A stretch of DNA of 64,000 nt from Verrucomicrobiia bacterium (GTDB taxonomy: Bacteria; Zixibacteria; MSB-5A5; DSPP01): assembly GCA_035574275.1 (NCBI GenBank), contig DATLYY010000022.1, positions 62,001 to 126,000 of the forward strand, in the 5' to 3' direction. A program made the position numbers and the translations under genes. A model generated the notes under the pieces. That model was not told the origin of the DNA. It was given only the letters and a program-made list of their open reading frames with translations, and made no database searches. This document shows, piece after piece, positions 1 to 64,000 of this stretch. Within the stretch, counting starts at the first letter, position 1, and every line of letters begins with the position of its first letter.

Positions 1-1
1 T

Positions 2-1564
2 GCGCTGGGGGGGGTGGTCAATATCATCAAGCCGGAAGTGCCCTGCGCCGACGAAGGCGCCCCCCCGCTGGCCGGCGAGGTGCTCCTGAACGGCTTTTCC
101 AACAATCGGCAAGAGGCATGCGCCCTGGCCCTTTACGGGGCCAGCGGAGTTTTGGGGTATCGGGGGAATTTCAGCCTCCGGGACGGGCGGGATATTTCCA
201 CCCCGACAGGGAAGCTCTTCAACAGCGGGGAGCGGGAAATAAACGGGAGCGGGGCTTTGGGAACGGAGGGGGATTGGGGCAGCTTGGCCGTCGATTATTC
301 GCATTTTGGCCAGGAGCTGGAAATTCACGAGGACCCGGCCGAAGATCCGACGGCTACTCCCTTTCAGCGAATTCGTCATGACAAGGTGCATCTGCACAGC
401 AATTTCCCAATGGAAAAAGTGCGCCTTGAGATAAACGGCGGCTGGCAGCGCAATCACCGCACGGAGTTCGAAGATGAATCCGCTGCCGATACCGGTTTGA
501 ATCTGGTGCTGAATACGATCAATCTTGAAATCCGCGCCCATCACCAACCCTTGGGGAAGGTTTTCGGCACGGTCGGTTTTTCATTGATGAATCAGGATAA
601 CAACCTATCGAACGAGCCCTTGATTCCTGAATTTACCAGCTTGAATCTGGCCGGATTTGTCTATGAGGAGGCGCGCTTCAAGGACGTAACCATCTCGGCG
701 GGTGTGCGCGTGGATACCCGAAGCATGGACGTGGACTCCAACCCGGATTTGGGGGTTTTGAAGCAAAGCCGCGATTACGACGCGGTCACCGGAACCGCTG
801 GAGCGGTATGGCATATGGCCGAACCGCTTGCTTTTGCCGCCAGTATCGGCCGCGGTTGGCGCTCCCCCACCGCTTTCGAGCTTTTTGCCAACGGGGTGCA
901 TGAAGGGACGGTGCGTTTTGAAGTGGGGGACAGCACCATCGAGCCGGAAGAGTCGTTCAACGTCGATTTCTCCCTGCGTTACGCCACGGCCCGGCTGCAG
1001 GCGGAGGCGACCGTGTTCCGCAACCGCATCACCGGCTTTATCTTTCCCAGCCCTACGGGAGTGATTCACCCGGTGGAGAGTCTTGAGATTTTTCAATACC
1101 GGCAGTCCGACGCCACCTTTCTGGGGGCCGAGCTCTTGCTCAAAGGACAGGTCACCGACTGGCTGGTACTTTCTGCGGGCGCCGATTTTGTGCGCGGCAC
1201 CAACGACCGCACTGACGACCCACTGCCGTTCATCCCGGCTCACCGTCTGAAGCTGGGAGCTCGTTTCATCCAGCCCTCTTGGAGAGGGCTTTCCAACCTT
1301 TACATCTCGCTCGGTTCAAAAGTGGTCGCCAAACAAGAACGAGTGGAACCGAACGAGACGCCGTCGAAAGGATATGCCCTGTTCGACGCCGGTGCCGGGG
1401 CAGAAATTCCGCTCGGTTCGCGGCGGGCACATTTGGATTTGGCGGTTGAAAACCTCTTGGACAAGGCCTACCGCGATCATTTGAGCCGGTATAAAAATTA
1501 CGCCTTGAATCCGGGCTGGAATTTTTCATTGAAACTTTCTGTTCCGTTCACGCTGGTCCCATAG
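2..1564 (+). CDS. TonB-dependent outer-membrane receptor, 5' truncated by window edge
   Basis: This is the C-terminal ~520 residues of an outer-membrane active-transport receptor; the gene starts upstream of the window. The first codons read ALGGVVNII, the conserved end of the TonB plug domain, so a GTG at position 14 is inside the protein and is not the start. The rest is a β-barrel of alternating polar and hydrophobic strands. It includes a late NLLDKAYRDHLSRYKN segment followed by PGWNF, a typical penultimate-strand signature of the family. The substrate cannot be told from the barrel. No cobalamin or iron regulatory element is visible because the promoter is outside the window. Confidence 0.9.
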   Translation, partial: ALGGVVNIIKPEVPCADEGAPPLAGEVLLNGFSNNRQEACALALYGASGVLGYRGNFSLRDGRDISTPTGKLFNSGEREINGSGALGTEGDWGSLAVDYSHFGQELEIHEDPAEDPTATPFQRIRHDKVHLHSNFPMEKVRLEINGGWQRNHRTEFEDESAADTGLNLVLNTINLEIRAHHQPLGKVFGTVGFSLMNQDNNLSNEPLIPEFTSLNLAGFVYEEARFKDVTISAGVRVDTRSMDVDSNPDLGVLKQSRDYDAVTGTAGAVWHMAEPLAFAASIGRGWRSPTAFELFANGVHEGTVRFEVGDSTIEPEESFNVDFSLRYATARLQAEATVFRNRITGFIFPSPTGVIHPVESLEIFQYRQSDATFLGAELLLKGQVTDWLVLSAGADFVRGTNDRTDDPLPFIPAHRLKLGARFIQPSWRGLSNLYISLGSKVVAKQERVEPNETPSKGYALFDAGAGAEIPLGSRRAHLDLAVENLLDKAYRDHLSRYKNYALNPGWNFSLKLSVPFTLVP

Positions 1565-1585
1565 GCGATGACTTAAACAACGGGA

Positions 1586-1672
1586 GTGCCCGGCCGTGCG
1601 CTTGTCGCCATTACCCCCCTCCTCGGGAGCGGCGGCCGGGCGCTTCCCTGATGTGGCCGGGCTGAACCCGGC
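1586..1672. other. GC-rich structured spacer with nested inverted repeats
   Basis: The gap between the TonB receptor and the next gene holds an 11-bp inverted repeat (GTGCCCGGCCG at 1586-1596 with CGGCCGGGCGC at 1633-1643, one G-U pair) and a short hairpin, CCGGG/CCCGG, near 1657-1671. No T-run follows, so it is not a clear intrinsic terminator. I found no match to a riboswitch consensus. Function unknown. Confidence 0.4.
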
Positions 1673-1708
1673 TTGCTGGGCCGGTTGTTTCCCGCTAATT
1701 TGCGGCCG

Positions 1709-2716
1709 ATGACCTTGCGGAAAAAGATTTGGGGCTATCGGAAATTTTGGGGCGTTCCGGTTGCCCTGATCGTTCTTGTCATCGTTTTGCGCGACATTCA
1801 CCTGCCGAGGGTTTGGGAGACGGTGAAAGGGCTCAAGCCCGAATATCTGCTTTTGGTTCTGGGGTTCGAATTAATGATTCCGGTTTTTCGCGCGGCCCGC
1901 TGGCGGGCCATCATTGCGGCCCACCAGCCTGTGAAATTTCAGCGGGTATTTTCGATTTACACAATAGGCGTTCTCGCTAATTTTCTTTTACCCCTTCTGG
2001 CTGGGGTGGCCATCCGGCTCTGGCTTTTGGCCCGCCGGGTCAGGGTGCCGAAAACCTTTGCCTTTTCGACGATGCTTCTGGAGGTTTTGTTTGACGCCTT
2101 TTCGCTGATTATCTTTATGTACGCCGTCTCCTTCATTTTCCGTTTTCCTGAGTCGTTCGTGCGCATTGAATCCATCGTATTCGGCGCGGTGGTTCTTTTC
2201 TTCTCCCTGTTTTATCTTTCCTTGTTGCACAGGAGGTGGTTTTTCGGCCTGCCGGAGAAGCTCGCGGCCCGGTTGCCGGGAAAGATGCGGTCGAAACTGG
2301 GGCGCTTGTTCTCCTCTTTCACGGCCGGGTTGTCGAGCCTGCGGAGCGTGCGGCATTTTGGGTTGGTGGTGTTTTTTTCGCTCGCATCCTGGACCTGTCA
2401 GGCGGGTGTCATTTACTGTCTCAATTTTGCCTTCGGCTACGCGCTGCCCCCACATGCGGCGGTTTTGGTGATGATCATCAACACGGTGGCGGTTATGATT
2501 CCAATCACGCCGGGGAACGTCGGGATTTTTCAACTGGCAACCCTTTTTTCGTTGGGCTTGTTCGGAATCTCCAAAGAGGAGGCGCTTTCCTTTGGCATCG
2601 TTCTGCATTTTTTTGATATCTTGCCCGCTGTGCTTTTTGGCGGTTATTTTATGGTTCGCGAACATGTGACCGTTCAGGAATTGGAGAAACAAGCGCCCAA
2701 AGAAGCCGTATTTTAA
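1709..2716 (+). CDS. UPF0104 / lysylphosphatidylglycerol synthase-type flippase-domain membrane protein
   Basis: A 335-residue polytopic inner-membrane protein of the UPF0104/YbhN (LPG_synthase_TM) family, related to the lipid-flippase half of MprF. Visible features are about eight hydrophobic segments, an early FRAARWRAI segment, GVLANFLLPLLAGVAIRLWLL (the family's N-x-(L/F)-P...G-(E/V)-R region) and a late TPGNVGIFQ segment (family PGGLGV..). I chose the ATG at 1709; the reading frame also has a TTG at 1673, but 12 extra residues there have no family support. Its lipid substrate is unknown. It follows the receptor by ~145 nt and need not share its function. Confidence 0.8.
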   Translation: MTLRKKIWGYRKFWGVPVALIVLVIVLRDIHLPRVWETVKGLKPEYLLLVLGFELMIPVFRAARWRAIIAAHQPVKFQRVFSIYTIGVLANFLLPLLAGVAIRLWLLARRVRVPKTFAFSTMLLEVLFDAFSLIIFMYAVSFIFRFPESFVRIESIVFGAVVLFFSLFYLSLLHRRWFFGLPEKLAARLPGKMRSKLGRLFSSFTAGLSSLRSVRHFGLVVFFSLASWTCQAGVIYCLNFAFGYALPPHAAVLVMIINTVAVMIPITPGNVGIFQLATLFSLGLFGISKEEALSFGIVLHFFDILPAVLFGGYFMVREHVTVQELEKQAPKEAVF

Positions 2717-2761
2717 AAGAAAGGGGAACAACAATTGGTTAATACCGTTGGAGAAGAGAAA

Positions 2762-3259
2762 ATGACCGTTGGAATGCCGAACTTCGTGAATCTGGTACAA
2801 CCCGGTTTTTTTGCGCCGGCATTTGATTTGGAAAATGTGCAGGGTGGTCGGTTCAAATTGATTTATGAAATCAAAAAAGGGCCGGTCGTTCTTTATTTCT
2901 ACGGCGGTGGCTGGTCGGCACCTTGTGTATACACGTTGAAGAGAGCCCAGCGGATCCTTCCGGAGTTCGAAAAAAGGAAAGGACAATTCGCGGCCGTGTC
3001 TCCCGAATCGAAGACGCTGACCAAGCGTCTTGCCGAGCGGGTGGGATTGACGTTTCCACTTTTAGTGGATGCCGATTTGGCGACTGTCCGACGGTACGGG
3101 CTTTTAAACTCCAGAAGCGAGCGCCCGGCGCCTTATCCAACATTTTTGGTTGTTGACCGAGAAGGGGTTATTCGTTTCAAACAGGTGGTGCTGGAGGAGA
3201 AGGATCGTCCCGATTTGGACATTCTCTTAAATGAGCTGGAAAGATATGGCGAGTTTTAA
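2762..3259 (+). CDS. Peroxiredoxin-like (AhpC/TSA fold) protein with a non-canonical active site
   Basis: A 165-residue thioredoxin-fold protein of the PRX-like group. Strand-helix order is typical: VVLYFYGGGW near residue 40, a VSPES loop, a FPLLVDAD segment, and a cis-Pro loop in APYPTFLVVD. Relatives carry W-C-P-Y-C after the glycines. Here the same place reads W-S-A-P-C, so the usual first (peroxidatic) cysteine is serine and only the second is kept. The ATG at 2762 has GGAG 8 nt upstream; a TTG at 2735 with AGGGG is an alternative start. It sits 51 nt before bshC, so a link to bacillithiol redox chemistry is plausible but inferred. No signal peptide is seen. Confidence 0.75.
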   Translation: MTVGMPNFVNLVQPGFFAPAFDLENVQGGRFKLIYEIKKGPVVLYFYGGGWSAPCVYTLKRAQRILPEFEKRKGQFAAVSPESKTLTKRLAERVGLTFPLLVDADLATVRRYGLLNSRSERPAPYPTFLVVDREGVIRFKQVVLEEKDRPDLDILLNELERYGEF

Positions 3260-3310
3260 CATTCCCTCGCGAACTGCAACTGTCGGCCATTATGGAAAAG
3301 GGTTCACATT

Positions 3311-4930
3311 GTGACTGAAATATCCTTCCAGAGACTTCCCGCCACCACCCGGCTTTTCGCCGATTTTCTTTACAATTTCAAGAAGGTAGAACCCTTTCTG
3401 GGGCGGGATTTTCGGGATGGGAAAAGTTTTTCCGCCGTAGCGGAACAGGTGCTCGCTGGCCGTTACAACCGAAAAGAGGCGGCCGCCGTCCTGACAGAGC
3501 AGAACCGGACATTTGGCGGCGGTCCAAATACTTTTGCTAACTTAAAGCGGTTTGAAAAGTCGGACTCGCTGGCGGTGTTTGGCGGTCAGCAGGGGGGGCT
3601 TTTCGGGGGGCCGATTTTCACGCTCTACAAGGCCTGGACGGTTCTGTATCTGGCGGAAAAGCTGGAGCGGGAGCTGGGGCGACCGGTCGTTCCATTTTTC
3701 TGGATGGCGGGGGATGACCACGATTTTGCCGAAGTGAACTGCACTTGTGTTGTGGATAATACCAACCGGTTGGTCAAACTTGAATATGCACCCCCGAATC
3801 CGCCCCAAGGGTTGCCAATGGGGCGGGTGCGGTTTGACGAATCGATAGGTTTAACCTTGAACGCGTGGGGTGACGCCTTTAACCCTACCGATTTCAAGAA
3901 AGATACTTTTGATAAGCTGTCAACCGCCTACCGTGCCGGCCGGAGCTTTCCAGAAGCGTTCGCTTTTTGGATGAACCAACTTTTGGGAGATTCAGGACTG
4001 ATCTGGGTGAACCCTAACGATTCCCGGTTGAAGGAGCTGGCGGCGGATTTTTTTGCAACTGAACTTGGGTTGGACGGAACCTCACAGGCCAAAGTGGCAG
4101 CTGTAAATAAACAATTGCAGGCCTCCAATTACCACGTTCAGGTGCATAAGACGGAGGAACTCTTGAACCTGTTTTATCAGCCCGAAAAACGCGAAACCGT
4201 CCGCAAGTTCAATGAGGGCTTCGTCACAGAATCCGGCCGGCGCTTTTCAGCCGCAGAATTGCAGGAAAAAATCCATCGCTTGCCCGGAGATTTTTCCCCC
4301 AATGTTTTGCTCCGACCTGTGCTGCAGAGCCATCTTTTTCCGGTCGTCGCCGCGGTTTTGGGGCCTTCCGAGGTGGCTTATTTCGCTCAGATTGGGCAGC
4401 TTTTTGATTTACACAAGCTGCCATTTCCTGTTCTTTGGCCGAGGAAGAGCGTGACTTTGCTGGAAAGCAAAGTCACGAATGTGTTGAAGAAGCACAGTCT
4501 CTCTGTTTTAGATTTTGCTGACGATGCAGAAGTACTATTGGGCCGTTTGGTTCGGGGAAATGAAGGGAAGGTGCTTGAAGCGGTTTCCGCGGCGGTTCGC
4601 CAGACAGTCCGGGAAGCGGTGGAACGGCTGAAAGCCGACCTTGTCGGCATCGACCGGACGCTCGAAAAAACCGTGGAACAAGTCAAAGCAAAATTTGACT
4701 TAGAGATTCAAAATCTGGAGAAAAAAGGGATCGCGGCGGCCAAGAAGAAGAATGAAGTGTTGCGGGAGCAAATCTACCGTACCAAGGAGCTTTTGTTCCC
4801 TGAAGGAGTATTGCAGGAGCGGGTGGTCAACGCCACGTATTTTCTGGTCAAATACGGGTTTGACATTTTGCCAAAGATTAAAAGCCAGGTCAATTTTGAG
4901 AATTTTGACCATCAGGTGGTGACCTTGTGA
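3311..4930 (+). CDS. bshC: Bacillithiol biosynthesis cysteine-adding enzyme BshC
   Basis: BshC is the putative ligase for the last step of bacillithiol synthesis, adding cysteine to GlcN-malate in the cytoplasm. The 539-residue length is normal. Hallmarks are VFGGQQGGLFGGPIFTLYKA near residues 88-107, the FFWMAGDDHDFAEV block near 130-143, and a long coiled coil near residues 440-510 containing the EKTVEQVKAKFDLEIQNLEKK stretch. The start is GTG at 3311 with AAAAGGG 8 nt upstream. The stop overlaps the bshA start by 4 nt (GTGA), so the two are translationally coupled. All three bsh genes lie together here, whereas Bacillus scatters them. Confidence 0.95.
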   Translation: MTEISFQRLPATTRLFADFLYNFKKVEPFLGRDFRDGKSFSAVAEQVLAGRYNRKEAAAVLTEQNRTFGGGPNTFANLKRFEKSDSLAVFGGQQGGLFGGPIFTLYKAWTVLYLAEKLERELGRPVVPFFWMAGDDHDFAEVNCTCVVDNTNRLVKLEYAPPNPPQGLPMGRVRFDESIGLTLNAWGDAFNPTDFKKDTFDKLSTAYRAGRSFPEAFAFWMNQLLGDSGLIWVNPNDSRLKELAADFFATELGLDGTSQAKVAAVNKQLQASNYHVQVHKTEELLNLFYQPEKRETVRKFNEGFVTESGRRFSAAELQEKIHRLPGDFSPNVLLRPVLQSHLFPVVAAVLGPSEVAYFAQIGQLFDLHKLPFPVLWPRKSVTLLESKVTNVLKKHSLSVLDFADDAEVLLGRLVRGNEGKVLEAVSAAVRQTVREAVERLKADLVGIDRTLEKTVEQVKAKFDLEIQNLEKKGIAAAKKKNEVLREQIYRTKELLFPEGVLQERVVNATYFLVKYGFDILPKIKSQVNFENFDHQVVTL

Positions 4931-6045
4931 AAATCGGAATCGTCTGCTATCCCGTGCCGGGCGGCTCCGGCGCCGTGGCCAGCGAGCTTGGAATCGGGTT
5001 GGCCGGGCGGGGGCACGAAGTCCACTTTTTGAGCTATGCTCGCCCTTTCCGTCTTGCCCGCTATTATGAGAACCTATTCTATCATGAGGTCGAAGTCACC
5101 AACTACCCGCTTTTCCAGCATCCACCTTATACCTTAACGCTGGCGGCTAAAATCGCCTCCGTGGCTGAAAAATGGAAACTGGATATCGTGCATGCTCACT
5201 ATGCCATCCCACACGCTACCTCCGCTTTCTTGGCCAAGCAGATTTTGGGTACGGCCCTGCCCAAAGTTATCACCACCCTGCACGGCACGGACATAACCCT
5301 GGTGGGATTGAATCCCTCCTTTTTCGATGTCACCCGGTTTTCGATTATGTCCTCGGACGGCATCACCGCCATTTCCAACTTTTTGGCCCGCAAAACCAAG
5401 GAGCAGTTCGTCATTACCAAGCCTATTGAGGTGATTCCCAATTTTGTGGACATAAACCGTTTCAGCCCAACTAATCCAACTTGCAAGCGCGAACATTTTG
5501 CATCTCCCAATGAAAAAATAGTCATTCATATTTCCAATTTCCGGCCGGTCAAACGGATTCCGGACGTAGTGGAGGTTTTTCGCCGCATTCAGGCCAAAGT
5601 GCCGTCCCGCTTGCTGCTCATCGGGGACGGGCCGGAAGCCGCCCGGGCTCAGCAGATGGTCGAGCAGTACAAGCTCGAAAAGCGGGTAGATTTTTTGGGG
5701 CAGCAGGAATACGTGGAGAATCTTTTGTGCCTCGGTGATTTATTCCTCTTGCCCAGCGAGCAGGAGGGGTTCGGACTGGCGGCCTTGGAGGCGATGGCCT
5801 CCGGAGTTCCGGTCCTTGCCACGCGGGTCGGCGGTCTACCGGAAGTTGTTATTCCGGGGGAATCCGGCTTCTTGTTTGAAGTGGGAGATGTGGAGGGGAT
5901 GGCGGCCAAGGCCATTGAAATTCTAAACGACGGCCAGGGAGAAGGTTTGAAAACGAAAGCACGGCAGGTCGCCGTGGAGCGGTTTGACTGGGAGAAAATA
6001 CTGCCGCGCTACGAGGCCTATTACGAAAGGATTTTGCAGCAATGA
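4927..6045 (+). CDS. bshA: N-acetyl-α-D-glucosaminyl L-malate synthase BshA
   Basis: A GT4-family retaining glycosyltransferase that joins UDP-GlcNAc to L-malate, the first step of bacillithiol synthesis. The 372-residue protein opens with KIGIVCYPVPGGSGAVASEL, the BshA-specific form of the N-terminal glycine-rich loop. It has AHYAIPHA and TLHGTDITL, and a C-terminal PSEQEGFGLAALEAMASG nucleotide-sugar motif near residues 277-294. The GTG start overlaps the bshC stop and its own TGA overlaps the ATG of bshB, giving a tight three-gene operon. Confidence 0.95.
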   Translation: MKIGIVCYPVPGGSGAVASELGIGLAGRGHEVHFLSYARPFRLARYYENLFYHEVEVTNYPLFQHPPYTLTLAAKIASVAEKWKLDIVHAHYAIPHATSAFLAKQILGTALPKVITTLHGTDITLVGLNPSFFDVTRFSIMSSDGITAISNFLARKTKEQFVITKPIEVIPNFVDINRFSPTNPTCKREHFASPNEKIVIHISNFRPVKRIPDVVEVFRRIQAKVPSRLLLIGDGPEAARAQQMVEQYKLEKRVDFLGQQEYVENLLCLGDLFLLPSEQEGFGLAALEAMASGVPVLATRVGGLPEVVIPGESGFLFEVGDVEGMAAKAIEILNDGQGEGLKTKARQVAVERFDWEKILPRYEAYYERILQQ

Positions 6046-6797
6046 AAGCAACCAAGAAAACACCGAGCGGAAAGGGAAAAATGGCGAAGAAGCTGGACGT
6101 TTTGGTTTTGGCGGCCCACCGTGACGACATCGAAATAACCTGCGGCGGGACGGTCATCAAGCTGGTGGATATGGGATACAAAGTCGGCATTGTTGATTTT
6201 ACCCAAGGAGAAATGGGGACCAAGGGAACCGAAATCGACCGGGCAAAGGAAGCGGAGGCGGCCGCCAAGGTGATGGGGATTGCCGCCCGGGAAAATTTGA
6301 AAATGCCGGACGCCGGTTTGGAGATGACCCGCGAAAACGTTTTACGAGTGGCGGAAGTCATCCGCCGCTTCAAGCCGCACCTTTTGATACTGCCGTACTG
6401 GGAACAACGCCATCCCGACCATGCGATGTGCCCCCGGCTTTCTTGGGACGCCGCCTTTTTGGCCGGGTTGAAGAAGGCCAACCTACCCGGAGAACATCAT
6501 CGGCCGTACAAAATCATTTACTCCACTTCCTTTCACGACGTCCGCCATTCCTTCATCGTGGACATTACCGATCAGTTCAAACGGAAGAAAGAGGCGGTGG
6601 CTTGTTACAGGTCGCAATTCGACGAAACGCCGGAATCGAAAGACATTTTTCCTCCCGCCCGTAATATCTTCGAGTTTATGGAAGTGCAGAACCGGGCTTT
6701 GGGATACCGAATCGGAAAGCCGTACGGGGAGGCGTTCTACACCAAGGAAATCGCCGAAGTGGCCGACCCGATGAAGCTCACAGTCAAATCGATTTAG
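6042..6797 (+). CDS. bshB1: Bacillithiol biosynthesis deacetylase BshB1 (PIG-L family)
   Basis: A zinc-dependent LmbE/PIG-L deacetylase that removes acetyl from GlcNAc-malate. It has 251 residues. The metal site motif normally read as AHPDD(V/I)E is AHRDDIE at residues ~25-31; the His and both Asp are kept and only Pro is replaced by Arg. Downstream are DFTQGEMGTKGT (characteristic of BshB1) and RHPDH near residue 123, which supplies another metal ligand. The first ~15 residues are a lysine-rich tail, and the ATG at 6042 overlaps the bshA stop (ATGA). Context (bshC, bshA) makes the substrate assignment firm. Confidence 0.93.
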   Translation: MKATKKTPSGKGKMAKKLDVLVLAAHRDDIEITCGGTVIKLVDMGYKVGIVDFTQGEMGTKGTEIDRAKEAEAAAKVMGIAARENLKMPDAGLEMTRENVLRVAEVIRRFKPHLLILPYWEQRHPDHAMCPRLSWDAAFLAGLKKANLPGEHHRPYKIIYSTSFHDVRHSFIVDITDQFKRKKEAVACYRSQFDETPESKDIFPPARNIFEFMEVQNRALGYRIGKPYGEAFYTKEIAEVADPMKLTVKSI

Positions 6798-6824
6798 CGC
6801 CGGATCCAAACACTTTCCGGCGCT
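6796..6824 (+). terminator. Stem-loop after bshB1 (weak terminator)
   Basis: A perfect 9-bp stem, AGCGCCGGA/TCCGGCGCT, with an 11-nt loop begins at the bshB1 stop codon. There is no proper T-run after it, so it may end the bsh transcript only weakly or act as a 3' stabiliser ahead of tRNA-Sec. Confidence 0.45.
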
Positions 6825-6869
6825 TCCAACCGGGTTTCTAAAGCCATTTCAAAAAGCTATATTCCCATT

Positions 6870-6963
6870 GGAAGCGGATGGGATCTGGTGGTCCTCGCGG
6901 ACTTCAAATCCGCTGGTGCAGGCCAAGCCGGCGCGGTGGGTTCGATTCCCACCCCTTCCGCCA
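6870..6963 (+). tRNA. selC: tRNA-Sec (anticodon UCA)
   Basis: A 94-nt tRNA with the selenocysteine hallmarks. The anticodon stem is GCGGA/TCCGC (6897-6901 and 6909-6913) around loop CTTCAAA with anticodon TCA. The long variable arm is GTGC-A-GGC / GCC-G-GCGC (6916-6934). The T arm is GTGGG-TTCGATT-CCCAC (6936-6952), followed by G73 and an encoded CCA. The 5' strand GGAAGCGG against the 3' strand leaves a C·C opposition at the sixth pair and looks one pair short of the usual 8+5 acceptor/T stack. The gene sits directly before selA and selB, which confirms identity. Confidence 0.95.
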
Positions 6964-6968
6964 AATTT

Positions 6969-8321
6969 ATGACCAAACTTTCGGTTTTACCCAGCATCGA
7001 AAAACTCGCCGAACGCTCTGAAATTGTTCCGTTTATTGAAGCGTTGTCCCGCCCGCTCGTAGTGGAGACGGTTCGAAACGTTGTGGCGGATTTCCGTGAA
7101 AGGGTTCGGACTGGGAGCAGTTTCGAAGAATCGGAACTCATAGAAGCGATAATTCAGCGGCTTAAGGAGAAGGAACGGCGGTTTCTCATCCGGCTAATCA
7201 ATGGCACAGGCGTTATTTTGCACACCAATCTGGGGCGGGCGCCGCTTTCAAAACATTCATTGGAAAAAGCGGGTGAGCTTTTGTCGGGTTATGTAAACTT
7301 GGAATATGACTTGAAAACCGGCGAACGGGGCGGGCGGGGAGCGTTCGTTGAGGAACTCTTCCGCTTAATTTCAGGCGCAGGAGCGGTTTTGGTGGTAAAC
7401 AACAATGCTGCCGCGCTGTATCTGGCGCTTTCGGTTTTGGCCAAAGGCAGGGAAGTGGTGATTTCCCGCGGGGAACTGGTGCAAATCGGCGGGGGGTTCA
7501 AAATTCCGGAAATACTGGAGATGTCCGGCGCCGTTTTGAGAGAAGTCGGAACCACGAACCGAACGGTGTTTGCCGATTACGAGAAAGCCATCAACGACAA
7601 AACCGCCTTGATATTGAAAGTTCACACTTCAAATTTCAAACAGGTCGGCTTTGTGGAATCAGTTTCGGCCGCGGAACTGGCGGCTTTGGCCCGTTCAAGG
7701 GGAGTTTTGCTGGTTGAGGATTTGGGCTCCGGCGCTTTTGTTCCGACCGAACGGTTTGGGCTTCCGCGCGAGCCGTTGGTTTCTTCCGCCATTGAGGGGG
7801 ATTGCGACTTGGTAACTTTTTCCGGCGACAAGCTTTTGGCCGGCCCGCAGGCCGGAATCGCCGTCGGCAAGAAAGAGGTTGTGGAACGGCTGAAGAAATC
7901 TCCCCTCTTTCGGGCCCTGCGCGCGGACAAACTATATCTTTTGCTTTTAGGAGAAGCATTAAAGTATTGCTTGAATCAAAAGGAAACCGGCGAACTCCCG
8001 GCTTATCGGCTGCTCTCAATGCCATTTGAGCAACTGAAAGCGCGGGCCGAGAAAATTGCAAAGCCGTTTCAAAAGCAGGGAATGGCGGTGGTCATGACTG
8101 ACAGCCAGGCAGGCGGAGGGGCCTTGCCGGAGGAGCTGTTGCCCTCGTGGGGTTTAGCTTTGCCTGAAATATACCCGGCCAATGTCTGGGAAGAAAAACT
8201 ACGCTTGGCCAGTCCGCCAGTGATTGGAAAGATTGTCAAAGACCGCTTTATTGTCGACCTTCGAGCGGTCTTTCCCGAAGAGGACGAAGTTTTGGTTTCT
8301 GTCCTAAAAACCTTACTCTAA
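6969..8321 (+). CDS. selA: L-seryl-tRNA(Sec) selenium transferase SelA
   Basis: A PLP enzyme that converts Ser-tRNA(Sec) to Sec-tRNA(Sec) using selenophosphate. It is ~450 residues, normal for the family. Features are the INGTGVILHTNLGRAPLS block near residue 78, the HTSNFKQVGFVESV region near 220 and the PLP lysine in FSGDKLLAGPQAGI near residue 288. The open frame extends upstream to 6888, but that part is tRNA-Sec. The first real start is the ATG at 6969, 5 nt after the tRNA CCA, so no independent ribosome site is available. The stop overlaps the selB ATG by one base (TAATG). Confidence 0.95.
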   Translation: MTKLSVLPSIEKLAERSEIVPFIEALSRPLVVETVRNVVADFRERVRTGSSFEESELIEAIIQRLKEKERRFLIRLINGTGVILHTNLGRAPLSKHSLEKAGELLSGYVNLEYDLKTGERGGRGAFVEELFRLISGAGAVLVVNNNAAALYLALSVLAKGREVVISRGELVQIGGGFKIPEILEMSGAVLREVGTTNRTVFADYEKAINDKTALILKVHTSNFKQVGFVESVSAAELAALARSRGVLLVEDLGSGAFVPTERFGLPREPLVSSAIEGDCDLVTFSGDKLLAGPQAGIAVGKKEVVERLKKSPLFRALRADKLYLLLLGEALKYCLNQKETGELPAYRLLSMPFEQLKARAEKIAKPFQKQGMAVVMTDSQAGGGALPEELLPSWGLALPEIYPANVWEEKLRLASPPVIGKIVKDRFIVDLRAVFPEEDEVLVSVLKTLL

Positions 8322-10180
8322 TGTTCGTCATTGGCACCGCCGGGCATGTGGACCACGGCAAATCGACTTTGGTGACGGCTCTTTCCGGCATCGACCCGGA
8401 CCGGCTGCCGGAAGAAAAGGCCCGCGGAATGACCATCGATTTGGGATTTGCCTGGATGGCGCTGCCGGACGGCAGCGAAGTCGGCATCGTGGACGTCCCC
8501 GGCCACGAGCGTTTCGTCAAGAACATGATTGCCGGCGTGGGGGGTATTGATGCCGTTTTGTTCGTGGTGGCTGCCGATGACGGTTGGATGCCCCAGTCGC
8601 AGGAGCATCTGGAAATTCTGGAGCTTTTAGGGGTATCTGCAGGAATCATTGTCCTGACAAAAACCGACATCGCTTCCGCTGATTGGGTGGAAATGGTGGA
8701 ACAGGATTTACGCGCCAAACTGTCGGGAACTTTTCTGGCTGAAGCCCCAATTATCCGAGCGGTTGCGTCGCAAGGCGTTGGGATTCCGGAATTGAAAGCC
8801 GAAATCGCCACACTCTTACGCTCAATTTCCGCCCGGCAGGACAAAGGCCGGCCGAGGCTTTTTATAGACCGAGTTTTTACACTCACCGGAAAAGGGACGG
8901 TTGTTACCGGCACCCTCACCGGGGGAAGTTTCAAAAAAGGGGAGAAAGTGGAGGTTCTTCCTTTCCGTAAACCGTTGCGCATCCGCTCCCTGCAGACCCA
9001 TAAAAAAGAGGTTGAAGCGGGTGCTCCAGGAAGCCGGCTGGCTTTGAATTTGGCGGACGTGGAAAAAGTGGAACTTACTCGTGGCAACGTTTTGGTTCGC
9101 CCGGGGGACGGCGTTCTCACCACGCGGCTGGCCGCACGGGTGAAAATTCTGTCCTCCCCACACTTCGGGCTGAAGGATAACCAGCAATATCTTTTCATTT
9201 TGGGGACGCAGGAAGTTTTGGGGTACGTATCGCTTTTTGACAAAAAGGAGCTTGCGCCCGGTGTTGAAGATTGGGCGGCTTTTCGATTCAAGGCAGGAGT
9301 CTGCACCTCCTATTTGGACCGCTTTATTGTCCGTCTCCCTTCTCCGGGAATAACCCTCGGGGGGGGAAGGGTGTATGACCCCGTTTTTTCGGCCCCAGCC
9401 AAAAAAGAATCGACATCGCAACTGGAAACGTTACTGGCCGAAACGCCGGAGGTCTGGATCGGCTATCAACTGGGAAAACATTTTTGTTTGTCTACAGATG
9501 ACATGTTGAAACCAGCGCTTTTCAGTTCGCATGAATTGAATTCGGCTTTGGAACAGTTACAAGTACAAGGGAAATCAGAAAATTTAGCTGAGCGGTGGGT
9601 TCGAAGCGACCGGATTGAAGCGATAGTCACCCTTCTTAAAAAAGCAATATCCGAGTACCAAAGAAAATTCCCCAGCCGCCCGGGTCTGCAGATGGCCGAG
9701 GCGGGGAAATTGTTGGGCCTTTCCGAAGAAGAGGGATTTTTGGTCTGCGATTATGTGGTTTCCAATGAGGGATACAAAAAGAAGGGGCCGTTCATTGCAG
9801 AAGCTGGGTTTGAGCCGGCACTGACCGATTTGCAAAAAAAGGTTGCCGAGAGGCTGTTGGAACAGTTGCGGTTCGATAAACAAAATCAGGCGGTCAACGG
9901 CGGGACCTCGCAAACGGACGAGGAAAAAGAGGTGCTGCATTATCTGGTTTATTCCGGTCAGATTGTGGATGTAGCCGCCGATTTTCTCCTTCCCAAGTCG
10001 GATTTTGACAAACTGGTCGAAGAGGTCAAAAAACTGATTCAAAGTGAAGGGAAAGCCACCGCGGCGCGGGTTCGGGATGCGTTGAGTTCCTCTCGCAAAC
10101 TGGTCATTCCGTTATTGGAAAAGCTGGATGCGCTCGGCATAACCCGCCGAATGGGGGATGAAAGGGTTCTGGCGGAATGA
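8321..10180 (+). CDS. selB: Selenocysteine-specific elongation factor SelB
   Basis: SelB delivers Sec-tRNA(Sec) to recoded UGA codons and binds the SECIS hairpin. The 619-residue protein starts with the EF-Tu-like GTPase: GTAGHVDHGKST (G1, residues 4-15), DVPGHERF (G3, ~57-64) and TKTD (G4, ~112-115). β-barrel domains II and III follow, then winged-helix repeats over roughly the last 250 residues, ending in AATARVRDALSSSRKLVIPLLEKLD, the fold that contacts SECIS RNA. It overlaps selA by 1 nt and the next gene by 4 nt. selD and any selenoprotein gene are not in this window. Confidence 0.95.
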   Translation: MFVIGTAGHVDHGKSTLVTALSGIDPDRLPEEKARGMTIDLGFAWMALPDGSEVGIVDVPGHERFVKNMIAGVGGIDAVLFVVAADDGWMPQSQEHLEILELLGVSAGIIVLTKTDIASADWVEMVEQDLRAKLSGTFLAEAPIIRAVASQGVGIPELKAEIATLLRSISARQDKGRPRLFIDRVFTLTGKGTVVTGTLTGGSFKKGEKVEVLPFRKPLRIRSLQTHKKEVEAGAPGSRLALNLADVEKVELTRGNVLVRPGDGVLTTRLAARVKILSSPHFGLKDNQQYLFILGTQEVLGYVSLFDKKELAPGVEDWAAFRFKAGVCTSYLDRFIVRLPSPGITLGGGRVYDPVFSAPAKKESTSQLETLLAETPEVWIGYQLGKHFCLSTDDMLKPALFSSHELNSALEQLQVQGKSENLAERWVRSDRIEAIVTLLKKAISEYQRKFPSRPGLQMAEAGKLLGLSEEEGFLVCDYVVSNEGYKKKGPFIAEAGFEPALTDLQKKVAERLLEQLRFDKQNQAVNGGTSQTDEEKEVLHYLVYSGQIVDVAADFLLPKSDFDKLVEEVKKLIQSEGKATAARVRDALSSSRKLVIPLLEKLDALGITRRMGDERVLAE

Positions 10181-11784
10181 GCAGCATCTTTCTAAATGGG
10201 ACCATTTATACGCTTGACAGCAAAACGCCCCGCATTGAGGCGCTGATGGTGGAAGATGGAAAAATTGTTTTTGCCGGGACTTCCCGGGAGGCCAAAAAAC
10301 TAAAGCGGCGCGGCGACCGGGTTTTTGATCTCAAAGGCCGGACCGTTCTTCCCGGCTTGGTGGACAGCCACGTCCACTTTGTGTACTGGGCGGAAACCCG
10401 CTCCCGGCTGGATTTGGAAAATGCCCGCTCGACGGCAGAGGTTCAAAAAAAAGTGTCTACCTTTGCCAAACGGCTTGCCGAAAAGGAGTGGCTGTTTGGA
10501 AGCAATTTTAACAAGAACCTTTGGCCTGCGGGTGAATTGCCGGACAAGAAAATTCTGGACGCTGTATGTCCGACTCGGCCTATTGTGCTTGCCAGCAAGG
10601 ATGTCCACACCCTTTGGCTCAATTCGGTGGCCCTTTCAGCCGTAGGAATTGGTTCGTCAAATCCAGACCCACCGGGGGGAAAAATTGTCCGCTACCCCGG
10701 AACGGGCGAGCCGACCGGCTATCTTTTGGAAACGGCCTGCCGAATCGTAAACGAATATCTCGAAAAAAACCAAAAGAAACCGGATATGGAAAAAGTTGTG
10801 CTTGCCGGTCAAAAAGAGGCCTGGAAACAAGGGGTAACCGGCATTCACGCCTTGCCCGATCCCGGGTTTGAAAAGTCGTTTGCCCTTCTGGAGCGGTTGA
10901 CCCGTGAGGAGAAACTTCGACTGCGCATATTAATGTATATCCCGGAAAAACGGCTGGACTGGGCAATTGAACTTGGTCTCCAGTCCGGTTTCGGCAACGA
11001 CTTTTTCAAAGTCGGCGGCGTGAAAATCTTTGTGGACGGCGCCTTAGGTTCTCAAACTGCTTTAATGTTTGAGCCGTATGAGGGTACTTCCAGCACAGGA
11101 ATCGAGGTGTCGTCGCTGTTTCATCTGGAAAGTCAATTGACCAAGGCGGCGAAAGCCAATCTGGCCTGCGCCGTTCACGCTATCGGGGACAAGGCGGTGT
11201 TTTACGCGCTGGAGGCCTTTGGCAAGGCGCTTCCATTGCACGACGGCCGTTTGAAGCAGCGAATCGAACATGTTCAACTCATCCGAAACGAAGACGTGCC
11301 CAAATTCAGGAAGTACAAAGTGACGGCTTCGATGCAGCCGAGCCACGCCCCGTCTGATCGGTATATTGCCGACCAGCATTGGGGTAGCCGCTGCCGGAGC
11401 GCTTACCCTTGGCGCTCCCTTTTGAAGGCCGGCGCTTTGGTTGCATTCGGCTCGGATGCCCCGGTTGAGCCTTTGGAACCGCTGGCTGGAATCTACTCCG
11501 CAGTTTGCCGAAAAAAACCGGTAGAAAAGGAGAGTTGGTATCCTTCCCAGTCCGTTACGGTTGGCGATGCGTTTAGGGCCTACACCGTTAACCCTGCCAT
11601 TCTTTCGGAAGATGGGCAGAAGCGGGGAACATTGACGCCCGGAAAGCTGGCCGATTTCATACTCCTTTCAGAAGATCCCTTTAAAATGTTGCCCGAACGG
11701 TTGTCTTCCTTGGAAGTTTTGGCCACCGTCATCGAAGGAGAGGTCGTGTACACTCAAAAGAGTGGCGGGCTGGGGCGGAATTGA
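10177..11784 (+). CDS. Amidohydrolase family protein (YtcJ-like)
   Basis: A 535-residue metal-dependent hydrolase of the amidohydrolase superfamily, YtcJ/NfdA-like branch. The N-terminal β-sandwich starts LNGTIYTLDSKTPRIEAL. The metal motif is SHVHF near residues 64-68, the central part has GGVKIFVDGALGSQTALM, and the distal metal region reads FGSDAPVEPL near residue 425. The C-terminus returns to the sandwich (GTLTPGKLADFILLSEDP). The physiological substrate is unknown. Its ATG overlaps the selB stop (ATGA), so it is probably cotranscribed, without an evident tie to selenium. Confidence 0.85.
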   Translation: MSSIFLNGTIYTLDSKTPRIEALMVEDGKIVFAGTSREAKKLKRRGDRVFDLKGRTVLPGLVDSHVHFVYWAETRSRLDLENARSTAEVQKKVSTFAKRLAEKEWLFGSNFNKNLWPAGELPDKKILDAVCPTRPIVLASKDVHTLWLNSVALSAVGIGSSNPDPPGGKIVRYPGTGEPTGYLLETACRIVNEYLEKNQKKPDMEKVVLAGQKEAWKQGVTGIHALPDPGFEKSFALLERLTREEKLRLRILMYIPEKRLDWAIELGLQSGFGNDFFKVGGVKIFVDGALGSQTALMFEPYEGTSSTGIEVSSLFHLESQLTKAAKANLACAVHAIGDKAVFYALEAFGKALPLHDGRLKQRIEHVQLIRNEDVPKFRKYKVTASMQPSHAPSDRYIADQHWGSRCRSAYPWRSLLKAGALVAFGSDAPVEPLEPLAGIYSAVCRKKPVEKESWYPSQSVTVGDAFRAYTVNPAILSEDGQKRGTLTPGKLADFILLSEDPFKMLPERLSSLEVLATVIEGEVVYTQKSGGLGRN

Positions 11785-11811
11785 CAAAGCCGAAGGGGGG
11801 TGTTAGCTTAA
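11781..11811 (+). promoter_or_regulatory. Predicted promoter of nfeD (TTG-N20-TAGCTTAA)
   Basis: TTGACA begins at 11781 and TAGCTTAA lies at 11804-11811, 20 nt after the TTG. The GTG start codon of nfeD follows only 4 nt later, so the transcript would be nearly leaderless. Confidence 0.45.
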
Positions 11812-11815
11812 AATC

Positions 11816-13135
11816 GTGAGCGCTATCCGCAAGTTCCCTTCTTTTCTGTTTCTGTTCGCCTTCCTGGCCGCCGCCGCTCTGCCGGTTTTGGCCCAAAAAC
11901 GCACCGTTTATGTTTTAACCATTGAAACCGCCATCACCCCCATCACGGTCAAGCAGATTCAGCGAGCCGTGGAAAAGTCGGTTGAAGAAGGCGCAGAAGC
12001 GCTCGTTATCCAGTTAAACACCCCCGGCGGGCTGGTGGCTTCCACTTGGAAAATCAATTCCACGCTTTTGAATGCCGACGTTCCTATTGTTGTCTATGTT
12101 GCTCCCTCCGGCGCGCGGGCGGCTTCGGCCGGGATGTTCATCATCTACGCCGCCCACATTGCGGCAATGGCTTCCGGCACCAGCATCGGGGCCGCCCATC
12201 CGGTAGAAGGGGGTGGGGGAAAGATGGACTCCACGATGTCTGAAAAAGTGACCAACGATGCCGTGGCCAACGTACGCTCGGCGGCCGTCAAACGCGGCCG
12301 CAATGCCGACTGGGCCGAACAAGCTGTGCGCAAGTCGGTCTCAATTCCCGAGTATGAAGCACTCAAAATCAACGTTATTGATGTCGTGGCCGATAATCTT
12401 TCCCAGCTTTTGGAAAAAATTGACGGGCGTAAAGTTCAGCTACCTTTGGGTGAACGCGTGTTGAAAACCAAAGGGGCTGAAATCATACACATCAAGTCCA
12501 ATGTATTCGATCGGATTTTGGAAGTGATCGTGGATCCCACCATCGCCTACATTTTAATGACTATCGGGCTTTTGGGGTTGTACTTTGAGTTTTCCAACCC
12601 GGGCGCCATTTTGCCGGGGGTTATCGGCGGAATTTCCCTCATTCTGGCTTTCTTTGCCTTTCAAGCCCTGCCCATCAACTATGCCGGGGTTTTGCTCATC
12701 CTTCTGGCGATGATATTGTTCATCTTGGAAGTGAAATTTCCAAGCCACGGGATATTGACCATCGGCGGGGTGGTCGCGATGTTTTTGGGCTCGATAATGC
12801 TCATCAATTCCACCGCGCCGTATATGAAGATTTCGTTATCGGTAATTATCTCCACCGTAGGTGCCACGGCGGCTTTTTTCCTTTTTGCCGTTGGTGCCGG
12901 CTTGCGGGCGCAACGCCTTCAGGCCACCACCGGCATGGAAGGGATGGTCGGTCTGGTGGCGGTTGCCACGGAGCCGTTGGCGCCGGAGGGATTGGTCAAG
13001 GTGGCCGGCGAAATCTGGAAAGCCCGTTTGGTGCAAACCGCTGGAGAAGCAACCACGGAAAAGGTGAATCCGAACGAAAAAGTGAAAGTGGTCGGGGTGG
13101 AAAATTTAACCCTTTTGGTATCCAAGGAAAAATAA
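11816..13135 (+). CDS. nfeD: NfeD-type membrane-bound ClpP-class serine protease
   Basis: A 439-residue long-form NfeD. An N-terminal signal/anchor (residues ~5-25) is followed by a ClpP-like protease domain with VIQLNTPGGLVAST and the nucleophile region SGARAASAGMFI near residue 105. Next come several membrane segments (about residues 235-350) and a C-terminal soluble OB-fold NfeD domain. Long NfeD proteins cleave stomatin-like partners, and a slipin gene follows 33 nt downstream, the classic pair. The start is GTG at 11816; the only purine-rich run (GAAGGGGGG) is too far upstream for a normal ribosome site. Confidence 0.92.
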   Translation: MSAIRKFPSFLFLFAFLAAAALPVLAQKRTVYVLTIETAITPITVKQIQRAVEKSVEEGAEALVIQLNTPGGLVASTWKINSTLLNADVPIVVYVAPSGARAASAGMFIIYAAHIAAMASGTSIGAAHPVEGGGGKMDSTMSEKVTNDAVANVRSAAVKRGRNADWAEQAVRKSVSIPEYEALKINVIDVVADNLSQLLEKIDGRKVQLPLGERVLKTKGAEIIHIKSNVFDRILEVIVDPTIAYILMTIGLLGLYFEFSNPGAILPGVIGGISLILAFFAFQALPINYAGVLLILLAMILFILEVKFPSHGILTIGGVVAMFLGSIMLINSTAPYMKISLSVIISTVGATAAFFLFAVGAGLRAQRLQATTGMEGMVGLVAVATEPLAPEGLVKVAGEIWKARLVQTAGEATTEKVNPNEKVKVVGVENLTLLVSKEK

Positions 13136-13168
13136 TCATAGGATTGAGAAATCACTTGAGGAGGGAAG

Positions 13169-13933
13169 ATGCTGCCGATAAACGTTAGCGCGCTCACCGT
13201 TATTCTGATTGGCCTTTTCATTCTGGCCAACGCCATCCGCATTCTGCGGGAATACGAACGGGGAATCATTTTCCGGTTGGGGCGATTGATTGGCGCCAAG
13301 GGGCCGGGGATTATTTTTCTGATTCCCATCATCGATAAAATGGTCAAAGTTTCCCTGCGGACAGTGACAATGGATGTTCCCTCGCAAGACGTCATCACCC
13401 GCGACAACGTTTCGGTGAAGGTAAACGCGGTCATCTATTTTCGGGTGATTGACCCCTCCCGGGCCATCGTGCAGGTAGAGGATTTTCTTTACGCCACCTC
13501 CCAGATTTCGCAGACGACCCTTCGTTCCGTGCTCGGCCAGGTGGAACTGGACGATTTATTGGCCAACCGCGAAAAAATCAATCAGGAACTGACCAAAATC
13601 ATCGATGCCCAGACCGAACCGTGGGGGATTAAAGTTTCCGTAGTCGAGGTCAAAAACGTCGATTTGCCGCAGGAAATGCAGCGGGCTTTGGCCCGGCAGG
13701 CCGAGGCGGAGCGGGAGCGCAGGGCCAAAGTGATTCACGCCGAAGGGGAGCTGCAGGCCTCCACGAAGCTGGCGGAAGCGGCGGCCATTATCGGAAGGGA
13801 GCCATCGGCCATCACCCTTCGATTCCTGTCCACGCTGGTGGAAATTGGGGCGGACAAAAACTCCACGATAGTCTTTCCGCTGCCCATCGATTTGTTGACG
13901 CCGTTTCTAAAGCACGCCATCGAGAAGAAATAA
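13169..13933 (+). CDS. Slipin / stomatin-like SPFH-domain membrane protein
   Basis: A 254-residue SPFH (band 7) protein. A single N-terminal membrane hairpin (residues ~5-25) is followed by [21 protein letters not shown], the stomatin signature, the SPFH domain, and a coiled [21 protein letters not shown] region that mediates oligomerisation. It is likely the partner and possible substrate of the upstream NfeD protease in membrane quality control. The ATG at 13169 has GGAGGGAAG just upstream. Confidence 0.93.
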
Positions 13934-13954
13934 TCGGATGGTTTGAAGTTTCCG

Positions 13955-13997
13955 GGAGGTTAAAGTTTCGCTTTAACCTCCTTTCGTTTTTTTCTTT
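13955..13997 (+). terminator. Intrinsic terminator after the nfeD-slipin operon
   Basis: An 11-bp perfect stem (GGAGGTTAAAG / CTTTAACCTCC, loop TTTCG) is followed by TTTCGTTTTTTTC. This is a clear rho-independent terminator. Confidence 0.85.
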
Positions 13998-14006
13998 TAA
14001 TTCCGG

Positions 14007-14036
14007 TTGACAAGGCCGGTCGAAATAATACATTTG
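14007..14036 (+). promoter_or_regulatory. Predicted promoter of glnA (TTG-N19-TACATTTG)
   Basis: TTGACA at 14007 is followed, 19 nt after the TTG, by TACATTTG at 14029-14036, a perfect TAnnTTTG. It lies just after a terminator and before glnA, so it is the natural promoter. Transcription would begin near 14041. Confidence 0.65.
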
Positions 14037-14118
14037 GGGGATTATGAAAAAACAAAACGAGGTTTTGGAGGCGGAAAAAATAATCCGAGGCGTTGCGAAT
14101 TCCAAGGGAGAAGGAAAA

Positions 14119-15438
14119 ATGACGGCCGCAGAGTTTTTGAAGGAGTTGGACAAACAGGAAGTAAAATACGTCCGGCTCTGGTTTACGGATATTCTGGGAC
14201 AGTTGAAGGGAATGGATATGACCCGCCGGGAAATGGAAGGAGTCCTGGAGCGGGGTCAGGGGTTTGACGGCTCCTCTATTGAGGGGTTTGTCCGCATCGA
14301 AGAATCGGATTTGATTGCCCGCCCCGATTTGTCCACCTTCCGGGTCATTCCGTGGCCGGTGGGAGGCGTCAAGGTCGGAATGCTCTTTTGCGACATTTTC
14401 AACCCGGACGGAAGCCCGCACGAAGCCGACCCGCGCTACATTCTGCGCCGCACGCTGGATAAAATCAAAAAGCTCGGTTACACCTATTACTGCGGCCCGG
14501 AAATTGAATACTTCTATTTGAAATCTGCCAAAGAGCCGGAGGTTTTGGACCGGGAAGGGTATTTCAGCTACGGCACCATCGACATCGGCACTCATCTTAG
14601 AAAAAAGACCGCCACGGCTTTGGAGGCCATGGGTATTCCGGTTGAATGCACCCATCACGAAGTGGCCCCCAGCCAGCACGAAATTGATTTGCGCTATCAG
14701 GATGCCTTAACGATGGCCGACCAAGCAATGATTTACCGCTTGGTGGTCAAGGAACTCGCCGCACAGGAAGGGGTTTATGCCACCTTTATGCCCAAGCCGA
14801 TTTTCGGTGAAAACGGCAGCGGCATGCACTGCCATCAGTCCTTGTTTAAAGGGAAAACCAATCTATTCTTTGATGCCAAAGATAAATACCACTTATCCGC
14901 TTTTGCAAAAAGCTACATCGCGGGTTTGTTGACGCACATCCGGGAAATCACCCTGATTTTGTGCCAGTGGGTTAATTCCTACAAGCGGCTGGTGGTCGGT
15001 TATGAGGCACCCGTCTACATTTCCTGGGGCCGCCGCAACCGCTCCTCGCTTATCCGCGTTCCAATGTACCAACCGGGCAAGGAAAACGCCACGCGCGTCG
15101 AGCTTCGCTGTCCAGACCCGGCCTGCAATCCCTATCTGGCGTTTGCCGCCATGCTGGCGGCGGGGATGAAGGGTGTGGAGGGGAAATATTCGCTTCCCGA
15201 GCCGATTGAGGACGACATTTTTGAAATGGACGACAAGGAATTGAAACGCCGCAAAATCGGTGCGCTTCCCGGCTCGCTTATCGAGGCGATTGACCTGGCG
15301 GAAAAAAGCCCCCTGGTTCGCGAGGTTTTGGGAGACCACCTGCTTGACAACCTCATTGCCAACAAGAAAGTGGAATGGGATCGTTACCGGATGCACGTTT
15401 CCCGGTACGAAACCGAGAATTTTCTCCCCATTCTGTGA
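14119..15438 (+). CDS. glnA: Type I glutamine synthetase
   Basis: Makes glutamine from glutamate, ammonia and ATP in a cytoplasmic dodecamer. From ATG 14119 it is ~439 residues, the short GSI-α-like size. Motifs are the N-terminal VRLWFTDILGQLKGMDM with QGFDGSSIEGF, GPEIEYFY near residue 127, GENGSGMHCHQS near 230 and RNRSSLIRVPMY near 310. Start choice: the ATG at 14119 has GGAGAAGG upstream and matches the family. An in-frame ATG at 14044 would add 25 unconserved residues and would be nearly leaderless from the predicted promoter. The long form cannot be excluded. Confidence 0.95.
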   Translation: MTAAEFLKELDKQEVKYVRLWFTDILGQLKGMDMTRREMEGVLERGQGFDGSSIEGFVRIEESDLIARPDLSTFRVIPWPVGGVKVGMLFCDIFNPDGSPHEADPRYILRRTLDKIKKLGYTYYCGPEIEYFYLKSAKEPEVLDREGYFSYGTIDIGTHLRKKTATALEAMGIPVECTHHEVAPSQHEIDLRYQDALTMADQAMIYRLVVKELAAQEGVYATFMPKPIFGENGSGMHCHQSLFKGKTNLFFDAKDKYHLSAFAKSYIAGLLTHIREITLILCQWVNSYKRLVVGYEAPVYISWGRRNRSSLIRVPMYQPGKENATRVELRCPDPACNPYLAFAAMLAAGMKGVEGKYSLPEPIEDDIFEMDDKELKRRKIGALPGSLIEAIDLAEKSPLVREVLGDHLLDNLIANKKVEWDRYRMHVSRYETENFLPIL

Positions 15439-15459
15439 GCCGGTGTCTGGAATGAAAAC

Positions 15460-15490
15460 GGGCGGCCTTTTCGGCCGCCCTTTTTATTTG
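15460..15490 (+). terminator. Intrinsic terminator after glnA
   Basis: A perfect 8-bp GC stem (GGGCGGCC / GGCCGCCC, loop TTTTC) is followed by TTTTTATTT. Confidence 0.9.
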
Positions 15491-15537
15491 GGGAAGTTTA
15501 ACTTGCGCGGAGAGGGAAATTCCGTTTTTTTAGTTTT

Positions 15538-16995
15538 ATGAGCGACCTGAATACCAAAAAGGCTTGGGAGCTTTTGCCTCTTTTGGAAGGGAAGGAAATT
15601 TCCGCCGTTGAGCTCGCCGAGTCATGTCTTTCCGAGATTGACCGCACCGGCAAAAAACTGAACAGCTTTATCACCATTCTGGCCGATTCGGCTCTGGAAA
15701 AAGCCCGGGAGGTGGACGCCAAAAGGTCGAAGGGCGAGCCCGTTGGAAAACTGGCCGGAGTTCCCGTGGCGGTCAAAGACATCTATTGCACCAAGGGGGT
15801 GCGCACCACCTGCGGGTCGAGGATTTTGGAAAATTTCGTCCCCCCCTACGACGCCACCGTCATTCGGAAACTGAAGGAGGCGGATGCGATAATCGTCGGC
15901 AAAACCAACATGGATGAGTTTGCGATGGGTTCTTCCACCGAACATTCCGCCTTTGGGCCAACCTTGAATCCGCTCAATCCATCCAAGGTGCCAGGGGGCT
16001 CTTCCGGCGGTTCGGCCGCAGCCGTGGCCGCGCATCAGACGATTCTTGCCTTGGGCACCGATACTGGCGGCTCGGTGCGCCAGCCCGCCTCGCTTTGCGG
16101 CATCGCCGGTTTCCGGCCCACCTATGGTGCCGTTTCCCGTTACGGACTAGTGGCTTTTGCTTCATCCCTCGACCAAATCAGCCCGTTCGCCAAGGATGCC
16201 CGGGACTTATGGTTGATTTCGGATGTAATCGCCGGTCACGACCGGAAGGATTCCACCTCCATTCCAGAACGGCTTTTCAATTATCCGTTTTCAGGCTCCA
16301 ACGGAAAAGTCGAATTGCCCAAGAATACCCGATTTGGTGTTCCGAAGGAGTTCTGGGGGGAAGGTCTGGCACCGGAGGTGCGGGAAGCCGTTCGAGACGC
16401 CATCGACAAAGTTGCCAAGGCCGGTTACACCGTGGAAGAAGTTTCACTTCCTGCCATTTCAGCCGGCATTGCCGTTTACTACATCATCTGCACGGCAGAG
16501 GCTTCCTCCAATTTAGCCCGCTACGACGGGGTCAAGTACGGTCTGCGGGTCAACGGATATGCGGATTTGTTCGAGATGTACGCCAAAACGCGGGAGGCCG
16601 GGTTCGGCGCGGAAGTGAAACGCCGCATCATTCTCGGAACCTATGTGCTTTCGAGCGGATATTACGACGCTTACTATTTAAAAGCCCAAAAAGTGCGGGC
16701 CGTGATGAAAATGGAGTTCGCCGAAGTTTTCAAAAAAGTGGATTTCCTCCTGGGGCCGACTACCCCTTCTGTCGCTTTCGATGTAGGGGAGAAAACGGAT
16801 GACCCGATGGAAATGTATCTGAACGACATCTACACCGTCCCGGTAAACTTGGCTGGTGTGCCGGCAGTGTCGATCCCCTGTGGAAAGAACAAAGACGGGC
16901 TTCCAATGGGGCTGCAAATTATCGGGCCGCAGAAAAAAGATGAGATGTTGCTCAAAGCCGCAATGACTTTTGAAAATCTCGGAATCACGATTTAG
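15538..16995 (+). CDS. gatA: Asp-tRNA(Asn)/Glu-tRNA(Gln) amidotransferase subunit A
   Basis: The glutaminase subunit of the tRNA-dependent amidotransferase, 485 residues. The amidase-signature Ser-cisSer-Lys triad is visible: Lys in VAVKDIYC near residue 79 and the serines in PGGSSGGSAAAVAA near 150-163, with DTGGSVRQPASLCG just after. GatB follows 10 nt downstream, but GatC is absent here and must lie elsewhere. No ribosome site is evident before the ATG at 15538. A weak TTG-N19-TTTTTTTA element (15503-15532) may start a near-leaderless transcript. Confidence 0.96.
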   Translation: MSDLNTKKAWELLPLLEGKEISAVELAESCLSEIDRTGKKLNSFITILADSALEKAREVDAKRSKGEPVGKLAGVPVAVKDIYCTKGVRTTCGSRILENFVPPYDATVIRKLKEADAIIVGKTNMDEFAMGSSTEHSAFGPTLNPLNPSKVPGGSSGGSAAAVAAHQTILALGTDTGGSVRQPASLCGIAGFRPTYGAVSRYGLVAFASSLDQISPFAKDARDLWLISDVIAGHDRKDSTSIPERLFNYPFSGSNGKVELPKNTRFGVPKEFWGEGLAPEVREAVRDAIDKVAKAGYTVEEVSLPAISAGIAVYYIICTAEASSNLARYDGVKYGLRVNGYADLFEMYAKTREAGFGAEVKRRIILGTYVLSSGYYDAYYLKAQKVRAVMKMEFAEVFKKVDFLLGPTTPSVAFDVGEKTDDPMEMYLNDIYTVPVNLAGVPAVSIPCGKNKDGLPMGLQIIGPQKKDEMLLKAAMTFENLGITI

Positions 16996-17005
16996 AAGGA
17001 CAAAG

Positions 17006-18445
17006 ATGACCGAATATGAAACTGTAATCGGATTGGAAGTCCATGCCCAGCTGGACACCGCGACCAAGATTTTTTGCGGCTGTTCGACCGCATTTGGCGC
17101 TGAGGGGAATACCCAGACCTGCCCCATCTGCTTGGGAATGCCGGGTGTTTTACCCGTTCTGAATAAAAAGGCGGTCGAGCTGGCCATCCGCTCGATTTTG
17201 GCCGTCGGGGGAACGGTTCAGCCCAAAAGCATCTTCGCCCGCAAAAATTACTTTTATCCCGACCTGCCCAAAGGGTATCAAATCTCGCAATACGAAAGAC
17301 CGCTTGGCTTGGGCGGTTCGTTAACGATTCATCTGGACGGTTCAACCAAACGGGTCGGCATCACACGCATTCATCTCGAGGAAGATGCCGGAAAATCGTT
17401 TCACCCCGAGGGGCGGGCCATTGACTACACCTTGGTGGATGTGAACCGCTGCGGGGTGCCGTTGATAGAAATCGTTTCCGAGCCGGATATCCGTTCGTCG
17501 GAAGAGGCCTATGCCTATCTGGTCACTCTCAAACAGATATTGCAGTACACGGAAGTAAGCACGGCGGACATGGAGAAAGGAAAGCTTCGCTGTGACGCCA
17601 ACGTTTCCATCCGGCCCAAGGGACTGAAAGAGTTTGGTACGAAAACGGAGTTGAAGAATATGAATTCTTTCCGGGCCGTACAGAAAGCCCTTGACGTTGA
17701 GATTGCCCGGCAAATCAAAATAGTTGAAAGTGGCGGCAAGGTTATTCAGGAAACCCTGCTGTGGGATGAGGATAACCAGTCCGTACATCCGATGCGGGCC
17801 AAGGAGTTTTCGGACGATTACCGCTATTTTCCGGAACCGGATTTACTGCCTTTGGAGGTTTCCACCGACTGGCTGGAAACGGTGCACAAGGCAATGCCGG
17901 AGTTGCCGGAAGCAAGACGGAGACGCTTTGTCGAGACCCACCAGCTTTCCGATTACGACGCCTCTCTCTTAACCTCCGAGCGGCCGGTGGCGGATTACTT
18001 TGAGACGGTGATTAAATCATTCCCCAACGCGAAGACCGTCGCCAATTGGATAAGCGTGGAAATATTTAGGTTCCTTAAAGAAAAAAGGATTTCCATTGAC
18101 GAGTTGAAGGTGTCGCCGGTTGAGCTGGCAACTCTTTTGAAAAAGCTGGATTCCGGTGCCCTCTCCAACAATATGGCCAAGGAGGCCTTGGCCGAAATGG
18201 TGGAAACCGGCAAGACGGTTGAGACGGTCGTAAAGGTGAAGGGGTTGGTGCAGGAATCGGACGAAGCCGTTTTGGATGGTTGGGTGCGGGAGGTAATCGC
18301 TTCTTTTCCTAAACAGATGGCAAGTTATAAAGGTGGGAAAAAACAGCTCTTGGGGTTTTTCGTAGGGGAAACGGTTAAAAAAAGCGGGGGAAAGGCGAAT
18401 CCCAAGCTGGTGGCAAACCTGGTAAAAAAGCACCTTGGCGAGTAG
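17006..18445 (+). CDS. gatB: Asp-tRNA(Asn)/Glu-tRNA(Gln) amidotransferase subunit B
   Basis: The tRNA-binding kinase subunit of GatCAB, 479 residues. The N-terminus is YETVIGLEVHAQLDTATKIFCGC, followed by the zinc-site and channel region CPICLGMPGVLPVLN, QISQYERPL, and a C-terminal GatB/YqeY helical domain over roughly the last 150 residues. The frame is open from 16970, but the ATG at 17006 with AGAAGGA upstream matches the family start. It overlaps purN by 11 nt. Confidence 0.96.
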   Translation: MTEYETVIGLEVHAQLDTATKIFCGCSTAFGAEGNTQTCPICLGMPGVLPVLNKKAVELAIRSILAVGGTVQPKSIFARKNYFYPDLPKGYQISQYERPLGLGGSLTIHLDGSTKRVGITRIHLEEDAGKSFHPEGRAIDYTLVDVNRCGVPLIEIVSEPDIRSSEEAYAYLVTLKQILQYTEVSTADMEKGKLRCDANVSIRPKGLKEFGTKTELKNMNSFRAVQKALDVEIARQIKIVESGGKVIQETLLWDEDNQSVHPMRAKEFSDDYRYFPEPDLLPLEVSTDWLETVHKAMPELPEARRRRFVETHQLSDYDASLLTSERPVADYFETVIKSFPNAKTVANWISVEIFRFLKEKRISIDELKVSPVELATLLKKLDSGALSNNMAKEALAEMVETGKTVETVVKVKGLVQESDEAVLDGWVREVIASFPKQMASYKGGKKQLLGFFVGETVKKSGGKANPKLVANLVKKHLGE

Positions 18446-19031
18446 GCTTTCCGTCTGGGTCTCCGGTTCGGGCTCCAATCTGGAACGGATTGTAGAGGCC
18501 AGCCGCAACGGGGAAATTCCCGCTTCCGTTGTTTTGGTCGTCTCCGACCGGCCCGGAATCTTGGCTTTGGAACGGGCTGCAAAGCATTCCATTCCATCCG
18601 CGGTCATATCCAAAAAGGATTACGAAAGTGAGGGGGCCTATGCCTTGGCGCTTATGGAACTGCTCAAAAAACATCGCGTTGATTTAATCTGCCTGGCGGG
18701 ATATCTGAGAAAGGTGCCAAATGAAGTGGTGCGCGCCTATAGCGGCAGAATCTTGAATCTCCATCCCGCCCTTTTGCCCAACTACGGCGGCAAAGGATTT
18801 TTCGGCCGCACCGTGCACGAGGCGGTTTTGGCTGCCAAGGAAAAAGAGACCGGGGCGACCGTTCATTACGTGGATGAACAATACGATCATGGTTCCATAA
18901 TCCTTCAAAAAAAGATTCCCGTTTTGCCAACCGATACTCCCGAAACACTGGCCGAACGGGTCCATCAACTTGAATACGAAATCTATCCTGAAGCCATCAA
19001 GCTGGTTCTGCAAAAGCTGGCTCGCCGGTAG
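18435..19031 (+). CDS. purN: Phosphoribosylglycinamide formyltransferase
   Basis: GAR transformylase using 10-formyl-THF, third step of purine synthesis, 198 residues. Seen: VWVSGSGSNLERIVEA at the N-terminus (phosphate loop), the LAGYLRKVP block near residue 95, and NLHPALLPNYGGKGFFG near residues 108-124 carrying the catalytic Asn/His pair, with a later GATVHYVDEQYDHGSII Asp. It starts with TTG at 18435 inside the end of gatB. Purine genes purC and purH follow 3 kb downstream after two unrelated genes. Confidence 0.94.
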   Translation: MASRLSVWVSGSGSNLERIVEASRNGEIPASVVLVVSDRPGILALERAAKHSIPSAVISKKDYESEGAYALALMELLKKHRVDLICLAGYLRKVPNEVVRAYSGRILNLHPALLPNYGGKGFFGRTVHEAVLAAKEKETGATVHYVDEQYDHGSIILQKKIPVLPTDTPETLAERVHQLEYEIYPEAIKLVLQKLARR

Positions 19032-20610
19032 CCTGATTTTCGGGGCCTTTTTTTGCACTAGGGCCTGGGCCGATTCACTGGAAACGGCCGTTCCCAAAAT
19101 CCGCTCCGTAGTAATCGAGCGGCAGGATATCTTTCCCGCGGAAGAGGAAAGCCTCTGGCTGTTTCGGCTGGCCAACCGGTTTCACCTGCGAACAAAAGAG
19201 CCGGTCGTCCGGCGCGAGCTTTTGCTGAAAGCGGGCGAAAACTACGATTCCGTCTTGGCGGAGGAGAGCGAGCGGAATTTGCGAGCGTTGGGGATTTTCG
19301 GATCGGTTTTGGTGACCCCGCATATCATTTCCGATTCGCTGGTTGACCTGTTGGTCGAAACAAGCGACCAGTGGACGACCAGCGGCAATTTTGCCTTCGG
19401 GGGCGGGGGAGGGGCCTACGAATTCTCGCTCGGGTTTGAAGAGGAGAATCTACTGGGTTGGGGGCAGCGGTTCGAGCTGCTTTATGAAGAGAGCGACTTG
19501 CGGGTGGGGAGGTGTGTCTCTTTCTATGACCGCAAGCTTCTTTCCAGGCCGGTCTCCCTTTATTGGATTGCCGAAAGCCGATCGGACGGGGATTATTATC
19601 TTATTGAGGCCGCCCGGCCGCTTTATTCTTCGAGGGACAAGTGGGGTGCCCGCCTGCAGGGTTTAACCTATACCGACCGGCTGCGCTTTTTTGACCACGG
19701 TGAGGAGCGGTTCTATTTTCAGCAGAAAGTAAGAGAAGCCTCGTTTTCCGTTCTGCGGTCATGGGGCAGGGAATTCAAAACGAACGCCTCGCTCGGCTAT
19801 ACAATAACTCAAAATCGGTTTTCCGGGCCGTTTTATTTCTTTTCGGCCGACACTGTTCATACGCCGGGTCGATACGGGTTTGTTCCGCCGGAGGAGCGGG
19901 TGCACGCGTTCACCGCCGCCCTTAATTGGTATGTGAATCGTTTTTCGGAAGAGCGGTATTTGGACAACTTTGGGGTGGTTGAGGATGTCCGGAACGGCGA
20001 GTCGGTTTCGTTTGAATATGTCTTTGGGGCAAAGTTTTTGGGTTCCTCCCTCTCCCGCCACGAACTGGCTTTTTCAACCGGCACAACCCGCAAAGCGGGC
20101 AGGCATCTTTTCCAAGTTGTTGCCGGAAACCGGACCTCTTTTTTGTCCCAAAATTGGGAAGGAAGTTTTTGGCAGGGGAACCTCCGTTATTATTGGCGCT
20201 GGACCGAACGCCAAACGACGGCGTTCCGGTTTGACCTGTCAACCATCAACGGCCTTTCCCGTTACGGTCAATTCCTTTTAGGAGGGGAAAAGGGGCTGCG
20301 GGGATACGAGGCGCGAACGCTTGCCGGCAGCCGGATGGTTTTGGGGACGGCGGAGCATCGGTTTTTTGGCCCCAATCTTTTTTCCCTTTTCGGTTTGGGG
20401 GGGGTCGTTTTTGTTGATTTTGGCGAGGCCTGGAAAGCGGATGAGAGGTTCCAGTCGAACGAACTCAAAGGAAATTGGGGCGCCGGACTGCGGCTGGGAC
20501 TTTTGCGTTCCTCACAGTTTCGGGTGTTGCGCTTTGACTGGGCGCGCCCTTTCGGTTCGGGCGGCTGGATTTTCACCTTCGGAACGGGGATGAGTTTCGA
20601 ACTTGAATAA
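18970..20610 (+). CDS. Omp85/BamA-superfamily outer-membrane protein with one POTRA-like domain
   Basis: A 546-residue secreted barrel. A signal peptide (residues ~1-35, hydrophobic core LAGSLIFGAFFC, cleavage after TRAWA) is followed by a POTRA-like segment (IRSVVIERQDIF... then LRALGIFGSVLVTPHIISDSLVDLLVETSDQW). A 16-strand-type barrel comes next, with LLGGEKGLRGYEARTLAGSR near residue 440, the Omp85 lid-lock-like G-x-RGY motif. Length is below BamA (~800) because most POTRA repeats are missing. The only start ahead of the signal peptide is TTG 18970, which lies 62 nt inside purN. Probable role is outer-membrane assembly or lipid/protein export; the partner is unknown. Confidence 0.8.
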   Translation: MNTKSILKPSSWFCKSWLAGSLIFGAFFCTRAWADSLETAVPKIRSVVIERQDIFPAEEESLWLFRLANRFHLRTKEPVVRRELLLKAGENYDSVLAEESERNLRALGIFGSVLVTPHIISDSLVDLLVETSDQWTTSGNFAFGGGGGAYEFSLGFEEENLLGWGQRFELLYEESDLRVGRCVSFYDRKLLSRPVSLYWIAESRSDGDYYLIEAARPLYSSRDKWGARLQGLTYTDRLRFFDHGEERFYFQQKVREASFSVLRSWGREFKTNASLGYTITQNRFSGPFYFFSADTVHTPGRYGFVPPEERVHAFTAALNWYVNRFSEERYLDNFGVVEDVRNGESVSFEYVFGAKFLGSSLSRHELAFSTGTTRKAGRHLFQVVAGNRTSFLSQNWEGSFWQGNLRYYWRWTERQTTAFRFDLSTINGLSRYGQFLLGGEKGLRGYEARTLAGSRMVLGTAEHRFFGPNLFSLFGLGGVVFVDFGEAWKADERFQSNELKGNWGAGLRLGLLRSSQFRVLRFDWARPFGSGGWIFTFGTGMSFELE

Positions 20611-22033
20611 ATGCATTTGGATTCTGATTGGCGGAATCTTTATCGGCCGATTGGTTATGGCACTTGTTTTGCCCCTTACCCCGCAGGAGGCCTACTATTG
20701 GAATTACTCCCGCCACCTTGCCTTGAGCTACTTTGACCATCCTCCTTTGACGGCTTGGACAATTTTTATTTTCACGTTGTCGTTCGGCCATACCGAACTG
20801 GCCGTCCGGCTGCCGGCGCTTTTGTATTCCGCCGGGGCTTTTCTTGTTCTTTATGCGTTGGTTTGTAAATTGGCGGGGCCCCGACCCAAGGAATTTCTGC
20901 CGCTGCTTTTGTCCCCTTTTTTCGTCATCGGCGGGTCGCAGATGCTGCCCGATTCTCCTTTGCTTTTCTTTTTTGCATTGGCCCTTTACTTCAGTTATCG
21001 GGCGGCGGTGGAGGGAGACGAAAAGGCTTGGTACGGCTTTGGTGCGGCGGCCGGATTGGCTTTGCTTTCCAAATACAGCGCTGTTTTAATTTTTGCCGGT
21101 CTTGGGATATATACGCTGTTAACCAGGAGCCGGCTTTTTTTGCGTTTGCGAAGTTTTTGGATTTCCCTCCTTCTGTGCGGACTAATCTTTGGACCAGTCA
21201 TCGTCTGGAACGTCCAAAACGATTGGGTCTCCTTCCTTTTCCAATCCGCCCGCCGGGCACAGGAATTATCCGAATTCAGCTTGTACAATTTTGGACGCTA
21301 TCTGGTCACGCAAATTTTAATCGTTTCACCGGCCCTTTGGCTGGTGGGCTGGCGGGCTTTGTGGGTCGGTATTCGTGAAGGATGGGGAGGCGCCAATCAG
21401 CAGGCCTTGTTTCTGGCCGCTTTTGCGCTTCCTTTTTTGGGGGGATTTACACTTCTTTCCTTTTTTTACTGGGTGAAACTGAACTGGCTCTGGCCGGGGT
21501 ATTTAGGCGCGACCACTTTGGCCCTTCTTCTCGCTTCGCAGGGGAAAATGAGCTTTTGGTTTAAAACCAGTTTGGCTAGTTCGTTTGCCTTTCTTGGGCC
21601 ATCTGTGTTCCTGCTTTTTTATCAGCCCCTGGCTGTAAACTGGCCGGGAAACAGCTTGGCCGGCTGGAGGGAACTGGCGGAAAAAGTGGAGAGAATGAGA
21701 AAGAAGCAGAGAGGGGATTGGCTCGCAGCCGGGTATGAATACAAAACCGCCTCGGAATTGGCTTTTTATCTTCCAGGCCGACCGGAAACCTATTCCAATC
21801 CGCTCATCGGCCGGCCCGGGCTGCAGTACGATTTCTGGTTCGACAAGAAGAAAGTCTTGGGAAAAAACCTTCTGTTCGTGGTTGACCGGCGGGACCGATT
21901 GAACGATGCGCCAGCCGTTCTCTCCCGCTTTTTCAAACGTGTTGACGACCCCGATTCATTGGTTGTAAAGAGCGGACGGGGATACGTCACCACCTTCTAT
22001 ATATATCCCTGTTACGATTATAAGGGGGGATAA
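20603..22033 (+). CDS. Glycosyltransferase family 39 (ArnT/PMT-like) membrane protein
   Basis: A 476-residue polytopic GT-C enzyme that would transfer a sugar from a polyprenyl-phosphate donor on the periplasmic face. The first loop has TPQEAYYWNYSRHLALSYFDHPPL, the GT39 signature with its acidic residue and the YFDHPP motif, followed by about ten membrane helices and a small C-terminal soluble part. The acceptor (lipid A, lipid or protein) cannot be inferred. The TTG start at 20603 overlaps the barrel gene by 8 nt. Confidence 0.85.
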   Translation: MNKCIWILIGGIFIGRLVMALVLPLTPQEAYYWNYSRHLALSYFDHPPLTAWTIFIFTLSFGHTELAVRLPALLYSAGAFLVLYALVCKLAGPRPKEFLPLLLSPFFVIGGSQMLPDSPLLFFFALALYFSYRAAVEGDEKAWYGFGAAAGLALLSKYSAVLIFAGLGIYTLLTRSRLFLRLRSFWISLLLCGLIFGPVIVWNVQNDWVSFLFQSARRAQELSEFSLYNFGRYLVTQILIVSPALWLVGWRALWVGIREGWGGANQQALFLAAFALPFLGGFTLLSFFYWVKLNWLWPGYLGATTLALLLASQGKMSFWFKTSLASSFAFLGPSVFLLFYQPLAVNWPGNSLAGWRELAEKVERMRKKQRGDWLAAGYEYKTASELAFYLPGRPETYSNPLIGRPGLQYDFWFDKKKVLGKNLLFVVDRRDRLNDAPAVLSRFFKRVDDPDSLVVKSGRGYVTTFYIYPCYDYKGG

Positions 22034-22035
22034 AC

Positions 22036-22065
22036 TTGCGTAAAACAAATTTTTCCCCATATTTG
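22036..22065 (+). promoter_or_regulatory. Predicted promoter of purC (TTG-N19-CATATTTG)
   Basis: TTG at 22036-22038 and CATATTTG at 22058-22065 are 19 nt apart. The purC ATG is 5 nt after the second element and has no purine-rich ribosome site, which suggests a leaderless mRNA. Confidence 0.5.
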
Positions 22066-22070
22066 CCGGT

Positions 22071-22997
22071 ATGACAGACATAACGGATACGGCCGCAGCT
22101 TTGTTGAAAACAGACTTGCCTGGACTTCCGCTTTTCCGGCGCGGAAAAGTGCGGGACATCTACGATTTGGGGGACTACCTGCTTTTGGTCGCCACCGACC
22201 GGCTTTCCGCCTTCGATGTGGTGATGCCGGAAGGGATTCCGGACAAGGGGAAGATTTTGACCGCCCTGTCGGTTTTCTGGTTTGAGTTTCTTGCTGACGT
22301 TGTCCCCAATCATCTGGTGGCCTGCCGGGTTGAGGACTTCCCAAAGGATTTGCAAAAACATCGCGACCAGCTGGAGGGACGCTCCCTTTTGGTCAAAAAA
22401 GCCCGGCGCATCGATTTGGAATGCGTGGTACGGGGCTACATCGCCGGGTCGCTTTGGAAGGAATACAAAGCTGCACGGGGGGAAAACGGCAAGCCGGTGC
22501 AGTTGTACGACTACCATTTTCCCGGCGATTTGCTCGAATCACAAAAGCTGCCGGAGCCGATTTTCACTCCGGCCACCAAGGAAGACACCGGTCACGACCA
22601 GAATATTTCGGTTACGGAAGCCGGAAATCGATTCGGTATGGAGACCGTTGACCAGTTGAGGCGTCTTTCGCTTGCCATTTTCCACAAAGCGGCCGGCTAC
22701 GCGGCGTCCAAGGGAATCATTTTAGTGGACACCAAGTTTGAGTTTGGCTACATTGATGGAAGGCTTTCGTTGATAGACGAGGTGCTCTCCCCCGATTCCT
22801 CCCGTTTTTGGCTCGCTTCGCAGTATCAGCCGGGCCGCCCGCAGGACGGATTTGACAAACAATTTGTCCGCAACTACCTCGAATCGATAAATTGGGACAA
22901 AAAGCCGCCCGCCCCGCACCTGCCCGAAGATGTAGTCTTGAAAACCCGTGAAAAATATATCGAGGCCTATCGTCTTTTGACCGGCCGGGATTTTTGA
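22071..22997 (+). CDS. purC: Phosphoribosylaminoimidazole-succinocarboxamide (SAICAR) synthase
   Basis: Ligates aspartate to CAIR with ATP in purine synthesis. The 308-residue size matches the longer SAICAR synthase type rather than the ~240-residue form. Motifs: LFRRGKVRDIYDLGDYLLLVATDRLSAFDV at the N-terminus, ARRIDLECVVRGYIAGSLWKEY near residue 105, and LIDEVLSPDSSRFW near 233. The stop overlaps the purH start (TGATG). Confidence 0.96.
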   Translation: MTDITDTAAALLKTDLPGLPLFRRGKVRDIYDLGDYLLLVATDRLSAFDVVMPEGIPDKGKILTALSVFWFEFLADVVPNHLVACRVEDFPKDLQKHRDQLEGRSLLVKKARRIDLECVVRGYIAGSLWKEYKAARGENGKPVQLYDYHFPGDLLESQKLPEPIFTPATKEDTGHDQNISVTEAGNRFGMETVDQLRRLSLAIFHKAAGYAASKGIILVDTKFEFGYIDGRLSLIDEVLSPDSSRFWLASQYQPGRPQDGFDKQFVRNYLESINWDKKPPAPHLPEDVVLKTREKYIEAYRLLTGRDF

Positions 22998-24595
22998 TGG
23001 CGACGGAAGAGGTTTTGATTGAGGAAGAGAGGGTGACCGACCGGATCGCGGTCAAACGGGCTCTGGTTTCGGTTTACGACAAATCAAAGCTGGAACTTTT
23101 GGCGGAGATTCTGAAACGCCATTCGATAGCCGTTTTATCGACCGGCAAGACGCTGGAGGTTCTGGCCAAACTGGGCGTTTGGGTCGAATCGGTGGCGGCC
23201 TACACCGGCTCGGAAGAAATTCTGGACGGCCGGGTGAAAACCCTCCATCCCAAACTCTTTGCCGGTATCCTTTCACGCCGTACGAAAGAAGAGCATCAAA
23301 CTACAATGAAAAAACAGGGATGGGAAAATATTGACTTGGTGGTGGTAAATCTCTACCCCTTTGAGGCCACCATACAGAAGGCGGGCGTCACGGAAGAAGA
23401 GGCGGTCGAAAACATTGACATCGGCGGGCCTTCGCTTCTGCGTGCGGCGGCCAAAAACTTTGAATCGATTGCCGCGATCACGAGCCCGGATGAGTATGAA
23501 CTCCTTGGGAAGGAATTGCAGAAAAACAACGGGTCTTCCACGCTCGAGTTCCGTAAAAGCTGCGCCCGCAAGGTGTTCGCCTTGACCGCGCGGTACGACG
23601 AGCTAATCAGCCGGTATCTTTCCGAAACGGAAATGGGCGTTTCGGAGGGTTTGCCGGAGAACATTCGCATGGAGCTTCTTAAAAAACAGGAACTGCGCTA
23701 CGGTGAGAACCCCCATCAAAAAGGGGCTTGGTATTCTGCCGGCGAAGGATGGGGAGCGGACAGCTTCGAAATTTTAGGCGGCAAGGAACTTTCCTATAAC
23801 AACCTTCGCGATTTGAACGCCGCTTACAAACTATGCTTGGAATTTGACGAGCCGTTTGCCGCCATTTTCAAGCATACCAACCCCTGCGGTGCGGCGGTCG
23901 GAAAAACGCTGGCGGAAGCGTATCGGGATGCCTACGAGTGTGACCCCCTTTCGGCTTATGGAGGCATTGTCGGATTAAACCAGAAAGTGGATTTGACTAC
24001 GGCTCGAGCACTGAATGATTCGGTTTTTCTCGAATGCATCTTGGCACCCGCGTTTGCGGCGGATGCGCTGGAACTACTGAATGAAAAGAAAAACCGGCGC
24101 ATCGTCGCCTGCCGGAATTGGAAAAGTCACGGGGGGAGCGGTTTTCGGCTTTTCCATCTGGAAGGCGGTTTTTTGGCGGAAAGCGTGGATACCGCCGTCT
24201 CGGAAAAGCAGGATCTGCAAGTGGTTTCGAAGCGAAAGCCGGGCGAGGAGGAAATAGAAAGTTTGCTTTTTGCCGAAAGAGTTGCCAAGCACACCCACTC
24301 GAACGCCATTGTATTAGTTCAAGGGGAAAAAACGGTCGGCATTGCCGGCGGAATCACATCGCGGGTGGATGCCGTCTGGCTGGCTCTGCACAAAGCGGGC
24401 GGCCGGGCCAAGGGCTCCGTTCTGGCTTCAGATGCCTTTTTCCCGATGCCGGACGGGGTGGAAAAGGCGGCGTCGGGCGGAGTGATTGCCGTTTTGGCTC
24501 CCTCCGGTTCAAAAAAGGATGCGGATGTGATTGCGGCTGCTGACCGGGCCGGCGTCAGTTTGGTTTTTTCCGGCCACAGGCATTTTCGGCATTAA
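22997..24595 (+). CDS. purH: Bifunctional AICAR transformylase / IMP cyclohydrolase
   Basis: Catalyses the last two steps of IMP synthesis, 532 residues. The N-terminal MGS-like cyclohydrolase domain starts KRALVSVYDKSKLELLAE, with TLHPKLFAGIL near 83 and NLYPFEATI near 115. The transformylase half contains LRYGENPHQKGAWY near 235 and the catalytic KHTNPCGAAVG near residue 292. Compared with most relatives there is a ~17-residue acidic lead-in. Start is ATG 22997, overlapping the purC TGA. Confidence 0.96.
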   Translation: MATEEVLIEEERVTDRIAVKRALVSVYDKSKLELLAEILKRHSIAVLSTGKTLEVLAKLGVWVESVAAYTGSEEILDGRVKTLHPKLFAGILSRRTKEEHQTTMKKQGWENIDLVVVNLYPFEATIQKAGVTEEEAVENIDIGGPSLLRAAAKNFESIAAITSPDEYELLGKELQKNNGSSTLEFRKSCARKVFALTARYDELISRYLSETEMGVSEGLPENIRMELLKKQELRYGENPHQKGAWYSAGEGWGADSFEILGGKELSYNNLRDLNAAYKLCLEFDEPFAAIFKHTNPCGAAVGKTLAEAYRDAYECDPLSAYGGIVGLNQKVDLTTARALNDSVFLECILAPAFAADALELLNEKKNRRIVACRNWKSHGGSGFRLFHLEGGFLAESVDTAVSEKQDLQVVSKRKPGEEEIESLLFAERVAKHTHSNAIVLVQGEKTVGIAGGITSRVDAVWLALHKAGGRAKGSVLASDAFFPMPDGVEKAASGGVIAVLAPSGSKKDADVIAAADRAGVSLVFSGHRHFRH

Positions 24596-24599
24596 AAGC

Positions 24600-24630
24600 T
24601 TGGCAAATCTGCCCCCAGGTTTTACCTTAT
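24600..24630 (+). promoter_or_regulatory. Predicted promoter of the smg-coaBC-udg-dnaB run (TTG-N20-TACCTTAT)
   Basis: TTG at 24600-24602, 20 nt spacer, TACCTTAT at 24623-24630. The first ATG is 9 nt further on and lacks a ribosome site. It lies in the only gap between purH and this gene run. Confidence 0.45.
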
Positions 24631-24639
24631 AACCCAGCT

Positions 24640-25116
24640 ATGAATGACGAGCGGCTTTTGGAGGCGGTCACCTTTTTGGTGGAAAAAGCCTGCCCGGAGC
24701 GGCAATCAGGCAAGGACTACCAAAAGGAGCTTTCCTATTGGTCGGCCCAGTTGGGGAAAATGGGTTTCTCCGACCGTGAAGTGGGTATGGCCTTGAGCTG
24801 GATTCTGGAACGCTTTGGTCCGCAGGGGGAGAGAAGGCCCACTCCTTCCTCCATACGGATTTTTTCCGACGCGGAAATATCCTTTTTTACGGCGGATGCC
24901 TTTTCCGCCTTGGTGCGTTACTACGCCCTGGGTCTTTTGCCTGCTGACCGGCTTGAACTTCTTTTGGAAAAGGTGAGCTGGGCCGGGAAGGCGCCGGTGG
25001 ACCGGAAGAATCTGGAATGGCTGGTTTCGATATTGATATTTTCCCCGGCGGAACGGATGATGGGATACCCGGCGGACCCGGCTTCCACTACCCCGAACGC
25101 AGGCGGGGTGCACTGA
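24640..25116 (+). CDS. Smg/DUF494-like protein
   Basis: A 158-residue protein that resembles the Smg (DUF494) family. It has an N-terminal helix starting ERLLEAVTFLVEKA, a GFSDREVGMALSWILERFG stretch, a RIFSDAEISFFTADAFSALVRYYALGLL segment corresponding to the family's R-(I/V)-(Y/F)-x-x-x-E region, and a C-terminal LEWLVSILIFS. Smg has no settled biochemical role and usually lies near topA/dprA. The last ~17 residues (from GYPADPAS) look unconserved. Its stop overlaps the coaBC ATG. Confidence 0.6.
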   Translation: MNDERLLEAVTFLVEKACPERQSGKDYQKELSYWSAQLGKMGFSDREVGMALSWILERFGPQGERRPTPSSIRIFSDAEISFFTADAFSALVRYYALGLLPADRLELLLEKVSWAGKAPVDRKNLEWLVSILIFSPAERMMGYPADPASTTPNAGGVH

Positions 25117-26306
25117 TGCTTTCCGGCAAAAAGATTCTGGTGGGGGTAACCGGCGGAATCGCCGCCTATAAGACTCCGTTTTTGGTACGGCAACTGGTTG
25201 AGGCAAAGGCCTCCGTACGGGTAGTGATGACCGAGGCGGCGCATCATTTCGTCACCCCCCTCGTTTTGGAAACGCTTTCCGGCAACCCGGTGTCGTCCGA
25301 GCTATTTCCGCAGCAATTTGCGTCCACCCACCATATTGAGCTGGCCCGCTGGCCGGATTTGATTGTGGTGGCTCCCGCCACGGCCGATTTCATCGGGCGG
25401 GTCGCGAACGGCTTGGCGCCGGATTTGTTGTGCAGCATCCTTTTGGCGACAAAAACCGAGGTTCTTTTGGCTCCGGCGATGAACACTGAAATCTGGCGCC
25501 ATTTCCAAGTGCAGGAAAACTGCGCCAAGCTGGAAAAGCTCGGATTTCAATTTGTAGGGCCGGAGGAGGGGAAGTTGGCTACCGCCTCGGAAGGGGAGGG
25601 GATGGGGCGGATGAGCGCGCCGGAGCAAATTTTCAACAAAATGGATGCGATATTTGCCGACCGGGAGCTTTTGAAGGGGAAAAGAATCATCGTCACCGGC
25701 GGGCGGACGGAGGAAGCCATCGACCCGGTGCGGTATTTGTCAAACCGCTCCTCCGGCAAGATGGGGGCGGCTTTGGCCAAAAACGCCGTTTATATGGGGG
25801 CAAAAGTGACTTTTGTGCACGGCCGGATGTCCATCGAGCCGCCGGGGAATACGGAAAACGTTTTTGCCGCCACGGCGGAGGAAATGCAAAAGGAGCTGGC
25901 CGGGCTGTATCCGAAGAGCGACGCGGTGATAATGGCGGCGGCGGTCTCCGATTTCCGGCCGGAAAAGGTGAGCAAGGAAAAAATCAAACGGGAAGGGAAA
26001 ATGACTTTGAATTTGCTCCCCAACCCGGACATTCTGGCCCGGCTGGGAAAGGCCAAAAAAAAGCAAAAACTGGTGGGTTTTGCCCTTGAAACTGGAAACG
26101 GGCTTACGAACGGGAAGAAAAAACTGGAAGAGAAGAATCTGGACATTTTGGTTTTCAACCGGGCGGATCTTCCGGACGCCGGGTTTGACGTGGATACCAA
26201 CCGGGTGACTTTGTATTTTCCTTCCGGAAAAAGAGAAGAAGTGCCCTTGGCTTCCAAGGATGAAGTGGCGCGGGTGATTTTACGGAAGCTGGCGGGGATT
26301 TTGTGA
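25116..26306 (+). CDS. coaBC: Phosphopantothenoylcysteine decarboxylase / synthetase (CoaBC)
   Basis: Bifunctional coenzyme A enzyme, 396 residues. CoaC (FMN decarboxylase) half: VGVTGGIAAYKTPFLVRQL, the active-site histidine region STHHIELARWPD, and APAMNTEIW near residue 119 (PxMNxxMW motif). CoaB half: VTGGRTEEAIDPVRYLSNRSSGKMG near residues 193-217, AAVSDFRP near 275, then the catalytic K-rich KIKREGKMTLNLLPNPDIL. The frame is open from 25017, but ATG 25116 (TGATG with the previous stop) is the family start. Confidence 0.96.
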   Translation: MLSGKKILVGVTGGIAAYKTPFLVRQLVEAKASVRVVMTEAAHHFVTPLVLETLSGNPVSSELFPQQFASTHHIELARWPDLIVVAPATADFIGRVANGLAPDLLCSILLATKTEVLLAPAMNTEIWRHFQVQENCAKLEKLGFQFVGPEEGKLATASEGEGMGRMSAPEQIFNKMDAIFADRELLKGKRIIVTGGRTEEAIDPVRYLSNRSSGKMGAALAKNAVYMGAKVTFVHGRMSIEPPGNTENVFAATAEEMQKELAGLYPKSDAVIMAAAVSDFRPEKVSKEKIKREGKMTLNLLPNPDILARLGKAKKKQKLVGFALETGNGLTNGKKKLEEKNLDILVFNRADLPDAGFDVDTNRVTLYFPSGKREEVPLASKDEVARVILRKLAGIL

Positions 26307-27055
26307 ACTCGAAAGAAAAGCTGAAAAAATATCTGGCCCAACGTGTGGAGTTGGGGGTGAGCGAAGCGGTGCTGCCGCCAAAAACAGTATCAACAAAGAC
26401 GTCAACGGTGGCCTCGTCTCCAGTGGTAAAGCAGGCGACGCTTTTCGGCGGGCCGGCGGCCGGTTTGAAGGAGAATCCGGTGCGGCCGGATCCGGGGCGG
26501 ACTTTGGAATCGTTTTACCACGAAATCAAGGACTGCGTCCGCTGCCCCTTGGGGCACACCCGCACCAAGTTTGTCTTCGGCGTGGGGAATCCCAAAGCGG
26601 ATATCATGTTTGTCGGCGAGGCGCCGGGAAGGGACGAGGATTTGCAGGGGGAGCCGTTCGTCGGGCGGGCGGGCAAGCTTTTGGATAAAATTCTGGAAGC
26701 GACCGGGTTTCGCCGGGAAGAGGTGTATATTGCCAACGTTTTGAAATGCCGTCCGCCGGAAAACCGGGACCCCCAGCCCGATGAGATGGAAACCTGCTCC
26801 CCATATCTTTTGGAGCAGATTCGCTTAATCAATCCCAAATTCATCGTTTGCCTGGGCCGCATTGCCGCGATGCAGCTTCTGGAAACGAAACTCGCGCTCG
26901 GAAAACTGCGGGGCGCCTTCCACGACTTCAACGGCATCAAGGTGATGGTCACCTATCATCCGGCAGCGCTTTTGCGCTTTGCGGAATATAAAAAGGATGT
27001 CTGGGAGGATATGAAGGTTTTGAGAAAAGCGTATGACGGGGTGGTGTTGAAGTAA
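26303..27055 (+). CDS. Family 4 uracil-DNA glycosylase with [4Fe-4S] cluster
   Basis: Removes uracil from DNA. The 250-residue protein has an unconserved ~70-residue lead (possible partner-binding tail) and then the catalytic domain. Iron-sulfur cysteines are visible in DCVRCPLG (near residue 77), [11 protein letters not shown] (near 149) and METCSPYL (near 163). The uracil-pocket motif is [24 protein letters not shown], and the C-terminal motif is YHPAALLR. The GTG start overlaps coaBC by 4 nt and the stop overlaps dnaB by 1 nt. Confidence 0.93.
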
Positions 27056-28467
27056 TGGCCGACCGGATCCGGTTTGAAACCGAAACGGAAACCGCCGAGC
27101 GCATCCCTCCCAGCAATCTGGAGGCGGAGCGGGCCGTTTTGGGGGCGATGCTTCTGGACAAGGAGGCGATCGGCCGGGCGCTTGAAATCCTCGACGAGGA
27201 TGCCTTTTACCGTCCCGCCCACCAAAAGATTTTCCGAACCATGATAAAACTCTACGACGCTTCCGAAGCCGTCGATTTGACCACCCTTTCGGAGGCGTTG
27301 GTCAAATCGGGTGAATTGGAGGAAGTGGGGGGGCGGCTTTTCCTGGTCTCGTTGGCCGAGGGGGTGGCCACCTCGGCCAACATCGAGTACCATTCCCGCA
27401 TCGTTCTGGAAAAATCCACGCTTAGACGGATGATAGAGACCGGCACGCAAATCGTCTCCTCCTGCTACGACCCTACGGCGGACGTGGACGAGCTTCTGGA
27501 CCAGGCGGAATCGAAAATCTTCGCCATTTCGGAAGTGCGGACCAAAGAGGGGTTCGTGCCTTTGGGCTCGATTTTGCCGCACACCTTTGAATCGATTGAG
27601 GAATACCATCGTCAGGAGGGGGCCATCACCGGGCTGGCGACCGGCTTTACGGAGCTGGATGCCTTGACCGGCGGGCTGCAGCCCTCCGATTTGATTGTGG
27701 TGGCGGGGCGCCCTTCGATGGGGAAAACGGCGTTTGTTTTGACCATCTGCGAGCAGGTCGCCGTGGAGCAGCAGATTCCGGTGGCGGTTTTTTCCTTGGA
27801 AATGTCCAAACAGCAAATCGCCCAGCGGATGCTCTGCAGCCGGGCGCGGGTTTCCTGGCACCGGATGCGCACGGGGCGGCTGGCGAACGCCGAGTGGACC
27901 AACCTGGGAATCGCCGTCGGGCCGCTTTCCGACGCGAAAATCTTTGTGGATGATTCCCCCAACATCGGCATACTCGAGATGCGCGCCAAGGCCCGCCGGC
28001 TGATGTCCCAGCACCAAATCGGGCTATTGGTCATCGACTATATGCAATTAATGCATGGTCCGCGCGGAGCGGAATCCCGCCAGCAGGAAATCTCCATCAT
28101 CTCCCGCTCACTGAAGGGGCTTGCCAAGGAGCTGGACATCCCGGTGGTGGCGCTTTCCCAGCTTTCGCGCCAAGTGGAGGTGCGCGGCGGCGACCGCCGC
28201 CCGCAACTCGCGGATTTGCGGGAATCGGGCGCCATCGAGCAGGATGCCGACGTGGTGGCCTTCATTTACCGCCCCGAGATGTACAAAATCGACCGGGATA
28301 AGGAGGGCCGTTCCCTCGAAGGGGTGGCGGAGGTGATTGTCGCCAAGCAGCGCAACGGCCCGACCGGCTCCGTACGATTGACCTTCCTCAAGGAATACGC
28401 CCGCTTTGAGAATATGGCTTCCCTTCCAGAGGCTGTTCCATCGGGCGGCGGGCCGGCTCCGTTTTGA
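27055..28467 (+). CDS. dnaB: Replicative DNA helicase DnaB
   Basis: Hexameric 5'-3' replication-fork helicase, 470 residues. The N-terminal domain begins PPSNLEAERAVLGAMLLD, a linker follows, and the RecA-like motor has Walker A AGRPSMGKTAF near residues 216-226, the H1a glutamate in FSLEMSKQQIAQRML, Walker B LLVIDYMQLM near 324-333 and the arginine-finger region RADLRESGAIEQDADV-like LADLRESGAIEQDADV near 385. No intein is present. It begins at the UDG stop (TAATG). Confidence 0.97.
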   Translation: MADRIRFETETETAERIPPSNLEAERAVLGAMLLDKEAIGRALEILDEDAFYRPAHQKIFRTMIKLYDASEAVDLTTLSEALVKSGELEEVGGRLFLVSLAEGVATSANIEYHSRIVLEKSTLRRMIETGTQIVSSCYDPTADVDELLDQAESKIFAISEVRTKEGFVPLGSILPHTFESIEEYHRQEGAITGLATGFTELDALTGGLQPSDLIVVAGRPSMGKTAFVLTICEQVAVEQQIPVAVFSLEMSKQQIAQRMLCSRARVSWHRMRTGRLANAEWTNLGIAVGPLSDAKIFVDDSPNIGILEMRAKARRLMSQHQIGLLVIDYMQLMHGPRGAESRQQEISIISRSLKGLAKELDIPVVALSQLSRQVEVRGGDRRPQLADLRESGAIEQDADVVAFIYRPEMYKIDRDKEGRSLEGVAEVIVAKQRNGPTGSVRLTFLKEYARFENMASLPEAVPSGGGPAPF

Positions 28468-28545
28468 TGGTGCGCATCCCCTTTCGATTCAATCGCAACG
28501 CAAGGACTTTCTCTGCTTCGCTTCCCACATTGGAGAGGATATTAA

Positions 28546-29328
28546 ATGCCCCGCACGGTAGAGCTTGAATATGTCGGCGGAAAAGTGGTTCGTTTTTTCG
28601 CCCACACGGGGGCGGTTTTCATTCTGCTCGGCCGCACGGTTGTCGCTTTTGGCGAAATCGGAAAGCGCATCGGCCTCTGGTTCGACCAGATGCTCTTCGT
28701 CGGTGTCCGCTCGCTGCCGCTCATCGTCATCACGTCGGTTTTCACCGGCGGCGTCTCCGCCTGGCAGGCGGCCTATCAGTTCAAGGGGTACATCCCTTTG
28801 CGTTACCTCGGTACCGCCGTTGGCAAGGCCATCGTCATCGAATTAGCCCCTGTATTGACGGCATTGGTCGTGGCCGGCCGCGTCGGTGCGGCGATGGCGG
28901 CGGAAATCGGCACGATGAAGGTGACCGAGCAGGTGGATGCCCTTGAGGCGATGGGAGTAAACCCGGTATCCTATCTGGTTTTCCCCCGGGTGGCGGGCTC
29001 CATCATCATGCTCCCCGTTCTCACGGTATTTGCCGACTTTATTGCCATCATGGGGGCGATGGCGGTGGCGGTTTTCTTTGTTGGGCTCTCCGGCGAGATT
29101 TTTCTAAACGGCGTGAAGCTGTTTTTCCACGTTTCCGATTTGGTTTCCGGCCTGGTGAAAGCGGCGGTTTTCGGGCTTATCATTTCGCTGGTCGGCTGCT
29201 ACCACGGCCTTTCGGCGGAGGGGGGGGCGGAAGGGGTCGGCCGTTCCACCACCCGGGCGGTGGTCTGGGCCTCGGTTTTGATTTTGGTTTCGGATTACTT
29301 GATTGCGACATTGTTGTTCTCGATTTAG
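28546..29328 (+). CDS. mlaE: MlaE/YrbE-family phospholipid ABC transporter permease
   Basis: A 260-residue inner-membrane permease of the Mla/MCE lipid transporter family. After a polar N-terminus and an amphipathic helix come about five hydrophobic helices. The family-typical GVRSLPLIVITSVFTGGVSAWQAAYQ and GRVGAAMAAEIGTMKVTEQVDALEAMGVNP are both present. The ATPase gene follows 47 nt downstream. No MCE-domain (MlaD) gene is in the window. The ATG at 28546 has GGAGAGGA 8 nt upstream. Confidence 0.92.
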   Translation: MPRTVELEYVGGKVVRFFAHTGAVFILLGRTVVAFGEIGKRIGLWFDQMLFVGVRSLPLIVITSVFTGGVSAWQAAYQFKGYIPLRYLGTAVGKAIVIELAPVLTALVVAGRVGAAMAAEIGTMKVTEQVDALEAMGVNPVSYLVFPRVAGSIIMLPVLTVFADFIAIMGAMAVAVFFVGLSGEIFLNGVKLFFHVSDLVSGLVKAAVFGLIISLVGCYHGLSAEGGAEGVGRSTTRAVVWASVLILVSDYLIATLLFSI

Positions 29329-29333
29329 AATGT

Positions 29334-29355
29334 CCCGGGAGCAGGGGCTCCCGGG
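29334..29355. other. Perfect 9-bp hairpin between mlaE and mlaF
   Basis: CCCGGGAGC / GCTCCCGGG with loop AGGG begins 5 nt after the mlaE stop and ends 20 nt before the mlaF start. No T-run follows, so it is not an intrinsic terminator. It could be an mRNA stability or differential-expression hairpin. Confidence 0.6.
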
Positions 29356-29375
29356 CTACCCGGAGAAAAACAGGA

Positions 29376-30122
29376 TTGATTGAAATCATCGATTTGCACA
29401 AAAGCTTCGGCAAAAAGGTTGTCCTGGACGGGGTGAATTTGACCCTCCGGGACGGGGAGACGGTGGTCATCATCGGCGGTTCCGGCACGGGAAAATCGGT
29501 GCTCCTGAAACATATCATCGGTCTTTTGGAGCCGGACAGCGGGCGGATTATCGTGGACGGCACCGATGTCGGCTCCGTGCGGGGAGAGGAGCTGTACCAC
29601 CTGCGCAAAAAATTCGGAATGGTTTTCCAGAACGGGGCGCTTTTCGATTCCCTCACCGTCGCAGAAAATGTCGGCCTCCCCCTGCGTGAGCATACCAACC
29701 TCAAAGAGGAGGAGATTTTGGAAATCGTCCGGGAAAAACTTTCACTGGTCGGGCTTTCCGGGGTTGAAAATCAAAAACCGGCCGAGCTCTCCGGCGGGAT
29801 GCGCAAGCGGGTGGCTTTGGCCCGGGCCTTGGTCGCCGAGCCGGAAGTGATGCTCTACGACGAGCCGACCACCGGTCTGGACCCGATTATGGCGGACGTC
29901 ATCAACGAACTGATACTCGATTTGCGCAAGCGTCTCGGAAACACCGCCGTGGTTGTGACCCACGATATGGCCTCCGCCTTCAAAGTCGCCGACCGAATCT
30001 GCATGCTTTTCAAAGGAAAGATCATCTGGGACGGCTCCCCTGCGGAAACGCGCGAAAGCCGCGACCCCGTGGTCCAGCAATTTATCACCGGCACTTCCGT
30101 CGGGCCGATACAGGTGGTCTGA
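29376..30122 (+). CDS. mlaF: MlaF-family phospholipid ABC transporter ATPase
   Basis: A 248-residue ABC ATPase partner of the MlaE-like permease. Walker A is GGSGTGKSVLLK near residues 34-45, the Q-loop is MVFQNGALFDSLTV, the signature is LSGGMRKRVALARAL near 140 and Walker B is EVMLYDEPTTGLDP, with the switch His in VVTHDM. GALFDSLTVAENVG is characteristic of the Mla ATPases. The start is TTG at 29376 with CGGAGAAAAA upstream. The stop overlaps the radA ATG. Confidence 0.93.
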   Translation: MIEIIDLHKSFGKKVVLDGVNLTLRDGETVVIIGGSGTGKSVLLKHIIGLLEPDSGRIIVDGTDVGSVRGEELYHLRKKFGMVFQNGALFDSLTVAENVGLPLREHTNLKEEEILEIVREKLSLVGLSGVENQKPAELSGGMRKRVALARALVAEPEVMLYDEPTTGLDPIMADVINELILDLRKRLGNTAVVVTHDMASAFKVADRICMLFKGKIIWDGSPAETRESRDPVVQQFITGTSVGPIQVV

Positions 30123-31477
30123 TGCCGGCGCTCAAGACCAAAACCGCCTACGTCTGCCAGAGCTGCGGCACGGTAGAGCCCCGCTGGCTGGGGCGCTGCC
30201 CCTCCTGCGGCGGGTGGAATACTTTTGTTGAAGAACGGGTGGAGCGGAAAACCTCCAAGCCCGCGGCTTCCTTCGAGGAACCGGTTGCCTTGGAAACGGT
30301 CACCAACGGTGAAGCGGGGCGGATTCCAACCGGAATACCGGAGTTTGACCGGGTATTGGGAGGAGGCGCCGTGCACGGCTCGGCCATTTTGGTCGGCGGC
30401 GACCCGGGAATTGGAAAATCGACTTTGCTTTTGCAAGTCGCGGGGAAATTGGCGCGGCAGGGAGAAACCGTCTTGTATGTCTCCGGGGAAGAATCACTTC
30501 TGCAACTCAAATCCCGCGCCCAGCGGCTGGGGATTCATCAGCAGGGGATTTGGTTTTTGGCTGAAACACGGCTTGAAGTCATCCTGGAGCAGTTGAAGAA
30601 AATTAAGACCAAGGTCTTGATTTTCGACTCCATTCAAACCATCTCCTCCGGCCAGCTTTTTTCCCCGCCCGGCTCGGTCGGGCAATTGCGGGAGGTTACG
30701 CAGGCCCTGATTGAACGGGTCAAGGTCTCCGGGGAGATACTTTTTCTGGTTGGGCACGTCACCAAGGATGGTTTTTTGGCCGGGCCTAAGGTTTTGGAGC
30801 ATATGGTGGATACCGTTTTGTACTTCGAAGGGGAAAAGAACCACTTCTATCGCATCCTTCGGGGGGTGAAAAACCGCTTTGGTTCGACGGCCGAAATCGG
30901 TATATTTCAAATGACCGAAAAAGGGTTGGCGGAGGTGGAAAACCCCTCCGGCTTTTTCTTGGGAGAACGGGCCGAGGCCGCCTCCGGGTCGGTCGTGGTG
31001 GCGGCCTTGGACGGCAACCGGCCGCTTCTTTTGGAAGTGCAGGCGTTGGTGGCCCCGACCCCTTGGGGTACGCCTCAGCGGGTAGTAGGCGGGTTTGACG
31101 CCCGGCGGCTTTCCTTGATTCTGGCGGTTTTGGAAAAGAGGCTGGGACTTTCCTTCGGGACGAAGGATGTTTTTGTCAACGTCGCCGGTGGAGTAAAAAT
31201 TGAAGAGTCGGCCTGTGATTTGGGATTCGCCCTTGCTTTGGCCTCCAGCTTGGAGGATATCCCCTTCGACTCCAAATCGGTGGCGGTCGGAGAAGTCGGT
31301 TTGGGTGGGGAAATCCGGGGAATAAGCCAGGCCGAGGCCCGGGTTGCCGAAGCCCAGAAAATGGGTTTTGAGCGGATTTTAATCCCCCTGACCAACGCCA
31401 AGGGGCTGCGGAAATTCGAAATTGAAGTGGTGGGAGTTCGGAAGATGGAAGAGGCGTTGAAGAAAGGTTTGAAGTGA
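30122..31477 (+). CDS. radA: DNA repair protein RadA/Sms
   Basis: Branch-migration helicase in recombination, 451 residues. An N-terminal four-cysteine zinc finger (CQSCGTVEPRWLGRCPSCGGW, C11-C14-C27-C30 approximately) is followed by the RecA-like core with Walker A GGDPGIGKSTLLLQ near residue 95, the RadA-specific KNRFG motif near residue 250, and a C-terminal Lon-protease-like domain with PLTNAKGL. It overlaps mlaF by 1 nt and tgt by 4 nt. Confidence 0.96.
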   Translation: MPALKTKTAYVCQSCGTVEPRWLGRCPSCGGWNTFVEERVERKTSKPAASFEEPVALETVTNGEAGRIPTGIPEFDRVLGGGAVHGSAILVGGDPGIGKSTLLLQVAGKLARQGETVLYVSGEESLLQLKSRAQRLGIHQQGIWFLAETRLEVILEQLKKIKTKVLIFDSIQTISSGQLFSPPGSVGQLREVTQALIERVKVSGEILFLVGHVTKDGFLAGPKVLEHMVDTVLYFEGEKNHFYRILRGVKNRFGSTAEIGIFQMTEKGLAEVENPSGFFLGERAEAASGSVVVAALDGNRPLLLEVQALVAPTPWGTPQRVVGGFDARRLSLILAVLEKRLGLSFGTKDVFVNVAGGVKIEESACDLGFALALASSLEDIPFDSKSVAVGEVGLGGEIRGISQAEARVAEAQKMGFERILIPLTNAKGLRKFEIEVVGVRKMEEALKKGLK

Positions 31478-32637
31478 GTTTGGCAGTAGCCAGCGAAACA
31501 GGAAGTTTCGCGGTTGACGCAGTTGACAAAATAAGCGCCGCCCGCAGCGGGTTGATGAAAACTTCTCATGGCGTTTTCCAGACCCCGGCGTTTGCTCCGG
31601 TTGCCACGGCGGGGAGTGTTAAAACACTCCTGTTTGAGGAAGTCCGCTCGCTGGGCGCCGAAATCGTCCTTTCCAACACCTACCATCTTTATCTGAAACC
31701 GGGAGTGGAGGTTATCCGACTGGGGGGAGGATTGCACCGCTTCATTAACTGGGAAGGACCGATTTTGACCGATTCGGGCGGTTTTCAGGCCTACCGGCTC
31801 TCGGAGTTTTTCGACTATCAGGAGGAAGGGGTGGCCTTCCGCTCCCATTGGGACGGCTCGCCCCACTTCTTTTCACCGGAAAAGGTCTTGGAAATCCAGC
31901 ATATTTTTGGTTCCGACCTGATAATGCCCCTTGATTTCTGCCCGCCTTATCCGGCGGATGAGGCGTTGGTCGCCCGTTCCGTCCGGATAACCACCGAGTG
32001 GGCCAGACGCTCCAAGGTCTGGTGGGATTCGCACGAGCGGATGTCCCACTGGGGACAAAAGCAGGCCCTTTTCGGAATCGTGCAGGGCTCCACCAGTCCG
32101 CTTTGGCGGAAGCGCTCGGCTTTGGAACTGGCGGAGCTGGAATTCGACGGGTATGCCTTGGGCGGACTTTCGCTGGGAGAATCGAAGGAGGAAACCTTTT
32201 CGATGGTTGGCGTAGCCGTTGAAAATCTGCCGGCCGACAGGGTGCGCTATCTGATGGGGATGGGAACGCCGGTCGATTTGCTTTTTGGAATTGGGCAGGG
32301 GATCGATCTTTTTGATTGCGCCCTGCCGACCCGCAACGCCCGCAACGGAACGGTTTACAATTGGAGTGGTAAACTCGTATTGAAAGGGGCCGGTTTCAAG
32401 GACGACTTTGGCCCCATCGACGAACGCTGCGGCTGTGCGGCCTGCCAAAACTACACCCGGGCTTACATCCGGCATCTTTTCAACGCCAAAGAGATTACCG
32501 GGATGCACTTGGCGACTTTGCACAACCTATGGTTTTATCAGGAACTTTTGGGGGCCGCTCGCGAAAAGATACGTGCGGGTGAGTTTGCGGCTTTCAGAAA
32601 ACAGTTTATCGAACGGTACAGAGAGGAGGAAGCTTGA
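31474..32637 (+). CDS. tgt: tRNA-guanine transglycosylase
   Basis: Exchanges guanine-34 for preQ1 in GUN-anticodon tRNAs. 387 residues. Seen: the general-acid region LTDSGGFQAYRLSEF near residue 95, GGLSLGESKEE near 230, the nucleophile Asp in GIDLFDCALPTRNARNG near 277-293, and the zinc site CGCAACQNYTRAYIRHLF. The TIM-barrel length is normal. GTG start overlapping radA (GTGA); the stop overlaps yajC. This tgt-yajC order is common in bacteria. Confidence 0.96.
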   Translation: MSLAVASETGSFAVDAVDKISAARSGLMKTSHGVFQTPAFAPVATAGSVKTLLFEEVRSLGAEIVLSNTYHLYLKPGVEVIRLGGGLHRFINWEGPILTDSGGFQAYRLSEFFDYQEEGVAFRSHWDGSPHFFSPEKVLEIQHIFGSDLIMPLDFCPPYPADEALVARSVRITTEWARRSKVWWDSHERMSHWGQKQALFGIVQGSTSPLWRKRSALELAELEFDGYALGGLSLGESKEETFSMVGVAVENLPADRVRYLMGMGTPVDLLFGIGQGIDLFDCALPTRNARNGTVYNWSGKLVLKGAGFKDDFGPIDERCGCAACQNYTRAYIRHLFNAKEITGMHLATLHNLWFYQELLGAAREKIRAGEFAAFRKQFIERYREEEA

Positions 32638-32951
32638 TCGCTTCGGCTTTACTTTTAATGGGAGGAGCCCCCAGCCAGGGGGGGGGGAATTTCTTCATGC
32701 AAATTCTGCCCCTGCTTTTAATCATCCCGATTTTCTATCTTTTTCTAATCCGCCCCCAGCAGAAAAAGCAAAAGGAGCACCAGCGGATGCTGGCCGAGCT
32801 AAAGAAAGGGGACCGGGTGGTCACCTCCAGCGGCATTATCGGCTCCATCTGGGGGATTGACGAAAAGGAGAACAAAATCGTTTTGAAAGTGGGGGAGGAG
32901 ACCAAAATCGAATTTCTGCGCTCCGCCATTGCCGGCAAGCTGGAGTCGTAG
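32634..32951 (+). CDS. yajC: Preprotein translocase accessory subunit YajC
   Basis: A small inner-membrane partner of SecDF-SecYEG, 105 residues. A glycine/asparagine-rich start is followed by one membrane helix (QILPLLLIIPIFYLFLI), the hallmark RPQQKKQKEHQRML, and a soluble domain GDRVVTSSGIIGSIWGID. TTG start overlapping the tgt TGA. secD/secF are not adjacent here. Confidence 0.93.
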   Translation: MIASALLLMGGAPSQGGGNFFMQILPLLLIIPIFYLFLIRPQQKKQKEHQRMLAELKKGDRVVTSSGIIGSIWGIDEKENKIVLKVGEETKIEFLRSAIAGKLES

Positions 32952-33463
32952 TGGTTTTGGAAATACGGAAATACGGCGACCCGGTTTTGCGCCAAAGGGC
33001 CGAGCCGGTGGCCGTGTTTGATGAAAAATTGGCCCGCCTGGCAGCGGATATGATGGCTACGATGGAGGCCGCCAACGGAGTCGGTCTGGCCGGGAACCAG
33101 GTGGGCGTCCTTAAACGAATCTTTGTGGCCGATACGGCCAGCTTTGAATTGACCGGAAAGAAACTCGCCGTCGTGAACCCGGAAATTGTCTTCCGCTCCT
33201 CCGAGGAAGTCATCGAGGAGGAGGGATGTTTGTCCATTCCGGGGGTGTATGCCGAGGTGCGGCGGCCGAAGAAAATAAAGCTGGCGGGCCAGAACCTGAA
33301 AGGGGAAAGAATGGAGTTGGATGCGGAGGATATGATTGCCCGGGTGTTTTGTCACGAAACGGACCACTTAAACGGGGTTTTGTTCATCGACCACCTTTCG
33401 GCCTTGGAACGGGACTTGCTGAAAGGAAAGCTTTCGGAGTTGAAGAAAAAAGCGGCGTTGTGA
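32951..33463 (+). CDS. def: Peptide deformylase
   Basis: Removes the N-formyl group from nascent proteins, 170 residues. Motif 1 is GVGLAGNQVG (usual GxGLAAxQ) near residues 43-52, motif 2 is EEGCLSIPG near 90-98 with the metal Cys, and motif 3 is HETDHLNG near 134-141 with both metal His and the catalytic Glu. The GTG start overlaps the yajC stop by one base. It is paired with fmt, as in most bacteria. Confidence 0.96.
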   Translation: MVLEIRKYGDPVLRQRAEPVAVFDEKLARLAADMMATMEAANGVGLAGNQVGVLKRIFVADTASFELTGKKLAVVNPEIVFRSSEEVIEEEGCLSIPGVYAEVRRPKKIKLAGQNLKGERMELDAEDMIARVFCHETDHLNGVLFIDHLSALERDLLKGKLSELKKKAAL

Positions 33464-34407
33464 GGGTGGTTTTCATGGGGACGCCGGAATTTGCCCTTCC
33501 CTGTCTGGAAGCGCTTGTCCGCTCCAAACATAAACCGGTCGGCGTGGTAAGCGCGCCGCCGAAGCCGGCCGGAAGGGGACAGAAAGTCAAATCTTCACCG
33601 GTTGAAGTTCGCGCCCGCGAACTCGGCCTTGCCGTTCAAACACCGGAAAGGCTGAATGACACGGGCTTTTTGGGATGGCTCCGGGACCTGAATCCTGACG
33701 TGGCCGCCGTGGTCGCCTTCCGCTATCTGCCGCGGGAGGTTTTTGCTTTGCCGCGCAAAGGAAGCGTCAACCTGCACGCCTCCCTTTTGCCCAAATACCG
33801 CGGCGCCGCTCCCATCAACTGGGCCATCTACAACGGGGAGCGGAAGACCGGCGTCACCACCTTTCTTCTGGACGACCGGGTGGACACGGGCGCCATCTTG
33901 GCCCAGCGGGAATGCCCCATCGGCCCGGATGAAACGGCCGGGGAACTCGCGGAAAAACTTTCCCGACTGGGAGCGGAGCTTCTTTTGGAAACGCTGGACG
34001 GACTGGAAGCCGGAACCTTGATTCCCGTGCCCCAGACGGAAGCGGGCGTAACTCTGGCCCCCAAGCTGAAAAAAGAAGACGGATTTATCCTTTGGGAGCG
34101 TCCCGCTTTGCAGGTCCACAACCAAATCCGGGCCTTTTCCCCCGCCCCCGGTGCCTTTGGCAAGTTGGGGGGCGAAGTTATAAAAATTTATCGATCGAGA
34201 GTCCTTCCTTCAGATGCTAAAAATACCGCCAAACGCCCCGGGAGCTGGCTTTGCTTTGACGGCCGCACCGGGCTCGCGGTTTGCTGCGGCGAGGGGGGCG
34301 TGGAAATTTTGGAGCTCTCTTTGGAAGGAAGAAAAAAATTAACCGGGCCTGAGTTCGCCCGCGGCCAGAAGCGACTGGCCGACAAAACCTTTGAGTTGAA
34401 AATATGA
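33460..34407 (+). CDS. fmt: Methionyl-tRNA formyltransferase
   Basis: Formylates initiator Met-tRNA, 315 residues from GTG 33460. N-terminal VVFMGTPEFALPCLEAL, the catalytic region VNLHASLLPKYRGAAPINWAI near residues 103-123 (Asn/His/Asp triad with DDRVDTGAIL), and a C-terminal OB domain. The reading frame stays open back to 33226, but that part is antisense to nothing recognisable and overlaps def. The GTGA overlap with def gives the family-length protein. Confidence 0.95.
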   Translation: MRVVFMGTPEFALPCLEALVRSKHKPVGVVSAPPKPAGRGQKVKSSPVEVRARELGLAVQTPERLNDTGFLGWLRDLNPDVAAVVAFRYLPREVFALPRKGSVNLHASLLPKYRGAAPINWAIYNGERKTGVTTFLLDDRVDTGAILAQRECPIGPDETAGELAEKLSRLGAELLLETLDGLEAGTLIPVPQTEAGVTLAPKLKKEDGFILWERPALQVHNQIRAFSPAPGAFGKLGGEVIKIYRSRVLPSDAKNTAKRPGSWLCFDGRTGLAVCCGEGGVEILELSLEGRKKLTGPEFARGQKRLADKTFELKI

Positions 34408-36002
34408 TAAAAAATCCATTGGCATGGTTCAAGCAGAAGGAATCGAAAAAACAGCCGCCAAAGCTCTCCAAGGAGATCGTCATCAACGCCTCCGAGTACG
34501 AAACCCGCATCGCCCTTCTCGAAGAGGGCCGGGTGATGGAACTGATGGTGGAGCGCGCCGACCGGGAGCGGATAGCCGGCAACATCTACAAAGCGAAAGT
34601 CAACTCCATCCTCCCGGGGATGCAGGCCGCTTTCCTGGACATCGGGCTGGAAAAATCCGCCTTTCTGCACGTTTCCGATTTGGCCTGGCACTACGGAGGG
34701 CAGAAGGATGAGGAGGTGGAGGAGTTCGAGGAGGACGCCCCCGCTCCGGAGCGCCATCGCTTCCGGGCCTCCATCGAGGAGATTCTGAAAAAGGGGGAGG
34801 AGGTTCTCATCCAGGTGGTCAAGGAGCAAATCGGCACCAAGGGCCCCCGGGTCACGACTGAACTTGCCCTGCCCGGCCGTTTTATCGTTCTGATCCCCGG
34901 CGGGCGCTCTGTGCGGGTTTCCAAGCGGATTTCAAACTGGGCGGAAAAAAGGCGTTTGAAGGAACTGGTCTTAAAACACCTTCCCGCCGGTTTCGGAGTC
35001 ATCATCCGCACGGAAGGGGAGGGGAAGGAGGAAAAGGAGTTCGCCGCCGATTTGAAAAGCTTGCTGCACCTGTGGAAAAGGGTTTCCCGTTTGTCCCCCC
35101 GGGTCAAAGCGCCGGCGCTTTTGCACAAGGAAAGCGGCAGCACGGTCTCCGTCATCCGGGATTTGTTCACCTCCGACGTGGACCGGCTGGTCTGCGACAA
35201 CAAGGATGAATACCGTCAAATTCTCCGCTACTTAAAGGAAGTGGCTCCGGATTTGCGTTCCAAAGTGGTGCTCTACACCGAGCCGGTGCCGATTTTCGAC
35301 CTATACGGCATCGAGCCGGAAATCGACAAGATGCTGGAGCGGAAGGTCTGGCTCAAGCGGGGGGTGTACCTGGTCATCGACCAGACCGAGGCCTTGGTCA
35401 CCGTGGACGTAAACACCGGCCGGTTCGTGGGCAAGGACAACCAGGAGCAGACCATTTTCCGCGCCAATATGGAAGCGGCCAAGGAGATTGCCCGCCAGAT
35501 ACGGCTACGCGACATCGGCGGGCTTATCATCGTGGATTTTATCGATATGCCCTCCCGCGAGCACCGCCGCCGGCTTTTTGACGAGTTCCGAAATGCGATG
35601 AAAAGCGACCGTTCCAAATACGCCATCAGCCCGATTTCCGAATTCGGGCTTATCGAAATGACCCGGGAACGGGTGCGCCCCAGCTTGATTTTCACCCTCT
35701 CCGATTCCTGTCCCACCTGCAGCGGCTTCGGGCGCATCTTGTCGCGGGAGACACTGGCCACCAAAATCGAGCGCTGGTTCCGCCGGGCCAAGGCCGGTTC
35801 CAACACCCGCTCGTTCAAGCTCATCATCCATCCCTTTTTGGCGGAGGCCGTGGCGGACGGCGCCGGCAACCGGATTTCCGGTTTGGCCAAAAGCTTGAAG
35901 CTGGATATCGACGTCATCCGCGACACCTTCACCCCGCCGGATCAGTTCCGGGTTCTGGAGGCGGACACCAAAAAGGAAGTAACCGAGATGTTTATGAAAT
36001 AG
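34404..36002 (+). CDS. rng: Ribonuclease E/G family endoribonuclease
   Basis: A 532-residue RNase G-type enzyme for rRNA/mRNA processing. An S1 domain near residues 35-125 (AGNIYKAKVNSILPGMQAAFLDIGLEKSAFLH) is interrupted by a short acidic loop. The RNase H-like and DNase I-like domains follow, with VTVDVNTGRFVG and GGLIIVDFIDM (catalytic Asp pair) and the zinc-link DSCPTCSGFGR near 433-443. There is no long C-terminal degradosome scaffold, so RNase G-like rather than RNase E-like. ATG overlaps fmt (ATGATAA). Last gene of the long plus-strand run. Confidence 0.94.
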   Translation: MIKNPLAWFKQKESKKQPPKLSKEIVINASEYETRIALLEEGRVMELMVERADRERIAGNIYKAKVNSILPGMQAAFLDIGLEKSAFLHVSDLAWHYGGQKDEEVEEFEEDAPAPERHRFRASIEEILKKGEEVLIQVVKEQIGTKGPRVTTELALPGRFIVLIPGGRSVRVSKRISNWAEKRRLKELVLKHLPAGFGVIIRTEGEGKEEKEFAADLKSLLHLWKRVSRLSPRVKAPALLHKESGSTVSVIRDLFTSDVDRLVCDNKDEYRQILRYLKEVAPDLRSKVVLYTEPVPIFDLYGIEPEIDKMLERKVWLKRGVYLVIDQTEALVTVDVNTGRFVGKDNQEQTIFRANMEAAKEIARQIRLRDIGGLIIVDFIDMPSREHRRRLFDEFRNAMKSDRSKYAISPISEFGLIEMTRERVRPSLIFTLSDSCPTCSGFGRILSRETLATKIERWFRRAKAGSNTRSFKLIIHPFLAEAVADGAGNRISGLAKSLKLDIDVIRDTFTPPDQFRVLEADTKKEVTEMFMK

Positions 36003-36028
36003 AGGAGCGCCTCAATTTGGCGGATTTG

Positions 36029-37468
36029 CTAACAGGGGAACGCCGTGGTTAAGAAAACTGCTTTAAGTAATAACACTACATCTGTTGGCGACAAATCCCC
36101 GCTGCAGTTGCCGTCCGCATTTTGGAGCGGAGCAGGAAAAGAGTGTCCTGAAAAAACCGCGTTTATCTCCAGCACAACGTCTGTCGCCGTGAGCATTTCA
36201 TCCAGGTTCAAATCCCCTTTCAGAAGCCGAACGAATTTTCCGGGGGCCCCGAAGAGAAGTTGAATAAACTCAATTTGGTTTGTATAGCGGCCATCCCGCC
36301 AAGCCACAAAAGCCTTACCCGCTTCATTGACCGCAAGACCTGGCCTGTCGCGCCAGCGATTGTTGGGGTCTGTAGTGTTGACGTTAATGTCAATGCTGGG
36401 AGCAAAACTTTGGCCGCTATCCAAACTGTAAGAAAAAAAGATTTTTTGCTTCCCAAAAGGACTGTCTTCTCGCATATAGGCCACATAAAAAATGTCGTTT
36501 GTAAAGGCCAAGGAGGGATCGAATGGAGCCGTGTTGAAAGTAAGGTCACTGTCGTCGTCCACTCGCACACTTGGGGAAAAGGTCTGGCCGTAGTCGAAGC
36601 TAACGGAAAAGTGTAAGATGTGGTTGAGAAAATTATTCATGAGCCGTGTACCGTCCCAGGCAATACCGATTAGGCCTCCTGGAGCAAGAGTCATACTTAA
36701 CCTTCCCGTGGTCCACAAAGGGTCGTTGGCAAGTGTGCGAAAATTAAAACTCTGTCCGGAATCATCGCTTCGGGCTACTACAATCCCGCTTTGCCCGCCG
36801 GTTGTCCCGTGGTAAGCAACGTATACCCGCCCACTGTCATCCGCCGCAATATCTCCGGGAAAACCTCTCGTACCCGGTTCGCTGACCTGAACATTTGGCG
36901 TAAAAGTCTGGCCGCCATCATAGCTGGCGGAGGCAAAAACAGAATAGGGGTTAGTTCTATAATCAAGCCAAGCCACAAAAATATGGCCCTTGTTGTTGAG
37001 GGCTAACGCCGGAGCTGCCGCCCCTGCCGGGGCACCCGTATCATCGGTGACTCGAACCTGAGCGCCAAAGGAGGTGCCGCCGTTGGCCGATTTGCGGAAA
37101 AGGATGTCGCCGCCGTTCGCATAGACCAAGTAGATAACCCCGGCGCTGTCCACCCGCATCGAAGGATACCATCCGGCATCCGCATATACGTTCGACCCAA
37201 AGGTCTTCCCTCCATCCGGTGATTTGGCAAATAAAATCCAAGATCCGTAGGGATCGTACCGGTCTTCATGCCAAATTACGTACACGGTATCCCCCCGGTA
37301 GGCCGTGTAATGCTGACCGGTGCTGTAAAAGTAGAGAGAGTTACCATCGTATTCCCCGGATTCGGTTATTTTCACATCTGGAGAAAAAGCGTAGATACTG
37401 TCGGGTTGGCTGAAGGCGGCGGGTGCTAAAGCGAAAAAGAAGAATCCGGCCGACAATATGAGCTTCAT
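36029..37468 (-). CDS. Secreted Asp-box (sialidase-fold) protein with C-terminal dockerin-like repeats
   Basis: A 479-residue exported protein. The signal peptide (residues 1-20) ends in AFS. The body has at least six Asp-boxes of the S-x-D-x-G-x-T/S-F type: KSPDGGKTFG, KSANGGTSFG, ASYDGGQTFT, RSDDSGQSFN, VSFDYGQTFS and YSLDSGQSFA, indicating a β-propeller. The end carries two dockerin/EF-hand-like repeats (GDLNLDEMLTATDVVLEINAVF and ADGNCSGDLSPTDVVLLLK), finishing in TAFPC. No catalytic sialidase set (Arg triad, Tyr/Glu) is evident, so enzymatic activity is not claimed. AAAGGA precedes the ATG. Confidence 0.85.
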   Translation of the reverse strand: MKLILSAGFFFFALAPAAFSQPDSIYAFSPDVKITESGEYDGNSLYFYSTGQHYTAYRGDTVYVIWHEDRYDPYGSWILFAKSPDGGKTFGSNVYADAGWYPSMRVDSAGVIYLVYANGGDILFRKSANGGTSFGAQVRVTDDTGAPAGAAAPALALNNKGHIFVAWLDYRTNPYSVFASASYDGGQTFTPNVQVSEPGTRGFPGDIAADDSGRVYVAYHGTTGGQSGIVVARSDDSGQSFNFRTLANDPLWTTGRLSMTLAPGGLIGIAWDGTRLMNNFLNHILHFSVSFDYGQTFSPSVRVDDDSDLTFNTAPFDPSLAFTNDIFYVAYMREDSPFGKQKIFFSYSLDSGQSFAPSIDINVNTTDPNNRWRDRPGLAVNEAGKAFVAWRDGRYTNQIEFIQLLFGAPGKFVRLLKGDLNLDEMLTATDVVLEINAVFSGHSFPAPLQNADGNCSGDLSPTDVVLLLKAVFLTTAFPC

Positions 37469-37498
37469 TTTCGCATCCTTTAATCCCTTTCCTTAGTG

Positions 37499-37528
37499 GT
37501 AAGATGAAGCGGAAAAGTAGGTAGTCAA
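37499..37528 (-). promoter_or_regulatory. Predicted promoter of the Asp-box/dockerin gene (TTG-N19-CATCTTAC)
   Basis: On the minus strand TTGACT (TTG at 37528-37526) and CATCTTAC (37506-37499) are separated by 19 nt after the TTG. This is a weaker match than the others. The leader would be about 25 nt with an AAAGGA site. Confidence 0.35.
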
Positions 37529-37545
37529 GAGATATCTATGAAATA

Positions 37546-37575
37546 AAAAAAGCGCCCGTACGGGCGCTTTTTCTA
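37546..37575 (-). terminator. Intrinsic terminator after the PpiD-like gene
   Basis: A perfect palindromic stem AGCGCCC-GTAC-GGGCGCT (37551-37568) is flanked by T-runs in both directions. On the minus strand it ends the PpiD-like transcript. Its core is the 10-mer CCCGTACGGG, seen twice more in this window. Confidence 0.85.
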
Positions 37576-37586
37576 AGTTGTTTGGC

Positions 37587-39419
37587 TTAGAAATTTGCCC
37601 CCAAGACTTCCATCCGGTAATCCTCGATGTCCGCATCCCTTTGCAATTGCGCCAGCCAGGCATTCAAAGCGTCCGTGCGGCGTTTTTGATAGAGGGATTG
37701 GGTCGTCGAATCCTTGGCGGCGGCAAAACGGGCCGCATCATAGGGGAGATATTGCACCAATTCCCCCAAGGCGTAGCCCAAATCCGTGGGAACCGGAGGA
37801 ATAAACCGCTGTTTTTGCTGGTGGGCGCGGATGACGGCTCCCAAAAAGGCGGGCGCATCTCCCATGCCCGGAACCCAAGCGCCCCACCCCCAAATATGCT
37901 CGGTGCCCACCGTGTCTCCAAATTGGGCGGCGGCTTTTTCAATGGGCGTGCCCTTTTGCAATAACTGCCAGATTTTGTCCGCTTTCTGCCGGGCCAATTC
38001 CATCGTTTTCCGGCGGAGCAGGTCCGCGCGGACCATGTTCCTCACCTCTTCGAACTTGGGAATGCCCGCGGCCAGCCGCTTTTGCACCTTCACCACCACG
38101 TACGCGCCCGGGACGTTGTACGCCGGGGATACGGCGCCCGGTTCGTTGGAAAAGACGAACTGGTTTATCTCCGTGAAAAAACCGATGCCTGTGATGGAGG
38201 CATCCCGGGTGAAGATATTGGAGGAGTCGATGACCAGCTGCATTTCGGCGGCCGTTTTTTCAAATCCCTCACCGGCGGCCCGGCGGGCAAAATTGTCGGC
38301 CATCGTTTTCATCGCCTCGGCCCCTTCCAGGTTGGGTTTGATGTTCACCAGAATATGGCTGGCGTGCACCTGTTCCTGGCCCTTTTGCTTTCTTTTGCCC
38401 CAGAGTTTGATGACATGCCAGCCGAAATCGGTCCGCACGGGCTGGGAAAGCTCCCCCGGTTTTAGGGCAAAGACGGCCGAGTCAAAAGCGGGAACCATCT
38501 GTCCGCGGACGAACCAGCCCAAGTCCCCGCCGTTTTTTCCCGCTGTGGGGTCCTCCGAATACTGACGGGCCAGCGCGGCAAAGGCGGTTGTGTCCAGGGC
38601 CTTCTGGGCCTGCAGCCGGAGGCGCAGCGCCTCGTCTTCCGCCCGGCGTTCATCCTCCTGGGCCGAGGTTTTGGGAAAGCGGACAAAGAGCACGTGCGCC
38701 CGCTCCGGCTGGCGGTATTTTTCCCTGTTCTTGTTGTATGCCGCCGTCAGTTCCTCGTCCGGCGTCTGAATCTGCGACCGGAACTGCTCCGTTCGCACCT
38801 GAAGGATTTTGACCTTGTAGTATTCGTTGTACTCCTTGTACCGGTTGACGATGTCTTGGTTGGAAACCCGGGCGGTGGAAAAAACGGAGTTGGAGAGCTT
38901 GAACTCCAAAATTTTGGGGCGCACCATCGCCTCGATTTGCGCCCAGAAGGGGCCCGCCGCCGGGTCTTTGGAGTTCATGATGGCCAGATACTTGTTGTAA
39001 TCGAATTGCCCGTTCGTTTGAAAAACCTCCAGCTGCATCAGTTCGGGGACGGCGTAGTAGTATTTCTGCAGAAACTCCACGATTTCCCCGTCGGTTACTC
39101 CGAGGCCGTATCGTTCGACCTGTTGCCGCATCAAAACGTTTCGCAATAATTCCCGCCAGGCGTCGTAGTGCAGTTTGGCCCGCTGGTCCTCGGACATCTC
39201 GGTTTGGGGATTCTGGGCCTCCCATTGCTTGGCCAGCCGGTCAAAGTAGAAGAGATACTCGTCGGCGGTGATTTTTTCGCCGTTGACCTTGGCCACGTAA
39301 TTTTTCATCTGTTGGGAGGCCGTGTACTGCATCCCCCAGGCGAAAACGATGGTGCCGAGAAAGGCGGCGATGACAATCCAAAGGACAATCTTGGTGTTTT
39401 TGCGCATGGTTTTCAGCAT
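37587..39419 (-). CDS. PpiD/SurA-like membrane-anchored peptidyl-prolyl isomerase
   Basis: A 610-residue periplasmic folding factor anchored by one N-terminal helix (residues ~11-30, IVLWIVIAAFLGTIVFAWGM). A SurA-N/PpiD-N helical chaperone region follows (starting VAKVNGEKITADEYLFYFDRL). A clear parvulin domain lies near residues 225-345 (HVLFVRFP ... YSEDPTAGKNGGDLGWFVRGQMVPAFDSAVFALKPGELSQPVRTDFGWHVIKL). A second, degenerate rotamase (HASHILVNIKP ... GAYVVVKVQ) and a C-terminal helical part complete it. Start ATG with AAAAGGAG upstream. Likely assists outer-membrane and secreted proteins. Confidence 0.88.
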   Translation of the reverse strand: MLKTMRKNTKIVLWIVIAAFLGTIVFAWGMQYTASQQMKNYVAKVNGEKITADEYLFYFDRLAKQWEAQNPQTEMSEDQRAKLHYDAWRELLRNVLMRQQVERYGLGVTDGEIVEFLQKYYYAVPELMQLEVFQTNGQFDYNKYLAIMNSKDPAAGPFWAQIEAMVRPKILEFKLSNSVFSTARVSNQDIVNRYKEYNEYYKVKILQVRTEQFRSQIQTPDEELTAAYNKNREKYRQPERAHVLFVRFPKTSAQEDERRAEDEALRLRLQAQKALDTTAFAALARQYSEDPTAGKNGGDLGWFVRGQMVPAFDSAVFALKPGELSQPVRTDFGWHVIKLWGKRKQKGQEQVHASHILVNIKPNLEGAEAMKTMADNFARRAAGEGFEKTAAEMQLVIDSSNIFTRDASITGIGFFTEINQFVFSNEPGAVSPAYNVPGAYVVVKVQKRLAAGIPKFEEVRNMVRADLLRRKTMELARQKADKIWQLLQKGTPIEKAAAQFGDTVGTEHIWGWGAWVPGMGDAPAFLGAVIRAHQQKQRFIPPVPTDLGYALGELVQYLPYDAARFAAAKDSTTQSLYQKRRTDALNAWLAQLQRDADIEDYRMEVLGANF

Positions 39420-39451
39420 TTTTACTCCTTTTCTTTTTACACCTAAACAAT

Positions 39452-39483
39452 CAAGCAGGGCCGCCGGCCGCGGCTCCTGCTTG
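39452..39483 (-). other. Stem-loop at the predicted 5' end of the PpiD-like mRNA
   Basis: CAAGCAGG pairs with CCTGCTTG (39483-39476 and 39459-39452 on the minus strand) around a GC-rich inner stem-loop. It begins about 5 nt after the predicted -7 element, so it would cap the 5' end of the transcript. It could stabilise the mRNA or end read-through from gdhA, but no T-run follows. Confidence 0.5.
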
Positions 39484-39487
39484 AAGT

Positions 39488-39517
39488 AAAAGATATGAAA
39501 AAAACTCTATTTTGCAA
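39488..39517 (-). promoter_or_regulatory. Predicted promoter of the PpiD-like gene (TTG-N19-TATCTTTT)
   Basis: On the minus strand TTG at 39517-39515 and TATCTTTT at 39495-39488 are separated by exactly 19 nt. It lies in the gap between gdhA and this gene and gives a leader of ~65 nt with a good ribosome site. Confidence 0.55.
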
Positions 39518-39548
39518 CCGCGCGGACGGTCCGCACGGCCCTTGAGCG

Positions 39549-40970
39549 CTACGGGAAGACCCCCAATTCCATATAGGAGGTGGCAATTTTATTGATGGAG
39601 GAAACAAAGGCGGCCGTGCGCAAATCGGGAATTTTGGGGTTTCCCCTCCAGACATCCAGAATCTGGTTGTAAGCCCCGATCATGGTTTCCTCCAGACCGG
39701 AGTTGACCAAATCAATCTCGTCGGCCCCCTTGGCGACAATCCGGCGCTCCGCCTCCGTGAACTTTTTGCCCGTGGTTTTCTCGATGGCGCCCAACAAACT
39801 GTCAAAAGCCCTTTCCTCAAACCGTTTTCCCATCCGCCCGAAGCGCACGTGCGAAAGGTTTTTCAACCACTCAAAATACGAAACGGTAACCCCGCCGGCG
39901 TTCAAGTACATGTCCGGAAGGACCAAAATACCCTTTTTCAACAAAACCTCCTCGGCCGCCGCCGTGGTGGGGCCGTTGGCCCCTTCGGCTATGATTTTGG
40001 CCTTGATTTTTGGGGCGTTGGCTTCCGTTATCTGGTTCTCCAGCGCGGCGGGAACGAGGATGTCGCACTCCAACTCCAAAGCCAAGGCCGAGGGGGTGAC
40101 GTTTTTCGCCCCCGGAAAATTCAAAACGCCGCCGGTTTCCCGCCGGTGTTTAACGACCGCCTCCACGTCCAAGCCCTGGGGACTGTGGATAGCTCCCTCG
40201 TATTCAGCCAGCGCGATAATGCGGCAGCCCCCTTCCTGGCAGAACTTGGCAACGTGGTAGCCGACGTTACCTAATCCCTGAACGACGACCGTTTTTCCCT
40301 CCAATCCTCTGGAAAGTCCCAGCTTATTCATTTCCTCTTCGTGATTGCAGACCTCCCGCAGGCCGTAGAACACCCCCCGCCCGGTGGCTTCCGTCCGTCC
40401 GCGGACCCCTCCCTGGGTTACCGGTTTCCCGGTGACGCAGGCAAAGGCATCCAGTTGCCCCGGGTTGAAGGCGGCATAGGTATCGACAATCCAGGCCATT
40501 TCCCTTGGCCCCGTTCCGTAATCGGGCGCCGGCACGTCCACTCCCGGCCCGATGAAATTTTTCTTTATCAGCTCGGCCGTGTAGCGGCGGGTGATCTGCT
40601 CCAGTTCGGCGAGCGTGTATTTCTTGGGGTCGATTTTGACCGCCCCCTTGGCCCCGCCGAACGGAACGTCCACAATGGCGCATTTGTAGGTCATCAACGC
40701 CGCCAGCGCCTTGACCTCGTCCTCGTTCACCTCCTCCGAATAACGGATGCCCCCTTTGACCGGCAGCTTGTGGTGACTGTGTTCCACCCGCCAGCCGGAG
40801 ATGACCTCATAGCCGTTTTGGGTTCGAATGGGGAACTGGAAGGCGTAAATGCTGTTGCAGGCCTTGATTTGCTCCAAAAGCCCCTTGGGATGGCCGGTAA
40901 AGGCGGCGGCCTTGTCGAAATAGAAGTTGACGTTTTCAAAAAAGGAGCGCTGGCCTGACGCGGTTGTCAC
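39549..40970 (-). CDS. gdhA: Glutamate dehydrogenase (Glu/Leu/Phe/Val dehydrogenase family)
   Basis: A 473-residue NAD(P)-dependent amino-acid dehydrogenase. The substrate domain has [22 protein letters not shown] with the binding Lys, then [15 protein letters not shown] with the catalytic Lys region, and [15 protein letters not shown]. The Rossmann domain shows [17 protein letters not shown], and [11 protein letters not shown] follows. Glutamate is favoured over leucine by overall pattern and length, but specificity is not certain. GTG start preceded by GGAGGATACC. With glnA elsewhere in the window it covers both ammonium assimilation routes. Confidence 0.93.
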
Positions 40971-41075
40971 GGTATCCTCCGGGATATTCGGTTTTTAGTA
41001 TGCGGGTCGCGGAATTCACGGCGGGAAGTTTGCACTCCTCAAGGAAAAAGTCAAGGGAGTCATCAAGTTTATTGA

Positions 41076-41600
41076 CTACCAGCCCTGCCGTTCCCGAAAC
41101 GAGGTGATGTGCGCCGTATGGTGGCGGCCGTGCCAGGCGTAGAGGGCCAAAAGCTTTTCCAGCGTCATAATCCCGCTTTCCGGATGACGCAAGGTGCGGT
41201 TGAAGTCCTCCGGTTTAAGCGACCTTAAAAGCGAAACCCAGCGGATGTGCAGGGAATCCAAAAGATTCAAGGAAACCTCAATCGGGGTTTTCTTCGTGTC
41301 CGCCAGTTCCGCCCAGCGCGCTTCATTATACGGCTTGATGGTCGGTTCCTCTTCCGTGAGCGTGAGCTTGAAGCGGGTATAGGCGTTCAGGTGGCTGTCC
41401 GGGACGTGGTGCACCACCTGCCGGACGGTCCAGCCGCCATCCCGGTACGGCGTGTCGAGCTGCTTTTCGGAAAGCCCCGCCACCGCCTTGCGCAAAAGCG
41501 CCGGTGCGGCCGCTATCTGTTCAATCCAAAGTTGATGGACTGTTTCGCTAACGTTTCCTTCAAATTTGAACGGGCCTATGGGGTAGCGCGGGTCGGTCAT
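41076..41600 (-). CDS. bstA: DinB-fold YfiT/BstA-type putative bacillithiol S-transferase
   Basis: A 174-residue four-helix-bundle metal protein of the YfiT/BstA branch of DinB. Family features: DPRYPIGPFKFEG, LDTPYRDGGWTVRQVVHHVPDSHLNAYTRFK with the first metal His, EARWAELADTKKTPIEVSLNLLDSLH, and WHGRHHTAHI with the other two His. Relatives use bacillithiol to conjugate electrophiles, which fits the bsh operon in the same window. The ATG at 41600 (GGGAGAA upstream) matches the family; an ATG at 41639 would add 13 unconserved residues. Confidence 0.85.
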   Translation of the reverse strand: MTDPRYPIGPFKFEGNVSETVHQLWIEQIAAAPALLRKAVAGLSEKQLDTPYRDGGWTVRQVVHHVPDSHLNAYTRFKLTLTEEEPTIKPYNEARWAELADTKKTPIEVSLNLLDSLHIRWVSLLRSLKPEDFNRTLRHPESGIMTLEKLLALYAWHGRHHTAHITSFRERQGW

Positions 41601-41696
41601 GTCGTTTCTCCCATATTTTGAATATACATGCAGATTCAATCAAACAAAATAATGGGTGAGAGAAACAATGGCAATTGATGATTTTGGCCGATTTGG

Positions 41697-41724
41697 TTGA
41701 CAATTAAACGGTCTCGGTTATTAT
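41697..41724 (+). promoter_or_regulatory. Predicted promoter of the rhomboid gene (TTGACA-N16-TATTAT)
   Basis: TTGACA at 41697-41702 and TATTAT at 41719-41724. The ATG is 6 nt after the -10 element and no ribosome site exists, so the mRNA would be leaderless. Confidence 0.5.
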
Positions 41725-41730
41725 ACTTTT

Positions 41731-42426
41731 ATGTTTCCGTTGAAAGATGACATACCCTCTTCCCGAATGCCCGTTCTCACGGTGCTTTTAATCGTTGTAA
41801 ACACCCTGATTTTCTTCTGGGAAAAGCTGAATGTGGCGGGGTTCGAGCCCACCATTTGGAAATGGGGTTTGGTTCCCTACGAATTTACCCATCAAGTAGA
41901 ACTGACCCCCGGGATGGACGTGCCGCCATTCAGCAATGTCTTTTCCTCGATGTTCATGCACGGCGGGTTTTTCCATCTGGCCGGTAATATGCTCTACCTT
42001 TGGATTTTCGGGGACAATGTGGAAGACCAGTTGGGGCACGTCCGCTTCATCCTGTTTTATTTGCTTTCCGGCGTAGTCGCCGCGTTAAGTTTCACCTATC
42101 TTTTTCCGAACTCGAAAGTTCCCTTGGTGGGGGCTTCCGGCGCCATCGCCGGCGTTTTAGGGGGGTATCTTTTGCGCTTCCCGCGTGCCCGGGTTTACAC
42201 GCTTATTTTTCTTGGTTTTTTTGTTCAGGTTGTGCGCATACCGGCGTTGATTGTCTTAGGATTATGGTTCGTCATACAGCTTTTAAACGCCGGGGCGAGC
42301 TTTACCGTGGCCGCCACCTCGGGTACCGCCTGGTTTGCCCACGTGGGGGGGTTCGTCGCCGGATTTCTTCTGTTTCCCCTCTTGGGGGGTATGAAACGAA
42401 GAGCGGTTCATTATGATTACCGGTGA
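41731..42426 (+). CDS. Rhomboid-family intramembrane serine protease
   Basis: A 231-residue polytopic protease. Six or so membrane helices are visible. The catalytic serine is in VGASGAIAGVLGG near residue 137, the oxyanion region HGGFFHLAGNMLYLWIFG lies near 71-88, and the catalytic His is in AHVGGFVAGF near residue 203. The large L1 loop between TM1 and TM2 carries GFEPTIWKWGLVPYEFT, typical of this bacterial subgroup. Substrate unknown. Overlaps the next gene by 14 nt. Confidence 0.92.
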   Translation: MFPLKDDIPSSRMPVLTVLLIVVNTLIFFWEKLNVAGFEPTIWKWGLVPYEFTHQVELTPGMDVPPFSNVFSSMFMHGGFFHLAGNMLYLWIFGDNVEDQLGHVRFILFYLLSGVVAALSFTYLFPNSKVPLVGASGAIAGVLGGYLLRFPRARVYTLIFLGFFVQVVRIPALIVLGLWFVIQLLNAGASFTVAATSGTAWFAHVGGFVAGFLLFPLLGGMKRRAVHYDYR

Positions 42427-42862
42427 GATTACTTTGCGGAACGCCACCATAAACGATATGCCGCACATCGTCCGGATGATCGGGGAGTTCGATTTGGATT
42501 ATGAGCAGCTTTCGCCGGAGCAGTTTTTAGTCATCGAGGATGGGGGGCAAATCGTCGCTTTCGGCCGGTTGAAACCCTACTCGGATGCCGTCGAGCTGGG
42601 GAGCGTCGGTGTGCGTCCTGACCGCCGCAAGATGGGATATGGAAAAATGATGGTGGAAGCCTTGATTGAAAAAGCGCCCGACGAAATCTGGATAACCACC
42701 AACCTGCGGGATTATTTTCGCCTTTTCGGCTTTACCGAGTCTGAAAAGATGCCGGCTTCCATAAAAAACAAGCTGGAAAATTTCTGCCATTTCACCTGCC
42801 GGCCGGGGATTGCGGCGATGGTGTTGCGGAAAAACGCCAACCCATCGGATGGAAAAAAATGA
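42413..42862 (+). CDS. GNAT-family N-acetyltransferase
   Basis: A 149-residue acetyltransferase-fold protein resembling the ArgA/PA4794-like GNATs. It has LRNATINDMPHIVRMI at the N-terminus, β4 GSVGVRPDRRKMGYGKMMVEAL (the acetyl-CoA pyrophosphate loop R/Q-x-x-G-x-G/A as RKMGYG), and YFRLFGFTES. The substrate is unknown. It starts inside the rhomboid gene and overlaps dnaE by 4 nt. Confidence 0.85.
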   Translation: MITGEITLRNATINDMPHIVRMIGEFDLDYEQLSPEQFLVIEDGGQIVAFGRLKPYSDAVELGSVGVRPDRRKMGYGKMMVEALIEKAPDEIWITTNLRDYFRLFGFTESEKMPASIKNKLENFCHFTCRPGIAAMVLRKNANPSDGKK

Positions 42863-45800
42863 AGCATTTGGCCGATTTTGTTCACCTGCACAACCACACC
42901 ACATATTCGCTTTTAGATGGGGCGATAAAGATCGACGACTTGATGGCCAAGGCCAAGGAATACGGAATGCCGGCTTTGGCGTTGACCGACCACGGCAATC
43001 TTTTCGGCGCCATCGAATTTTACAAGTCGGCCAAAAAGCACGGCATCAAGCCGATTATCGGCTGCGAGGCGTACGTGGCGCCGGAAAGCCGGCATAAAAA
43101 AGAGCCGCTGCGGGGATTCCCGGACGCCGGGTATCATTTGATTCTCTTGGCCAAAAACCTCGCGGGCTACCGCAACCTGGTCAAACTCTCCAGCGCCGGG
43201 TATTTGGAAGGGTTCTATCACCGTCCCCGGGTGGACAAGGAGTTGCTGCGGGCCCATTCGGAAGGGCTGGTCTGCCTTTCATCCTGCTTGAACGGCGAAC
43301 TGCCGGCCCAATTGCGCAACAGCGATTTCAAAAAGGCGCGGGAAGTGGCCAACGAGTACGCCGACATTTTTGGCAGGGAAAACTTCTTTGTTGAACTCCA
43401 AGATCACGGCATTTCCGAAGAGGACCGGATTCGAGGGGAACTGGCCAAAATCGGGCAGGAACTGGGGTTTGGTCTGGTCGCCACCAACGACTGCCATTAC
43501 CTGCGGCGGGTGGATGCCGCCGCCCACGACGCTCTTTTGTGCATCCAGACCGGCAAGGTTCTGACCGACACGGACCGGCTGAAATACGAAACCGACCAGG
43601 TATACTTCAAATCCGACCGGGAAATGAAAGAGCTTTTCGGCTGGGCGCCGGAATCGATTGAAAACACGCTGCGGATCGCCGAGGTCTGCAACCTCGAACT
43701 GGAACTGGGGAAACTGCACCTTCCCCGCTTTCCCCTGCCCTCCGGCTTCAATTCAGCCGACCAATTTCTGGAACACCTGGCCCGCAAGGGAATGGAGGAG
43801 CGCTATCATCCGGTTACTCCGGAAGTAAAGGAGCGGTTGGAATATGAACTGAAAGTCATCCGCGAAATGGGGTATTCCGGCTACTTTTTAATCGTACGGG
43901 ATTTTGTCGATTACGCCCTGCGCAACAACTTTCCCGTAGGCCCGGGACGGGGTTCAGTCGGGGGAAGCCTTGTGGCCTATTGTATCGGAATAACCCGAAT
44001 CGACCCAATGAAATACGGACTTCTATTCGAGCGCTTTTTGAATCCGGAGCGGATTTCGATGCCGGATATCGATATCGACTTTTCCGATCGCGACCGGGAC
44101 AGGATTATCCAATATGTCATTGACAAATATGGTGAAGAGAACGTCTGCCAGATTATCACTTTCGGGACGATGGCGGCACGGGCGGTGGTGCGGGACGTCG
44201 GCCGGGTGATGTCCCTGCCCTATTCGGAAGTCGACCGGATTGCCAAACTGATTCCATTTGACACTGAAATGACCTTGGAGCGGGCAATGGAGATGCAGCC
44301 GGATTTGAAACGATTGACAGCTTCGGATCCCAAAATTGCCCAATTGATGGAATATTCCAAAACTTTGGAAGGACTTTCCCGCCACGCCTCGGTTCATGCC
44401 GCCGGCGTGGTCATTGCCCCTTCCAAGTTGACGGACTACGTCCCGCTATACCGCACCAACCGGGATGAAACGGTGACCCAGTTCGATATGAAGGGAATTG
44501 AAGAGATCGGCCTTTTGAAAATGGATTTCCTGGGGCTGCGGACGCTGACCGTCATTGAGGATACCGTCCGCTTCGTGAAGGAACGGGAGGGGATTGCAAT
44601 CGACATCGATAAAATCCCGCTGGACGACGCCAAAACCTTTGAGCTTTTCGCCTCCGGCGAAACCACCGGCCTATTCCAGTTTGAGTCGGCCGGAATGCGG
44701 GACTATTTGCGTAAGCTAAAACCGGATTCCCTCTCCGATCTGGCGGCGATGAACGCCTTGTACCGCCCCGGCCCGCTGGATGCTTACATGGTGGATGAGT
44801 ACATCGACCGCAAAAAGGGAAAAAAGGTTCAGTACGAACATCCCAAGCTGGAGAAAATTTTAAAGGAGACCTACGGGGTCATCGTCTTCCAGGAGCAGGT
44901 TTTGGAAATTGCCAAGGAACTGGCCGGTTATACCCTGGGGAAGGCCGACATTCTGCGCAAGGCGATGGGGAAAAAGGATGCCGAGTTGATGGCGGGGGAG
45001 AAGGAGGAGTTCATTCAGGGGGCCGTGGCCCATCATATCGACAAACAGAAAGCGGAACGGATTTTTGAACAAATCGCCACCTTCGGCCGTTACGGGTTCA
45101 ACAAGGCCCATTCCGTCGGCTACGCCTATCTCGCCTATCAGACCGGCTATCTAAAGGCCCACTGGCCGGTCTATTTTATGGCCGCCTCCCTTTCCTCCGA
45201 AATGGGGAACACCGACCGGGTGGTCCTGCTGATTCTGGAAAGCCAAAGGCTCGGTATAGAGGTCCTGCCCCCCGACGTGAACCGAAGTTTTTCGAAATTT
45301 ACGGTCGAGGATGGCAAAATCCGCTATGGTTTGGCGGCCGTCAAAAACGTGGGAGAGGGGACCGTCGAGACGCTCGTGACCACCCGTCAAGCCAAGGGGG
45401 AATTTAAATCAATCTTTGATTTTGCCCGCAAAATGGATACGGGCGCCTTGAACCGCCGGATGGTGGAAAGTTTGGTCCTGGCGGGGGCCTTCGACTCGCT
45501 CGATTCCAACCGGGCACGCCTTTTCAAAAACGTTCAGCGGGCGATCGATTGGGGTGCGGATGCACAGGCGGCAGACGCAGCCGGACAAGCTTCCTTGTTC
45601 GGGGGACGTTCCGACCTCGGTATAAGCGAGCCGGCGCTGGAGCCGGAAGAAAAATGGCCCCCTGTAATGCGCCTGACCCGTGAAAAAGAGGTTTTGGGAT
45701 TCTACTTTTCCGGCAATCCCCTGGAAAACTACCGCCGGGAATTGGATTTATTTTCCACCACGCAAATCGGCAATCTGGAAAGCTTTCGGGACGGAGAGGA

Positions 45801-46308
45801 AGTCGTTCTTTCCGGGATGATAGGGGATATAAAAACCAAGCTGGACAAGAAAGGGAAGCGGATGGCGTTTGCCGGCATCGAGGACATCACCGGGCGGACC
45901 GAGCTGGTAATTTTTTCCGACGTTTTCGAAAGATCCCGGGCCGCCCTTCATCCGGAGAAGCTTGTGGTTGCCCGCGGGCGGGTTTCCACCAAGGAGGGGG
46001 AAAAGCCCAAACTGGTCGCCTCGGAGGTTTATTCCGTAGAAGAGGCCTACCTGCGCTCCCCCCTCGCGCTGACGTTGACCTTCGACGTAGCCGAACGGCC
46101 GCTTTTGGACAAGGCCTTGCCGCTTCTTGAATTTGGAAGTTGGCCCGGCTTATTGAACATCCGGCTGGTCTCTCCGGAAGAAACCGTTCTTTTCTGCTCC
46201 CGTCTTGGGGGGGTGCGGCTCTCACGGGAGCTTTTGGAGAGCTTGCGCCAGTTCGTCGCTCCGGAAAAAGTTGAACTTTCAGGCCCGCGGCAGGGGAAAA
46301 AGCCGTGA
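42859..46308 (+). CDS. dnaE: DNA polymerase III α subunit
   Basis: The replicative polymerase, 1149 residues. An N-terminal PHP domain (LHNHTTYSLLDGAIKIDDL; metal His retained) is followed by palm/thumb/fingers with the catalytic aspartates in MPDIDIDFSDRDRD near residues 399-412, and GPGRGSVGGSLVAYCI near 355. A tandem HhH, the β-clamp motif QASLFG near 911, an OB fold (EVVLSGMIGDIKTKLDKKGKRMAFAGIED) and a C-terminal τ-binding part complete it. No intein. The ATG overlaps the GNAT stop (ATGA). Confidence 0.98.
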   Translation: MKHLADFVHLHNHTTYSLLDGAIKIDDLMAKAKEYGMPALALTDHGNLFGAIEFYKSAKKHGIKPIIGCEAYVAPESRHKKEPLRGFPDAGYHLILLAKNLAGYRNLVKLSSAGYLEGFYHRPRVDKELLRAHSEGLVCLSSCLNGELPAQLRNSDFKKAREVANEYADIFGRENFFVELQDHGISEEDRIRGELAKIGQELGFGLVATNDCHYLRRVDAAAHDALLCIQTGKVLTDTDRLKYETDQVYFKSDREMKELFGWAPESIENTLRIAEVCNLELELGKLHLPRFPLPSGFNSADQFLEHLARKGMEERYHPVTPEVKERLEYELKVIREMGYSGYFLIVRDFVDYALRNNFPVGPGRGSVGGSLVAYCIGITRIDPMKYGLLFERFLNPERISMPDIDIDFSDRDRDRIIQYVIDKYGEENVCQIITFGTMAARAVVRDVGRVMSLPYSEVDRIAKLIPFDTEMTLERAMEMQPDLKRLTASDPKIAQLMEYSKTLEGLSRHASVHAAGVVIAPSKLTDYVPLYRTNRDETVTQFDMKGIEEIGLLKMDFLGLRTLTVIEDTVRFVKEREGIAIDIDKIPLDDAKTFELFASGETTGLFQFESAGMRDYLRKLKPDSLSDLAAMNALYRPGPLDAYMVDEYIDRKKGKKVQYEHPKLEKILKETYGVIVFQEQVLEIAKELAGYTLGKADILRKAMGKKDAELMAGEKEEFIQGAVAHHIDKQKAERIFEQIATFGRYGFNKAHSVGYAYLAYQTGYLKAHWPVYFMAASLSSEMGNTDRVVLLILESQRLGIEVLPPDVNRSFSKFTVEDGKIRYGLAAVKNVGEGTVETLVTTRQAKGEFKSIFDFARKMDTGALNRRMVESLVLAGAFDSLDSNRARLFKNVQRAIDWGADAQAADAAGQASLFGGRSDLGISEPALEPEEKWPPVMRLTREKEVLGFYFSGNPLENYRRELDLFSTTQIGNLESFRDGEEVVLSGMIGDIKTKLDKKGKRMAFAGIEDITGRTELVIFSDVFERSRAALHPEKLVVARGRVSTKEGEKPKLVASEVYSVEEAYLRSPLALTLTFDVAERPLLDKALPLLEFGSWPGLLNIRLVSPEETVLFCSRLGGVRLSRELLESLRQFVAPEKVELSGPRQGKKP

Positions 46309-46546
46309 ACTTTTTCCGCCCGCAAGGAAGCATCGGTTTGCCCCTCCGGGAATGGCGGCTCAATGGTGCCCTGGCCGAGCCGATCGCACTCAATTTTCTC
46401 CTCCGGGCAGTCGATGATAACCCTAAGGCGGGCAAGGGGTCGGTGGAAAAGGGAAAAAAATTAGTTCGTGACTTTTCGACCGCATCAGTGTAAAATAGTC
46501 AAGGGGTGGAAGCGATTTTGGATGTCAGGAACAAACGGTAGGAGCG
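46309..46546. other. Spacer between dnaE and the thioredoxin-like gene
   Basis: About 240 nt without a convincing gene. A 62-codon open frame from GTG 46305 overlaps the dnaE stop but has no recognisable features. I see no strong terminator or RNA gene. Confidence 0.4.
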
Positions 46547-46552
46547 GTGCGG

Positions 46553-47149
46553 TTGGTTAAGGGTATGATAAAAGGAGGTATGGTGCGTTTCGCCACGATA
46601 TTGCTTGCCGGAGTTTTGTTTTTGGGCGCTTCCGGGCCGGAACAAAAGGAGGGGGCCGGGGTTTCCCGGAAAGGCTCCGTTTCAAAAAAGGGGCAGGCAT
46701 CCGCCCCGGCTGAAATTGTCTGGCTCAGCTATGAAGAGGGACTGAAAAAGGGGAAGCTGGAAAACAAGAACATTTTCATCGACTTTTACACCAATTGGTG
46801 CGGGTGGTGCAAAAAACTGGACAAGGATGTCTATTCCGACAGCGCCGTCAAAACCGTCCTTTCCCGCCATTTCGTGACCGTTAAAACCAACGCCGAATCC
46901 GGCCGCCGCTTCACTCTGGAGGACGGCAAGCAGTACACGGATGCCAGTCTGGCCCGGGAGGTGTTCGGGGTTCAGGGGTATCCGGCGCTTTGGTTTTTAA
47001 CCGCCAAAGGGGAAAAATTGACGTATATTCCGGGGTATGTTCCAAAGGAAAAGTTTGTCAACATTTTGACTTTTATCAGCAGCAAGGCGTACCAGACAAA
47101 GAAATTCGAGGATTACGAACAGGAACTGGCCGCCAAGAAGGGAAACTAA
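46553..47149 (+). CDS. Exported thioredoxin-fold protein with CGWC active site
   Basis: A ~198-residue periplasmic thioredoxin-like (DsbD-γ/DUF255-like) protein. A hydrophobic leader (FATILLAGVLFLGASG) and a lysine/serine-rich linker are followed by FIDFYTNWCGWCKKLDKDVYSD. The cis-Pro loop is FGVQGYPALWFLTAKG. The start is uncertain: TTG 46553 has GGAG 8 nt upstream, ATG 46565 and ATG 46580 are in frame, and an AAAGGAGG lies too close to the last ATG. Likely a disulfide reductase or isomerase for envelope proteins. Confidence 0.8.
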   Translation: MVKGMIKGGMVRFATILLAGVLFLGASGPEQKEGAGVSRKGSVSKKGQASAPAEIVWLSYEEGLKKGKLENKNIFIDFYTNWCGWCKKLDKDVYSDSAVKTVLSRHFVTVKTNAESGRRFTLEDGKQYTDASLAREVFGVQGYPALWFLTAKGEKLTYIPGYVPKEKFVNILTFISSKAYQTKKFEDYEQELAAKKGN

Positions 47150-47223
47150 AACTACCGTTGCCGACCACGCCAGACCGAGTTTCCCTCAACCCCCCTCTCG
47201 TGTTTGGCAGGCAGCGGTAGTTT
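47149..47223. repeat. 14-bp inverted repeat between the two thioredoxin-like genes
   Basis: AAACTACCGTTGCC at 47149-47162 pairs with GGCAGCGGTAGTTT at 47210-47223 (one G-U), enclosing a 47-nt spacer. It starts at the stop codon of the first gene. A long-loop terminator or a small inserted element are both possible. Confidence 0.5.
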
Positions 47224-47269
47224 AAATTTTGGGAACTTTCAAACCGGACGGGGGGTTAAAAAAGAACTG

Positions 47270-47821
47270 ATGTTGATAAAACGCTTGTTGATTGCCGGCC
47301 TTGCCGGGCTCACCATGGCTATGTCGATTTTCTCCTGCGGAAAGCAAGAGGACCGGCAGGAAGCCACCACCGGCGGTTCGGTGAATAACGCTCCCCAAAC
47401 CGCTGCGGACGGTTCGGGTTCGGTCGGTTTTTCCTTGGCGGATATCGATGGCAACACGGTTTCATTGGCCGATTATAAGGGGAAGGTGGTTCTGGTCGAT
47501 TTCTGGGCCACTTGGTGCGGCCCCTGCCGTCAGGCGGTGCCTCATTTGAAGGAACTTTATGAAGAAAATCGGGGGAAAGGGTTTGAAATTCTGGCCATCG
47601 CAATGGACGAGGACGGCCAGAAGGTGGTGCCTCCGTTCGTCGAAGATAACCGGATTAATTACACCGTCCTTTTGGGGACCCCCGAGGTGGAATCGGAATT
47701 CGGCGGTCTGGTGGGGTATCCCACCACCTTTCTTATTGACCGGGAGGGTAAGGTTGTTGACAAGACTTTGGGGTATCGTCCCAAGGAGTATTTTGAGGAA
47801 AAGCTGAAACCCCTGTTATAG
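47270..47821 (+). CDS. TlpA/ResA-like thioredoxin lipoprotein
   Basis: A 183-residue membrane-tethered thiol-disulfide protein. A signal with a lipobox-like end (MAMSIFSC, Cys-22 approximately) is followed by a Gly/Ser/Asn linker and a TlpA/ResA domain: FSLADIDGNTVSLADYKGKVVLVDFWATWCGPCRQAVPHL with the WCGPC active site near residue 85. The later GYPTTFLIDREGKV has the cis-Pro. The frame opens at 47204, but ATG 47270 starts the signal peptide. Role: envelope thiol reduction or cytochrome maturation-type chemistry; the partner is not known. Confidence 0.9.
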   Translation: MLIKRLLIAGLAGLTMAMSIFSCGKQEDRQEATTGGSVNNAPQTAADGSGSVGFSLADIDGNTVSLADYKGKVVLVDFWATWCGPCRQAVPHLKELYEENRGKGFEILAIAMDEDGQKVVPPFVEDNRINYTVLLGTPEVESEFGGLVGYPTTFLIDREGKVVDKTLGYRPKEYFEEKLKPLL

Positions 47822-47827
47822 GGATCT

Positions 47828-47852
47828 CCCCGGAACCTTTCCGGTTTCGGGG
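47828..47852 (+). terminator. Stem-loop after the TlpA-like gene
   Basis: CCCCGGAACC / GGTTTCGGGG (one G-U, loop TTTCC) directly follows the stop. The tail is GTTATAAAA, poor in T, so termination may be partial. Confidence 0.5.
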
Positions 47853-47873
47853 GTTATAAAAGGCAAAAAGGGC

Positions 47874-47903
47874 TTGTTCTGAGGCAGGGAAAGATTATAT
47901 TGA
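47874..47903 (+). promoter_or_regulatory. Predicted promoter of the HMA-domain gene (TTG-N19-TATATTGA)
   Basis: TTG at 47874-47876 and TATATTGA at 47896-47903 with a 19-nt spacer. The leader would be about 35 nt and contains AAGGAGGAG 5 nt before the GTG start. Confidence 0.55.
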
Positions 47904-47946
47904 GACGGAAGGGGAAAACGATAAACGCAACCGGAAGGAGGAGTTC

Positions 47947-48456
47947 GTGAAGAAGATTCTGGCAGTGGTGGTTGGTCTGGTCGTTCTGGGTTTCAGTGCC
48001 TGGGCGGTCGCCGGCCCGAATTGTTGTTCCAAGGCCAAATCCACCGCGTCGGCTTCGGCCGCGGGTGAAAAGGTGGAAAAGGCCTCCGCGGCTTGCGAGC
48101 CGAAGGAGACCAAAACCGCCGAAGCGACGGGTGCCGTCAACACCGATGCGTCCGCCTGCGTGGAAAAAGCGGTCAAGCTGTCGATCACCGGAATGCACTG
48201 CGGCGATTGCAGCAAAAAGATTCAAGCCGCTCTTTCCAACCTGGAGGGGGTTTGCGCCTCCAAAGTCAGCTACACCCGCAAGAATGCGGAAGTGGTTTAT
48301 AATGCGAACCAGCTTTCCGAGGAGCGCATCGTTCAAACGGTTACAACGGCCGGTTTTACGGTGGCCTCCACCAAGGCATCCAACTGGAAAGCCTCCAAGA
48401 GCGAAGACTGCTGCAAAGCCAAAAAATCGGCCAAAACCACCGGGTCGGATACTTAA
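47947..48456 (+). CDS. Exported heavy-metal-associated (MerP-like) domain protein
   Basis: A 169-residue cysteine-rich envelope protein. The signal peptide (residues 1-22, ending AVAG) is followed by NCCSKAKS, an alanine/lysine-rich linker, and one HMA domain. That domain carries ITGMHCGDCSKKIQAAL near residues 80-96, the GMxCxxC metal site, and continues to a C-terminal DCCKAKKSAK tail. The extra CC pairs at both ends could add metal ligands. It probably binds Cu/Zn/Hg-type soft metals; the exact metal is unknown. GTG start with a strong ribosome site. Confidence 0.88.
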   Translation: MKKILAVVVGLVVLGFSAWAVAGPNCCSKAKSTASASAAGEKVEKASAACEPKETKTAEATGAVNTDASACVEKAVKLSITGMHCGDCSKKIQAALSNLEGVCASKVSYTRKNAEVVYNANQLSEERIVQTVTTAGFTVASTKASNWKASKSEDCCKAKKSAKTTGSDT

Positions 48457-48472
48457 TCGGGACGGGAGTTTG

Positions 48473-48502
48473 AAAAAGCGGAGCGCAAGCTCCGCTTTTT
48501 TT
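48473..48502 (+). terminator. Intrinsic terminator after the HMA gene
   Basis: Stem GCGGAGC / GCTCCGC with GCAA tetraloop (48478-48495), preceded by A5 and followed by T7. Confidence 0.92.
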
Positions 48503-48503
48503 A

Positions 48504-48533
48504 TTGACAGCAAAACCCCGGCAAATAGATTGA
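48504..48533 (+). promoter_or_regulatory. Predicted promoter of the PorV-like gene (TTG-N19-TAGATTGA)
   Basis: TTGACA starts at 48504 and TAGATTGA at 48526-48533 follows 19 nt after the TTG. It sits immediately after a terminator. The ATG is 8 nt downstream. Confidence 0.55.
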
Positions 48534-48541
48534 TTAAGGGA

Positions 48542-49486
48542 ATGAAGGCAGCGGTTTTAGCCATGTTTTTGTTTATGGCTTTTTCCATCGCCAAAGCCAC
48601 CAAATATGCCGGTGAATTCTTGAGTTTGGGCGTGGGGGCTCGGGGCTTGGGAATGGGGGGGGCCTATGTGGCGGTGGTCGATGACGCCACCTCCGGCTGG
48701 TGGAATCCGGCCGGCGCCGCCCGGCTTTCCGCCCGCCAGGCGGTTTTTATGCACGCGGAGACGTTTGGCTCCCTTTTGAACCACGACTATCTGGCCCTCG
48801 GGCTGCCAAAAGAAAACTACGGACTGGTTTTTTCGGGCGTTCGATTGGGGGGTGGGGGAATCAAGGTTACGGAATTGCCGAATCCCGATTCCTTGGTAGG
48901 AGACAGAAACCGCCCCTATGTGGCAAAAGTGGAGGGGCACGGGGATTACGCCGTCATCGCCACGTATGGACGTCCTTACCGGGAGAACCTTTTTTGGGGG
49001 GGGAGTGTAAAAATTATTTACCGGGCGATTGCGGATAATTCCGCATTCGGGCTTGGGGCCGACGCCGGCCTTCTGTGGCAGCCTAAGACGAACTGGTGGG
49101 TGGGAGCGGCGGCGATTGATTTTACGGGAACCTTTCTGGCTTACGACACGGGCACCAAGGAGACCATAACGCCGACATTGAAATTGGGAACGAGCTACGT
49201 GTATCCATACCGGGAATTCAGTTTTTTAGGGGCTTTTTCGACCGATTTGCGCTTCGAAGGCCGCAAGGCCTCCGCCCAGTACTATCAGGGTTCGATTTCG
49301 GCCGACAACCATTACGGGCTGGAAATCGGCTATCGCCAGAAGGGTTTTGCCCGTTTCGGTTTTGATGCGGGGGATTTTACCGCCGGCGCCGGTGTGTGGA
49401 TCGCTCCCCTAAGGATTGATTTTGCTTTTCTGACCCATCCGGCGCTGGACAACAGCTACCGGGTTTCGCTTTCGGCGGATTTTTAA
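48542..49486 (+). CDS. PorV/PorQ-like (UPF0164) outer-membrane barrel protein
   Basis: A 314-residue protein with a signal peptide (AVLAMFLFMAFSIAKA) and then the family-defining N-terminus YAGEFLSLGVGARGLGMGGAYVAVVDDATSGWWNPAGAARL. That pattern (G-x-GAR-x-x-GMGGAYVA...WNPAG) is shared by PorV/PorQ and FadL-like barrels of the FCB group. The rest alternates β-strands to a terminal Phe (VSLSADF), as expected for a barrel. The frame is open from 47972 through the HMA gene, but the promoter, signal peptide and ATG fix the start at 48542. In Bacteroidota PorV is part of type IX secretion; here that role is only a possibility. Confidence 0.85.
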   Translation: MKAAVLAMFLFMAFSIAKATKYAGEFLSLGVGARGLGMGGAYVAVVDDATSGWWNPAGAARLSARQAVFMHAETFGSLLNHDYLALGLPKENYGLVFSGVRLGGGGIKVTELPNPDSLVGDRNRPYVAKVEGHGDYAVIATYGRPYRENLFWGGSVKIIYRAIADNSAFGLGADAGLLWQPKTNWWVGAAAIDFTGTFLAYDTGTKETITPTLKLGTSYVYPYREFSFLGAFSTDLRFEGRKASAQYYQGSISADNHYGLEIGYRQKGFARFGFDAGDFTAGAGVWIAPLRIDFAFLTHPALDNSYRVSLSADF

Positions 49487-49516
49487 CTAATTATGGGTGA
49501 ACAAAGGAGGTTGGTA

Positions 49517-51259
49517 ATGCGCAGTTTTTTAGGTACATGCCGGTGCTTGGGGATTTTGTTCTGGCTTTTGCCGTTTGGGCTTTTTGCCGCGCCGAAACCG
49601 AGGGATGTGGTGGCGGAGGTGGATGGGCACCCCATAACCGTGGAAGAGGTGCAAAAAAAGCTTGCCGGTTTGCGCGTTGCCCGTCCCGAATCGAAGCCGG
49701 ACGAGTTGAAACGGGAGGCATTGAACGAAATCATAACCGAGCGTTTGGTTAAAATAAAAGCCCCCTCCATTCCAGTGGAACAGGATTCTGCATTCATGCG
49801 CCGTGCCGACTATATGCTGGCCCAGGTGGCCACGCGCGAAGTTTTCAACCGGGAAGTTATTTCCGTCGTTTCCGTTTCGGACAGCGAGGTGACGGAGCGT
49901 TACCGGCAAAGACCGCAGGATTACCAGATGCTGGCATGGGCGAGGGCCAGCCACATACTGATTGCTCCGGTCAAGGACACCCTGCTGCTTACCGCCCGCC
50001 AGAAGGAGACCGGTTGGTGGGCCGATTCGGAACCCAAGGCCAGGGTAATCGCCGATTCGCTTTATCGGCTGATCAGGTCCGGTTTTTCGTTTGATTCGCT
50101 GGCGCGTCACTGGTCGCAGGATATGGTCTCCGGTGTTAAGGGCGGGGATTTGGGGCGGTTTTCCCCCGGCCAAATGGTGCCGGAGTTTGATTCCGTCGTC
50201 TTCAGCCAGGAGGTGGGAAGTGTTTCGCCGCCGGTGAAAACCCGCTTCGGTTATCATCTCATCAAAGTGACGCACCGACAGGAGAAGGAAACCGCACCGC
50301 TGCACGATTCGCTGTGGCAGGAAATCCACAAGCAGCTTTTGAACGAAAAAATGATCCGGCGCAGCTTTGTTTTCCTGGACAGCCTGCAGCAGGCGGCCGG
50401 CGTCCGGTTCAACGAAAAAGTCCTGGAGATGAGTGATTCCGCGCTGCAGGCCCAAAAAATCTGGGCCGTGGTTTCCCGTCCCGGGGACACGGTCTGGTCC
50501 GACCGCTTCGGTTCCCAACTGGTCATGGCCCGCCCCATTGCCCCCCGGGCCGTGGACCGAGACTTCAAGATAGAATTGCTCAAGGAGGCGATAACCCCGT
50601 TTCTTATGCGCCGCGCGGTGGCGGATATGAAAATCAACGAGACCGAGGCCTACCTGGCCCGCAAGGAACAGCTTTTTCTGAATGAAAAGATGGACCGCTT
50701 GATGAAGGAATCGCGGATTGAATACAACCCGACGCCGGACGAGGTGGAGACCTATTACCAGACGCATAAATCGGAGTTTAGGACCGCCGAAAGTCTCTCC
50801 GTGCACGTTCAGCAAATGGTATTTAAAACCAGGGCGGAAGCCGACCGCGCCTTTCATGAACTGGAAGCCGGCGCCGACTTTGTCCTTTTGGCCAGAAAGT
50901 ATTTCAAGGGGGATTCGGACATCGCGCAGGAGGCTTTTGATCTGGGTTTCATTTCCTATCCGGCAATGCCGCAGGATTTTTTTGCAGTGGCGGAAACGTT
51001 GACTGTGGGGACGATCAGTCGGCCGGTTAAAACCGAATGGGGCTATCATTTGCTCAGAGTTTTGGCCCGCCGCCCGGATTTAAGTTTGGAAGAGGCCCGT
51101 CCAAAAATCACCGCCGCTATCCGCAAATCCAAACAGGAAGAGCATCGCCAAAGATGGGAGGCCAGCCTGCGCGAGGGCCATAGGATTTCGATCCGGGAAC
51201 GGGTATTGAAAGGCATCAAGTACGATCCACCCCGCACGGGCAGTTCCGGCCAGCCTTGA
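49517..51259 (+). CDS. Periplasmic SurA-like chaperone with two parvulin domains
   Basis: A 580-residue exported peptidyl-prolyl isomerase. Signal peptide (LGILFWLLPFGLFAAP), then an SurA-N-like helical region (VVAEVDGHPITVEEVQKKLAGL). A parvulin domain lies near residues 140-250 (ASHILIAPVKD ... GGDLGRFSPGQMVPEFDSVVF ... PPVKTRFGYHLIKV), and a second diverged one near 430-530 (HVQQMVFKTRAEADRAF ... TISRPVKTEWGYHLLRV). Start ATG 49517 has AAAGGAGGT 6 nt upstream; the ATG at 49493 is not preferred. Probably assists folding of barrels such as the adjacent PorV-like protein. Confidence 0.9.
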   Translation: MRSFLGTCRCLGILFWLLPFGLFAAPKPRDVVAEVDGHPITVEEVQKKLAGLRVARPESKPDELKREALNEIITERLVKIKAPSIPVEQDSAFMRRADYMLAQVATREVFNREVISVVSVSDSEVTERYRQRPQDYQMLAWARASHILIAPVKDTLLLTARQKETGWWADSEPKARVIADSLYRLIRSGFSFDSLARHWSQDMVSGVKGGDLGRFSPGQMVPEFDSVVFSQEVGSVSPPVKTRFGYHLIKVTHRQEKETAPLHDSLWQEIHKQLLNEKMIRRSFVFLDSLQQAAGVRFNEKVLEMSDSALQAQKIWAVVSRPGDTVWSDRFGSQLVMARPIAPRAVDRDFKIELLKEAITPFLMRRAVADMKINETEAYLARKEQLFLNEKMDRLMKESRIEYNPTPDEVETYYQTHKSEFRTAESLSVHVQQMVFKTRAEADRAFHELEAGADFVLLARKYFKGDSDIAQEAFDLGFISYPAMPQDFFAVAETLTVGTISRPVKTEWGYHLLRVLARRPDLSLEEARPKITAAIRKSKQEEHRQRWEASLREGHRISIRERVLKGIKYDPPRTGSSGQP

Positions 51260-51864
51260 ACGGAGGGGGTTCTTCAGCGGACAGCCGGGCTGAAATTCCC
51301 TACTCCGCGGAAATTAAGCGGAAGCTTGTTCATCTGACTTCGCTTTGGATCCCGCTTGCAATTTGGCATCTCCACCAACGTACGGCTGGCATCGTCCTGT
51401 GCCTCGTCTTGGCGGGCTCTTTGGGCCTCGATCTGCTGCGGCATTACGTTCCAAAAGAGACGCGAGGCTGGCGCCATCTGGTGGTTCTGTTTCGGCCGAA
51501 AGAACAGGGCAATCTCTCCGGATCCAGTTTTCTTTTGCTGGCCGCCTTGCTTTTGGTTCTTTTTTTCAGCCGCGAGGCGGCCGCACTTTCCCTTCTGTAT
51601 ATCGTCGTGGGGGACGTGGCTGGCGCGCTGGTCGGCCGCCGCTTTGGACGCCACCCGCTTTTTGATAAAACCTGGGAGGGGAGCCTCGCTTTTTTTCTGG
51701 CCTGTGTCGTAATTTCGCCGTTTGTACCGGGGTTGCCGTTTTGGGTAAAACTCTGTGCGGCTGCGCTGGCCGCTTTTGTGGAACTCCTGCCGCTGAATCT
51801 TGATGACAACCTGTCCGTCCCGCTCGCAACGGCCATTTTTCTGGCCGCCGTACAACGGCTATAA
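51256..51864 (+). CDS. Dolichol/phytol kinase-like (polyprenol or diacylglycerol kinase) membrane protein
   Basis: A 202-residue membrane protein of the CTP-dependent lipid-kinase family (SEC59/VTE5/DGK1-like). The N-terminus has the diagnostic EIKRKLVHL, and the later loop [29 protein letters not shown] corresponds to GDxxAxxxGxxFG...K-(S/T)-xEG. About six hydrophobic helices. The lipid substrate is unknown. TTG start overlapping the chaperone stop. Confidence 0.78.
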   Translation: MNGGGSSADSRAEIPYSAEIKRKLVHLTSLWIPLAIWHLHQRTAGIVLCLVLAGSLGLDLLRHYVPKETRGWRHLVVLFRPKEQGNLSGSSFLLLAALLLVLFFSREAAALSLLYIVVGDVAGALVGRRFGRHPLFDKTWEGSLAFFLACVVISPFVPGLPFWVKLCAAALAAFVELLPLNLDDNLSVPLATAIFLAAVQRL

Positions 51865-51992
51865 CCAAATACCTTCTTTTAAACGACCGTTTTTTGACCG
51901 CGTTGTCATTTTTTCCTATGGAGACCGGACTCAATTTTTTTGTGCCAATACAACCGCTTGTCCACAAACGGGTTACTGAAAATTTTTTCCCC

Positions 51993-52022
51993 TTGACATC
52001 CTTTTTTCTCCGATTAGATTTT
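51993..52022 (+). promoter_or_regulatory. Predicted promoter of the cold-shock gene (TTG-N19-TAGATTTT)
   Basis: TTGACA at 51993 and TAGATTTT at 52015-52022 with 19 nt after the TTG. The ~60-nt leader ends with an AGGAGG site. The remaining upstream spacer (51865-51992) is T-rich and shows no gene. Confidence 0.65.
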
Positions 52023-52087
52023 ATTTTAGTGAAGGAAGGTGGACTCCAGAAACCGTTCAACCTTAACCCAATACAGGAGGTTTGGCC

Positions 52088-52288
52088 GTGGCCAAAGGCA
52101 GAGTCAAGTGGTTCAATGAGACTCGGGGGTATGGCTTTATAACCAACCAGGAAGGTGAAGAACTGTACGTCCATTTCACGGACATACAGGGGAGAGGGTA
52201 CAAGACGTTAGTGGAAGGGGAAGAGGTCGAATACGAAGTGAAAGCCAACGAGAAAGGAAAACAGGCCACCAACGTAATGAAACTCTGA
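52088..52288 (+). CDS. Cold-shock-domain protein (CspA family)
   Basis: A 66-residue single-stranded nucleic-acid-binding OB fold. KGRVKWFNETRGYGFIT carries RNP1 (RGYGFI) and ELYVHFTDI carries RNP2 (YVHF). The first RNP1 aromatic is Tyr instead of the common Phe. GTG 52088 is chosen because AGGAGG ends 7 nt upstream; a TTG at 52082 is the alternative. It is monocistronic between its own promoter and terminator. Family members act as RNA chaperones, not all of them cold-induced. Confidence 0.93.
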   Translation: MAKGRVKWFNETRGYGFITNQEGEELYVHFTDIQGRGYKTLVEGEEVEYEVKANEKGKQATNVMKL

Positions 52289-52300
52289 CCCGTACGGGCC

Positions 52301-52339
52301 AAATCCCCCACAACCTCCAAGGTTGTGGGGGATTTGTTT
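52301..52339 (+). terminator. Intrinsic terminator after the cold-shock gene
   Basis: A perfect 15-bp stem (AAATCCCCCACAACC / GGTTGTGGGGGATTT, loop TCCAA) followed by GTTTT. The 10-mer CCCGTACGGG lies just before it at 52289-52298. Confidence 0.9.
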
Positions 52340-52441
52340 TACCGATCAAGTCAATAAAGTCTTACAAATAGGTTAGACCAATAGGAATAACAGAGAAGGC
52401 AGAACCAACCTTAAAGCTTAAATCACAAATTTGAGGTATCT

Positions 52442-53956
52442 ATGAAGGCAATCGATTTGCGCTCCGACACGGTCACCCGCCCCTCCCCCGGCATGCGAAG
52501 AGCGATGTACGAAGCCGAAGTGGGGGATGATGTTTTCGGGGACGATCCGACCGTCCAAATTCTGGAGGAACGAGTAGCCGAACTTTTCGGCAAAGAGGCC
52601 TCCGTTTTCGTCCCTTCCGGGACAATGGGGAATCAGATTTCCCTTAAAGTTTTAAGCAGTCCCGGCGACGAACTGCTCTTGGATGAAAACTCGCATATTT
52701 TCAATTACGAAGTGGGTGCGCCGGCCGCCCTCTCCGGTCTTCTCGTTCATCCGTTAAAAGGGGAGCGGGGGCACTTGACCGCCCTGCAAATTGAATCTCA
52801 CGTGCGCGGATCTGATTTGCACTTACCTCCCACACGCGTGGTGGCCGTGGAAAACACGCACAACCGCGCCGGAGGGACGATTGCCTCCCTGGATGAGTTC
52901 AAACGAATCAAGCAGGTCGCCGTCACCCGTCAGTTGAAACTGCATCTGGACGGCGCCCGTTTGTGGAACGCCTCGGTCGCCACCGGCATTCCGCTGGCCG
53001 ACTGGGCCGCTCCTTTTGACACGGTGATGTCCTGTCTCTCCAAGGGGCTTGGCTGCCCGGTGGGGTCTATGGTGGTTGGCAATAAGGAGACGATAGCCAA
53101 AGCCCGCAAAGTCAGGAAGTTGTTCGGAGGCGGCATGCGCCAAGTGGGGATTCTCGCCGCCGCCGGGCTGTACGCCTTGGAGCACAATTTTGCCCGGTTG
53201 GCGGAGGACCACGCCAATGCCCGGCACCTTGCCACCGGTCTGGCAAACCTGTCCGGTTTGCAGGTCGATCTGGATTCCGTTCAAACCAACATTGTCATAG
53301 TGGATTTAAAACCATCCGGCAAATCTGTTCCGGACGTCGTTGCCCGGTTGAGGGAAGAGGGTGTGCGGGTCGTTCCCTTCGGCCCCACCCGCATCCGCGC
53401 CGTCTGCCATCTGGATGTAGGCCGGGAGGACATTGATAAGGTGCTGGAGGTTTTCTGCCGCCACTTCGAACCCATTCGCGTCCCCGCAGCCTTCCCCTCC
53501 GGAACACCGGAGACCGAAAAGCCGACTCCCTATGCCGCCCGCCGGGTGCGGGCCGATTTGGCGGAGCTGATAAGCGCCTTTGCCGACGGACGGCTGGAAA
53601 ACGAGTATTATCTTTCGTTGCGCACGGGCCGTATTCACCTTTTGACCGACCGGAGCAGCGAGGAGGAAAGACAGGAACTGTATCAATCGGAGGAGGACTA
53701 CATTCTTCTTCCCAAGAAGCGGAGCCGGGACGGCTATCAGGACCTGCTCGATTTTATCGCCGGTGTCGGCGATGCCGGCTTGAAGGAAAAACTTTCCACC
53801 GCCGTGCAGGGACAGGGGGCCTTCCGGCGTTTCAAGGATGTTCTGTTGGCCTACCCGGAGGATCGCCGCAAATGGTTTACCTTTTCCGGCGAAAGGGATG
53901 AAGCCCGCCTGCGGGAATGGATGAAGGAGAATCAGATTGCCTTGGACTTGTTGTGA
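52442..53956 (+). CDS. Low-specificity threonine aldolase fused to a C-terminal UPF0158 domain
   Basis: A 504-residue two-part protein. Residues 1-~345 are a PLP threonine aldolase (LtaE type): [54 protein letters not shown], the substrate Asp region [13 protein letters not shown], and the PLP lysine in [18 protein letters not shown] near residue 200. Normal aldolases end near 340-350. Here a UPF0158-like domain of ~125 residues follows ([10 protein letters not shown] ... [10 protein letters not shown] ... [25 protein letters not shown]). The next gene is another UPF0158-type protein, coupled by GTGA. The role of UPF0158 is unknown. Confidence 0.88.
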
Positions 53957-54387
53957 AAAAGCTTCTAATTGACAAAAAGGAGCTCGACTTGGCCCTTTCT
54001 TCCAACGAGCCGGAAGCCCACTTTTACCTCGATTTGAACACCGGCAAAATTCGCAAAACAGCCGCCCGCTCGATTGCCGGACAGGAGGATTACGACTTTG
54101 TCTCGCACGATTTGGCCAAGCGCACCAATTTCATCCCCCTGCCCAAGCATACGGAGACCTCCTTTAAGGATCTCGTGCGCCAGTTTGCCGGCCGAACCGG
54201 TGATGCGGAACTAAAGTCCCAATTACAAGAATTGCTCAAAGGGAAGTTTGCCCGTTTTCAACTGAATGAACTTTTCTTCGACCGTCCCGAAGAGCTTAAG
54301 AACTGGAAAAACTTTTTGCGGGAGAAGTATCTCGAGGAACTGTCCGGAAAACTTAGAGGCGAGGGGTTGACCTTGCAACTGGCGTGA
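53953..54387 (+). CDS. UPF0158-family protein
   Basis: A 144-residue cytoplasmic protein. DKKELDLALSSNEPEAHFYLDLNTGKI matches the start of the UPF0158 family, and FVRQFAGRTGDAELKSQLQELLKGKFARFQLNELFF-like text corresponds to the family's [12 protein letters not shown] region, with the second Arg/Phe pattern diverged. It is a paralogue of the domain fused to the preceding aldolase. GTG 53953 overlaps that gene's TGA. No function is established for the family. Confidence 0.75.
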   Translation: MKKLLIDKKELDLALSSNEPEAHFYLDLNTGKIRKTAARSIAGQEDYDFVSHDLAKRTNFIPLPKHTETSFKDLVRQFAGRTGDAELKSQLQELLKGKFARFQLNELFFDRPEELKNWKNFLREKYLEELSGKLRGEGLTLQLA

Positions 54388-54417
54388 GGCTTGAGGCTCG
54401 ATGGTGAAGCCAGATCG

Positions 54418-55464
54418 TTATTTCCTCAAAAGCGATTCGTAGAGTTTTTCCATGATCTTGACGTTTTCGCTCCAATTGAAGTTTTTCCGCACAAACTCCC
54501 TTCCGGCTTTTCCCATCCGTTTTCGCAGGTTTTCGTCGGAAACCAAAAGCTCGATTTTCTCCGCCAGGGCATTGACGTCTTCCGGCGGCACCAAAAAACC
54601 GGACACCCCATCCCGCATAACTTCCGGAAGGCCGCCCGTATTGCTGGCAATCACCGGGATTTCACAGGCCTGCGCTTCCAGGACTGAAACACCGAAGGAT
54701 TCCCGCAGGGATGGATTGACCAAAATGTCCATTCGCTGCAAGTAGGCAGGGATTTCATTTGGAGCTACCCGCCCGGCAAGCTCCAAGCGGTCGCTAATCT
54801 TTAATTCGGCTGCCAATCGTTCCAATTTCGGCCGCAAGGAGCCGTCGCCGACGAGCAGGAGTCTAAGGCCGGGATTTCGCAGTTTTGCAGAAGCCCGGAT
54901 CAGGTATTCCAGTCCATACACCGGTTCCAAGCTTTTTGTCGACCCGATTACTATATCCTTGTTTTGCTTGGTAAGTCGCGGTTGAAAAACCTCCAAATCT
55001 ACACCAAAGGGGGTCAACGTCACTTTTTTATAGTTTGTAAGCAAACGCTCGGTCGCTTCGGCCAGAAATTTCCCCGCCGCCGTCAGGCCGTCCGTCTTGG
55101 AAAGTACGGAGCCGAGCCATTTTCGCTTTAAAAAGGATTGAGGAAAGTCCAAAACGTCGCTTCCCCAAGCGGTGATGACAAACGGGTGAAAACCGGTTTT
55201 CGACCCCAAGAATCCATAACTCGTGGCATAGTGGGAGTGAAGAAGATCCGGCTTCAATTCTTTGACCAGTTTCTTTACCAACCCGATGTTGAAGAAGTAA
55301 TCCAGCTTGGTTCCAGTCGGCCGCCGAAAGGGATGAACGATGGCTCCCTCAATCGGTTCGTTGACCAAACTGGCGACGTGGACCTCATCCCCCCGCCGCA
55401 CGAAATGCCGCACCCACTTTTGCGTATGCGGGCTGCCGGAATGGGCCAAATAGAGAATTTTCAC
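54418..55464 (-). CDS. Family 4 glycosyltransferase
   Basis: A 348-residue retaining GT-B glycosyltransferase. N-terminal KILYLAHSGSPHTQKWVRHFVRRG, then HSHYATSYGFLG and the C-terminal donor-site motif PSLRESFGVSVLEAQACEIPVIASNTGGLPEV with the E-x7-E pair near residue 250. Likely acts in surface polysaccharide or glycolipid assembly; donor and acceptor unknown. GTG start. It lies 13 nt downstream of tRNA-Gly on the same strand, so it may be read from the tRNA region. Confidence 0.9.
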   Translation of the reverse strand: MKILYLAHSGSPHTQKWVRHFVRRGDEVHVASLVNEPIEGAIVHPFRRPTGTKLDYFFNIGLVKKLVKELKPDLLHSHYATSYGFLGSKTGFHPFVITAWGSDVLDFPQSFLKRKWLGSVLSKTDGLTAAGKFLAEATERLLTNYKKVTLTPFGVDLEVFQPRLTKQNKDIVIGSTKSLEPVYGLEYLIRASAKLRNPGLRLLLVGDGSLRPKLERLAAELKISDRLELAGRVAPNEIPAYLQRMDILVNPSLRESFGVSVLEAQACEIPVIASNTGGLPEVMRDGVSGFLVPPEDVNALAEKIELLVSDENLRKRMGKAGREFVRKNFNWSENVKIMEKLYESLLRK

Positions 55465-55477
55465 GGAAATAAAAAAA

Positions 55478-55550
55478 GCGGGAGACGGGACTCGAACCCG
55501 CGACCAACAGCTTGGAAGGCTGTGACTCTAACCAGCTGAGTTACTCCCGC
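55478..55550 (-). tRNA. tRNA-Gly (anticodon UCC)
   Basis: A 73-nt cloverleaf on the minus strand. The acceptor is GCGGGAG/CTCCCGC, the D arm has CTCAGCTGGTTAGAG, and the anticodon arm is ACAGC-CTTCCAA-GCTGT with TCC at 34-36. The T arm is GCGGG-TTCGAGT-CCCGT. CCA is not encoded. Its 5' half is overlapped by the end of the GIY-YIG open frame. Confidence 0.96.
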
Positions 55551-55797
55551 AGAACTTTTCTACCAGGGCTTTCTTGAAGGTGCTTCCCTCTAAGCTCTTT
55601 AAGAACCGCTCCTTCTTAATGGCTTCGCCGCGGCTCGAAAATTCTTCAGCCCAGACCAAATCAAACGGCATCCTGCGCCGTGTGGATTTTACCGCACCAA
55701 GATTATGCAGTTCCAAACGTCTGGCAAGATTCTTTGTCTGTCCGACGTACAGTTTTCCATCTATCCGGCTGCGTAAAATATATAAGTAGTAACCCAT
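55528..55797 (-). CDS. Small GIY-YIG (UPF0213/URI-type) nuclease
   Basis: An 89-residue single-domain nuclease: YYLYILRSRIDGKLYVGQTKNLARRLELHN carries the GIY-YIG pair (as YLY...YVG), the catalytic Arg, and later Glu in EAIKKERFLKSLEG. ATG 55797 is the family-like start; the frame runs open upstream through a tRNA-Gly fragment. The stop codon lies inside the D-loop of the intact tRNA-Gly, so the last eight residues (CGSNSAG region) are written by tRNA sequence. Related stand-alone GIY-YIG genes have no firm function; some GIY-YIG enzymes are homing nucleases. Confidence 0.85.
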   Translation of the reverse strand: MGYYLYILRSRIDGKLYVGQTKNLARRLELHNLGAVKSTRRRMPFDLVWAEEFSSRGEAIKKERFLKSLEGSTFKKALVEKFCGSNSAG

Positions 55798-55817
55798 TTG
55801 CCAACTGGACGCCTCTT

Positions 55818-55869
55818 GAACCCGCGACCAACCCGTACGGGTGACTCTAACCAGCTGAGTTACTCCCGC
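55818..55869 (-). pseudogene. Broken tRNA-Gly copy with the anticodon arm replaced by a palindrome
   Basis: Read on the minus strand, the first 29 nt are identical to the intact tRNA-Gly (through the D arm to GTCAC). The 14-nt anticodon region is then replaced by CCGTACGGG, followed by 14 identical nt (TTGGTCGCGGGTTC). After that the match stops, so the T-arm and acceptor 3' strands are missing. It lies 20 nt before the GIY-YIG start codon and cannot form a working tRNA. Confidence 0.85.
55832..55841. repeat. 10-bp palindrome CCCGTACGGG, one of three copies
   Basis: This exact 10-mer occurs at 37555-37564 (core of a terminator), 52289-52298 (one base after the cold-shock stop codon) and 55832-55841 (in place of a tRNA anticodon arm). 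All three copies are non-coding. Confidence 0.6.
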
Positions 55870-55981
55870 GATGTTTAGCAAATTAACGGTTTAACCTTGT
55901 ATTCCGCAACCGGTGTAGGGGTAGAATATATTCAACCCTTTCAAAAGCGATTGACAACTTTTCGAATACTGACAAATTCAA

Positions 55982-56064
55982 TGGAGAGGGGAGGATTCGA
56001 ACCTCCGTAGGCGTAAGCCGGCAGATTTACAGTCTGCTCCCGTTGGCCGCTTGGGTACCTCTCC
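55982..56064 (-). tRNA. tRNA-Tyr (anticodon GUA)
   Basis: An 83-nt class II tRNA on the minus strand: acceptor GGAGAGG/CCTCTCC with A73, anticodon loop CTGTAAA with GTA, a long variable arm, and T loop TTCGAAT. CCA is not encoded. Confidence 0.96.
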
Positions 56065-56140
56065 GGCACACAGCGAATAATAAAAATTGAAGCCCTTTGT
56101 CAAGAAATATATGCTCTCTTGAGGCCGGTTAACAGGCGCT

Positions 56141-56171
56141 TTGACTTCCGCCTCAAATAAGGATATATTTT
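56141..56171 (+). promoter_or_regulatory. Predicted promoter of lemA (TTG-N20-TATATTTT)
   Basis: TTGACT at 56141 and TATATTTT at 56164-56171, 20 nt after the TTG. The lemA ATG is 4 nt later with no ribosome site, so the mRNA would be leaderless. It may also drive rnpB. Confidence 0.55.
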
Positions 56172-56175
56172 TGCA

Positions 56176-56757
56176 ATGCCGGTTGGCAAAGGCCTGATGG
56201 CCACCTTAATCGTCGTGGGGGTTCTGGTCTTTCTGCTTTTGGTCGTCGGCGGGACGCTCTGGGGAACCTACAACTCGCTGGTCAATTCCAACGAGTCGGT
56301 AAAATCGGCCTGGGCCCAGGTGGACAACCAGCTCCAGCGCCGCGGAGATTTGATACCGAACCTGGTGGAGACGGTAAAGGGGTATGCCGGCCACGAACGG
56401 GAGCTCTTTGAAAAAATCGCCGCCGCCCGGGCCGCCATGTTTTCGGCCGCCACGCCGGCGGCAAAAATGGAGGCCAATACCGAGCTTTCCGGCTGGCTGG
56501 GCCGCCTTTTGGCGATAGCCGAAAATTACCCGAACCTGAAGGCCAACGAAAGTTTCAACCGGCTTTTGGATGAACTCGCGGGAACGGAAAACCGGATTGC
56601 CGTTGAGCGAAAGCGCTATAACGACATTGTTTTGACCTACAACCAGAAAATCAAGCGTTTCCCAACCAATTTTCTGGCCGGAATTTTCGGTTTTTCACAG
56701 GCCACCTATTTTGAGGCGGAGGAAGCCAAAAAGGAAGTTCCCGCCGTAACATTTTAA
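56176..56757 (+). CDS. lemA: LemA-family membrane protein
   Basis: A 193-residue protein with one N-terminal membrane helix (LIVVGVLVFLLLVVGGTLWGTYNSLV) followed by the LemA helical bundle: WAQVDNQLQRRGDLIPNLVETVKGYAGHERELFEKIAAARAA, and NRIAVERKRYNDIVLTYNQKIKRFPTNFLAGIFGF near the C-terminus. The function of the family is unclear (membrane-associated). The stop codon TAA coincides with the first bases of the RNase P RNA. Confidence 0.94.
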   Translation: MPVGKGLMATLIVVGVLVFLLLVVGGTLWGTYNSLVNSNESVKSAWAQVDNQLQRRGDLIPNLVETVKGYAGHERELFEKIAAARAAMFSAATPAAKMEANTELSGWLGRLLAIAENYPNLKANESFNRLLDELAGTENRIAVERKRYNDIVLTYNQKIKRFPTNFLAGIFGFSQATYFEAEEAKKEVPAVTF

Positions 56758-57105
56758 CCGGCCGGGCGAGCCGTCGCTCTCCGAGAAATCGGGGGGAGGA
56801 AAGTCCGGGCTCCAAAGAAGTCAAGCCCCCTTAGCCGGGGGTCCGTTCGGTTTAATCCGGGCGGAACGGATAGTGCCGCAGAAAACATACCGCCCCGGGC
56901 AACCGGGGTAAGGGTGAAATGGCGAGGTAAGAGCTCACCGCGCTCCGGGTAACCGGGGCGGCAGGGAAAACCCGCTTGGGAGCAAGGCCGCGCAGCGGCG
57001 GGTACTTCGCCCAAGGCCGCGGGTAGGCCGCTTGAGGTTTTTGGCAACAAAGACCCCAGATGGATGACGGCATAGAACCAAACCCGGCTTACGGCCCGGC
57101 CGGTT
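56756..57105 (+). ncRNA. rnpB: RNase P RNA (bacterial type A)
   Basis: The catalytic RNA that matures tRNA 5' ends, ~350 nt. P1 is a perfect 12-bp helix, AACCGGCCGGGC (56756-56767) with GCCCGGCCGGTT (57094-57105). The universal P4 5' strand GAGGAAAGTCCGGGCTCC is at 56796-56813. The J11/12 region reads AGGGTGAAATGGCGAGGTAA near 56911, and the 3' universal part ACCAAACCCGGCTTACGG lies just before P1. These fix the ends closely. It starts within the lemA stop codon, and no separate promoter is evident. An open frame on the opposite strand here is spurious. Confidence 0.97.
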
Positions 57106-57196
57106 AAGATTTTACGGGGCAGGTTGATATTCGATAACAATCTGTTGAAAAATGTTAAATTTGGGTATCCCGTCGATTTAGGCGGCGGGAAAGAAA

Positions 57197-58930
57197 ATGC
57201 GAGCAGAAACCGCTGAAAAAACCGGGAACACCCGCTGGATTTTTCCCTCCGAGCCGCCTCCCGATTTGGTCCAACCCCTGATCCGGGATTTGGATCTTCC
57301 CTCCCCCATCGCAAAAATTCTCGCCAACCGCGGTTTTGAAAACACCGGGCAGGCCGACCGGTTCCTCCATCCCAAACTGGAAGAGCTCTGCGACCCCTTT
57401 TTGCTCCCTTCGATGCGGGAGGCGGTGGAACTTATCGTTGGCGCCATCCGGGAAAACGAGCCGATAATGATTTTTGGGGACTACGACGTGGATGGCATCA
57501 CCGCCACCGCGCTTATGTATCTCGTTCTGTCCCGGCTGGGGGCGCGGGTTTCTTACTATCTCCCCAATCGCCTCGTGGAGGGGTACGGCCTCTCTGAAGA
57601 CGGGTTTTTGGAAGCCCAAAAACGGGGTGTAAGCTGGATCATTTCGGTGGATTGCGGCATCACGGCGGTTAAGGAAATCGCTTTCGGCAACTCCTTGGGC
57701 ATCCGGACCATCATCACTGACCACCACGAACCGGCCTCTGAACTTCCGGATGCCGCTGCCATCGTCAATCCAAAACTGGGAGATTCCCCTTTGGGGGAAG
57801 AACTGTCCGGCGTGGGCATTGCGTACAAGCTCGCCCAGGCGCTCTTTCTTCACTTGGGCCAGGAAGAGGTGGAGGAGCATCTTGATTTGGTTGCCCTCGG
57901 GACTTTGGCAGATATCGTCCCTCTGACTGGCGAAAACAGGATTCTGTCCCGCTTTGGCGTGCAGGCGCTCGGACGCACCAACAAGCCGGGCTTGAAATCG
58001 CTGGCCTTTGTGGCCGGGCTTTTGGGAAAGGAAATCTCCGCCGGGCAGGTGGTTTTCGTTCTGGCCCCCCGCATCAACGCCATCGGCCGGCTGGGGAGCG
58101 CCATGGAGGCGATCCGGCTTTTGACCACCCGGGATGAAAAAGCGGCCGGCGAAATCGCCCGGCTTCTGGACGGTGAAAACCGCAAACGGCGCAGCTTGGA
58201 CGAGGCCACGTTGGAAGAAGCGCTGGCGCGGGTTGAGCGGGAAATCGATTTGACCAAGGAACGGGCCATCGTTCTGGCTTCCGATAGCTGGCATCCGGGG
58301 GTCATCGGCATCGTCGCCTCCCGTCTGGTGGAGCGTTTCCACCGTCCCACCATTATGATTTCCATTGAAGGAGAGGAGGGAAAGGGCTCCGCCCGCTCCA
58401 TTCCCGGTTTTCATCTGACCGAGGCCCTGAAATGCTGCGATTCCCATCTTTTACGCTACGGCGGACACAAGTACGCCGCCGGGCTTTCCATCGCCCGTTC
58501 GGAAATTGAGCCGTTCCGCCGCAAAATCAACGAGGTTTCCTCCCGGTTGCTTTCGGACGAGGATTTGATTCCGCGCTTGGAAGTGGATGCGGAGGTCGGT
58601 TTGCACGAAGTCAACGACCGGCTGGTCGAAACGCTGGAGTTGTTCGCCCCTTTCGGTCCCGCCAATTCCCGGCCGGTTTTTGTAACGCGCGGGCTCGAAC
58701 TGGCCGGTCTGCCTGCCTTGGTGGGGAACAATCACGTAAAGTTCCGTGTCCGGCAGGGGAATTTGGTGCACGAGGCAATCGGCTTCGGAATGGGCAGCCA
58801 GCTGCCCCGGCTGGCCGCCGTCGCCGAGCGTTCCGGATTTCTCGATTTGGCCTATACCCTCGATTTCAATGAATGGAACGGGCAGAAGAAAATCCAGCTT
58901 CATTTGAAAGACATCCGCCTGCTTCAATGA
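57197..58930 (+). CDS. recJ: Single-stranded-DNA-specific exonuclease RecJ
   Basis: A 5'-3' ssDNA exonuclease in repair and recombination, 577 residues. DHH phosphoesterase motifs: IFGDYDVDGITATALM near residues 92-107, ISVDCGITA near 150, ITDHHEPASELP near 174 (the DHH), and GTLADIVPLTGENR near 234. The DHHA1 part has HPGVIGIVASRLVERF and the GG-motif GGHKYAAGL, followed by a C-terminal OB fold. A TAAATTTG element at 57156-57163 may be part of a promoter, but I see no TTG at the right spacing. Confidence 0.95.
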   Translation: MRAETAEKTGNTRWIFPSEPPPDLVQPLIRDLDLPSPIAKILANRGFENTGQADRFLHPKLEELCDPFLLPSMREAVELIVGAIRENEPIMIFGDYDVDGITATALMYLVLSRLGARVSYYLPNRLVEGYGLSEDGFLEAQKRGVSWIISVDCGITAVKEIAFGNSLGIRTIITDHHEPASELPDAAAIVNPKLGDSPLGEELSGVGIAYKLAQALFLHLGQEEVEEHLDLVALGTLADIVPLTGENRILSRFGVQALGRTNKPGLKSLAFVAGLLGKEISAGQVVFVLAPRINAIGRLGSAMEAIRLLTTRDEKAAGEIARLLDGENRKRRSLDEATLEEALARVEREIDLTKERAIVLASDSWHPGVIGIVASRLVERFHRPTIMISIEGEEGKGSARSIPGFHLTEALKCCDSHLLRYGGHKYAAGLSIARSEIEPFRRKINEVSSRLLSDEDLIPRLEVDAEVGLHEVNDRLVETLELFAPFGPANSRPVFVTRGLELAGLPALVGNNHVKFRVRQGNLVHEAIGFGMGSQLPRLAAVAERSGFLDLAYTLDFNEWNGQKKIQLHLKDIRLLQ

Positions 58931-59892
58931 GTCCCCGGGCTGCAACTTCTTCCTCCACAGTTCTTGAACGGTTCAGAAAAAAGGATGAAACCGCTCTGGC
59001 GCGGTTGATTTCCCTGGTCGAGAACCGGGAGAAAAACTTTGAAAAGATTCTTTCCGAACTTTTTCCGCTCTCCGGCAAGGCCTTCCGCCTCGGCGTCACC
59101 GGCCCGCCGGGGGCGGGGAAAAGCACCCTGGTTGACAAGCTGGCCACGCATTATTTAAAAGAAAAAAAATCGGTCGGCATCGTGGCAGTTGACCCAACTT
59201 CCCCTTTCACCGGCGGCGCTTTGTTGGGAGACCGCGTCCGGATGCAGGGGGCCTCCGAGCGGAAATCCGCCTTCATCCGCTCGATGGCCACCCGCGGCTC
59301 GCAGGGGGGGCTCGCGGCGGCCACCGGCGACGTGGCGCTCGTTTTGGACGCCTACGGCAAGGATTTCATTTTCATCGAGACCGTGGGGGTCGGACAGGTG
59401 GAGCTGGACGTCGCCTCTCAGGCGGACGTCACGCTTCTCGTTTTGGTTCCCGAATCGGGAGATTCTATACAAGCAATGAAGGCCGGCCTGATGGAGATCG
59501 CCGACATTTTCGTGGTCAACAAAGCCGATCGGGAGGGCTCCCGCAAAATGACGGCCGAGCTGGATATGGTCCTGAACTTCAAACGCAAAAAAGGGGACTG
59601 GCGCTATCCGGTCGTGCCAACCGAGGCCGTCAACAATGTCGGCATTGATGTTCTTTTGAACACCATTGACGAATACCGGAAATTTGCGTTGGAGCATCAC
59701 CTTTTTGAGCAAAAACGGAGGGAACAGATAAAAGCCGCCCTTCTGGGGATGGTGGAACGGAAAATCCGCACCCGGGCGGAGGCGGTTTTGAAAATCGAAC
59801 TGGATACACTGGTCGAAAAGGTCTGGAAGCGGGAAGTCGATCCCTATTCCGCGGTCGAGGAACTGCTGGCGGCGGACGGCCAATTGCGTTAA
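58927..59892 (+). CDS. meaB: Methylmalonyl-CoA mutase-associated GTPase MeaB
   Basis: A G3E-family P-loop GTPase that loads and protects the B12 cofactor of methylmalonyl-CoA mutase, 321 residues. P-loop GVTGPPGAGKSTL near residues 55-67, the family VAVDPTSPFTGGALLGDRVRM with switch Asp, IETVGVGQVELDV, and base motif NKADREGS. Dimerisation arms lie at the C-terminus. The ATG at 58927 overlaps the recJ TGA; the frame is open back to 58873. The mutase gene lies 27 nt downstream, which confirms the role. Confidence 0.96.
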   Translation: MSPRAATSSSTVLERFRKKDETALARLISLVENREKNFEKILSELFPLSGKAFRLGVTGPPGAGKSTLVDKLATHYLKEKKSVGIVAVDPTSPFTGGALLGDRVRMQGASERKSAFIRSMATRGSQGGLAAATGDVALVLDAYGKDFIFIETVGVGQVELDVASQADVTLLVLVPESGDSIQAMKAGLMEIADIFVVNKADREGSRKMTAELDMVLNFKRKKGDWRYPVVPTEAVNNVGIDVLLNTIDEYRKFALEHHLFEQKRREQIKAALLGMVERKIRTRAEAVLKIELDTLVEKVWKREVDPYSAVEELLAADGQLR

Positions 59893-59919
59893 CTTACGGG
59901 CTGGGGAACGGAGGAATAG

Positions 59920-61698
59920 ATGCTGAAAACCAAAAAGAGACCGGCTTCCAAATCAAAACTCAAGAAAATTTCAACCGTGGCGCGCGCCCGTGCCAAGGCA
60001 TCCGCCAAAAAAGCGTCCAAGGGGTTGCCGTATCACGCGCCGGAACTGCTGAAGAAAGTAGCCGCCGCAAAGGCCCAATGGGAAAAAGAGTACGCCAAGC
60101 AGGCCGACTATTCCAAAAAGTTTATGTCGGTCTCCTCCGACGAACCGAAGCCGCTTTATACGCCGGAGGATTTGAAACATTTCGACTATTTTGAAAAGCT
60201 GAACTTCCCCGGCGTATATCCCTACACCCGGGGCATCCGCCCGGCGGGCTATCGCGGACGGCTCTGGACCTTCCGCCAGTTCTCCGGTTTTGGCACCCCC
60301 AAAGAAACCAACGAACGGTATCACTATCTTATGGAGCACGGCCAGACCGGCCTTTCGGTCGCCTTTGATTTGCCTACTTTAATGGGCTACGATTCCGACC
60401 ATCCCCGCTCCAAGGGGGAAGTAGGGGTCTGCGGCGTGGCGGTCGATTCGCTGGCGGATATGGAGATCATCTTCGACGGCATCGATTTGGGGAAGGTTTC
60501 CACCTCGATGACCATCAACGCCCCCGCCTCGGTCATCTTTGCGATGTATCTCGCGGTGGCCGAAAAGCAGGGAGTTCCGTTTACCAAGCTTCGCGGCACC
60601 TTGCAAAACGATATTTTGAAGGAATACATCGCCCAAAAAGAGTGGATTTATCCGCCGCGCCCCTCCATCCGCTTGATTACCGATATGATGGCCTTTTGCA
60701 CCAAGAACGTCCCCAAATGGAATACCATTTCCATCTCCGGCTATCATATACGCGAGGCAGGTTCAACGGCCGTGCAGGAACTGGCCTTCACGCTGGCGGA
60801 TGGTTTTGCCTACGTCGAAGCGGCCATCGCCACCGGCCAAAACGTGGATGATTTTGCCCCCCGCTTGTCTTTCTTCTTCAACGCCCATATCGATTTCTTC
60901 GAGGAAATCGCCAAATACCGCGCCGCCCGCCGCATCTGGGCCCGGCATATGCGGGAAAAGTACAAAGCCAAAAAAGAGGAATCCTGGCTTCTGCGCTTCC
61001 ATACGCAAACCGCCGGCTGTTCGTTGACGGCCCAGCAGCCGGAAAACAACATCGTCCGCACCGCCTACGAAGCGCTGGCCGGCGTTTTGGGCGGCACCCA
61101 ATCGCTCCATACCAACTCGATGGACGAAACTTGGGCCCTGCCTTCCGAAAAAGCGGCCTTTATTGCGCTCCGCACCCAGCAGGTTTTGGCCTACGAAACC
61201 GGCGTCCCGAACGTCATCGACCCTCTGGCCGGCTCCTACTATGTCGAGTCGTTGACCGACAAAATGGAGGAAGAAGCCGAAAAGTATTTCGAAGAAATCG
61301 AACGCCGGGGGGGTGTTTTAAAGGGAATTGAAGAGGGGTATTTCCAGCGGGAAATCGCCCGCGCGGCCTACCAGTATCAACAGGAAATCGAGAAAAAGGA
61401 GCGCATCATTGTTGGGGTCAACGAATTCGCCCTCGAAAATGAGAAAATCGAAATCCCCATCCTTAAAATCGAGCCCCGTGTGGAGCGGGAGCAGTGCGAA
61501 GCCGTTGCCAAAGTCCGTGCCCGGCGGGATAACGCTCGTGTCCGGCAAACCTTGGACGCCTTAAAGAAAGCCGCCGCCGGAACGGAAAACACGATGCCCC
61601 GCATCTTGGACTGCGCCCGGGCCTACGCCACGGAAGGGGAAATCTGCGACGCTTTGAAAGAGGTCTTCGGCGAATACACCGAACCGGCGATTATTTGA
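59920..61698 (+). CDS. mcmA: Methylmalonyl-CoA mutase large (catalytic) subunit
   Basis: The substrate-binding TIM-barrel half of the B12-dependent mutase interconverting methylmalonyl-CoA and succinyl-CoA, 592 residues. Seen: [30 protein letters not shown] near residues 92-121, [47 protein letters not shown] near 227-251, and [19 protein letters not shown]. The DxHxxG B12-binding domain is absent, so a separate small subunit is expected elsewhere. The first ~38 residues are a lysine/alanine-rich tail not seen in most relatives. The ATG at 59920 has GGAGGA upstream. Confidence 0.95.
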
Positions 61699-61714
61699 AT
61701 CGAGTGATCGGGGG

Positions 61715-62164
61715 ATGCATACTGCCTTAAGCAAAAGCTCCGCCTCTTTTGGAAAGCAGCAGGAATTTTCAGCGATTGCCAAGTTGGTTAGTGAGGATTT
61801 TGATGTATATGTGACGTTGATTGATAATAAACAAATTGATTGCATTTTACGCTTACCTAACAGAAAATATCTAGATATTCAAATAAAAGCGAGATCCAAA
61901 GATGCCAAGCAAAGTCATACATTTGCGCCGTTGTCCTTTAAAGCCAGAAAAAACTTCTATTTTGTTTTCTATACAGAGAAGAGCGGTGATTATTGGATTA
62001 TGCCATCAAGAAGCGTAAGAGTGTTTGGAAAGATAAATAAAGGTGGGAAGAATGTTGACAAAGTGACTTTGAGAATTCCCCCTTCAACCCGCTCTATAAA
62101 ATGGAATATTTTCCAGCGGTATAGAAATGAGAAAGGGTTTAGTTTGTTGAGGGCCTATCGTTGA
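61715..62164 (+). CDS. Hypothetical protein with PD-(D/E)XK nuclease-like pattern
   Basis: A 149-residue protein I cannot name. The stretch KLVSEDFDVYVTLIDNKQIDCILRLPNRKYLDIQIKARSKD has the spacing of a restriction-endonuclease fold: an acidic helix, then I-D-C-I-L, a β-hairpin, and Q-x-K (as DIQIKA), similar to DUF4365-type nucleases. Base composition is clearly AT-richer than the neighbours, suggesting recent transfer. Its stop overlaps the transposase start (TTGA). The GTG/ATG choice is uncertain; ATG 61715 follows GGGG. Confidence 0.6.
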   Translation: MHTALSKSSASFGKQQEFSAIAKLVSEDFDVYVTLIDNKQIDCILRLPNRKYLDIQIKARSKDAKQSHTFAPLSFKARKNFYFVFYTEKSGDYWIMPSRSVRVFGKINKGGKNVDKVTLRIPPSTRSIKWNIFQRYRNEKGFSLLRAYR

Positions 62165-62718
62165 GAGCGTTGTCTGAGAATTTGCGCCGCCGTTCCATCC
62201 GCCTACCCGCCTACGATTATTCTCAAGCTGGTGCCTACTTTGTTACCATATGTACCCTGAACCGTGAATGCTTGTTTGGAAAGGTGATGGATGGAAAGGT
62301 GCAATTGAACCCATTTGGTTGTGTGGTTGAAGAAGAGTGGCTAAAAACCGCCGAATTACGACCATGTATTGAATTGGGCACATCCGTTGTCATGCCCAAT
62401 CATTTTCACGGTATAATCGTCATCAATGACGAATGTAGGGGCACGGCGCGCCGTGCCCCTACGGTTTCCCGATTCGGGAAACCGGTTGCAGGCGCGTTAT
62501 CGACAGTCATACGCTCATTCAAATCCGCCGTTACAAAACGGATTAACGACCTTCGCCGTACGCCCGGGAATGTCGTTTGGCAGCGCAATTATTATGAGCA
62601 TATTATTCGGAATGAGGACGATTGGAAAAAAATCCACGATTACATCGTTTACAATCCAGAAAAATGGATGGTTGATGCGGAGAATCCGGATCGTATCAAT
62701 CGTAAATTGGGATTATGA
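62161..62718 (+). CDS. Y1 HUH transposase (REP-associated tyrosine transposase type)
   Basis: A 185-residue single-strand transposase of the IS200-like RAYT group. Motifs: RRRSIRLPAYDYSQAGAYFVTICTLNRECLFG (family opening), the HUH pair in VVMPNHFHGIIVIN near residues 77-90, and the nucleophile Tyr in WQRNYYEHIIRNEDDWKKIHDYIVYNPEKW near 140-168. Between the HUH motif and the next conserved helix (GALSTVIRSFKSAVTKRIN) the DNA is a perfect 28-bp palindrome coding in frame. TTG start overlapping the previous gene; its TGA overlaps the tryptophanase ATG. Confidence 0.9.
   Translation: MRALSENLRRRSIRLPAYDYSQAGAYFVTICTLNRECLFGKVMDGKVQLNPFGCVVEEEWLKTAELRPCIELGTSVVMPNHFHGIIVINDECRGTARRAPTVSRFGKPVAGALSTVIRSFKSAVTKRINDLRRTPGNVVWQRNYYEHIIRNEDDWKKIHDYIVYNPEKWMVDAENPDRINRKLGL
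62435..62462. repeat. Perfect 28-bp palindrome inside the transposase gene
   Basis: Arms GTAGGGGCACGGCG (62435-62448) and its exact reverse complement (62449-62462), with no loop. The size and GC-rich form are like REP hairpins, which are the substrates of this transposase class. It is translated in frame as part of the enzyme (residues CRGTARRAPT). Confidence 0.9.
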
Positions 62719-64000
62719 CCAAAACCATCATCGAACCGTTTAAAATCAAATCGGTCGAACCGATTAAAATGACCACCCATGCCCAGCGGGAAGAAATCAT
62801 AAAACAGGCGCACTACAACCCGTTTCTCATCCACGCCGAAAACGTGCTTATCGATTTATTGACCGACAGCGGCACCTCGGCGATGTCCTCCGAACAATGG
62901 GCGGCGATGATGCGGGGGGATGAGTCCTACGCCGGCGCGCAGAGCTTTTTCCGCTTCGAAGCGGTGGTCAAGGAAATCTTCGGTTTTTCGCAAATCATCC
63001 CCACCCATCAGGGCCGGGCGGCGGAGAAAATCCTGTTTTCCATAATAGGGGGGAAGGGAAAAACCATTATCTCCAACACTCATTTCGACACCACCCGCGC
63101 CAATATCGAATTCACCGGGGCGGAAGCCCTCGATTTGGTCATCCCGGAAGGGAAAATCCCCTCCGCCGTTCACCCCTTCAAGGGAAATATTGATTTACAG
63201 AAATTGGAAGAAACAACCAAGAGAATCGGCCCTTCAAACATTCCTTTGGTGATGCTCACGGTCACCAACAACTCCGGCGGCGGCCAGCCGGTCTCCATGG
63301 CAAATATTAAGGCAGCACGGGAAATTTGCCGAAGGTTCGGTATCCCGCTTTTCATCGATGCCTGCCGCTTCGCCGAAAACGCCTACTTTATCAAACTGCG
63401 CGAGGAGGGATACGCGCATAAACGGGTCTACGACATTGCCCGCGAAATGTTCACCTATGCCGATGGCTGCACAATGAGCGCCAAAAAAGACGGTCTCGCC
63501 AATATCGGCGGCTTTTTGGCATTGAATAATGAAGAATGGGCCACCGCCGCCCGGAATTTATTGATTCTCACCGAGGGTTTTGCCACCTACGGTGGTCTGG
63601 CCGGCCGGGATTTGGATGCCATTGCCGTCGGTCTGCGCGAAGTGCTGGAGGAGGATTATTTGAAATACCGCATCCGCTGCATGACCTATTTTGGCGAAAA
63701 ACTGACCGCCATCGGCGTGCCGATTATCCAGCCCCCCGGCGGCCACGCCATCTACATTGACGCCAAGGCCATGCTCTCTCACATTCCGGTCGAACAGTAT
63801 CCCGGCCAGGCGTTGGTGGCCGAGCTTTTCATCGAGGGCGGCATCCGCGCCGTCGAAATCGGCAGCGTGATGTTCGGCAAAAAAGACCCCCAAACTGAAA
63901 GATTGATACCGGCCGAAATGGAACTTGTCCGTTTGGCCCTGCCCCGCCGCGTTTACACGCAGAGTCATGTCGATTACTGTGTCGAAATCATCGAAAACAT
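62715..64000 (+). CDS. tnaA: Tryptophanase (tryptophan indole-lyase), 3' truncated by window edge
   Basis: A PLP β-lyase that splits tryptophan to indole, pyruvate and ammonia. 428 codons are present, roughly 30-40 missing. Seen: PFLIHAENVLIDLLTDSGTSAMSSEQWAAMMRGDESYAG, FQIIPTHQGRAAE-like SQIIPTHQGRAAEKILF, PLFIDACRFAENA, and the PLP lysine in CTMSAKKDGLANIGGF near residue 257. It is favoured over tyrosine phenol-lyase because the segment GIRAVEIGS has Ile where phenol-lyases have the substrate-binding Arg (as SMERG). The ATG overlaps the transposase stop (ATGA). Confidence 0.9.
   Translation, partial: MTKTIIEPFKIKSVEPIKMTTHAQREEIIKQAHYNPFLIHAENVLIDLLTDSGTSAMSSEQWAAMMRGDESYAGAQSFFRFEAVVKEIFGFSQIIPTHQGRAAEKILFSIIGGKGKTIISNTHFDTTRANIEFTGAEALDLVIPEGKIPSAVHPFKGNIDLQKLEETTKRIGPSNIPLVMLTVTNNSGGGQPVSMANIKAAREICRRFGIPLFIDACRFAENAYFIKLREEGYAHKRVYDIAREMFTYADGCTMSAKKDGLANIGGFLALNNEEWATAARNLLILTEGFATYGGLAGRDLDAIAVGLREVLEEDYLKYRIRCMTYFGEKLTAIGVPIIQPPGGHAIYIDAKAMLSHIPVEQYPGQALVAELFIEGGIRAVEIGSVMFGKKDPQTERLIPAEMELVRLALPRRVYTQSHVDYCVEIIEN

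Follow-up and report, generated by a model that had tools for sequence, protein, structure and literature searches.

A putative tRNA-parasitic mobile element in bacteria, pairing a minimal GIY-YIG nuclease with hairpin-bearing tRNA copies

Introduction

tRNA genes are used by selfish DNA such as group I introns, often at the anticodon loop. Group I introns with homing endonucleases have been described in bacterial tRNA genes (PMC3984707). The closest experimental parallel to the locus presented here is phage SegB, a GIY-YIG enzyme encoded beside tRNA-Tyr, which cuts tRNA-containing DNA and yields 718-bp tRNA-segB tandem repeats through microhomology between the 5' end of the tRNA and the 3' end of segB (PMC13096335). 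In RAYT/REP systems, a nuclease gene is flanked by cognate, co-evolving palindromes with compensatory changes (PMC2817692, PMC3116915). In CPR bacteria, rRNA genes contain GIY-YIG-encoding insertions which are neither group I nor group II introns (PMC11270868). SLX1 is a structure-specific nuclease. Both UPF0213 and SLX1 nucleases are known as single cellular proteins and, to our knowledge, no tie of either to tRNA genes or palindromes has been reported.

An earlier note, made from sequence alone, described a GIY-YIG gene lodged between an intact and a broken tRNA-Gly within a 64,000-nt stretch of DNA (hereafter the window, meaning the whole stretch that was analysed) and suggested that it did not belong to any defined element type. 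In keeping with the latter claim, no description of tRNA-linked bacterial GIY-YIG elements was found in the open-access literature searched, which did not include preprints, and this absence is not proof.

Results

Layout of the tRNA-Gly locus

The window comes from a 2.5-Mb genome, the closest named relatives of which are Candidatus Zixiibacteriota. On the minus strand, the order at the locus is tRNA-Tyr(GTA), an altered tRNA-Gly copy (F), the nuclease gene (G) and the intact tRNA-Gly(TCC) (T) (Table 1). Positions 1–29 of F and T are identical over all 29 nt. Thereafter, CCGTACGG replaces 13–15 nt of the anticodon arm, and the sequence beyond the replaced arm, GTTGGTCGCGGGTTC, is again identical to T, with the final 17 nt of tRNA-Gly missing. 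The replaced arm reads A-CCCGTACGGG-T, which is a perfect 12-nt palindrome. The alignment of F with tRNA-Gly scores 43, versus a maximum of 13 for shuffled sequences, and F begins 112 nt after tRNA-Tyr, the position where tRNA-Gly stands in element-free relatives. G starts with ATG at 55797, with an alternative in-frame TTG (55881) inside F. Its stop codon (TAG, 55530–55528) falls in the D-arm of T, and the tRNA sequence supplies the last seven codons of G, including the stop. A tRNA-Sec gene (anticodon TCA) is also present in the window (6869–6962, plus strand), and the host probably encodes selenocysteine.

Table 1. Features of the nuclease locus in the window
Feature	Positions	Strand	Support
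T, functional copy: tRNA-Gly, anticodon TCC, uninterrupted	55477..55550	-	ARAGORN; Rfam RF00005, 67.6 bits
G, 89-aa single-domain GIY-YIG nuclease gene	55528..55797	-	PF01541, E = 1.8e-17
F, 52-nt tRNA-Gly copy, hairpin replacing the anticodon arm, 3' third absent	55818..55869	-	
Hairpin module in F: ACCCGTACGGGT, perfect 12-nt palindrome	55831..55842	-	
Overlap of the G 3' end with the first 23 nt (5') of T	55528..55550	-	
Upstream same-strand neighbour, tRNA-Tyr (GTA)	55982..56064	-	ARAGORN, Rfam

ARAGORN, Rfam, Pfam and the sequence itself bear out the earlier note on the GIY-YIG gene between a broken and an intact tRNA-Gly on the minus strand; the 52-nt length of the fragment, its exact first 29 nt, the loss of its 3' third and the stop inside tRNA-Gly held as well. 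So did the replacing palindrome, with the refinement that the true palindrome has 12 nt and the arm replaced 13–15 nt. A sister species (genome G001) has the same layout with a compensatory palindrome, AGCCGTACGGCT. Because the layout is shared with this species and recurs across phyla, a chance origin is excluded. Directly upstream of F, we found no consensus sigma-70 promoter; the ORF translations inspected showed no integrase-like ORF next to the window tRNA, and an Rfam search at the locus gave no intron family match.

A minimal nuclease of the SLX1/UPF0213 type

The only Pfam match of the G product is PF01541 (63.8 bits versus the curated cut-off of 22.6). The top solved structures for a profile of 45 homologs are the UPF0213 proteins 1zg2 and 1ywl, followed by SLX1, with T4 endonuclease II, I-TevI and UvrC giving far weaker matches; the profile points to a minimal GIY-YIG fold common to UPF0213, SLX1 and G. 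The catalytic residues Y4, Y15, G17, R25 and E61 are invariant across the 45 tRNA-linked homologs. Domain score and catalytic residues thus both satisfy membership in the GIY-YIG superfamily, SLX1/UPF0213 type. Beyond the minimal nuclease fold, the protein contains no DNA-binding domain. For the only pairs close enough for measurable dS, dN/dS is 0.07–0.33, and the nuclease gene is therefore under purifying selection. Some copies carry premature stops (genomes G001, G040 and G025), which fits an element decaying in place.

Recurrence at tRNA genes across phyla

Relatives of the nuclease are present in 81 of 147 related genomes, often several in each, and the host genome itself holds three small GIY-YIG genes. 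The second of these (L001) comes after tRNA-Ser(GCT), the 3' end of which recurs after the gene as an exact 18-nt copy, CGAATCCCAGCCTCTCCG. We assembled 169 distinct loci, comprising deduplicated Zixibacteria homologs and 80 loci from named genomes spread over many phyla. There are 135 same-strand tRNAs versus 1 on the opposite strand within 300 nt of the nuclease gene, where the tRNA density is 1.39 per kb, versus 0.03–0.06 per kb beyond 1 kb. A same-strand tRNA is found within this distance at 109 of the 169 loci, so the recurrence of the tRNA linkage in related genomes, which the earlier note had proposed as a check, is confirmed. Of the 60 remaining loci, 20 have tRNA pieces no more than 350 nt away, in every case on the nuclease strand. 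About a quarter of homologs have neither a tRNA nor a tRNA fragment. Some of them belong to a distinct clade located between inverted palindromes, and others are situated at the ends of contigs. Among 92 places in named genomes of many phyla, 68 had a tRNA, in all 68 cases on the same strand. The cross-phylum search used the Gly clade alone, and the sample is consequently biased towards relatives of that clade.

The linked tRNAs include Gly, Ser, Asp, Val, Asn, Met, Ala and Thr, as well as Pro, Glu, Cys, Gln, Tyr, Phe, Arg and Lys. tRNA species tracks the nuclease tree, with 25 changes versus 45.8 after shuffling and, in a second analysis, 70 versus 103.6. Gly-linked Zixibacteria sequences (seven rows) form one group with a support of 93. 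The trees were built on about 73 columns and most of their deep forks are unresolved. Two Hadarchaeota loci (L172, L179) encode Gly-clade relatives without a nearby tRNA in the scan, which might have missed a tRNA that contains an archaeal intron. Viral contigs yielded five weak relatives, none of the three located in the follow-up being near a tRNA; this gives no indication that phages carry the element. Taken together, there is little doubt that the association between nuclease, hairpin and tRNA is real and recurring.

Hairpins in the altered tRNA copies

A copy of the same tRNA lies across G from the intact one and is near-identical to it except for hairpins; often, the T-G pair is bordered by such a copy on either side. 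Among gaps of suitable size in the altered tRNA copies (183 in total), a hairpin with at least 5 stem pairs is present in 125, versus 17.7 expected by shuffling. By site, 83 of the hairpin-bearing gaps are in the anticodon arm, 22 in the D arm and 20 in the T arm or variable region. Hairpins are thus inserted into, or replace, the anticodon, D or T arm. The 22 pure insertions are mostly at loops or loop-stem borders. In four genomes (L167, L173, L189, L200), a 30-nt double hairpin sits exactly between GGTTC and GAATCC of the T-loop, and elsewhere (L190, L171, L176) the 20-nt palindrome CCTGCCTGCCGGCAGGCAGG occupies the D-arm or anticodon loop. The layouts seen comprise F-G-T, as in the window, its mirror T-G-F and a two-sided form, which widens the single fragment-nuclease-tRNA arrangement of the earlier note. 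Common to them is a unit consisting of a nuclease gene on the tRNA strand, one intact tRNA and one or more hairpin-bearing tRNA copies.

For the Gly family, a palindrome-blind pattern (AGAGTCA, 8–12 free bases, TTGGTCGCG) run on the 147 genomes matched seven places, all seven of them palindromic. Across eight Gly-family copies, 40 of 40 cells are paired, two pairs having changed on both sides, and this count exceeds that of all slid versions. Hairpins are mostly of the TCC...GGA form, with 100 in 107 kb lying within 330 nt of G versus 16 in 203 kb at 800–1500 nt. Hairpin class requires 13 changes on the nuclease tree versus 37.0 after shuffling (0/200 shuffles). In Zixibacteria only, the numbers are 5 and 16.1, and therefore the link is not merely one of host phylum. 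For the two hairpin types tested, copy number is low (1–6 sites per genome). The earlier note spoke of a scar, which is accordingly corrected: the palindrome is not passive but a family-wide hairpin module in the anticodon, D or T arm that tracks the nuclease clade.

Some Ser-linked members (L001, 1350–1804; L099; L112; L120; L130) differ in form. Their tRNA copy consists of the last 17–21 nt only, and they have flanking inverted repeats of the CCTGAGC...GTCGAAGG type. They appear to represent an intermediate between the tRNA-hairpin and inverted-palindrome forms.

Evidence for mobility

Tandem units of G with an altered copy, nearly or fully identical to each other, occur at L079 (319 bp, two full and a third partial), L082 (322 bp) and L076 (430 bp). 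G is the sole gene in these units, and the element is very small, about 300–450 bp per unit in the arrays seen. In genome G041 (L248 and L240), three 58-bp tandem copies of a hairpin-bearing 5' part of tRNA-Met lie upstream of tRNA-Met, and repeated G-F units are found on another contig. The assembly appears to be broken inside the array, and it is conceivable that draft genomes under-count such arrays.

Loci without the element are also available. In the genus-mates G050 and G016, the empty locus consists of a promoter (TTGACA...TATAAT) followed by tRNA-Asn, whereas the occupied locus of G040 reads promoter-F-T, 37 nt of shared flank and then G-F. tRNA-Tyr and tRNA-Gly are 29–149 nt apart in five relatives lacking a nuclease at this site, versus 431 nt at the window; five is the minimum count of related genomes with the Tyr-Gly adjacency and no nuclease there.

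Hairpins are found without a nuclease as well. In the genome of L190, CCTGCCTGCCGGCAGGCAGG interrupts a tRNA-Arg(acg) copy at the equivalent D-arm site (L267), with no nuclease in the flank examined. In the genome of L167, the double hairpin is at GGTTC|GAATC of a tRNA-Ser copy from which the nuclease is absent (L273). In genome G052 (contig C53, 3632–4008; L234), tRNA-Tyr, tRNA-Gly and a hairpin-bearing tRNA-Gly copy follow one another with no nuclease between them, apparently a decayed element. Outside tRNAs, CCTGCCTGCCGGCAGGCAGG occupies precisely the loop of a terminator-like stem at L266 (around 1501) and the apex of a different palindromic repeat at L256 (around 1501). These two sites hint at insertion into stem-loop tips; just three of six extra-tRNA sites of one palindrome have the look of a loop insertion.

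The earlier note read the locus as the product of a tRNA-targeting mobile gene that duplicates the tRNA and whose frame ends on tRNA sequence. This reading is supported by near-universal same-strand tRNA proximity in this branch of the nuclease, far-side tRNA copies, tandem repeats and empty loci in congeners, with cleavage and transposition remaining inferred. The comparison with nuclease-free relatives that it proposed gave the empty tRNA-Asn loci and the closer Tyr-Gly spacing described above. Both patterns that it named as grounds for refutation do occur, namely, nucleases away from tRNAs (the separate clade between inverted palindromes) and fragments without a nuclease (G052, L267, L273). 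The nuclease-free altered copies are what decayed elements, or hairpins inserted in trans, would be expected to leave.

A tRNA-free sister clade

The third GIY-YIG gene of the host (L003; contig C22, 139740–139958) lies outside the window with no tRNA nearby and is flanked by TGTCATGCTGAGCGAAGCGAAGCATCT and AGATTCTTCGCTGCGCTCAGAATGACA. Together with L094, L122, L123, L125, L128 and L129, it forms a well-supported tRNA-free clade, the members of which are flanked by inverted palindromes, e.g., TGTCATTCCCGCG...CGCGGGAATCCAG. These palindromes resemble widespread environmental repeats, which the nuclease family may drive.

Discussion

Comparison with described systems

SegB and other free-standing GIY-YIG enzymes of T-even phages (PMC13096335; PMC2988022) are, as here, encoded by stand-alone genes beside tRNAs. 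A nuclease 3' end resembling the tRNA 5' end and tandem tRNA-nuclease repeats are likewise common to both. The absence of the stand-alone gene from related alleles, characteristic of SegB-like systems, is satisfied by the occupied locus of G040 and the empty loci of G050 and G016. On alteration of the target, a further such feature, the locus points both ways: F has lost its arm, and the intact T remains adjacent. Unlike the SegB-like systems, which sit in phage genomes, the present family is chromosomal, spans many phyla and involves many tRNA species. Hairpin-bearing tRNA copies, present in this family, are not reported in the sections of the SegB-like papers that bear on the matter, and the protein is a minimal SLX1/UPF0213-type domain, unlike the SegB-like enzymes.

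With RAYT/REP, the family shares cognate palindromes that track the nuclease and stay palindromic through compensatory change. However, RAYTs are IS200/IS605-type tyrosine transposases, whereas the present enzyme is GIY-YIG, and with PF01541 as its sole Pfam match it does not qualify as Transposase_17. REPs are inverted, dispersed and high-copy; the palindromes described here occur in small numbers within tRNA copies and are directly oriented. The requirement for a gene flanked by two inverted cognate palindromes is not fulfilled by tRNA-linked members, the hairpin-bearing tRNA copies of which have direct orientation; the tRNA-free sister clade does have inverted palindromes. Dispersed REPs were rejected on account of the low copy number (1–6 sites per genome for two hairpin types). 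The CPR insertions resemble the present family in placing GIY-YIG proteins within structured-RNA genes without an intron, but they target rRNA rather than tRNA, and the relevant sections of PMC11270868 describe no duplicated RNA gene or cognate hairpin; a relationship between the two is possible.

Group I introns interrupt the tRNA with a ribozyme, whereas here there is no ribozyme match and the functional tRNA is uninterrupted. The requirement for a self-splicing intron is thus not satisfied at the window and a group I intron was rejected (T uninterrupted, no Rfam match). Integrase-type islands rely on a tyrosine or serine integrase acting at an att site. The translations inspected showed no integrase-like ORF adjoining the tRNA, and the tandem unit contains only G; an integrase-type att duplication was rejected, there being no integrase and the copies being too long.

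Proposed element and mechanism

The best explanation, in which our confidence is moderate, is a tRNA-parasitic mobile element made of an SLX1/UPF0213-like nuclease and its cognate hairpins, cleavage and transposition being inferred. We infer, from orientation only, that the nuclease would be expressed from the tRNA promoter, whence the strict same-strand orientation. In the T-G-F layout, G would be read directly from the tRNA promoter, and the F-G-T layout would rely on a tRNA promoter region that was kept or duplicated (L044, L065, L088). Judging from its kinship with SLX1 and from the placement of the hairpins at loops, the nuclease may act on DNA stem-loops at tRNA genes, the hairpin being its cognate end or mark. 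The break would be repaired via tRNA homology with local tandem duplication, after which the host would retain one working tRNA and the element a hairpin-bearing copy. The putative benefit to the element is that a host losing the locus would risk its tRNA. Each nuclease clade would be specialised for certain tRNAs and hairpins, and would spread by horizontal transfer and degenerate where it sits. Against this, the intact T beside the element looks like an uncut target, and its escape from the adjoining nuclease is unexplained. The end nucleotides of the element are not fixed because both mirror layouts exist, and our confidence in the exact chemistry, which is inferred, is low.

A bolder reading, which we consider more doubtful than not when all its parts are taken together, is that the nuclease recognises the tips of stem-loops, where it inserts its cognate palindrome either together with its own gene or alone, that many tRNA species serve as landing sites, the tRNA being duplicated so that the host survives, and that the same enzyme family also drives some tRNA-free environmental palindromic repeats.

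Alternative explanations

The most serious alternative, which remains possible, is a free-standing homing endonuclease of the SegB kind that cuts intact tRNA genes at a sequence site and whose gene spreads by ordinary gene conversion, the hairpins being secondary, e.g., transcription-related or immunity mutations in the extra copy. It has the precedent of phage SegB, with its tRNA-Tyr neighbour and tandem tRNA + segB repeats (PMC13096335); the 3' end of G is likewise tRNA 5' sequence, tandem units occur and nuclease clades track tRNA species. However, plain homing does not predict clean hairpins at loop positions, their clade-tracking across different tRNAs or copies in trans; the intact tRNA adjoining the element would be cut, and the protein lacks a DNA-binding domain beyond the minimal nuclease fold. 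Less probable is that palindrome insertion is primary, with the nuclease moving its cognate hairpin into stem-loop loops generally (tRNA arms, terminators, palindromes) and tRNA loci being merely where insertions that duplicate the tRNA survive. The terminator-like loop of L266, the repeat apex of L256, the preference of pure insertions for loops or loop-stem borders of tRNA copies, the position of the tRNA-free sister clade between inverted palindromes, and the CPR rRNA insertions, which are non-intron, encode GIY-YIG proteins and are mostly at the top or base of stem-loops (PMC11270868), speak in its favour. Yet hairpins are low in copy number (1–6 sites per genome), only half of the six extra-tRNA sites looked like loop insertions, and the specificity of clades for tRNA species suggests that the tRNA sequence is involved more directly.

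Two further possibilities fare worse. A tRNA-directed ribonuclease, toxin-like or acting in quality control, for which the hairpin-bearing copies would serve as decoy or antidote RNAs, would be expected to be co-transcribed with the tRNA, and the copies do retain D-/T-arm sequence without the anticodon. We regard it as very improbable: tandem units, empty sites and in-place decay (stops in G001 and G040) fit mobile DNA, and DNA is what the closest characterised relatives cut. One might also invoke an ordinary UPF0213 repair-type gene that lies next to degenerate duplicates of a tRNA, or one end of an integrase-type island at a tRNA, since single-domain GIY-YIG genes are common and attachment sites are commonly found at tRNA ends. 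This can be virtually ruled out, given that the tRNA enrichment and strand bias are far beyond chance, cross-phylum recurrence contradicts it, hairpins in tRNA copies far exceed the shuffled expectation, no integrase adjoins the window copy and tandem units measure just 319–430 bp.

Implications

The recurrence of the arrangement across numerous bacterial phyla suggests that the element class is widespread and apparently undescribed. If our reading is true, it would be among the smallest autonomous mobile elements known, with one gene of about 90 codons plus hairpins, and would have been overlooked because its genes are annotated as generic GIY-YIG proteins. It would account for the recurrent hairpin-bearing tRNA pseudogenes adjoining tRNA genes, assign a function to a large set of UPF0213/SLX1-like nucleases and show how a nuclease finds its target without a separate DNA-binding domain. 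It would also hint at what mobilises some bacterial palindromic repeats. Because nuclease and hairpin are paired in many clades, the recognition rule lends itself to direct testing.
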